Part shown: in pieces, positions 1-40,037 of the stretch | Layout: each line of letters begins with the position of its first letter | How positions within the stretch are numbered: the stretch's first letter is position 1 | Assembly: GCA_021851345.1 (NCBI GenBank) | Contig: JAJZEQ010000219.1 | Location: forward strand, 1-40,037 | Reading direction: 5' to 3' | Origin: Pseudomonadota bacterium | GTDB lineage: Bacteria; Pseudomonadota; Gammaproteobacteria; Burkholderiales; Gallionellaceae | DNA length: 40,037 nucleotides | Notes under the pieces: model-generated | Databases searched by the model: none | Seen by the model: only the letters and a program-made list of their open reading frames with translations | What the model was told of the DNA's origin: nothing | Position numbers and translations under genes: made by a program

Positions 1-336
1 CGGGGCCTTGAGCTCTTCCAGCGACAGAATCTTTGAAGGGATGGTGCGCATGACTGCGCCTGCGCCGCGATTCTGTATAAAGGCATTAACGCGAAAACGG
101 GCCAGCCCGGGAACCTCGAAAGAGAAATCGACTTCCTTGTTCTCCTCGTAGAATTTGCGCTGCTGGTCGTTCATGATGTCATACACCAGGCTATGCACTT
201 CCTTGTGTTCCATCGCGGGCAGGTTGATCCGGCGTATATCACCGTGCACGCGGATCATGGGAGGCAGGCCGGCGGAAAGATGCAAGTCGGACGCTTTGTT
301 TTTGACGCTGAAGGCAAGCAGTTCGGTGATATCCAT
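1..336 (-). CDS. pilT: Twitching motility ATPase PilT, N-terminal part (runs off the left edge)
   Basis: Reverse-strand translation from ATG at 336 reads MDITELLAFSVKNKASDLHLSAGLPPMIRVHGDIRRINLP..., a typical PilT N-terminus; divergent from the yggS-proC cluster as is common in proteobacteria. Confidence 0.9.
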   Translation of the reverse strand, partial: MDITELLAFSVKNKASDLHLSAGLPPMIRVHGDIRRINLPAMEHKEVHSLVYDIMNDQQRKFYEENKEVDFSFEVPGLARFRVNAFIQNRGAGAVMRTIPSKILSLEELKAP

Positions 337-420
337 TATAATCGTCCCGGTTTGATGTAGCGGCCCGGGCAGACAATCACCGGGCCGCGCGAATTAAAGT
401 GGTCTGCGACGCGCGAGATT

Positions 421-1122
421 ATGACAACAATCACTTCCAACTTGCAAGCAGTGCGCGACGCGATAGCGGCAGCTGCTGCCGAGGCGAGTCGCAAAACCAG
501 TGACATTCATTTGCTTGCCGTCAGCAAGACCTTTGCGGCAACGGCATTGCGCGAGGCATACCGCGCAGGGCAGACATGTTTTGCGGAAAGCTATGTGCAG
601 GAGGCGCTGGACAAGATCGCCGCGCTGAACGATATACCGATAGAATGGCACTATATCGGCCCGGTTCAAAGCAACAAGACCCGCACCATCGCGGAGAATT
701 TTGCCTGGGTACACAGCGTGGACAGACTGAAGATTGCCGAACGCCTGTCCGGGCAACGGCCTGCTCAACTTCCGCCGCTGCGAATATGCCTGCAGGTCAA
801 CATCAGCATGGAGGCCAGCAAAAGCGGTGTGGCTCCGGATGAACTCGATGCCTTGGCGCAGGCCGTCGCGCAACTGCCCGGCTTGAAATTGCGCGGCCTG
901 ATGGCGGTTCCCGCGCCCAGCGATGATGCTGTTGTCCAGCGCGCGCCCTTCGCGCAGTTGCGTGAAATGCGCGACCGGCTGAACCGGCAGGGCTTGCAGC
1001 TGGATACGCTGTCTATGGGCATGTCGCATGATTTTGCCGCCGCGATAGCCGAAGGTGCGACTATAGTGCGCATCGGCACGGCAATCTTTGGCGACCGGAT
1101 TTATTTGGGGGAAACACCATGA
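421..1122 (+). CDS. yggS: YggS family pyridoxal phosphate-binding protein (PLPBP/PROSC)
   Basis: LLAVSKTFAATALREAYRAGQTCFAESYVQEALDKI...IEWHYIGPVQSNKTR...LSMGMSHDFAAAIAEGATIVRIGTAIFG are YggS family motifs. Confidence 0.93.
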   Translation: MTTITSNLQAVRDAIAAAAAEASRKTSDIHLLAVSKTFAATALREAYRAGQTCFAESYVQEALDKIAALNDIPIEWHYIGPVQSNKTRTIAENFAWVHSVDRLKIAERLSGQRPAQLPPLRICLQVNISMEASKSGVAPDELDALAQAVAQLPGLKLRGLMAVPAPSDDAVVQRAPFAQLREMRDRLNRQGLQLDTLSMGMSHDFAAAIAEGATIVRIGTAIFGDRIYLGETP

Positions 1123-1928
1123 ATATTTGCTTCATCGGCGGCGGCAACATGGCGACCGCGTTGATCGGCGGCCTGCTCGGCAGGGGATTTTCTGCCGCCC
1201 AAATCAGCGTGGTGGAAATCAACGCGGAAAACCGTGACCGGCTGGGACGCGATTTTTCGGTGCATACATTTGCGGACATTGCCAAAGGAATTGCGGGCAG
1301 CGATATCATCGTCTTCGCCGTCAAGCCGCAACAATTGCGCGAAGTAGCACAACAACTTTCCGTATTATTGTCGGGGCAGCTGCTGATCTCCATCGCGGCA
1401 GGCATCCTGGCAGAGGATCTTGCGCGCTGGTCGAACAGCCTGGCGATAGTTCGCGCGATGCCCAACACGCCCGCACTGATCCAAAGCGGCATGACCGGTT
1501 TATACGCAATGCCCGCAGTCACTGCCGCGCAGCGCGAACAGGCGCAAAATATTTTATCTGCGGTCGGCGAGACTTTGTGGCTGCAGGACGAAGCCATGCT
1601 GGATGCCGTGACGGGAATTTCCGGCAGCGGCCCGGCGTACTTCTTCTATTTCATCGAGGCGCTCGAACAAGCCGGCAAGGAACTCGGCCTCCCCGTACAA
1701 ACCGCGCGCAAGCTTGCCCTGGAAACCGCCTTTGGCGCGGCCAGGCTGGCACGTGAAAGCACGGAGGGCCCGGCCACACTACGCGCCCGCGTCACGTCGA
1801 AGAACGGCACCACCGAACGCGCGCTGCTGAGCATGGAAACCAACCAGGTCAAACAGCACATCATCACCGCGGCAAAGGCTGCCGCAACCCGCTCGCGCGA
1901 AATGGGCGAAGAACTGGGGAAAGCATGA
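1119..1928 (+). CDS. proC: Pyrroline-5-carboxylate reductase
   Basis: N-terminal Rossmann motif FIGGGNMATALIGGLL and GISGSGPAYFFYFIEAL signature; 4-nt overlap with yggS. Confidence 0.95.
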   Translation: MNICFIGGGNMATALIGGLLGRGFSAAQISVVEINAENRDRLGRDFSVHTFADIAKGIAGSDIIVFAVKPQQLREVAQQLSVLLSGQLLISIAAGILAEDLARWSNSLAIVRAMPNTPALIQSGMTGLYAMPAVTAAQREQAQNILSAVGETLWLQDEAMLDAVTGISGSGPAYFFYFIEALEQAGKELGLPVQTARKLALETAFGAARLARESTEGPATLRARVTSKNGTTERALLSMETNQVKQHIITAAKAAATRSREMGEELGKA

Positions 1929-2494
1929 TGCTCAATCAAACCCTGCAATTTTTGCTTGATATCTTCGTGCAGGGATTCGCCGGTGTGCTGCTGTTCCGTT
2001 TTCTGCTGCAATGGCTGCGCGCCCCGATGCGCAATCCGGCCGGCGAATTCATCATGGCGGTCAGCAATTTTGCGGTGTTGCGCGCGCGCCGCTTCATCCC
2101 TCCGGTGTGGCGGCTGGATAGCGCCAGTTTCCTGCTTGCGCTGGTCGTGGAGTTCATCTATTCGGGCTTGACGCTGTGGCTGCAGGGCTATCCGTTCGTG
2201 CATTTCCCGCTGTTCGGGCTGTTGGCGTGGAGCGCGGTGAAACTCATCAAGATCAGTGTGTACCTGCTGATGAGCGCGATGGTGGCGCAGGCGATCCTGT
2301 CCTGGGTCAATCCCTACACCCCGCTGGCCCCGCTGCTTGCCGCAATCACCCAGCGCTTTTTGCGGCCGCTGCAGCGCATTGTCCCGCCGATCGGCAACGT
2401 GGATTTGTCATCGCTACTGCTTCTGGTGATCTGCCAGATCATACTGCTGGTACCCATGGCTATGCTGGAAAGCCTGGCAGTCCGGTTGCTTTGA
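1925..2494 (+). CDS. yggT: YggT family integral membrane protein
   Basis: Hydrophobic protein with a duplicated YggT-like repeat (FRFLLQWLRAPMRNPAGEF / AILSWVNPYTPLAPLLAAITQRFLRPLQRIVPPIGNVDLSSL), in the usual proC-yggT-yggU order. Confidence 0.9.
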   Translation: MMLNQTLQFLLDIFVQGFAGVLLFRFLLQWLRAPMRNPAGEFIMAVSNFAVLRARRFIPPVWRLDSASFLLALVVEFIYSGLTLWLQGYPFVHFPLFGLLAWSAVKLIKISVYLLMSAMVAQAILSWVNPYTPLAPLLAAITQRFLRPLQRIVPPIGNVDLSSLLLLVICQIILLVPMAMLESLAVRLL

Positions 2495-2787
2495 TGCAGC
2501 CTGCCTGGTATCGCCGCGACGGGGAAGCCATCACGCTGACGCTGCATGTCCATCCGGGCGCAAGGCACAGCGAAATTGTCGGACTGCACGGTGAGGCACT
2601 CAAGATAAAGCTGGCCGCGCCGCCTATCGAAGGTCGGGCCAATGCGGCGCTGCTGAAATTCATCGCAGAATTGTTCGGCGTTCCGCTGCGCAATGCCGAA
2701 CTCAGGCAGGGCGGGCAATCGCGGCACAAGGTGGTCAGGGTGACCGGCAGCAAAGTTGCGCCGGAAAGCCTGTTGGCAGAAAAATAA
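2494..2787 (+). CDS. yggU: DUF167 / YggU family protein
   Basis: MQPAWYRRDGEAITLTLHVHPGARHSEIVGLHGEALKIKLAAPPIEGRANAALLKFIAELFGVP...GSKVAP; ATG overlaps the yggT stop codon. Confidence 0.88.
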   Translation: MQPAWYRRDGEAITLTLHVHPGARHSEIVGLHGEALKIKLAAPPIEGRANAALLKFIAELFGVPLRNAELRQGGQSRHKVVRVTGSKVAPESLLAEK

Positions 2788-2813
2788 GAATTACCGCATA
2801 TCGGGAGGGCAGC

Positions 2814-3245
2814 ATGAAAGAAACCTTGAAGCCGGGTATCAGATACGAGCACAAGTTTGTGGTTCCCCGGTCAAAAACTGTTCCCGCGCTGTATCCGGAA
2901 TCGCCTGAGTTTGTGGCGATGCCGGAAGTATTTGCAACCGGTTTTCTGGTGGGCCTGCTCGAATGGGCCTGCATCAAGGCGATCAATCCTTATCTGGACT
3001 GGCCGCGGGAACAGACCGTTGGAACCCACATCAACGTCAGCCATGAGGCCGCTACGCCACCGGGCCTGGAGGTAACCGCATCGGTCGAATTGATTGCAGT
3101 CGAGGGGAAAAAACTTGCTTTCAAGGTGCAGGCGCACGATGGGGTGGACCTGATTTCAACAGGATTGCATGAACGCTACGTCATCAACAGGGAGAGATTC
3201 AGTGAAAAAGTTGGCGCGAAGCAAACAGCTGCAAGCAAGCGCTGA
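2814..3245 (+). CDS. Thioesterase family protein (hotdog fold, FlK-like)
   Basis: FATGFLVGLLEWACIKAINPYL...TVGTHINVSHEAATPPGLEVTASVELIAVEGKKLAFKVQAHDGVDLISTGLHERYVIN resembles fluoroacetyl-CoA-type thioesterases. Confidence 0.8.
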   Translation: MKETLKPGIRYEHKFVVPRSKTVPALYPESPEFVAMPEVFATGFLVGLLEWACIKAINPYLDWPREQTVGTHINVSHEAATPPGLEVTASVELIAVEGKKLAFKVQAHDGVDLISTGLHERYVINRERFSEKVGAKQTAASKR

Positions 3246-3375
3246 GCAAGTTTGTTCGTCGCAATAACCGTAGCCGGGACAGCATATCCCTGAAGCACAG
3301 GTTCGATAATTGGGTTCCTGCTTGCGGGCAATCCGGCCTTCCCTTGTCCATGCAGGTTTTCCTGCCTGAGCCGGG

Positions 3376-5082
3376 TTAAAACTCCTTCCAGTCACCGTCA
3401 CTGTCTGCGTTTGATTTTCTGGACAATCTGTTCTCCCCCCCCGGGGTACCTTCCTTTCTGGCCGGTGTTGGCGAAACAAGCCGCGAGGGGCGATGTGCAT
3501 TGCCTGGCTTCCCCGCGAAAGTAACCGCGGCTTGCGGCGAAATGGCGACGTTCTCTTTGTCCAGACTGAAAGCGCTGACCGCGTGGGTCAGTGCTTCAGC
3601 CTGCGCCAGCATGGATTCCGCAGCCGCGGCCGCCTGTTCCACCAGCGCGGCGTTCTGCTGCGTCATGTCGTCCATTTGCACAATCGCCTGATTGACTTCC
3701 TCTATGCCCGCGCTCTGCTCGCTCGAGGCCGCCGAGATCTCGGCCATGATGTCGGTCACCCGTTTCACCGCCATGACCACCTCGTTCATCGTGGCACCGG
3801 CCTGGCCCACCTGCCGGGAGCCGGTATCCACCTTGCCCACCGAGTCGTCGATCAGAACCTTGATCTCCTTGGCCGCTGCCGCCGAGCGCTGCGCCAGGTT
3901 GCGCACCTCGGATGCCACTACCGCGAAGCCGCGCCCCTGCTCTCCTGCGCGCGCCGCTTCCACGGCGGCATTCAGCGCCAGGATGTTGGTCTGGAAGGCA
4001 ATGCCTTCGATCACGCCTATGATGTCGGCGATCTTCTTCGAACTGGTGCTGATCAGGGCCATGGTGTCGACGACTTCGTTCACCGCCTTGCCGCCCTTGA
4101 TCGCGATATCCGAGGCGTTGACCGACAACTGCCTGGCCTGCTTGGCGTTTTCGGCGTTCTGCTTCACGGTCGAGGTCAGCTCTTCCATGCTGGAGGCGGT
4201 CTCTTCCAGGCTGGACGCCTGTTGTTCGGTGCGCTGCGACAGGTCGCTGTTGCCCGCAGCAATTTCCCGGGCGGCGGTGGTAATGGATTCGGTAGCGTAG
4301 CTCACTTCGCCGACGATACCGCCCAGGCTGGCATTCATGTCCTTCAACGCTTGCAGCAACTGGCCCGTCTCATCCCTGGACTTTACTTCGATAACATGGG
4401 TCAGGTTGCCTTTGGCGACCGAACCCGCCACCCTGGCCGCATCTTCCAGCGGACGGGTGATGCTGATCGTCGAGTACCGGGCGAACAACACGCTCAGCAC
4501 GATAGTCAATACACCGATAAAAATCGTTTCCGCCTGGCCGCTGTCGGCCGTCTTGTATACCGAACCGGAAGCTGCCTGTATTTCATCCCGAACTACCGCA
4601 AGCAACTCGTCGAATGCGAGACCGAGCGGCCTGTCCGCCCCCTTGATCCGCTGGTCGATTTCCTCGATAGACGCACCCGATGCTTTCATCTCAACGACTT
4701 TTTTCATCGCCGCACGGTATTCTTCGCTGGCAGTTTTTATATGCTGCAATGCCGATTTTTCGCGCTCGTTCATCTCTCCGTGATTAATGGCATAGCGGGC
4801 AGCATCCTGGTCTACCGCTGCCATCGCAGCTGCAAATTGCCGGTCATAATCCTGGCCGCGCAGCAGATAATCCTTGAACAGGTGAATCCCGTCGCCAAGA
4901 TCTTCCTTGCCTTTGTGAGCCGCAGTGTATTTCTCCAAAGATATGGATTGGAACTCCCCCCACCGGTTTGCCAGGTTTTTGTCAGCCAGATACGACACCA
5001 ATAGCTGTATGAATGTCAGCACGATGACAATGCCGAAAGTGATGGCCAGACGATGTCCGATTTTAAAGTTGGTCAATTTCAT
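3376..5082 (-). CDS. Methyl-accepting chemotaxis protein (4HB sensor, HAMP, MCP signalling domain)
   Basis: Signalling hairpin [50 protein letters not shown]; start assigned to [17 protein letters not shown] rather than the longer ORF start at 5163. Confidence 0.93.
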
Positions 5083-5294
5083 TCTTGCTCCATTATTTTG
5101 CCAGCCCGGGGAACTGCCACCCCGCCGATTTATTGAGGTTTTCATATTTGATGACAGTGACACATCTTTCTGAATGCAGTAAGGGGGAATTAAAAAACTG
5201 GCACGTCATTCCCGCGAATTCGGGAAATCCGGAGTGTCCCGTCTTTGCAACAAGGCTTCAGCTGCGAGCAATGGCACAAACACCTGTCATTGCG

Positions 5295-5461
5295 ATAACC
5301 AGCGACTTGCCGGCTTGCTGGCTTATAACCAACCACTTGGCAACCGTTTTGTGGTTGCTTAGTGGGATGGCTAGTTGTTTCACCAGTCGATTGGCTATAA
5401 CCAACCACTTGGCAACCGTCTTCTGGTTGCTTAGTGGGATGGCTAGTCGTTCCACCAGTAG
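5295..5461. repeat. Palindromic repeat array: one truncated unit plus two ~72-bp tandem units with a strong hairpin
   Basis: Units ATAACCAACCACTTGGCAACCG(TTTTGT/TCTTCT)GGTTGCTTAGTGGGATGGCTAGT(T/C)GTT(T/C)CACCAGT start at 5325 and 5397; hairpin CCACTTGGCAACC...GGTTGCTTAGTGG. Confidence 0.85.
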
Positions 5462-5499
5462 TTTCATCAGAAGGCGTAGCCGGCGCGGCAATCCAGAAC

Positions 5500-5630
5500 G
5501 CCCCGTCATTGCGAGGAGGCAAAGCCGACGTGGCAATCCAGATGGTTTAAAAAAGGCATCTTGGTCTTGCTGGATTGCTTCACTTCGTTCGCAATGACGG
5601 CACTTTGAGCCCCCGCACTTCGTTCGCAAT
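5500..5630. repeat. Interspersed inverted repeat of the type GTCATTGCGAGG..GCAATCCAG / CTGGATTGCTTCAC..GCAATGACGG
   Basis: Near-identical blocks also at about 35000..35200 and 36525..36665. Confidence 0.8.
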
Positions 5631-6057
5631 GACGGCAAGGGTGTCGTGAATTATGGAAGTATCAATAATGTGCGGAAACGCACAGATGCAAACGACAGGC
5701 TCCCATAAAGTTAAAGTAATTACATGCGGTGCTTTGGTGAATCAATGGCAACGTCTCGTTTCTTGTTTTGCAGACGTTGTTTTCGATCAGCACAATGAGA
5801 CAAGCAAACCTCAATAACTGCACGTTAAAAAGGTACTACTCATGCGGCATGATGGAGCTCAGGCAGAGAAGTTTTTGCGAATTCCGCATTATTAACTGCG
5901 CGGATGCGGGTAAATATTGCAGGCACCCGAGTATCAAATATACCGAAACAATAAATCCGGTATTAATTGAAATGAGTGAGCAAGAGCAGGCTATGGATTC
6001 GGCAGCAATAATGTAGCTGCCTGGCACTTCACATAAACTAAACCGTTAAGGCGCACC

Positions 6058-6363
6058 ATGGATCAAGCTGAACTTATTGAAAAAATTGCAAAGGAGTTGA
6101 GCATATCCAACGCTCAATCGCAGCGCTTGCTGAAGGCAACACTGCGGGAGATTCGTGACCTGCTCCGGGTCGGGCACGCGGTAACCATCCCGCACCTGGG
6201 CACCTTCGACACGGCGACGTACGAGGAGCACCGCGGTTATCGGCCAGTCACTCATGACTTTGCGATTTTCCCAAAACGGCGCGTGCCGGTGTTTCGCACA
6301 GGCACATTGCTGCGTGAAGAAGTTTACGATATCGAATCAAACGTAGCAGGTGCGCCGACATGA
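6058..6363 (+). CDS. HU/IHF family DNA-binding protein
   Basis: MDQAELIEKIAKELSISNAQSQRLLKATLREIRDLLRVGHAVTIPHLGTFDTATYEEHRGYRPVTHDFAIFPKRRVPVFRTGTLLREEV has HU/IHF fold spacing and the 'hLGTF' turn. Confidence 0.85.
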   Translation: MDQAELIEKIAKELSISNAQSQRLLKATLREIRDLLRVGHAVTIPHLGTFDTATYEEHRGYRPVTHDFAIFPKRRVPVFRTGTLLREEVYDIESNVAGAPT

Positions 6364-7241
6364 GCGACGACAACAAGATAGCGCTTCACACCTTTGCGGA
6401 GCTGGTGGCCAGGCGAGCCAAGGTCAGCAGTGTCGAAACAGACACCTTTATCCACAAATTCGCGAAAAGCATAAGTGAAGAATTGGAGAAGGGCGGCGAC
6501 ATTCATCTGTATCACTTTGGCCGTTTCCATACGACCCATGTCAATCAACAGGCGGGGCACAATCCCAACTCCGGCGCACCTTTAACAATTCCCGAGCACT
6601 CGCGTGTCCACTTTCATCCCTACGGCGCATTGCGCTTGGCTGTCAACGCTCCTTTCAGTCAGCTGCGAATCAGGGAACTCACTCCGGACAAAACAGAATG
6701 GCGTACCAGATCCGGCTTCTGGATCTTGCTGGCGCTGCTTGTATTGCTGCTGATCGTGCTTGGCATCAGGGCCATGCGTGGAATATCCACTCAGGATTCG
6801 TCCGAAGTATCGCGCGAGATGTCATCGGATAAAGCCGTAGTAGTGCACACCGACCAAACTCCCGATACCGGCACGCCCGCCCCGGTTGCTCCCGTAGAGG
6901 CGAAAGCCACCTTAACGGCAATCGCTGCGGCGACAGGGGTTGTCGTGTCACCCGGTGATACCTTGTGGGCGATTGCCGCGAGCAGATTGGGCGATCCCTA
7001 TTGGTGGCCAGTTATCTATGCGGAAAACAGACCAGAGTTGTCCCACCGAAACCCGGATCTGATTGATAGCGGGATCACACTGCGGATACCTGCTCTGGCT
7101 GGTAGCGTGAACAGTCCCAATGTCGCGGACCTTCGTCTGAAAACGAACGCTTACCAGATGGTGGCCGACGATTACCGGAAAATCGGCAATCCTCGAGCCG
7201 CAGCGTATGAGAAGGAAGCAGCCCGCTTGCCTAAAGAATAA
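6360..7241 (+). CDS. HU/IHF-like domain + single transmembrane helix + LysM domain fusion protein
   Basis: N-term LHTFAELVARRAKVSSVETDTFIHKFAKSISEELEKGGDIHLYHFGRFHTTHVNQQAGHNPNSGAPLTIPEHSRVHFHPYGALRLAVN (HU-like); TM FWILLALLVLLLIVLGIRAM; C-term VVSPGDTLWAIAASRLGDPYWWPVIYAENRPELSHRNPDLIDSGITLRIP (LysM). ATGA overlap with the upstream HU gene. Confidence 0.88.
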   Translation: MSDDNKIALHTFAELVARRAKVSSVETDTFIHKFAKSISEELEKGGDIHLYHFGRFHTTHVNQQAGHNPNSGAPLTIPEHSRVHFHPYGALRLAVNAPFSQLRIRELTPDKTEWRTRSGFWILLALLVLLLIVLGIRAMRGISTQDSSEVSREMSSDKAVVVHTDQTPDTGTPAPVAPVEAKATLTAIAAATGVVVSPGDTLWAIAASRLGDPYWWPVIYAENRPELSHRNPDLIDSGITLRIPALAGSVNSPNVADLRLKTNAYQMVADDYRKIGNPRAAAYEKEAARLPKE

Positions 7242-7402
7242 TCGGATAGCGTAGATCAGCCTTGTGATTGCATCCCTCATTAAACTGTCATCCCGGCGAA
7301 CTGATTGCGTATGGCAATTCATCGGCCATACCGGTCATCAAGAACTTGGGCAACAAAGGCCGCTTTACACAGTTTCGGTCCCGATCTCGGCCAATGCCGA
7401 CG

Positions 7403-9499
7403 TTAAGAAGGCTGACCTTGGCTGCGCATCTTCTGTTGATGAAAGTGCTCCAGTAGCACATTTAAGGTCGAAAACGTCACGGGAGCGGATAGCCTCGTCC
7501 TCACCTCGCTAAGCGATTGCACGCTTTCCAATAGGACGTCGAGCTGGGCCACGCTCGCGGAAGCGGCATTGAGCGGATGGGCGTTGATGTCTTGCCCTGC
7601 CGCCTCAAGCAGGCGTGTCTCTTCCCGAAACAAGCGCAGATTCGTGTTGAAGTCCTCGACTTGCCTTTTTTTCGTATAGCCGGGATCGCATGTGAATTCG
7701 ACCGACAGCAACGCATTATAGATGTTCCGAAGCATCCATCGATCCTGAAGCGAGCCGTGGTCCAACAGGGTTACGGTGAGGCGCGTGATGCGCCGGTTTC
7801 GAAGCTCAAGCCTTGTTTCATCACGGAAATGTATCGAGCCCGCACTTCGCAAAATACGCTCATGCCTGAGAGCCTGAGCTTGAGACGCAAACAAACCACC
7901 CGCAAAATCAAGTAGCGCATCGCCCTGCATGCCGGTCATGGCGCCCCTGGTCAGCGCCTTCGCTTTGCACTCGACAAGGATGATATTTTCCTCATCCTCG
8001 AAAACGAGATCGCACTCGCCGGCACCTTGTTCACCTAGATCATAGATCGCGTTCTCGAAGCTCGGTTGAAAGCCGTGCTTGGCGAATAGGTATTTCGTCA
8101 GCCGCTCTGCCGCATCGCCTCTCAGACTGGCGATTTCCTGATCGGTCTTGTTGGTTCTCCAGGCTGCGAATGTGGCTTCGAACAGGGCTGGGCCCAGTAC
8201 CGAGGCCGCCGGCAGAACGACGCTGTTTCCCTTGAGCAGAATGAGCGGCTTGAAGATTACGTCAGGACCCGCGGCCCCGAAGGGAGAGCGATAGTTTTTG
8301 TTGGCCTCTCCCTCTCTATGCGCAAAGAACGGCAACATGGATTTAAAGACCCCCGGGTCGAAGCCGGTTTCAACCAACTTGGGGATCGGTACGACCTGAG
8401 TGCCCGGCCTGGCATGAGCTTTAAGAACCTGGGCCAGCTGCACCGCATCCGCAACGTTCCAGCCGAGCCGCTGCTCCATGTCGGCATCGAAGCTTTCGCC
8501 GAAAAAAACGGTGAGAAACTGCGGCGTGAAGCTGAGATGCCACTGACGAAGAGAGAAGCAGTGGTCGTAGTGAGCGACCTCTCGCAGTCCATCCTCCAAG
8601 GCTTGTGCATTCAATCCTAGAAAAGCAAATTGTGAGTAGGGTTCGAGATCGAGCATCGCCACGAGATCGCGCGCTAGGCAGACGGCCTTGTCCCAGAAGG
8701 ACTTGGCATTGCGTTCGTTGGATACTAGGGCCGGCAGCTTGACGGCAATGTTATAGAGCAGCCCGATCGGCAACCCCGGGGGCCGATCACCAAGGCCGCC
8801 GGCATATTTCCTGCCGAATAGAATTTGCTCGTAGGCGTAGTCTTGGGTCTCAAGGGCCGCCCGCATGATATTCGAGAGCGCATTGAGACAGCCTAGGCGA
8901 TGGAGGCATTTCCAAATTTTGCCGACGATATTCTCGATACCCTCAGGCCTGATCTGGTATCGGCCTGAGCGGATCGAAAAGGCGTAGCCGAACCGTTTGA
9001 TCCGAGTCGCTGCGTCCGCAACCGCTTTCGTGCGAGCGTTCGAGAATGGAAATCGCTTGAGGACTGTGAAGGCGCGGCCTATAAGCATGGCTTCCAGCCA
9101 AGCCGACTCATGGTCGAGTGCTCTCACGAAGGCAGTGACTTGCGGAGAAGGAGATGCGCCTGGTTGAACGGGCCCGGACGGAATCCTCTTTCCGTCGGGC
9201 TTGACGATTCCGGGCAGGCAAGCCGCAATGTTGTTGAGCGCCTCGGCGATCGGCTCGCTCACCCTATCCAGCACATTAGCCAAAAAGAAATGATTGGCTA
9301 GAGAGCGCACGGTGCCAACCGTTTGGCCAGTATTCTCCAAGACGATCAATAAATCGAAGAGGCGATCCGATGCGTGTTGAAGGCTCTGATAGGCTTCCAA
9401 GGCCTCATTCGCGGCGGCTTCATCTGCCATCGGCACGGCTGTGGCGGAATCCAGAAAAATCGCTCTTAGTTTTTGCGCCTGATCGTCCAGGTCCTGCAT
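7403..9499 (-). CDS. Large uncharacterised protein with a C-terminal PD-(D/E)XK (restriction-endonuclease-like) nuclease motif
   Basis: Single 698-aa ORF; RGDAAERLTKYLFAKHGF...GAGECDLVFEDEENIILVECKAKALTRG fits E...D...ExK of the PD-(D/E)XK superfamily (motif about 7955..8125). Confidence 0.75.
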   Translation of the reverse strand: MQDLDDQAQKLRAIFLDSATAVPMADEAAANEALEAYQSLQHASDRLFDLLIVLENTGQTVGTVRSLANHFFLANVLDRVSEPIAEALNNIAACLPGIVKPDGKRIPSGPVQPGASPSPQVTAFVRALDHESAWLEAMLIGRAFTVLKRFPFSNARTKAVADAATRIKRFGYAFSIRSGRYQIRPEGIENIVGKIWKCLHRLGCLNALSNIMRAALETQDYAYEQILFGRKYAGGLGDRPPGLPIGLLYNIAVKLPALVSNERNAKSFWDKAVCLARDLVAMLDLEPYSQFAFLGLNAQALEDGLREVAHYDHCFSLRQWHLSFTPQFLTVFFGESFDADMEQRLGWNVADAVQLAQVLKAHARPGTQVVPIPKLVETGFDPGVFKSMLPFFAHREGEANKNYRSPFGAAGPDVIFKPLILLKGNSVVLPAASVLGPALFEATFAAWRTNKTDQEIASLRGDAAERLTKYLFAKHGFQPSFENAIYDLGEQGAGECDLVFEDEENIILVECKAKALTRGAMTGMQGDALLDFAGGLFASQAQALRHERILRSAGSIHFRDETRLELRNRRITRLTVTLLDHGSLQDRWMLRNIYNALLSVEFTCDPGYTKKRQVEDFNTNLRLFREETRLLEAAGQDINAHPLNAASASVAQLDVLLESVQSLSEVRTRLSAPVTFSTLNVLLEHFHQQKMRSQGQPS

Positions 9500-9749
9500 C
9501 CGGGTCTCCTTAAGGCGGGATATTTCATGATGGGCGATGCCGTAAATTTAAACGGGCGCCGCACACTGGCTATAGCAGGGCATATTGAACCAGCTACTCA
9601 ATAAATTGGCTTTCCGGCAGCTTACTTTGTATACCAGTCATCCTGTCACGATGACAAAATTGACTGCTTCGAGGAGCGGTCCTTACACTGAAGCTTCATG
9701 ACGAGCATATCTGTGTCGTTGGCGGTCAGTAAAGACTGCGGCTTTACAT

Positions 9750-11819
9750 TCAATCCTGGCTCTGCTTCTGTTCCAAAACCAGCAGTGCTTTTGCCCGCGC
9801 GCAGATGTTGTCGACGGTGAATCCGTATTCGCGCAGCACGACTGCGGCTGGTGCTGATGCTCCGAAGCGTTCCACGCCCAGCATGTCGCCGCGCGCACCG
9901 ACATAACGATCCCAGCCTTGCGGCACTCCCAATTCGACCGCGAGCCGCGCGCCGACAGAGGGCGGCAGCACCGCATCGCGTTCGGCTTGCGGCAATGCCT
10001 CGAACAGCTCCCAGCTCGGCATCGACACGCAACGCACGGCGATGCCTTGCTGTTGCAAACGTCCTGCCGCCGCCACGATCAGGCCGACTTCGGAACCGCT
10101 GGCGATCAGAATCAGTTCCGGCTTGCCATCAGGCGCATCGCTCAACACATAGGCGCCACGGCGCAATCCATCCGCCACGGCGTAGCGGCTGCGATCGAGC
10201 GTGGGCAGCTCCTGCCGGCTCAACACCAGCATCACCGGCCGGTCGCGCGTTTCCAGCGCAACGCGCCAGGCGACGGCGGTTTCGTTGGCGTCGCCGGGGC
10301 GGATCACGATCAGGTTCGGAATCGCGCGCAGGCTCGCCAGTTGTTCCACCGGTTGGTGCGTGGGGCCGTCTTCGCCGACGGCGATACTGTCGTGCGTGAA
10401 CACATGCACGATGTGCAATCCCATCAGCGCCGCCAGCCGGATAGCCGGGCGCATGTAGTCGGAGAAGATCAGAAAAGTCGAACCGTAAGGAATAAATCCG
10501 CCGTGTGCGGCGAGGCCGTTGACGATGGCACCCATCGCATGTTCGCGTATGCCGAAGTGCAGGTTGCGTCCGGCATAGCTCCAGCCGGCGCTATCGGAAC
10601 CCTGCTGGTCGGTATTTTTTTCCGGCGGCGGATTGAAATCGCCCATGCCTTTCAAGGCCGTTTTCGTCGACGTGTCGAGGTCGGCCGAGCCGCCGGTCAG
10701 CGCCGGCAGTTTGGGTGCAATGGCGTTCATCACCTTGCCGGATGCATCGCGCGTGGCAAGGCCCTTGGCATCGGCCTGGAATACCGGGATGTCCGCATCC
10801 CAGCCCGGCGGCAGTTCATCGCGCAGGCGGTACTGAAGCTCCTCTGCCCTATCCGGGAACGCCTTGGTGTAGGCACTAATGCGCTCGCTCCACGCGGCAT
10901 CGTCCTGCGCACCTCGCTCCACTGCCTCGCGGAAATGCGCCAGCGCCTCGTCCGGTATCAGAAACTCCGGCTCGGCCGGCCAGCCCAGTGTCTGCTTGGT
11001 CTTGCGCACATCATCCACGCCGAGCGGGGAGCCGTGCGCCTTGAAACTGTCCTGCTCGGGCGAGCCGAAACCGATATGGGTACGCACCAGGATCAGCGAC
11101 GGCCGTGCGGTTTCCGCGCGTGCGGCAGCCAGCGCGGCGTCGATTGCTTTGATGTCGTTGCCGTCCGCCACCGAGACCGTGTGCCAGCCATACGACTCAA
11201 AGCGCTGCGCGCGATTTTCGGAATAGCTGATGTCGGTACCTGCGGCCAGCGTGACATGGTTGTCGTCGTAGAGGCAAGTGAGCTTGCCGAGTTTGAGATG
11301 GCCGGCCAGCGAAGCCGCTTCGGAGGCCACGCCCTCCATCAGGTCGCCATCGCTGACGATGGCATAGGTATGGTGGTCGATCAGCGCGTGACCGGGCCGG
11401 TTGTAGCGGGCCGCGAGTTGCGCCTCTGCGATCGCCATGCCGACCGCGTTGGCCAAGCCTTGTCCCAGCGGCCCGGTGGTGGTTTCCACACCGGGCGTGT
11501 GTCCGCGCTCGGGATGCCCCGGCGCCTTGCTGCCCCATTGGCGAAACTGCTTGATGTCGTCCAGCGAGAGGTCGTAACCGGTCAGGTGCAACAGACTGTA
11601 GAGCAGCGCCGAGCCGTGTCCGGCCGAGAGCACGAAGCGGTCACGATTGATCCAGTGCGGGTTTTTCGGGTTGTGCCTGAGCCAGCGGGTCCACAGCACA
11701 TAGGCCATAGTCGCGGCACCGAGCGGCAGGCCAGGATGCCCGCTGTCGGCTTTCTGCACCATGTCCACCGACAAGAAACGAATGGTGTTGATGCATTGCT
11801 GATCGAGTTCGGCGGGCAT
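9750..11819 (-). CDS. tkt: Transketolase
   Basis: [37 protein letters not shown]...[40 protein letters not shown]...[28 protein letters not shown]. Confidence 0.97.
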
Positions 11820-11873
11820 GACTGTCTCCTGATTGAATGCATTGCGCGTGAATTGCGGGCGCGGATTACCCGG

Positions 11874-12266
11874 TCACTCGACCGGATTCATCTGTGCCTT
11901 GCCGGTTTGCCCGAGCCAGTCCCACGCTGCTTCCTCGCGCACGAAATCGAAGTGCTGCACCTGCGCATGGACGAAATGTTTTGCAATGTTCGGCATGATA
12001 TTCGCCACAGCTCCGTCCGCGACGACCGCGACTTTTTCGATCTTCTGGATATGCTCCCTGAGGAACTTCAGGTGAGCAAGCATCGCGGCAAAGTCTTTCC
12101 AGCCGGGAAATGATTTTGCGTGTATCAATACTCCATGCAGCTTCCCGTGCCCCGCCAGATAAGTATCGACCTGGCTGGTTATTGAAATAAAATCCGCCTC
12201 TTCAAGCGGCCCTTCCGGATGCAGCACGAGTATGCCTTCGTCGTGTTGCAATTCGTAGTTGAGCAT
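11874..12266 (-). CDS. SpoIIAA-like / STAS-domain protein
   Basis: MLNYELQHDEGILVLHPEGPLEEADFISITSQVDTYLAGHGKLHGVLIHAKSFPGWKDFAAMLAHLKFLREHIQKIEKVAVVAD matches the SpoIIAA-like (SEC14-like) pattern. Confidence 0.8.
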   Translation of the reverse strand: MLNYELQHDEGILVLHPEGPLEEADFISITSQVDTYLAGHGKLHGVLIHAKSFPGWKDFAAMLAHLKFLREHIQKIEKVAVVADGAVANIMPNIAKHFVHAQVQHFDFVREEAAWDWLGQTGKAQMNPVE

Positions 12267-12500
12267 TGGCTATCCTCCATTAGGTAATGGCGCGAATATT
12301 TCCCGGACGGTGAACATGCACAGGATCATCTTTAGCCGTGCGCAGGTTAAGGATCATGCCCGCTCCGGAGGAACGGGTCTGTTCGCTACCGCACTTGGGA
12401 CGCAACGGGAAGCCTGGACTGTGCCCGCTGCATAGCATCAATTGAAAGTGAGCGCTGCTATCGATGCACAACTGATCGGGTTGCGCTGCGACTGTCATGG

Positions 12501-13610
12501 CTATTTTCCGCCCGGCGGGTTCTGCGTCAGCGCGGCGCTTTTTGACGCGATGCATGCAATCAGATCGTTCCAGGATTTTGCGAAAGATTCGGTGCCCTCG
12601 CGCTGGAGGTCGGCGGCCAGCGCCTCATCGTTGATGCCCTCGCGGGTGAATTCCGCGATCACCGCCTCCACCGTTTCAGCATTATCCTCACCAACCGGCA
12701 GTACGTCCTTTACTTTGCCGTGCGCGGCGAAGGCGAGCAGTGTCTGTTCGGGAATGGTGTTGATCGTGTCCGGCGCAGCGAGCGCTTCAACGTAAAGAGT
12801 GTCCGAGGCTGCGGGATCCTTGCTGCCGGTACTGGCCCACAGCAGGCGTTGCGGCCTGGCCCCGGCGGCGGCCAATTTATGCCAGCGCTTCGTTGCGAGC
12901 AGATCGCGGTAGGCCTTGTAGGTGCGCATCGCGATCGCGATGCCAAGACGGTTGTTGCGGAACTCGCCCTGAACCTTGTCCTTGACGGCCACGTCCCAGC
13001 GGCTGATAAAAATCGAAGCCACGGAACCGATGTTCGGATCCAGGCCGGCGGCGATGCGCCGCTCGATGCCGCGCATATATGCTTCGGCCGCCGCGAGGTA
13101 GTGCTCGCGCGAGAACAGCAGCGTGACGTTCACCGGCACGCCGGCGAAGATCGCTTCCTCGATCGCCGGAATACCGGCCGGGGTACCCGGAATCTTGATG
13201 AAAAGATTGTGGCGTTGCGCGCGCTTGTGCAGTTGCACAGCCGCCTTGATCGTGCCGGCGGTGTCGTCGGCGAGCAACGGTGATACTTCCAGCGAGACCC
13301 AGCCGTCGACACCGCCGGTGGCATTGTGAACCGGACGAAAAAGATCTGCGGCCCGGGTCAAATCTTCCAATGCAAGTTCAAAGAATAATTCCTCGCCAGA
13401 CTTGCCCGCCAGCGTTTTTTGCCGGATCGCATCATCGTAGAAATCACCGTTCTGGATGGCATGGTCGAAGATCGTCGGATTGGAGGTCAGGCCAGTCACC
13501 GAAAGCTCGCCGATATAGCGGGCCAGCGTGCCGCTGGTCAGCAGTTCGCGCGTGATGTTGTCCAGCCAGAGACTTTGGCCGAGATCGTGCAGTTGTTTTG
13601 TGGCTTTCAT
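12501..13610 (-). CDS. tal: Transaldolase
   Basis: [52 protein letters not shown]...[25 protein letters not shown]; start set to MKATKQ; ATGA overlap with zwf. Confidence 0.95.
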
Positions 13611-15049
13611 TTTTTCTCCTTCTCCAGTATCGGGTTGTGCCAGCTTCCATCTGCCGCGATCAGCGCATCGGCTTGTCGCGGCCCCCAACTGCCGGGCTTG
13701 TAGGGGTAAATAGGGCGCGGTATGTCCAGTACCGGATCGAGCACCGCCCAGGCGGCCTCGACCGCATCTTCCCGGGTGAACAGCGCGCCGTCACCGGCCA
13801 TTGCATCGCTCAACAGCCGCTCATAGGGTGACTGTTCCCCGGACTGTTCATCCAGCAGGTAGAGCTCGTGCTGGTCGCCGACGAATTCCTTGCCGGCGCG
13901 CTTGACGCGGGCGGCAAGGGCTACGGCCGAACTGGGCGAGAGGCGAAAACGCAGGTAATTGGCTCGGCCGTGCACCGGCGCAGAATCGTCGAACAGCCTT
14001 TGCGGCGGCGGCTTCAGCTCCACCAGGACTTCGGCCGCCGTCGCCGCCATGCATTTGCCGGCGCGCAGATACCACGGCACGCCTTCCCAGCGCCACGAAT
14101 CGATGAACAATCGCAGCGCACAGAAGGTCTCGACGTCCGATTTTTTCGCCACGCCGGTCTCGTTGCGGTAACCGGCGTACTGGCCGCATACCATGTCATC
14201 CGGCCGCACCGGGCGCATCGCCTGGAAAACCTTGGCCTTCTCGTTGTGCACGGCGGCATAGCCCTGAAACGCCGGCGGCTCCATCGCCAGCAGCGCGATG
14301 ATCTGGAACAGGTGGTTCTGGATGACGTCGCGCAGGCAGCCCGCGTTTTCGTAGAATGCACCGCGGCCATTCACGCCGAAATCCTCGGCCAGCGTGATCT
14401 GCACGCTGGCAACACTGTTGCGGTTCCAGATCGGTTCAAGAAAGGAATTGGCGAAACGGAAATAGAGGATGTTCATGATCGCCTCCTTTCCGAGATAATG
14501 GTCGATGCGGAAGATCGCGTCCTCCGCAAATGCCGACAGCGCGATGCGGTTCAGTTCGCGCGCCGAGGCCAGGTCGCGCCCGAACGGTTTTTCGACGATG
14601 ACGCGCGCCTGGTCGGTCAAACCTTCGGCAGCCAACCCTTTGATGACCGTCGCAAACAGCGCGGGCGGAATGGCGAGGTAGTGCGCCGGCCGGCGGGCAT
14701 CGGCCAGCGTCTGTCTGAGCGCCGTGAAAGTAGCCGGGTCATTGTAATCACCGGACACATAACGGAACAGCGAAAGCAGGTGGTCCAGCGCGTCGCGGTC
14801 ATCGATCTTGCCGGCCTGTTTGATACTGTCCCTCGCGCGTTTGCGCAGTTGCGCCAGGCTCCACTTTGATGAAGCGACTCCCACAATCGGCACGTTGAGG
14901 TTGCCGCGCCTGACCATCGCGTAGAGCGCCGGAAAGATCATCTTGTGGGCGAGGTCGCCGGTCACGCCGAAGATCACCAGCGCATCGGCCGGCGTGGCGC
15001 GGCTATGGGTAGCACCCACTTTATTAATGTCGTTTATTTTTTTCATCAT
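13607..15049 (-). CDS. zwf: Glucose-6-phosphate 1-dehydrogenase
   Basis: [27 protein letters not shown]...[19 protein letters not shown]...[26 protein letters not shown] extends to 15109, start near [10 protein letters not shown] is more likely. Confidence 0.95.
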
Positions 15050-15086
15050 CCCGGAGGCAGCGTTTTCGTTCTGTGTGATGCATCGC

Positions 15087-15410
15087 TCAGTACTCTCCAC
15101 CCAGTGCATGCAGGCGCGCCCTCAACGTCTTGATCTCGTCGAGCAGTTCCAGCGCCAAGGCCGCGCCGGCAAGGTCGATGTCCAGATCATGCTGCAAGCG
15201 CAACGCCCCGCGGGCGCGGTGCAGGCTGGCACCGCCGAAGATCCAGCGCGCCGGTTCCCGGCCCTGGGGCTCCAGCACGCCAACATCCACGAGCTCGATA
15301 ATCCGTTCCGCATGGACGGCACAGGCACGGCACAGGTCGGCCAGCGTCAGCCGTGTTTGTTCCTCGAATATGCAAACCGCAAATTGCGGCAAGCTGTTTT
15401 CAGTATTCAT
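15087..15410 (-). CDS. cbpM: Chaperone modulatory protein CbpM
   Basis: Short MerR-like protein ([80 protein letters not shown]) directly downstream of a cbpA-type DnaJ gene. Confidence 0.85.
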
Positions 15411-15434
15411 TTCCCCATACTCCTATTCTGGCTC

Positions 15435-16382
15435 CTATTTTGGCACTCCCAGTTTGGCGCGCGGATTGAAGTTCAACTCCTGTGCCATTTTCCGGTACAG
15501 GTCCCGGGCTGCCTCCGTATCGGCGGGCGGCAGCGCAATCGCCAGGATCGCATAGCAATCGCCCGGCGGATCGCCGGGTATGCCGCGTCCCTTCAGCCGC
15601 AGTTTGCGCCCGGATACCGAGCCTTCCGCTATCTTGAGTTCCACGATGCCGCCCAGCGTCGGCACCTTGACGGTAGCACCCAGTGCCGCCTCCCAGGGAG
15701 ATACCGGCAAATCGAGATAGAGATCGCGGCCTTCGACCCGATATAGCGGATGTGCGCGGAATTCGACCTCGAGATACAGATCCCCGGCCTGGCTTTCCCC
15801 GATCCCGGCGCTGCCCTGGCCGCTGAGGCGGATGTGCTGGCCTGCGCGGATGCCCTTGGGGATGGTTACGTTGAGCACCCGTTCGCTGGTGATGACATGG
15901 CCCCGCGCATCCACGCCGGGAACCCGCAGCGTGATGGTGCGGGTTGCGCCATGGTAAGTATCTTCCAGATCAATCAGCACCTTCGCGTGGTGGTCTTCGC
16001 CTTTTGCATGGGCTGGACGGCGTCCTGCTGCGCCGCGGAATTCCCTGCCAAACAGGGAAGCGAAGAAATCGCTGTAGTCCCCGGCATCCCCGCCGGTGTA
16101 ACCGCCGCCGCTGAATTCGAAGCCGGTATTCCAGTCCGGCGGCGGACGGAACTCCTGCCCGCCTTTATAGTTGGCTCCGAGCTGGTCATAGGCCGCGCGC
16201 TTCTCGGCGTCCTTCAGCACCTCATGAGCCTCGCCCAGTTCCTTGAAGCGGGCCTCGGCATCGGCCTCCTTGCTGACATCCGGATGATACTTGCGCGCCA
16301 GCTTGCGGTAGGCGCGCTTGATCTCATCCTGGGTCGCGTCGCGCGCGACCCCCATGATCTTGTAGTAGTCCTTGAACTCCAT
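15435..16382 (-). CDS. cbpA: DnaJ-family curved DNA-binding protein CbpA
   Basis: MEFKDYYKIMGVARDATQDEIKRAYRKLARKYHPDVSKEADAEARFKELGEAHEVLKDAEKRAAYDQLG; J domain with HPD motif plus DnaJ C-terminal region. Confidence 0.93.
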   Translation of the reverse strand: MEFKDYYKIMGVARDATQDEIKRAYRKLARKYHPDVSKEADAEARFKELGEAHEVLKDAEKRAAYDQLGANYKGGQEFRPPPDWNTGFEFSGGGYTGGDAGDYSDFFASLFGREFRGAAGRRPAHAKGEDHHAKVLIDLEDTYHGATRTITLRVPGVDARGHVITSERVLNVTIPKGIRAGQHIRLSGQGSAGIGESQAGDLYLEVEFRAHPLYRVEGRDLYLDLPVSPWEAALGATVKVPTLGGIVELKIAEGSVSGRKLRLKGRGIPGDPPGDCYAILAIALPPADTEAARDLYRKMAQELNFNPRAKLGVPK

Positions 16383-16455
16383 CTGGCCCGGCCTTCCTGC
16401 AAAGAAACCACGATTTTCCCGCCTGCCATCCAGGCTAATCACCGCTGATGGTGGA

Positions 16456-17229
16456 TCAACGCACTGCTGCCCGCCGGTAAAACAACACCAATTGCCTATG
16501 GACAGCGGGACAGCAATTTTTCAAGGTGTCCGGCGCGGTAAAAAAATACTCGCTCGCTACCGCAAAGAACTCTGCCGGGCTGGTCGCCGCATAAGGATTG
16601 ATGAATGCCTTTTCTCCTTTTGCCACCTGCTGGCACAGCCTGTCATAAGCCCCGCTCAGCGACTCGGACCAGACTTCCCGGTCCATGCCGCGACGCAATG
16701 GCGGCATGCCGTTGGTCACCCCGTTCAGGCCATCCAGCTTGTGTGCGAACTCGTGCAACACGACATTGTGGCCGGCGCGGGGATGATAACTGTCCCGCTC
16801 CACGTCTTCCCATGACAAAATCACCGGACCGCGCAACCATGACTCGCCGCTCAGGGCATTTGCATCGTCATGAACCAGGCCTATCGCATCCACCTGCTGA
16901 TGATGGACCCGGAACGCGGCGGGATAGAGGATGATTTCGACCCAGCCGGCAAAGTAATCGATACCCAGGTTCAAGATCAGCAAACAGGCCTGCACTGCCA
17001 CCGCGACACGCATAGCCGGCGTCACCTCCAGACCCTGCACCCCGTTGATCGCCTTGTTGTGCAGGAACCACGTCGTCAGTTCGCGCAGATGCGCCATTTG
17101 CACCGCGTCCAACCCGCGCAGCAGCACAATCTCCCGCGTCACGCTGCGCCAGACATGGTGCGGGATCGGGTCGCGCCGCAGCATCCGGCACATACCCCAG
17201 CGCCGCAGCCTGGTGCCCATTGGACTCAC
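16456..17229 (-). CDS. mtfA: MtfA-like zinc-dependent peptidase (M90 family)
   Basis: Zinc-binding HNVVLHEFAHKLDGLNGVTNGMP and PAEFFAVASEYFFTAPDTL are MtfA signatures. Confidence 0.88.
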   Translation of the reverse strand: MSPMGTRLRRWGMCRMLRRDPIPHHVWRSVTREIVLLRGLDAVQMAHLRELTTWFLHNKAINGVQGLEVTPAMRVAVAVQACLLILNLGIDYFAGWVEIILYPAAFRVHHQQVDAIGLVHDDANALSGESWLRGPVILSWEDVERDSYHPRAGHNVVLHEFAHKLDGLNGVTNGMPPLRRGMDREVWSESLSGAYDRLCQQVAKGEKAFINPYAATSPAEFFAVASEYFFTAPDTLKNCCPAVHRQLVLFYRRAAVR

Positions 17230-17253
17230 GGTTTATCTTTTGTCCCGAATGCG

Positions 17254-17550
17254 TCATTTCCACATGACATTGGCGTTTTCCTTTGCTGCGGCGGTAAGCA
17301 GGCTGATCAGCGGCATCGCTCGATGAGCCATGCTCACCGGTGATTCTTTCGCATTACCGTTGCGAACCGGTGGTGAAGCGCTTTCCGCATTGATAGCGCT
17401 GTTCAACTGGCTTAGCGCGCGGGGGATATCTGCCGCCAGAATGGCGCCAGGCACGGTTGCGCTGTGCCCCATCATTTTCAGCAACGCAAGCGCGACATCG
17501 CCAAACATCGTGATGTCGGCATAGGCTTTGGTTGTAAATGTCACCAGCAT
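17254..17550 (-). CDS. DUF1840 domain-containing protein
   Basis: MLVTFTTKAYADITMFGDVALALLKMMGHSATVPGAILAADIPRALSQLNSAI... and C-term MAHRAMPLISLLTAAAKENANVMW. Confidence 0.85.
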   Translation of the reverse strand: MLVTFTTKAYADITMFGDVALALLKMMGHSATVPGAILAADIPRALSQLNSAINAESASPPVRNGNAKESPVSMAHRAMPLISLLTAAAKENANVMWK

Positions 17551-18048
17551 GCAATTCCCTCAAATGAATAATTATCCAACGTCCAATCAAGTTAAATAAA
17601 ATACCTGATACAAGATTCGCACTCCATGATATTTCGCTTCATCATCTGGCTCAGACCGGTCATTTCGGTTTTCCCGGTGCGCGATCAGGACTGCAGTACT
17701 GTTGTGAACTTTCCCGCTTTGATCGCGCTTCTTAAACAAATACTGTGTTTTGCTATGCTGATGCGGCCCGATAATATTGCCTGAATGTACTAGCCAGCGT
17801 GGATGCTTGTTGCGATTTTATAGATTCAATTTAAGCGCTGGCCAGGCTTGCGTCAGTGCGTTGGCGTACAGAGGCAACCTCGCAGTCATGCCACTCGCGC
17901 AGCCAATCCCCGTCAACCGGCTATCCGCGCAGCGCAGCCTTTAATCAGGCTGAAGTCTCCGCCACTCGCCACGATCTCAAGTATTCGGCTGCTGAAGTAT
18001 CAGATAGAATACGCGCCTCGAATATTAATTATTTTTTAAGGACTCATC

Positions 18049-18735
18049 ATGTATCAAATCGCCCCGAGCATACTCTCCGCCAATTTCGCCAGACTGGGAG
18101 AGGAAGTCGACAACGTTCTCGCCTCCGGCGCGGACATCGTGCACTTCGACGTCATGGACAACCATTACGTGCCCAACCTGACGATAGGCCCGCTGGTCTG
18201 CGAAGCGCTGCGCAAGCATGGCGTGACCGCGCCTATCGACGTGCACCTGATGGTCAAGCCGGTGGATCGCATCATTCCCGACTTCGCCAAGGCGGGCGCG
18301 ACCTACATCACCTTTCACCCGGAAGCTTCCGAGCACATCGACCGCACCATAGGCCTGATCAAGGAAAGCGGCTGCAAGGCCGGCCTGGTATTCAACCCGG
18401 CCACGCCGCTGGAGATACTGGAATACACTCTGCCCAAGCTCGACATGGTGTTGCTGATGTCGGTGAACCCCGGCTTCGGCGGGCAGAAATTCATCCCTTA
18501 CGTGCTGGACAAGGCGCGCGCGGTGCGCAAGCTGATTACCGCAGGCGGCTACAACTGCCGCCTCGAGATCGACGGCGGCGTGGGCCCGGCGAATATTCGC
18601 GAGGTGGCCGAAGCGGGCGTGGATACTTTCGTGGCCGGCTCCGCGATATTCAGCAAGCGCAACGAAAAAGACAAGAACCGCTATGACACAGTTGTCGCCG
18701 AAATGCGCGCCGAACTCGCGAAGGTAAAGAAGTGA
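18049..18735 (+). CDS. rpe: Ribulose-phosphate 3-epimerase
   Basis: [53 protein letters not shown]...[22 protein letters not shown]. Confidence 0.97.
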
Positions 18736-19421
18736 TGAAGCCGGTACATTTTCAGCTTGATATTTCCGCAATCGTCATCGACCTCGACGGCACGCTGCTG
18801 CACACCGCGCCCGAGCTTTCCGAAGCCGCCAACCGCATGCTGCGCGAAATGGACTACGCGCCGGTGTCGCCGGAATTGCTGGCCAGCTACATCGGCAACG
18901 GCATCAGCTGGCTGGTGAAACGCGCGCTGACCGGCGATATGCACGCCACGCCCGATGCCGCGCTGTTCGACCACGCCCTGCCGATCTTCGAAAAGCATTA
19001 CACCGAACTGCTGCTGCGCAGCAAACCTTTCGACGGCGTGATCGCAGGCCTGGATGCGATGCAGGCGGCAGGCTTCCGGCTGGGCTGCGTCACCAACAAA
19101 TTGGCGCGCTACACCGAGCCCCTGCTGCAGGGTGTCGGCTTGGCCAAATATTTCGAGATCGTGATCTCCGGCGACACGCTGGCGGAGAAGAAACCGCATC
19201 CGATGCAGCTGCTGCATGCCGCAAAGTTCTTCGGCGTGCCTGTCGAAAAACTGCTGCTGATCGGCGATTCGCTGAGCGACACCCTCGCGGCGCGTGCCGC
19301 CGGCTGCCCGGTGTTCTGCGTACCCTACGGCTACAACCACGGCGAACCGGCCGAGACGCTGGACCAGGACGCGGTGATCAAAAATCTTGCCGCCGCATTG
19401 CCGCTGATCAAACGCACTTGA
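18732..19421 (+). CDS. gph: Phosphoglycolate phosphatase (HAD superfamily)
   Basis: [27 protein letters not shown]...[14 protein letters not shown]...[31 protein letters not shown]. Confidence 0.94.
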
Positions 19422-19423
19422 TT

Positions 19424-19471
19424 ATGAACAACCTCCGCTATCTGAAAGAAGCCGCCTGCTGGCGATGGTGA
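19424..19471 (+). CDS. Putative trp leader peptide MNNLRYLKEAACWRW*
   Basis: 15-codon ORF between gph and trpE ending TGG CGA TGG TGA (two Trp codons immediately before stop), followed by stem-loops; no convincing Shine-Dalgarno seen. Confidence 0.5.
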   Translation: MNNLRYLKEAACWRW

Positions 19472-19544
19472 ATTGTAGGGGCGTAATGTATTACGCCCTC
19501 ACCTTCACCAGGGGCGTATGCCATACGCTCCTACGATACGATTA
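19466..19544 (+). promoter_or_regulatory. Candidate trp attenuator/leader structure built on palindromic repeats
   Basis: Hairpins GGGCGTAAT-GT-ATTACGCCC and AGGGGCGTAT-GCC-ATACGCTCCT; alternative pairings GTAGGGGCGTA(19475)/TACGCTCCTAC(19544) and TGGTGAA(19466)/TTCACCA(19510). Confidence 0.4.
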
Positions 19545-19561
19545 AACTCCGGAGGTTTTTC

Positions 19562-21049
19562 ATGCCGCACCCGATCACAGAACAGGAATTTAACGCACTT
19601 GCCCAACAAGGATACAACCGCATCCCGCTGGTAAGCGAGACCTTTGCCGATCTGGACACGCCGCTGTCGCTGTATCTCAAGCTCGCCAACCAACCGTATT
19701 CCTACCTGCTGGAATCGGTGCAGGGCGGCGAACGTTTCGGGCGCTATTCATTCATCGGCCTGCCCGCCGACACGCGCATCACGGTGCGCGGCAAGCTGGT
19801 GACGCTGACTCACAAGGATAGCGTAACCACCCACGAAGTCGACAACCCGCTGGACTTCATCCGCGAATACCAGACGCGCTTCAAGGTAGCCGCGCTGCCC
19901 GATCTGCCGCGCTTCTGTGGCGGGCTGGCGGGTTATTTTGGCTACGAAACGATACGTTACATCGAACCGCGCCTCGCCAAAGTTCACAAGCCCGATGTGA
20001 TCGGAACACCCGACATCCTGCTGATGCTCACCGAGCAATTGGCGGTGGTGGACAACCTTACCGGCAAGCTCACCTTCATCGTCTATGCCAATCCGGAACG
20101 GGCCGATGCCTACGTGCTGGCGAAGAAGCGTTTGCATGAATTGACCGCGCGGCTGCGCCAATCTGTAAACATCCCGCACGCACCGGCCATGCATGGCGGA
20201 ACGGCAAAATCAGAATTCGGCGAAGCGGCTTTCAAGAACGCGGTGATCAAGGCCAAGCAATATATTTTCGACGGCGACATCATGCAGGTGGTGCTGTCGC
20301 AGCGCATGGCGCAACCCTTCACCGCCGCTCCTCTGTCGCTGTATCGCGCGCTGCGCAGCGTCAACCCGTCGCCGTACATGTTTTATTACGACATGGGCGA
20401 CCACCATGTGGTCGGCGCGTCGCCGGAGATACTGGTGCGGTTGGAGGCGGATACCGTCACGGTGCGCCCGATCGCCGGCACCCGGCCGCGCGGCAAGACG
20501 CCGCAACTGGATGCCGGGCTCGCGCAGGAATTGCTGGCCGACCCGAAAGAACTGGCCGAGCACCTGATGCTGATCGACCTCGGCCGCAATGACCTCGGAC
20601 GTGTCGCGCAAAACGGCACGGTGAAGCTTACCGAGAAAATGATCATAGAACGCTACTCGCATGTGATGCACATCGTCTCAAACGTCGAGGCTGAACTCAA
20701 ACCGGGTTTGAACGCGATGGACGTGCTCAAGGCCACCTTCCCCGCCGGCACGGTGAGCGGCGCGGCCAAAGTGCGCGCGATGGAAATCATCGACGAGCTG
20801 GAGCCCAGCAAGCGCGGCATCTACGCGGGTGCGGTCGGTTACCTCGGCTTCAACGGCGACATGGACCTGGCGATCGCGCTGCGCACCGCCGTCGTGAAGG
20901 ACAACATGCTGTATGCCCAGTCCGGTGCGGGCATCGTCGCCGACTCGGTACCGGACAACGAGTGGATTGAAACGCTGAACAAGGCGCGCGCCGTGCTGCG
21001 CGCGGCGGAGATGGTACTGGCGGGACTGGATGATAATTCGGAAGCGTAG
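19562..21049 (+). CDS. trpE: Anthranilate synthase component I
   Basis: [39 protein letters not shown]...[35 protein letters not shown]...[11 protein letters not shown]...[45 protein letters not shown] upstream. Confidence 0.97.
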
Positions 21050-21054
21050 TCTGC

Positions 21055-21154
21055 GTAGGGCGGAAAAGCGCAGCGCCTTCCGCCGTATGTTAAGTGCGCT
21101 AAAAGTATAGCTACGGATTCATTCGGCGGAAGGCGCTGCGCTTTTCCGCCCTAC
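21055..21154. repeat. Perfect 31-bp inverted repeat (GTAGGGCGGAAAAGCGCAGCGCCTTCCGCCG ... CGGCGGAAGGCGCTGCGCTTTTCCGCCCTAC)
   Basis: Arms 21055..21085 and 21124..21154 are exact reverse complements with a 38-nt spacer. Confidence 0.93.
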
Positions 21155-21165
21155 AAAAAATAATT

Positions 21166-22962
21166 ATGTTGCGCTTAACAGAAATCAAACTTCCCCTTAC
21201 TCATGCCGAGGGCGAGATCAAGGCCGCGATCCTCAAGCGCCTGGGTATCGCCGACGATGACCTGGTCGGCTATGCCGTGTTCAAGCGCGGCGTCGATGCG
21301 CGCAAGCCGAACGCGATACTGTTCACCTACACGCTGGACGTGACACTGCGCGACGAAACCTCAGTGCTGGCGCTCTTCAACAACGACCAGCCCCTCCGAA
21401 AGGGCGGTGTAATTTCTGCGGGCACAGGAGGAGGGGTTTCGCGTCAGCTCCCGCAATCGGCTGGCTCCGCCATAACCAGCGACTTGGCGAGTGAAGTTGG
21501 CTCGCCTAGTCGAATGGCTAGGAGTTCCACCAGTAACGTGTCACTGCCGCCGCATATCAGCATCGCCCCAGATACCCGCTATCATTTCGTCGCGCAAGCT
21601 CCGCAGAATTTAACCTCGCGTCCGGTCGTCATCGGCATGGGACCCGCCGGGCTATTCGCCGGACTGCTGTTGGCGCAGATGGGTTTCCGCCCGCTGATAC
21701 TGGAGCGCGGCAAGGCAGTGCGCGAGCGCACCAAAGACACTTTCGGTCTGTGGCGGCAGGGCGTGCTCAACCCGGAGTCCAACGTGCAGTTCGGCGAGGG
21801 CGGTGCGGGAACATTCTCGGACGGCAAGCTGTACAGCCAGATCAAGGACCCGCGCTACCTGGGCAGGAAGGTGCTTGAGGAATTCGTCAAGGCCGGTGCG
21901 CCCGCGGAGATTCTGTACGAGAGCCATCCGCACATCGGCACGTTCCGCCTGGTGGGCATGGTGGAACAGATGCGAGAGACGATACAGGCGCTGGGCGGCG
22001 AGATACGCTTCAGCAGCCGCGTCGACGACATAGCATTCAGCGACGGACCCAATGACATCAAACACGTTACCGGCGTGAAGCTTGCCAACGGCGAGTTTAT
22101 CGCGACGCGCCATCTGGTGCTCGCCGTCGGGCACAGCGCGCGCGATACTTTCGAAATGGTTTACAAGCGCGGCATTTACATCGAAGCCAAACCGTTCTCG
22201 ATCGGTTTCCGCATCGAACACCCGCAGTCGCTGATCGATGCCGCACGCTACGGCAAGAACGCCGGCAATCCGCTTCTGGGTGCGGCGGATTACAAGCTGG
22301 TGCATCACGCCGGCAACGGTCGTTCGGTTTACAGTTTCTGCATGTGTCCCGGCGGCACGGTGGTCGCGGCGACTTCCGAAATCGGACGCGTGGTAACCAA
22401 CGGCATGAGCCAGTATTCGCGCAATGAACGCAACGCCAATAGTGGCATCGTGGTGGGCATCACACCCGAACAGGACTACCCCGGTGGCCCGCTGGCAGGA
22501 ATGGAATTCCAGCGCCGCTGGGAATCGCACGCATTCGAATTGGGCGGAAAAAATTACCGGGCGCCCGGACAACTGGTCGGCGATTTCCTTGCCGGAAGAC
22601 CCTCGACAAAATTCGGTGTAGTGCAGCCCTCTTACACTCCCGGCGTGCACCTGACCGATTTGTCCAGCGCACTGCCCGATTACGCGATCGCCGCGATCCG
22701 CGAGGCCCTGCCCGCCTTCGCCAGGCAGATCAAGGGATTCGACCTGGCCGATGCGGTGCTGACCGGCGTCGAGACGCGCACCTCTTCGCCGATCCGCATC
22801 AAGCGCAACAGTCACGATTACCAGAGCATCAACACCCGCGGCCTGTATCCATCCGGCGAAGGAGCGGGCTATGCGGGCGGAATATTGTCGGCGGCAGTAG
22901 ACGGGATAGAGGTTGCCGAAGCGGTGGCTTTGAGTATGATACGTGCGAAGAATCAAGGATAG
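21166..22962 (+). CDS. NAD(P)/FAD-dependent dehydrogenase (COG2509-type) carrying an in-frame repeat-derived insert
   Basis: [78 protein letters not shown]...[12 protein letters not shown]...[26 protein letters not shown]. Confidence 0.9.
21388..21543 (+). repeat. Palindromic repeat-derived segment inserted in frame within the FAD dehydrogenase ORF
   Basis: ATAACCAGCGACTTGGCGAGTGAAGTTGGCTCGCCTAGTCGAATGGCTAGGAGTTCCACCAGTA (from 21472) is homologous to the array units at 5325..5461; the translated segment is low-complexity. Confidence 0.75.
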
Positions 22963-22970
22963 GAACAAAC

Positions 22971-23540
22971 ATGCTTTTGATGATAGACAACTACGACTCC
23001 TTCACCTACAACCTGGTGCAGTATTTCGCCGAACTGGGCGAGGATGTGGTGGTGCATCGCAACGACGGGATCAGCATCGAACAGATTGCAGCGATGAATC
23101 CCCGGCACATCGTCGTCTCGCCCGGCCCGTGCACGCCGAATGAGGCCGGCGTTTCCGTCGCTGCCATCCGGCACTTCGCGGGAAAAATTCCCATCCTTGG
23201 CGTTTGTCTCGGCCATCAGGCCATAGGATCGGCATTCGGCGGGAACATCATTCACGCCAAGCAACTGATGCACGGCAAGACCTCGCTGATACACCACAGC
23301 AACAACAGCGTCTTCACCGGACTGTCCAACCCGTTCACCGCGACACGCTACCACTCGCTGGTAATCGAGCGCGAAACGCTGCCGGATTGCCTGGAGATCA
23401 CAGCATGGACCGACGACGGCGAGATCATGGGAGTGCGCCACAAAACACTGGCGGTGCATGGCGTGCAGTTTCATCCCGAATCCATACTCACCGAACACGG
23501 GCACGACATGCTGAAGAACTTTTTGGAAGGAAAGAAATAA
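22971..23540 (+). CDS. trpG: Anthranilate synthase component II (glutamine amidotransferase)
   Basis: [26 protein letters not shown]...[12 protein letters not shown]...[18 protein letters not shown]...[14 protein letters not shown]. Confidence 0.96.
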
Positions 23541-23542
23541 CC

Positions 23543-24571
23543 ATGATCACTCCGCAACAGGCACTGACTCGCTTGATCGAACAGCGCGAGATCTTTTACG
23601 ACGAGATGCTGTCGCTGATGCGCCAGATCATGGGAGGCGAAGTCACGCCGGTGCAGATCGCCGGCATCCTGATCGGCCTGCGAGTCAAGAAGGAAACCGT
23701 GGGCGAGATCTCCGCCGCCGCCCAGGTGATGCGCGAATTCGCCACCAGGGTCCCGGTCACCAACCGCGCCCATCTGGTGGATACCTGCGGCACCGGCGGC
23801 GATGCCGCGCACACATTCAACATCTCCACCGCCAGCGCGTTGGTCTCGGCCGCTGCGGGTGCGCGTGTGGCCAAGCACGGCGGGCGCTCGGTGTCCTCGA
23901 CCTGCGGCTCGGCGGACGTGCTGGAAGCGCTGGGCGTCAACCTGCACCTTACTCCCGAACAGGTCGGCTCATGCATAGACCAGATCGGCATCGGCTTCAT
24001 GTTTGCGCCCAATTTCCACGGTGCGATGAAGCATGCCGCCCCGGTGCGCCGTGAACTGGGCGTGCGCACGATTTTCAACGTGCTGGGACCGCTGACCAAC
24101 CCCGCCGGCGCCGAGAACCAGGTGCTGGGCGTGTTTCACCGCGATCTGGTGGGTATCCAGGCGCGCGTGCTGCAGCGCCTGGGCAGCCGCCATGTGCTGG
24201 TGGTGCACGGCGCGGATGGCATGGATGAGATATCGATCAGCGACGGCACTTATATCGCGGAACTGAAGGATGGCGAGGTCAGAGAATACACCGTGCACCC
24301 CGACCTGTTCGGCATGACTACCGCACCGCTCAACATGCTGCGTGTCACCAACATCGACGAGGCGCGGGAAAAACTGCTTGGCGTATTGAACAACGAAGTC
24401 GGCGCGCCGCGCGACATCGTGCAGCTAAATTCCGGTGCGGCGATTTATGTATCGGGTCTGGCCGGGACACTGGAAGAGGGCGTAGCACTGGCCGACCGGG
24501 TGATCGCCAGCGGCGCGGCAAAAGCCAAACTGGACCAGCTGATCGCACTGAGCAACAGCTTCAGGGTGTAA
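23543..24571 (+). CDS. trpD: Anthranilate phosphoribosyltransferase
   Basis: [57 protein letters not shown]...[19 protein letters not shown] at 23543. Confidence 0.96.
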
Positions 24572-24659
24572 GCCCTGCGGCTTTCAGTAGCGCGACTGTC
24601 GAGTTTTTTTGCGGGATCCGCTCAAGCCGGCTTTCGGCAGCCTGTACCGGCTCGGCAAC

Positions 24660-24971
24660 TTAGGAAGCCAGCAGCTGCTTCAATTCCCCGCTCTGGTACA
24701 TCTCGGTCATGATGTCCGAACCGCCGACGAATTCGCCCTTGATGTACAACTGGGGAATGGTCGGCCAGTTGGCGTATTCCTTGATGCCATTCCGGATTTC
24801 CGGGTCCTGCAGCACGTCGACGGTGAACAGTTCCTTGACGCCCAGCGCGTTGAGTATGCCCACCGCGTTGGCGGAAAAACCGCACTGCGGGAACTGCGGG
24901 TTGCCCTTCATGTAGAGCACCACCGGATGGCTGGTGACTTGCTCTTTGATGCGTTGTTGTACGTCGCTCAT
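24660..24971 (-). CDS. grxD: Grx4 family monothiol glutaredoxin
   Basis: MSDVQQRIKEQVTSHPVVLYMKGNPQFPQCGFSANAVGILNALGV...YANWPTIPQLYIKGEFVGGSDIMTEMYQSGEL. Residues PQCGFS are at the usual CGFS site. Confidence 0.95.
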   Translation of the reverse strand: MSDVQQRIKEQVTSHPVVLYMKGNPQFPQCGFSANAVGILNALGVKELFTVDVLQDPEIRNGIKEYANWPTIPQLYIKGEFVGGSDIMTEMYQSGELKQLLAS

Positions 24972-25180
24972 GATGTCATTACCTGAATTAAACTGTCGGG
25001 AATTCTAGGTTGTAGCGCAGCCAACGTCAAGCCTGATGGCGAGAGCCGATCCCGCCGAGCTGTTTCTCGCCGCCACCGGAACTGTGTTTTTGGTAAAGTA
25101 CCCCGGCTGCACGGGCTGTCCTGATGCAGGCGACAACCTGGCCGGAACGGTATTCCCGTAGCGACAATCAAGGAAATCAA

Positions 25181-26416
25181 ATGGAATCTTCAGCATCGCT
25201 GGAATTGGCCAAGCACACGCTGCTGACGATAGGGATCGTCCTCGCCGTGGGCACGTTTTCCGGCCTGATCGCCAGGCTGGTGCGGATACCCGATGTGGTG
25301 GTGTTACTGCTGGCCGGCATGCTGCTCGGTCCCGGCGTGACGGGCATTGTGAACATCAGGCCCGACTCCGCGATCAACCAGTTGGTCATGATCTTTGGTT
25401 CCAGCTACATCCTGTTCGACGGCGGCGCCTCGATCCGCCTCAAGGTGCTTAAGGAAGTCTGGATCACGGTCGTCGTGCTCGCCACCGCGGGCGTGCTGGT
25501 CACCGCGGCAATCACCGGCGTGGCAGCCTGGTATTTCCTCGGGCTTGCGCCGGTCACCGCGCTGCTGCTAGGCACGGTGATCGCCTCCACCGACCCGGCG
25601 ACACTGGTGCCGGTGTTCAAGCAGGTGCGCATCAGGGAACGCGTCGCGCAGACCGTGATGAGCGAATCCGCATTCAACGACGCGATGGGCGCGATCCTGA
25701 CCTTTACCGTGCTGGGCGTGGCAATGGGCGCGGGGCAATTCTCGGCTGGCGATGCGCTCATTGACCTGCTCAAGCAATCGTTGCTGGGTATTGTCATCGG
25801 CGGCGTGCTGGGATACCTGGCCGCCTTCCTGATCTCCCATGAAAGATTCAACTTTCTCGCCGAATTCGCGCCGGTAGTCACGCTGATGGCGGTGATAGGC
25901 GCTTACATGGGCGCGGACGGCATGCATGCCAGCGGCTTCATGGCGGTATTCGTGTTCGGCATCATGCTGGGCAACCAGGAATCGCTGGGGTTCAGGCTGT
26001 CCAAGACGGAAGGCGCCGAACTGGATGACTACGTGATGACGACCGCCCTGATCATGCGCATGTTCATTTTCATCCTGCTCGGCACGCAGGTGGATTTCGG
26101 ATTGATCAACCAATACCTGCTCAGCGGCGTGGCGGTGGTTGTGGTATTCATGCTGGTGGCGCGACCGGTCACGGTGTTCTTGTGCGCGTTGCCCGACCGC
26201 CGCGCCAGGTGGAGCTTCAAGGAAATGCTGTTCATGTGCTGGACCCGCGAAACCGGCGTGATTCCCGGCGCGCTGGCCGGCATGCTGGTCGGCATGAAAG
26301 CTCCGGGCGCGCAGGTCATCGCCTCGGTGACCTTCATCGCGATCCTGATGACCATCCTGATCCAGGCGACCACCACCAAATGGGTGGCGAAAAAACTGGG
26401 CTTGCTGGTGAAATGA
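25181..26416 (+). CDS. Cation:proton antiporter (CPA family)
   Basis: Multi-pass protein, VVVLLLAGMLLGPGVTGIV...FDGGASIRLKVLKEVW...TVIASTDPATLVPVFKQVRIRERVAQTVMSESAFNDAMGAI; start assigned to MESSASLELAKH. Confidence 0.88.
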   Translation: MESSASLELAKHTLLTIGIVLAVGTFSGLIARLVRIPDVVVLLLAGMLLGPGVTGIVNIRPDSAINQLVMIFGSSYILFDGGASIRLKVLKEVWITVVVLATAGVLVTAAITGVAAWYFLGLAPVTALLLGTVIASTDPATLVPVFKQVRIRERVAQTVMSESAFNDAMGAILTFTVLGVAMGAGQFSAGDALIDLLKQSLLGIVIGGVLGYLAAFLISHERFNFLAEFAPVVTLMAVIGAYMGADGMHASGFMAVFVFGIMLGNQESLGFRLSKTEGAELDDYVMTTALIMRMFIFILLGTQVDFGLINQYLLSGVAVVVVFMLVARPVTVFLCALPDRRARWSFKEMLFMCWTRETGVIPGALAGMLVGMKAPGAQVIASVTFIAILMTILIQATTTKWVAKKLGLLVK

Positions 26417-26443
26417 TGCGCTGATCGCAGTGCCGCTCCTCAG

Positions 26444-26926
26444 TCAGCCAGTACGATAAATCCATTCTCGCCGCACCAGCAATTTTTCGATCTCCACCGC
26501 CAACAGCACGACTGCTGAAATCGCCAGGCATACCGCCAACTCTTCAATATCTAGCGCTTCGGTTTTGAATATCGGGTGCAGTGCAGGCACATAGATGGTC
26601 GCCATTTGCAGCAGAAAAGTGACGAGGATGGCCAGCGCCATCGGACGGTTGGAAAACAGCCCGATGGAGAACAGCGATTCTTTTTCCGAACGTATCGCCA
26701 TCACGTGGACGAGCTGGGTCAAGGTCAGCACCGTGAACACCATGGTCTGCCAGTGTGCATGACCGGAGCGATAAGCCCACGCCTGGGTCAACAGCGTGAG
26801 TCCCGCCATCAGCAAGCCCACCCAGAGCATGTGCTGCCACATGCCGTGCACAAAGATGCTTTCCTGCATCGGGCGCGGCGGGCGGCGCATGATGACGCGC
26901 TCGGCAGGATTGGCTGATTTTATCAT
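26444..26926 (-). pseudogene. C-terminal remnant of a second P-type cation ATPase
   Basis: NPAERVIMRRPPRPMQESIFVHGMWQHMLWVGLLMAGLTLLTQAWAYR...FTVLTLTQLVHVMAIRSEKESLFSIGLFSNRPMALAILVTFLLQMATIYVPALHPIF corresponds to the Cation_ATPase_C region only; no catalytic domains upstream. Confidence 0.75.
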
Positions 26927-27066
26927 CGGTGATTTGAGTATGGGTTGGTAAACGAAACCGCCAATAAATCATGCTGTGGACGCTTGTGAGTTTTATCGTA
27001 AGCACACTTCATTTGTACCCCGATAATTATTTTTCATTGTGTCGTGTATCGGCCAGTGAATCCGCG

Positions 27067-29727
27067 TCAAAATTTACGCGCCAACGAAACCATATATTTT
27101 TTCAATTCGTCCAACAACAGCACGCTGGAAGCCACGGCAACGGCCTTGAACCAATCGTCAAACTCCAGCGCCGTCGTGCCGAACACGCCTTGTGCCGGCG
27201 GCCAATGTACCACCAGGGCTTGCAGCGCCAGGACGCCCACGAGCGCCAGCCACAGCTGTCCATTGCGGAAGAAATGCGTGTTGAAGGCGCTGCCTTTTTC
27301 GGCGCGCGCATTGAATACGTTGAAGAACTGGAACAACACGAAAGTGGTAAAGGCCAGGGTCAGGGCATAAGTTTGGCCATGCGTTTCCAGTCCGTGCAGG
27401 AACAGATAAAGCGTTCCAACCATCATAATCGCCCCGTACAGCACCAGCCTGGTAAGGCGCGGAGCAGTGAGTATCTGCGCTGACTGGCGGCGCGGACGCT
27501 CGCTCATGATGCCGGCGCGCGCTGGTTCCAGCCCCAGCGTCATCGCGGGTGGGCCGTCCATGATGATATTGATCCACAGCAGCTGGATCGCGGTAAAAGG
27601 CGCGGGTAATCCCAACAGCGTGGCGGCGAGCACGGTGAGGATGGCGCCGATGTTGGTGGAGAGCTGGAAGCGCATAAATTTAACGATATTGTCGTAGATC
27701 ACGCGGCCTTCCTCCACGGCTTTTACGATGGTGGCGAAGTTGTCGTCGGTCAGCACCATGACGGCCGCTTCCCTGGTGACCGCCGTGCCGGTGATGCCCA
27801 TCGCCACGCCGATGTCGGCGGCTTTCAGAGCGGGCGCGTCGTTCACGCCGTCGCCGGTCATCGCGACGACGTGGCCGTCGTCTTGCAGCGCCCTGACAAT
27901 TTTCACCTTGTGCTCAGGGGCTACGCGGGCAAACACGGAAATGCCGTCAATGCGGCGGGACAGTTCCGCCTCGCTCATGGCATCGAGTTCCCGGCCTTCG
28001 ATCACCTCTCCGGCAAGCCCCAATTCGCGAGCAATAGCGGCTGCGGTGACTTTGTGGTCGCCGGTGATCATCTTGACCTGGATGCCGGCTCGTGCGCAGC
28101 GGGCGATGGCGGCTTTCGCCTCGGGCCGTGGCGGGTCCATGAGTCCGGCCAGGCCGAGGAAAGTCCAGCCTTCCGCCCATGCCCACAGGTCGCCCGCCGG
28201 ATCGAAATCGGCGCTGGGGATGATCATGCGCGCCACCGCCAGCACACGCAGCGCCTGTGCGGCGAGATGCTCGTTCTCGGCCTCGATGGCGGCGCGCGCC
28301 GCCGCCTCCATGGGCTGCTCACCATCCTCAACCAAACTATGGGTAGAACGCGCCAACAGCACATCGGGTGCACCCTTGATAAACATCTCCACCGTTGCGC
28401 CAGCATGATGAAAAGTAGCCATGAACTTGTGTGCGGAATCGAAGGGGATTTCGGCGATGCGAGGCTGTTCTTCCTGCGCTGCTTCCGGGTCGAGACCGCC
28501 TTTTTGCGCCAGCACCCACAACGCACCCTCGGTGGGATCGCCGATCAGTTGCCCGTCTCGCACACGGGAATCGGTGCAGAGCGCCATCGGCAGCAGGAAA
28601 GTTGCAGGATCCGTTTCACTTTCAAAGACAATCCTGCCGTCCGGCGCATAGCCCTCGCCGCTGACCGAAAAACACCGCCCGGCGAACCAGCCACCGCGTG
28701 CGGTCATCTGGTTCAGGGTGAGGGTGCCGGTCTTGTCCGAGCAGATCACCGTAGTGGAGCCCAGGGTTTCCACAGCGGAGAGTTTCTTGAGGATGGCTTG
28801 GTTCTGCGCCATGCGCCACATGCCGATGGACAACGTCACCGTCACCACCGCCGGCAGTCCCTCTGGAATGGCGGCAACGGCCAGCGCCACCGCAGTCATC
28901 GCGGCCTCTGCCCAAGGCAGGCCGCGCGCAAAATCGAGTGCAAAAATAACAGTCACCGCAACGCCTGCAATCGCCGCCAATTTTTTTCCCAGCGTGTCGA
29001 GCTGTTTTTGCAGCGGGGTTTCCGATTCCCCGGCGCTGGCGATCATCCCGGCGAGCTTGCCCATTTCGGTGGCCATGCCGGTAGCGGTCACCAGCATTTC
29101 GGCGCGCCCGCGCGTCACCACCGTGTTCATGTAGAGCAGGTTGACGCGATCGCCCAAGGGCAGTTCGGCCTTATCCAGCGCCGCCACCGATTTCCCTACG
29201 GCATGGGATTCGCCGGTCAGTGCGGCTTCCTCGATTTCAAGACTGTGCGCGGCCAGCAGGCGGCCATCGGCGGGGATGCGGTCGCCCGCTTCAAGCAGCA
29301 CGATATCGCCGGGCACCAGTTGCGCCGCGTCGATCTCCTCAATACGCGCATTGCGCCGCACCCGTGCATGCGCCGCCAACATGCCCTTCAGTGCCGCCAG
29401 CGTTTGTTCCGCCCGGTGCTCCTGATAAAACCCCAGACTGGCGTTGAACAGCACCACGACGAGGATCACCACGGCGTCCTTGAGATCGCCGATCGCCCAG
29501 GATAACGCGGCGGCGAACAACAGCACGATCACCAGCAAACTTCTGAATTGGTCGAGGAATTTCAGCCAGACCGGGCGGGGCGGAGCCTCGATCAGCCTGT
29601 TTTCGCCGAAGCGGGCGAGGCGGGCGGCGGCCTCGCCTTCCTCCAACCCACGCCCGGGGTCAACACCCAGTGTTGCAGCGGCGATTTCCGGCGGCAAGGT
29701 ATGCCAAGGGCGTTCGTCAGTGTCCAT
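27067..29727 (-). CDS. Cation-translocating P-type ATPase (Ca2+-type)
   Basis: VICSDKTGTLTLNQMTARGGW, MITGDHKVTAAAIARELGL, VAMTGDGVNDAPALKAADIGVAMG, LWINIIMDGPPAMTLGLEPA; start at MDTDERPWHTLPPE. Confidence 0.94.
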   Translation of the reverse strand: MDTDERPWHTLPPEIAAATLGVDPGRGLEEGEAAARLARFGENRLIEAPPRPVWLKFLDQFRSLLVIVLLFAAALSWAIGDLKDAVVILVVVLFNASLGFYQEHRAEQTLAALKGMLAAHARVRRNARIEEIDAAQLVPGDIVLLEAGDRIPADGRLLAAHSLEIEEAALTGESHAVGKSVAALDKAELPLGDRVNLLYMNTVVTRGRAEMLVTATGMATEMGKLAGMIASAGESETPLQKQLDTLGKKLAAIAGVAVTVIFALDFARGLPWAEAAMTAVALAVAAIPEGLPAVVTVTLSIGMWRMAQNQAILKKLSAVETLGSTTVICSDKTGTLTLNQMTARGGWFAGRCFSVSGEGYAPDGRIVFESETDPATFLLPMALCTDSRVRDGQLIGDPTEGALWVLAQKGGLDPEAAQEEQPRIAEIPFDSAHKFMATFHHAGATVEMFIKGAPDVLLARSTHSLVEDGEQPMEAAARAAIEAENEHLAAQALRVLAVARMIIPSADFDPAGDLWAWAEGWTFLGLAGLMDPPRPEAKAAIARCARAGIQVKMITGDHKVTAAAIARELGLAGEVIEGRELDAMSEAELSRRIDGISVFARVAPEHKVKIVRALQDDGHVVAMTGDGVNDAPALKAADIGVAMGITGTAVTREAAVMVLTDDNFATIVKAVEEGRVIYDNIVKFMRFQLSTNIGAILTVLAATLLGLPAPFTAIQLLWINIIMDGPPAMTLGLEPARAGIMSERPRRQSAQILTAPRLTRLVLYGAIMMVGTLYLFLHGLETHGQTYALTLAFTTFVLFQFFNVFNARAEKGSAFNTHFFRNGQLWLALVGVLALQALVVHWPPAQGVFGTTALEFDDWFKAVAVASSVLLLDELKKYMVSLARKF

Positions 29728-30721
29728 GTTGAAAGATAATCCAAGTGTTGAGTACATACAGCATGAACAATCCCAGGCTGACCCAGGTCAGTCCCAGCAC
29801 AGCGCGCCCCTGCGGACGAAACACCAGGCCGACGATCACCAGCGCGCTCATCATCACTGCCGTAAATGCGGTCAGCGCGTGGCTGGCATCGACGTGTGCA
29901 AGCAACGGCCCTTTGGTATAGAACAAGTCGTCCACAGCTAGTATGATGATATCGAACATGTTGCTGCCCAGCAGGTTGGCGATGGCCATGTCCAGCGCGC
30001 CGATGCGCAGCGCCGAGATTGTGACCGCTGCTTCCGGCGCTGAGGTCACTCCCGCCACCACTAGGGTGCCGACAAAACTTCGCCCCCAGCCCATCAACTC
30101 GGCAAGGTCGTTGGCAATAAAAGGCAACCACGAACCTGCGATGACCACCGCAATAGCCGCCAGCGCATAGCCTTTGACGGCACGGCGCAGCGTCACATCC
30201 GGATAACGTTCGGCGGACACCGCGGTGTATTCGGATGCGGTGCGGCGCTCGTAGCTGTAAACGGCGCGCATCGCAAAGAAGTAAACCAAGACGATGAACG
30301 GCGAGTAGAACCCCACATGCCCCAATGCCGGACTCATGCCCGCGTGGTCCAGCAGCAGGCTGAAACCGGCGAATCCGATCAGGATCGTACCCAATGAAGC
30401 CGACAATATGTGGCCTTGCGAGGCTCGGCTGTAAAGGGTCTCGCGCTTGTACAACGCATCGAGCATCACCAGGATGGCAAGGTTGAACACCGTGCTGCCC
30501 AGCACGTCGCCGACTGCAATGTTCGGCGCGTCGGCAAAACTGACTGAAGAAATTCCGGTTGCCAGTTCGGGCAGCGAGGTTGCGGTGGACAGTAAAATGA
30601 GACCGACCCAGGAAGCGGACATGCCGGTCTTTTCGGCGATGATGTCGCCGTAGCTGGATAGGTAGTAGCCCGCGTAGCCAATAACGGCGAGACAAAACAG
30701 CAGTTCTAACCAGATCAGCAT
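29717..30721 (-). CDS. Calcium/sodium antiporter (CaCA family)
   Basis: Duplicated alpha-repeats STATSLPELATGISSVSFADAPNIAVGDVLGSTVFNLAIL and VAGVTSAPEAAVTISALRIGALDMAIANLLGSNMFDIIIL; overlaps the P-type ATPase start. Confidence 0.92.
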   Translation of the reverse strand: MLIWLELLFCLAVIGYAGYYLSSYGDIIAEKTGMSASWVGLILLSTATSLPELATGISSVSFADAPNIAVGDVLGSTVFNLAILVMLDALYKRETLYSRASQGHILSASLGTILIGFAGFSLLLDHAGMSPALGHVGFYSPFIVLVYFFAMRAVYSYERRTASEYTAVSAERYPDVTLRRAVKGYALAAIAVVIAGSWLPFIANDLAELMGWGRSFVGTLVVAGVTSAPEAAVTISALRIGALDMAIANLLGSNMFDIIILAVDDLFYTKGPLLAHVDASHALTAFTAVMMSALVIVGLVFRPQGRAVLGLTWVSLGLFMLYVLNTWIIFQHGH

Positions 30722-30800
30722 GTCGCGAAGCTCCTTGCCTGGTGGGCGTCTGAATAGTATAGCTAACCGTCAATTTGATTTTAAGGGAGTTTCTAAAATT

Positions 30801-31448
30801 TTAAATTCCGTCATTCCCGCGATGCTTCCGCAACACAATACCGCGGAACCAGCCTCCGGCAAGCAGTGGCACGTCGCTGATCTTTTCCAGTTGCGGCACT
30901 TCACGCAGTATTTCCTCGAACACCACGTCCATGCGCGTGGCAATGCGGCGCGACAATGGATTGAGCGCGCGGCGCAGCAATGCGGTTTGTTTCGGGCGCA
31001 GGAATTTGTCGAGGATGATAACGGTGCCGCCGGGCTTGAGCACGCGCGCAGCCTCCCTCAGGCATTCAACGGGCTGAGGCACAACCGCAACAATAAGATG
31101 CAATACCACGTGATCGAACTGCCGGTCCGAGAAAGGCAGGGCCATGCTGTCGCCCAGCACCCAATCGATTTTTAACCCTGTGCCGCGCGGCCGGGCGCGC
31201 GCCAGCATCGCGGCGTTGAAGTCGAGCGCGGTGTAGTGATGCAACGCCGGCAGCAACGGCAGGTCAAGGCCGGTGCCGACACCGCTCAGCAATACCTTCC
31301 CCGCCACATCCTTGGGCAGAACCTGCAGGGAACGGGTGCGCGCCAGCAGCAGCGGGCGCGATATAGCCAAGTCATAGAGCGGCGCGATCAGGCTGTAGCT
31401 CCACCTGAGCATGGTATTTTCACGGTGGGGTAATTCGCGTTTCAACAT
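30801..31448 (-). CDS. Class I SAM-dependent methyltransferase
   Basis: GKVLLSGVGTGLDLPLLPALHHYTALDFNAAMLARARP...DWVLGDSMALPFSDRQFDHVVLHLIVAVVPQPVECLREAARVLKPGGTVIILDKF. Confidence 0.88.
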   Translation of the reverse strand: MLKRELPHRENTMLRWSYSLIAPLYDLAISRPLLLARTRSLQVLPKDVAGKVLLSGVGTGLDLPLLPALHHYTALDFNAAMLARARPRGTGLKIDWVLGDSMALPFSDRQFDHVVLHLIVAVVPQPVECLREAARVLKPGGTVIILDKFLRPKQTALLRRALNPLSRRIATRMDVVFEEILREVPQLEKISDVPLLAGGWFRGIVLRKHRGNDGI

Positions 31449-31457
31449 GCCGCGAGT

Positions 31458-32363
31458 CTAACGCAAAAGTTTGATGCCGGATATTTTGGCCTGCGCAATG
31501 GCTTGCGCCAGCACCCCGATCGCCTGCCCGCGGGGAAAACTCTTGCGCCAGGCCAGAGCGATGCGGCGCGATGGCGCCGGACTGGCGAACGGAATGACCT
31601 TCAGCAACCGGCTGCGGTAACGCGCGCTGTTGGCCGATGCCGGCAGCACCGTGATGCCCAGTCCGGAGGCGACCATGTTGCGTATCGTCTCGAACGAGGT
31701 GCCCTGCTGGATTTCCGCCCCCCTGCGGTTGAGTTCCGGACAGGCTTCCGCGACCTGGTTGCTGAAACAGTGCCCCGAGTCGAGCAGCAATACTTTTTCG
31801 GCGGCAAGTTCCCCTGCCTTGATGCTGCGCCGCCCGGCCCAGTGATGACCGTTGCCGACCACCACCTCGAACGCTTCGTCGTACAGCGGCTGCGTGTCGA
31901 CGCCGGCATCGCCATACGGCAGCGCGATGATAATCACATCGAGTTTGCCGTTGCGCAGCAGTGCATCGAGATTGCCGGTGATGTTCTCCTCCACTTCCAG
32001 CGGCATGTTCGGGGCGAGTTTCTTCAGCGCGGGGATCAGGTCGGGCAACAGGTAGGGGCCGACGCTGTAGATGATGCCGATGCGCAATGCGCCCGACAGC
32101 TGGTCATCGCCCCGGCTCGCGATCTCGCGTATGCGCCCCGCCTCTTCCAGCACGCGCTGTGCCTGCTCCACGATCTGCCCGCCGACCGGCGTGACAGAGA
32201 TTTCGCTTCTGCCGCGCTCGAAGATCTGCACGCCCAGCTCCTCCTCGAGCTTCTGTATCGCCAGCGACAGCGCCGGCTGGCTGATGAAGGACTTTTCCGC
32301 GGCGCGGCGGAAGTTGCGTTCCTGGGCGACCGCGACGATGTAACGCAGCTCGTTAAGTGTCAT
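31458..32363 (-). CDS. oxyR: LysR-family regulator, OxyR-like hydrogen-peroxide sensor
   Basis: MTLNELRYIVAVAQERNFRRAAEKSFISQPALSLAIQKLEEELGVQIFERGRSEISVTPVG; redox Cys pair context LLLDSGHCFSNQVAEACPEL; divergent from katG. Confidence 0.88.
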   Translation of the reverse strand: MTLNELRYIVAVAQERNFRRAAEKSFISQPALSLAIQKLEEELGVQIFERGRSEISVTPVGGQIVEQAQRVLEEAGRIREIASRGDDQLSGALRIGIIYSVGPYLLPDLIPALKKLAPNMPLEVEENITGNLDALLRNGKLDVIIIALPYGDAGVDTQPLYDEAFEVVVGNGHHWAGRRSIKAGELAAEKVLLLDSGHCFSNQVAEACPELNRRGAEIQQGTSFETIRNMVASGLGITVLPASANSARYRSRLLKVIPFASPAPSRRIALAWRKSFPRGQAIGVLAQAIAQAKISGIKLLR

Positions 32364-32491
32364 GATGGCACCTCCAATGATTTGTATTCTAAATCGGGGT
32401 GGTTTAATCAATCAATTGGATTTATAAGTACTCGGGCCTTAGATTGCGTCCGTGGGCAAGGAGCCACGACAATCATTTCAAGGAGCAAACC

Positions 32492-32596
32492 ATGGATAGA
32501 TATCCCGTTATGACCGCCTCGCCGCTGGCCCGAGTGCGTGGCGCCTGCCAGAAACGCCGCTGCCTGCGGCAAATTACGGCAACCCGCGTGTCATGA
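32492..32596 (+). CDS. Candidate small ORF in the oxyR-katG intergenic region (MDRYPVMTASPLARVRGACQKRRCLRQITATRVS*)
   Basis: ATG preceded by AAGGAG at suitable spacing; same strand as katG and upstream of it. Confidence 0.3.
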   Translation: MDRYPVMTASPLARVRGACQKRRCLRQITATRVS

Positions 32597-34840
<2,244 letters not shown>

Positions 34841-34859
34841 TCACGGAGCAGAGGCTTGC

Positions 34860-35223
34860 TATTGAGGTTTCCATATTCGATGACAGTGACGCATCTTTCG
34901 GAATGCGGTAAGGAGAAATTAAAAAACCGGCACGTCATTCCCGTCCTTCGATGGACTCAGGATAAACTGTCCTTCGGATACGCAGGAATCCAGAACCCGT
35001 CGTCATTGCGAGTCGGCAAAGCCGACGCGGCAATCCAGATGGTTTAACCGAAATGCATCTTGGTTTTGCTGGATTGCTTCACGTCGTTCGCAATGACGGC
35101 ATTTTGGATTCCCGTCATTGCGAGGAACGTAGCGACGCGGCAATCCAGGGCAGCAAACCGCTGGATTGCTTCACTTCATTCGCAATGACGGCAACGGTGT
35201 CATGAATTATGGAAGTATCAATA
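34860..35223 (+). mobile_element. MITE-like element, copy 2
   Basis: Left end TATTGAGGTTTCCATATTCGATGACAGTGACGCATCTTTCGGAATGCGGTAAGGAGAAATTAAAAAAC and right end GTGTCATGAATTATGGAAGTATCAATA match copy 1. Confidence 0.65.
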
Positions 35224-35225
35224 AG

Positions 35226-35306
35226 CACTTCTGCAAGACTGATCCCGGCTATGTGCAGGGGATCGCGACCGGACCGGGAGTGAATGCAGAACAGATCGTT
35301 GCGTAA
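35226..35306 (+). pseudogene. Apparent C-terminal remnant of a monofunctional catalase, truncated at MITE copy 2
   Basis: Frame reads HFCKTDPGYVQGIATGPGVNAEQIVA*, resembling the 'HFxKADPxYGxGVAxGLG' C-terminus of monofunctional catalases; open only from the element boundary. Confidence 0.45.
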
Positions 35307-35362
35307 TCAATAGCGCTGCGCCGTCCCGTGGATGACGCTGCCTTACAAACAGGAGAATCATC

Positions 35363-35497
35363 ATGAATACACTGATACATCTATCGCATCAAAACTATCC
35401 CGTGCTGCACGCCTGCGTCGCGGCACTGGCCATGCTGGGGCTGGGCCTGGAAGGAATGGACGCGAATTTCGACGGGATGCAAAAATTCCGGAACTAA
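35363..35497 (+). CDS. Candidate small protein MNTLIHLSHQNYPVLHACVAALAMLGLGLEGMDANFDGMQKFRN*
   Basis: ATG preceded by AGGAG; 44 codons with a hydrophobic stretch. Confidence 0.35.
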   Translation: MNTLIHLSHQNYPVLHACVAALAMLGLGLEGMDANFDGMQKFRN

Positions 35498-35500
35498 CGG

Positions 35501-36409
35501 TTAGCGGATCCGGGTCAGATAGTCCGCAACGATGCCCCCGAACACCGCGGCGCCTAACCAGTTGTTGTTCAGGAAGGCCTTGAAGCACAGCTCGCGCCCC
35601 CGGTTCCTGATCAGCGTGTAGTGGTAGAGCGCGATGCACGCAGCAGAAGCCAGTCCCGCGTAATACAGCCAACCCGCGCCCGTCATCAGCCCGGCCGTTG
35701 CCAGCAGGGCCAGCGTGGCCGCATAGCAGGCCATCACCGCGGTCACGTCGTAGCTGCCGAACAGCAATGCCGCGGAATGGATGCCGAGATGGACGTCGTC
35801 GTCGCGGTCCACCATCGCGTATTCGGTGTCGTAGGCGATCGCCCAGAACACATTGGCGGCAAGCAGCAGCCACGCCACCGGCGGCACGCTTCCCAGCTGC
35901 GCGGCGAACGCCATCGGGATGCCGAAACCGAACGCAATGCCGAGATAGGCCTGGGGGATTGCCAGGAAACGCTTGGTGTAGGGATAACTGGCGGCGAGAA
36001 ACACAGCCGGGAATGACAGCAGCAGCGTCAGATTATTCAGCGGCAGAATCAGCACAAAGGCGAGCAACGCGAGGCTGGACGCGACCCAGATCGCCTCGCG
36101 CGGCGAGATGCGCCCGCTGGTGACCGGACGCTCGCGGGTGCGCTTGACGTGTTTGTCGAAATCCCGGTCCGCATAGTCGTTCACCGCGCATCCGGCAGAG
36201 CGCATCAGCACCGTGCCCAGCACGAAGATCAGCACGATGTGCCATGCCGGGTGGCCGGCACCGGCGATCCACACCGCCCACAGTGTCGGCCACAGCAGCA
36301 GCAGGATGCCGATCGGCCGGTTCAGGCGGGTGAGCCGCATATACAGCGAGAGTCGCTCTGCAAGAGTCATGGCTTTAATCAAAATGGATGCGCTTAACCA
36401 ATCTGTCAT
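35501..36409 (-). CDS. ubiA: 4-hydroxybenzoate octaprenyltransferase
   Basis: [26 protein letters not shown]...[27 protein letters not shown]...[26 protein letters not shown]; start uncertain (36418, 36409 or internal). Confidence 0.95.
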
Positions 36410-36487
36410 GCCGGGCAAACCGGAATCCGGACGGCAACGGAATGATACTGGCAGCCAATGGCGGGATGGTGAAATTTATTCAAATAC

Positions 36488-36751
36488 TATTGATACTTCC
36501 ATAATTCACGACACCCTTGCCGTCATTGCGAACGAAGTGAAGCAATCCAGCAAGACCAAGATACATTTTTTAAGCCATCTGGATTGCCGCGTCGGCTTCG
36601 CCTCTGCCGCGCTTCGCTCGCAGCTAAAGCCTTGTTGCAATGACGAGGCATTCTGGATTCCCGCTTTCGCGGGAATGACGTTCCCGTTTTTTATTTTTCC
36701 GGCCCGGTTCCGAATGATGCTGCGCTGTCATCAATTATGGAAAATTCAATA
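36488..36751 (-). mobile_element. MITE-like element, copy 3 (inverted relative to copies 1 and 2)
   Basis: Starts TATTGATACTTCCATAATTCACGACACCCTTGCCGTCATTGCG and ends GCTGTCATCAATTATGGAAAATTCAATA, i.e. the reverse complement of the copy 1/2 layout. Confidence 0.65.
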
Positions 36752-36830
36752 ATTATCCGTGCCGGGTATTTGGGGACTGCAATGACTGTGTGCTGCAGCA
36801 GACATTTGGAATTGCCCATTATTCAGCAGT

Positions 36831-37241
36831 TTACAACTCTCCAAGCTGCCGGCCTGTCTGCTGGAGTATCTCGGCGCCAGTAGCACTGTCGGAGTGGAAA
36901 AACCCGTACTTGGCGCTTACTGACATGCGGGTGACGTTGGGGCTGATCTCCTCCAACTCGATGTCAATAGAACGGTTTATGGATTTCGCGCTGATCTCTT
37001 TCCCGTCCCCGGGATTGCCGATGGAGCTCACATCGATCTGCATGCTTTGAAGTGCTGCCAGGGTGGCCGCCCGAACCTTGGGCAGGGATGCGGTGAAGGT
37101 GCGGGAAACTGCACCGGACATTGTGTAGGATATCCCGGCCGATGTGCCGCCCCCGAGGGCACTAATCGCGATCGCCTCGCACCCAGCCAGAGGCAGGGCG
37201 ATGATCGCGAGGACAATAATTCGGCCGGTCACGGATTGCAT
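36831..37241 (-). CDS. DUF3568-like lipoprotein
   Basis: Signal peptide with lipobox LAGC (MQSVTGRIIVLAIIALPLAGCEAIAISALGGGTSAGISYTMSGAVSRTFTASLPKVRAATLAALQSMQIDV). Confidence 0.75.
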   Translation of the reverse strand: MQSVTGRIIVLAIIALPLAGCEAIAISALGGGTSAGISYTMSGAVSRTFTASLPKVRAATLAALQSMQIDVSSIGNPGDGKEISAKSINRSIDIELEEISPNVTRMSVSAKYGFFHSDSATGAEILQQTGRQLGEL

Positions 37242-37605
37242 CGCTATGGTGTCGTGGGTTGGCGGTAAACTCGTTGAATAATAACACAGGGCAAAACAGG
37301 GTTCATTGCTTGAACTGCGGAAAGTTCAGTACCACTTGTTGGGAGAGTTTTTGCATCACACGGAACGGAAGTCAGTTTTGCACCACAAGTTGTGACAGGA
37401 TTTATCCTTAACCGCTTCTAGGAAAGAGCGCCAGAAAGGGCGGCAACAGCCGGGCAATTCAAGGCCGAACAAATTCCCACCAGAAGTCATTCACAAAATT
37501 CGGTTCTACCGTCATATATAACTGCACTCACGAGTGCCTGCCAACGGGATGCGAAAACTTTCTAGTCGCAAACAAACTCGCGCATGGGCTTTCATAGCGC
37601 TCAAA

Positions 37606-38322
37606 TTAAAACCGTTCGTGCGGCATCAGATAGCGCCATTGTCCGGGCGGCAATTTTCCCATGGACACGGCCCCGATGCGGATGCGCTTCATTGCCATAA
37701 CCTGTAGTGCCGCGCTCTGGCACATGTGTGCGATCTGGCCAGGTTGCACGCCCTTGAGGGCGAAGCGCAGCCGGGTTTCGTTCTGCCAGCTGACTTTGCT
37801 CGGGGGCAATGCACGTCCGTTGAACGTCAGTCCGTGGTTGAGCAGCTTGAGTCCTGCGGGGGACAGCTGGCCCGCGACTTCGACGATGTATTCCTGTTCC
37901 AGCGTACCGGCATCTTCGCTCAGCTTGCGTGCCGCGCGCCAGTCCTGGGTATATATCACCATGCCGCACGCATTTCGCTCCAACGGTATGTGAGGCGTGA
38001 GGCGCAGGAAGTGCTGCTTGAGCATGCGAATGCCGGAGTGGTCGTTCGCCGCGCGCGTTTCTGAACGTATCAGTTGCAGTGCCGATCCGGGATTGATGCC
38101 TGTATCAGCCGGTTGGTACAGCAGGATGGTCGCGGGCTCCAGCGGTGTGAGGCTGGCCCCGGGAGCGAGTTCGATCTTTTGTTCTGACGCCATGAACTGC
38201 GGCTCTTCCACCACCTGTCCATCCACCATCACCCAGCCTCCCGCGATATAAAGCTCGGCCTCGCGGCGTGAGCACGGAAGTGTTGCGGCAAGGTATTTTG
38301 CTAGACGAACCGGTACTGTCAT
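37606..38322 (-). CDS. RsuA/RluF-family pseudouridine synthase-like protein with a degenerate catalytic motif
   Basis: S4 domain VRLAKYLAATLPCSRREAELYIAGGWVMVDGQVVEEP; synthase region IPLERNACGMVIYTQDWRAARKLSEDAGTLEQEYIVEVAG; start at MTVPVRL. Confidence 0.82.
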   Translation of the reverse strand: MTVPVRLAKYLAATLPCSRREAELYIAGGWVMVDGQVVEEPQFMASEQKIELAPGASLTPLEPATILLYQPADTGINPGSALQLIRSETRAANDHSGIRMLKQHFLRLTPHIPLERNACGMVIYTQDWRAARKLSEDAGTLEQEYIVEVAGQLSPAGLKLLNHGLTFNGRALPPSKVSWQNETRLRFALKGVQPGQIAHMCQSAALQVMAMKRIRIGAVSMGKLPPGQWRYLMPHERF

Positions 38323-38392
38323 GACAAGTGTCTGATGGGAACATGGAGCGGCATTGTAATCCCCGGCAGACAAACCCCTGTAAAATGTCGGC

Positions 38393-38617
38393 ATGGACGC
38401 GAATAAACAGCCTACAAACCGCCCCGCTCTCGAAGGCATCACGCTTGAGATGATGGTCACGCAGCTTTCCGGGCGCATCGGCTGGGAAGCGATGGGTGCC
38501 GCCGTGCCGATACGCTGCTTTGCGCACGATCCCAGCATCAAGTCGAGCTTGAAGTTTTTGCGCAGGACGCCCTGGGCACGCGCGAAGGTGGAAGAGTTGT
38601 ATCTGAGGGTGAAGTGA
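38393..38617 (+). CDS. VF530-family (DUF2132) DNA-binding protein
   Basis: NRPALEGITLEMMVTQLSGRIGWEAMGAAVPIRCFAHDPSIKSSLKFLRRTPWARAKVEELYL is a VF530/DUF2132 signature. Confidence 0.88.
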   Translation: MDANKQPTNRPALEGITLEMMVTQLSGRIGWEAMGAAVPIRCFAHDPSIKSSLKFLRRTPWARAKVEELYLRVK

Positions 38618-38808
38618 ACAAGCCATCATTTCCCCTTTGATACGGCGCGGTAAGCGCTACAGTTGCTGATGCAACTGCTTGCCCGATACTCTGGGGAACA
38701 CTGAGCGAATTTTTCAGCCCCTGAGATGCGCCCGGTCCGTCATTTGTACCAAGATTCATCGAATTTCAATTCACCTGCTTCGGCAGCTCATGGAAGGGAG
38801 TAAGCAGC

Positions 38809-39042
38809 ATGAAGGCCTTGATAAACGGTTTGATTCTTGTTTTGTTTGCTGTGGGTGGAACGGCCCTGCTGGCGGGCAATGCCCAGGCTCAATTGGATAT
38901 GCCAAAGAGGGAGAGCATTCAGACGATAGTCTGGGCGGTCGAATTTGTAACCTTCGTCGCCATCATCGGAGTGGTCTTGTTTGTATGGCGTATCAGCAAA
39001 AAAGCCAGCGAAAGCAAAAAGGCCAAGGAGGACAACACTTAA
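38809..39042 (+). CDS. Small membrane protein of unknown function (possible signal sequence plus TM helix)
   Basis: MKALINGLILVLFAVGGTALLAGNAQA + TIVWAVEFVTFVAIIGVVLFVWRISKK; GGAAGGGAG-type upstream region. Confidence 0.6.
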   Translation: MKALINGLILVLFAVGGTALLAGNAQAQLDMPKRESIQTIVWAVEFVTFVAIIGVVLFVWRISKKASESKKAKEDNT

Positions 39043-39106
39043 GACAGGCCGGGTTGCCCATCCACACCGGGTTCACGGATGCCCGCCAGCAGCTTGCCGG
39101 CCTGTT

Positions 39107-39652
39107 TCATACCGGGCCAGTCAGCGTCAGGATGTCCGGCAGGAACACTTCAGTGACCAGCAGCGGGGCATCGCGCAAATAGAACAACGAGCGCCGCGCC
39201 CACAGCGTGTGCGGCGGATGCCCCAATACCCCGGCGGCGCGCTGATACAACGGGTGCGAGTCCCGCAGCACGTGGTAATGCAGCGGCATTCTCTCCACCA
39301 GCGGATGCGCGAACAGAAATCCTCCCAGCGGCTTGTTTCCCAGCGTGAGCACAGCCGGCCACGCGCCGCGCAAATGCCGGCTGGCGAGCGCGCTGTGCGC
39401 GAATACCACGGGCCGGCCGTCGGCATACAGGAACACTTCGCGAGACCAGGCAAGCTGTTTTGGCGCAATGCCCAGCAAGGCAGATTCGTCCGGCGCGATG
39501 CGCGCCAGGCCGCTGCGCACGCCGCGCACCGCAAAATGCGTGCAGTGTTGCCGGATGCGCCGGGTCAGGGAGCCACGATCGCGCAGCCAGGGCGCGAGCT
39601 CCGCTCCGCAACCCAGCGCGGTACCGCGCCAGAATTTGTCAGAAGTGGTCAT
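39107..39652 (-). CDS. ubiC: Chorismate lyase
   Basis: WLRDRGSLTRRIRQHC...REVFLYADGRPVVFAHSALASRHLRGAWPAVLTLGNKPLGGFLFAHP...LWARRSLFYLRDAPLLVTEVFLPD. Confidence 0.92.
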   Translation of the reverse strand: MTTSDKFWRGTALGCGAELAPWLRDRGSLTRRIRQHCTHFAVRGVRSGLARIAPDESALLGIAPKQLAWSREVFLYADGRPVVFAHSALASRHLRGAWPAVLTLGNKPLGGFLFAHPLVERMPLHYHVLRDSHPLYQRAAGVLGHPPHTLWARRSLFYLRDAPLLVTEVFLPDILTLTGPV

Positions 39653-39828
39653 TTTTTATCGCTCCCATGCTTTGAGCGGGAACATAGTCTTCGATATTGA
39701 GTGCGCATCAGCAGCCGCTAGCCCATCGTTTTTTTGCTTGCTTGGTGAAATGGCTGGTGATTGAATAAAACACTTCTGCGCTTTGAGAAGGCGGCGACAC
39801 GTCGCCGCACTCCAAAGTTGAGAGAGTT

Positions 39829-40037
39829 TCAGACATGCAGGTAATCCTGTTTGTTTGCCATCCAGCGTTGCAAATGCGCCCTTGCGGCTTCCGGAAAATC
39901 GCGCAGCAGTTCGTCGGCGGCCAGCCGCGCATGATTCAACAGATCCTCATCCGCGCTGATGTCGGCGAAGCGCAGCATCGCCACACCGCTTTGCCGCGCA
40001 CCTAGCAGTTCGCCGGGCCCGCGCAACTGCAGGTCAT
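39829..40037 (-). CDS. recG: ATP-dependent DNA helicase RecG, C-terminal part (runs off the right edge)
   Basis: DLQLRGPGELLGARQSGVAMLRFADISADEDLLNHARLAADELL is the RecG C-terminal signature. Confidence 0.93.
   Translation of the reverse strand, partial: DLQLRGPGELLGARQSGVAMLRFADISADEDLLNHARLAADELLRDFPEAARAHLQRWMANKQDYLHV

Follow-up and report, generated by a model that had tools for sequence, protein, structure and literature searches.

How the envelope and the nucleoid of bacteria are physically coupled has yet to be explained. The closest functional counterparts of the protein described here are HubP and FimV. These polar landmark proteins, like TspA, combine a periplasmic LysM domain, one transmembrane (TM) helix and a cytoplasmic part. 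The periplasmic LysM domain of V. cholerae HubP is necessary and sufficient for polar targeting, and this LysM-TM protein holds the chromosome 1 origin at the pole via ParA1 (PMC8789113). P. putida FimV requires its LysM domain for sacculus binding but has no effect on chromosome segregation (PMC12918733), a warning not to take every LysM-TM protein for a chromosome anchor. Unlike the fusion protein reported here, HubP and FimV have an amino-terminal LysM domain, cytoplasmic acidic repeats and TPR, and no HU domain, and their link to DNA is indirect. Ordinary HU/IHF proteins resemble our gene pair in predicted fold, in dimer-type sequence and in an arm with a proline at its tip, and both IHF and E. 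coli HU (alpha/beta) likewise have two different subunits on hand; they differ in lacking the membrane anchor and LysM of the fusion. Fusions of HU to SPOR and to other membrane or cell-wall modules have reportedly been proposed for Bacteroidetes. HU-SPOR joins HU to a peptidoglycan-binding domain in a proposed DNA-to-wall link, as the present fusion does, but it uses SPOR rather than LysM and belongs to another phylum. The literature searched yielded no description of an HU-LysM fusion or of an operon pairing HU with HU-TM-LysM.

The window, the 40,037-nucleotide stretch of Gallionellaceae DNA analyzed here, contains two overlapping genes with the following features.

6058–6363, + strand: companion gene for a soluble HU/IHF-family protein of 101 aa (PF00216, 59.5 bits against a cut-off of 22.4; Foldseek match to E. 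coli HU at probability 1.00, E above 0.001)
6360–6363, + strand: ATGA start/stop overlap (4 bp) of the companion and fusion genes, read from the sequence and kept in relatives
6360–7241, + strand: HU-TM-LysM fusion gene, 293 aa, ATG start (ORF call and orthologue alignments)
6393–6647, + strand: HU/IHF domain, residues 12–96, with a His-rich, Arg/Lys-poor DNA-facing arm (Pfam profile, composition)
6711–6770, + strand: single TM helix, residues ~118–137 (hydropathy; K/R count on either side)
6771–6935, + strand: variable Pro/Ala-rich linker, predicted to be periplasmic, residues 138–192 (alignment, selection)
6936–7097, + strand: LysM domain of the Kbp/TsaP/phage-baseplate subtype, residues 193–246 (Pfam, AlphaFold, Foldseek, family profile)
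7098–7238, + strand: conserved two-helix carboxy-terminal extension, residues 247–293 (alignment, AlphaFold, dN/dS)

An earlier note on this DNA read 6360–7241 as an HU/IHF domain joined through one TM helix to a LysM domain, and this architecture is borne out. Residues 12–96 match PF00216 with 61 bits (E = 1.4e-16, cut-off 22.4), and a single hydrophobic segment spans residues ~118–137. The full-domain profile matches place both the fusion and the companion in the PF00216 family. The LysM region of the window protein scores 18.1 bits as a single sequence, below the Pfam cut-off of 20.9. Searched against the PDB, the family profile of the protein detects Kbp (7pvc), TsaP (3jc8) and the phage LysM protein 9g8s with E values of ~1e-8, and AlphaFold models residues 191–290 (LysM and the carboxy-terminal part) with pLDDT 77–96, and LysM itself with 80–96. 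The profile and the model together identify a LysM domain in both fold and sequence (PF01476). AF2 monomers of the fusion and the companion have a mean pLDDT of 58–61 and HU secondary structure. The HU half of the fusion has pLDDT ~40–60 in the monomer model, yet its helix-helix-strand-arm-strand-helix order is that of HU; Foldseek matches it to HU at probability 0.93, all matches having E above 0.001. The low pLDDT is attributed to the modeling of an obligate, intertwined dimer as a single chain.

Kbp (YgaU) and TsaP are among the closest solved LysM relatives of the fusion by profile. Neither contains HU: in Kbp, described as K+-binding, LysM stands beside BON, and TsaP is secreted and belongs to the type IV pilus. 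Because this LysM subtype is common to Kbp and phage baseplates, carbohydrate binding is not certain; peptidoglycan binding by the fusion is plausible by analogy. Pfam and NCBIfam scans of the fusion gave no FimV or TPR match and its domain order is reversed, which separates it from the HubP/FimV family.

Both ends of the fusion are under purifying selection. Among Gallionellaceae copies the median dN/dS is 0.22 for HU, 0.26 for LysM, 0.25 for the carboxy-terminal extension and 0.18 for the companion, and it rises to ~0.5 for the TM helix and linker. The ends are thus kept by selection and the middle behaves as a spacer. In 23 closer relatives, the 20 residues before the TM helix contain 5–7 K/R and those after it 0–3; the bias is less clear in the distant homologue L064 (3 before, 0 after). 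With the positive-inside rule, this hydropathy and charge composition leads us to infer an N-in topology, which puts HU on the cytoplasmic and LysM on the periplasmic side, a prediction that agrees with the orientation assumed in the earlier note.

The companion is a constant partner of the fusion. The ATGA overlap makes translational coupling likely, and a survey of 150 family genomes found the companion with the same overlap in 15/15 full-length relatives. Out-of-family relatives with a completely read upstream region likewise carry it with this overlap; in L062 the companion gene is cut by the contig start. The conserved gene pair suggested by the earlier note therefore exists, both within the family and across phyla. 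When flanking proteins were compared across 22 loci, none besides the pair proved common to more than three of them, and the few common neighbors join only small groups of loci. The pair alone is the recurring unit, at unrelated sites. The window and Ca. Gallionella acididurans (L040) share a transketolase-transaldolase-G6PD neighborhood. A 698-aa protein (window 7403–9499, − strand) lies between the pair and transketolase and is absent from that position in Ca. Gallionella acididurans; it has no Pfam match above cut-off and no PADLOC match.

The reading we favor, at somewhat less than even confidence, is that the pair is a horizontally spread envelope-stress module whose membrane HU-HU complex serves as a conditional nucleoid-to-envelope link. 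The soluble and membrane-anchored HU proteins would be made together and would most likely sit as a heterodimer against the inner membrane on its cytoplasmic side, and the TM helix and flexible linker would place LysM on the peptidoglycan. A CRP/FNR-type regulator would define the stress conditions under which the complex holds a DNA segment, or senses DNA, next to the wall. This reading is favored because both genes belong to the HU family, their pairing with the 4-bp overlap is constant, the charge bias is N-in, the LysM fold is modeled and the domains are under purifying selection. The arm-tip proline in both proteins, the KRR cluster of the companion, the domain order of the distant homologues L064 and L072 and the recurrence of the operator argue for it too, and sacculus binding by the periplasmic LysM domain of FimV and origin holding by HubP provide precedents. 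Against it, the fused HU domain is near-neutral to acidic and has lost most of its DNA-contacting basic residues, and therefore may not bind DNA. A direct nucleoid-to-wall link is plausibly the most natural function of the pair, although the tether is something we infer. As a self-contained two-gene unit that has already moved between phyla, the pair would allow a direct DNA-to-wall link to be tested by expressing it in a laboratory strain.

The DNA-binding surface was compared over a 41-residue arm-and-saddle segment in a gapless alignment of 21 fusion sequences with 7 ordinary HU/IHF domains of the same genome. The fusion sequences average 4.1 K/R, 3.3 D/E and 5.0 His, against 9.7 K/R, 2.0 D/E and 0.6 His in the ordinary proteins, and the K/R ranges are 3–6 and 9–12, respectively. 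The net charge of the HU domain runs from −5 to +1 in the fusion and from +3 to +13 in the seven ordinary proteins. The companion is intermediate, with averages of 7.1 K/R and 4.4 D/E, and it keeps 6–9 K/R in this region, including the KRR cluster. In the fusion arm, GH(D/N)P mostly stands in place of GRNP, Thr takes the position of the lysine in IKI, and Gln or Glu occupies the positions ahead of the arm tip. The proline at the tip is kept in both proteins, and Arg55, Arg82, Arg92 and histidines 57, 60, 80 and 84 are conserved in the fusion. The arm motif that the earlier note matched to the HU pattern is only HU-like: most of the Arg/Lys positions with which HU contacts DNA carry His or neutral residues here, and the fusion lacks the basic arm and saddle with which HU/IHF proteins contact DNA. 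DNA binding must therefore not be assumed. The direct DNA-to-wall tether proposed in that note retains the support of the architecture and predicted topology, and its DNA-binding half is weakened by the near-neutral to acidic charge and the Arg/Lys-poor arm. The loss of these residues appears to be new here. Together with the gain of conserved histidines, the loss of HU contacts gives a way to probe the limits within which the HU fold can take on new roles.

A fusion-companion heterodimer could nonetheless hold DNA, with a grip that perhaps depends on pH or metal. Alternatively, the HU fold of the fusion may serve only for dimerization, with a complex that does not bind DNA and only scaffolds the envelope through LysM. 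The charge and K/R ranges of the fusion and the disappearance of arm arginines from both subunits fit this alternative, which we nonetheless consider rather unlikely, since the tip proline, the three invariant arginines and the companion KRR cluster remain and the distant homologue L064 has a canonical DNA-binding arm. In the most specific form of the favored conditional link, an HU-HU complex that is induced by stress and exchanged laterally connects the nucleoid directly through the inner membrane to peptidoglycan, with the His-rich surface making its grip on DNA conditional on pH or metal. Such a complex would join DNA, membrane and wall directly by means of a histone-like protein, in bacteria that cycle iron and sulphur; in this full detail the reading is doubtful.

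The DNA upstream of the pair contains two further features.

5669–5684, no strand: palindrome TGTGCGGAAACGCACA (TGTG-N8-CACA), a putative operator (one exact match in the window; conserved upstream in relatives)
5795–6016, + strand: possible small ORF of 73 aa in the leader, Cys-containing, with no Pfam match

The palindrome is a perfect TGTGCG-N4-CGCACA located 389 bp upstream of the companion start, with a possible −10 element (TAAAGT) a little downstream. Its TGTG-N8-CACA spacing is that of CRP/FNR sites. It occurs upstream of most Gallionellaceae copies of the pair, at varying distance and with small changes. Sites were counted by pattern searches with the reversed pattern as the control. 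The window's own genome has six exact sites against none for the control, the counts in four relatives that carry the pair intact are 10, 7, 3 and 3 (controls 0, 1, 2 and 0), a relative with a broken fusion has one, and the same search found none in three relatives without the pair. The sites examined are window 5669–5684 and those in L078–L082 and L084–L096. Assigned by proximity, the genes at the other sites encode BON, CsbD-like, DUF4398, DUF4398-OmpA, DUF5670, ice-binding-like, holin/DUF883, cold-shock (CSD) and AI-2E-type proteins. These palindromes look like the marks of a putative CRP/FNR-like envelope or general-stress regulon in Gallionellaceae, and the presence of this candidate operator before the pair and before envelope/stress genes appears to be new here. 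In L041, L042 and L044 a Cys-rich small ORF (~72 aa, FCEFCINCADAGKYCGH) is intact, situated after the palindrome and ahead of the pair; elsewhere it is altered or lost. Dispersed repeats of ~50–140 bp (78–100% identical) at window 5130–5668, 34860–35224 and 36488–36752 abut the leader of the pair.

The putative regulon also bears on a second alternative, a transmembrane regulator of the ToxR/CadC type with HU as the reader. The LysM/carboxy-terminal part would sense peptidoglycan or the envelope, and the HU-HU complex would alter local DNA architecture and transcription. The membrane anchor with a small soluble partner, the unusual His-rich DNA-facing surface that could respond to pH or metal, and membership in a putative envelope-stress regulon are consistent with such a sensor. 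HU proteins, however, are usually sequence-neutral and no conserved target gene is adjacent to the pair, and we regard a sensor as unlikely.

The pair is rare and the evidence supports horizontal spread. Full-length orthologues of the fusion occur in 15/150 Gallionellaceae genomes (~10%), and the fusion is found in 22 loci, one of them truncated, among named genomes of several phyla. The named matches are Gallionella, Sideroxydans and Sideroxyarcus within the family, and one Zetaproteobacterium, two 'Helicobacteraceae' (Campylobacterota) and one Desulfobacterales genome outside it. One further bacterium with the pair groups with one of the 'Helicobacteraceae', and two marine-biofilm MAGs titled Proteobacteria that carry the fusion are placed in the class of the Desulfobacterales genome. 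The fusion is present in only one other of 369 genomes in the class of the window organism, 1/78 in the class of the Zetaproteobacterium, 3/193 in the class of the Desulfobacterales genome and 2/150 in the order of L056, the distant L064 included. Cross-phylum identity to the window protein is 55–69%. In the low-GC hosts L055 and L056 the pair has 47–48% GC and its flanks on the same contig 33–36%, a mismatch that supports horizontal gain rather than a binning error.

This patchy cross-phylum distribution is also what a wall-linked HU complex that captures incoming DNA at the membrane, directed against mobile elements or DNA entry, might produce. Such a role is very improbable: there is no PADLOC match, the loci have no defense-type neighbors in common, the fusion is absent from viral and phage relatives and the regulon resembles envelope stress. 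An artefact in which annotation or assembly joined two unrelated genes has nothing but the weak single-sequence LysM score in its favor and is practically out of the question, because the same fusion occurs in more than 20 independent assemblies and both domains are under selection (dN/dS ~0.2–0.26).

Other origins were considered and rejected. Identification as an anti-phage defense protein failed for want of a PADLOC model match. A mobile element or integron cassette was rejected because no common recombinase and no terminal inverted repeats surround the unit, and a phage or plasmid origin because viral contigs, phages and plasmids give only HU-domain matches and no fusion.

HU-TM-linker-LysM is also the order in L064 and L072, two more distant proteins of Campylobacterota, so this architecture is broader than the present clade; L064 carries a canonical GRNPQTG arm. 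In Sideroxydans sp. STB_48 (L024/L060) the fusion gene is broken after residue 75, directly next to a reverse-strand frame resembling an IS200-type transposase. The window's own genome (G000), a draft of 2.7 Mb, has a large HU complement, with 14 matches to the HU/IHF family. In another proteobacterium, L067:1030–1743 encodes an HU domain with a canonical arm; it was rejected as a LysM fusion since its carboxy-terminal region differs and resembles PilZ by eye.
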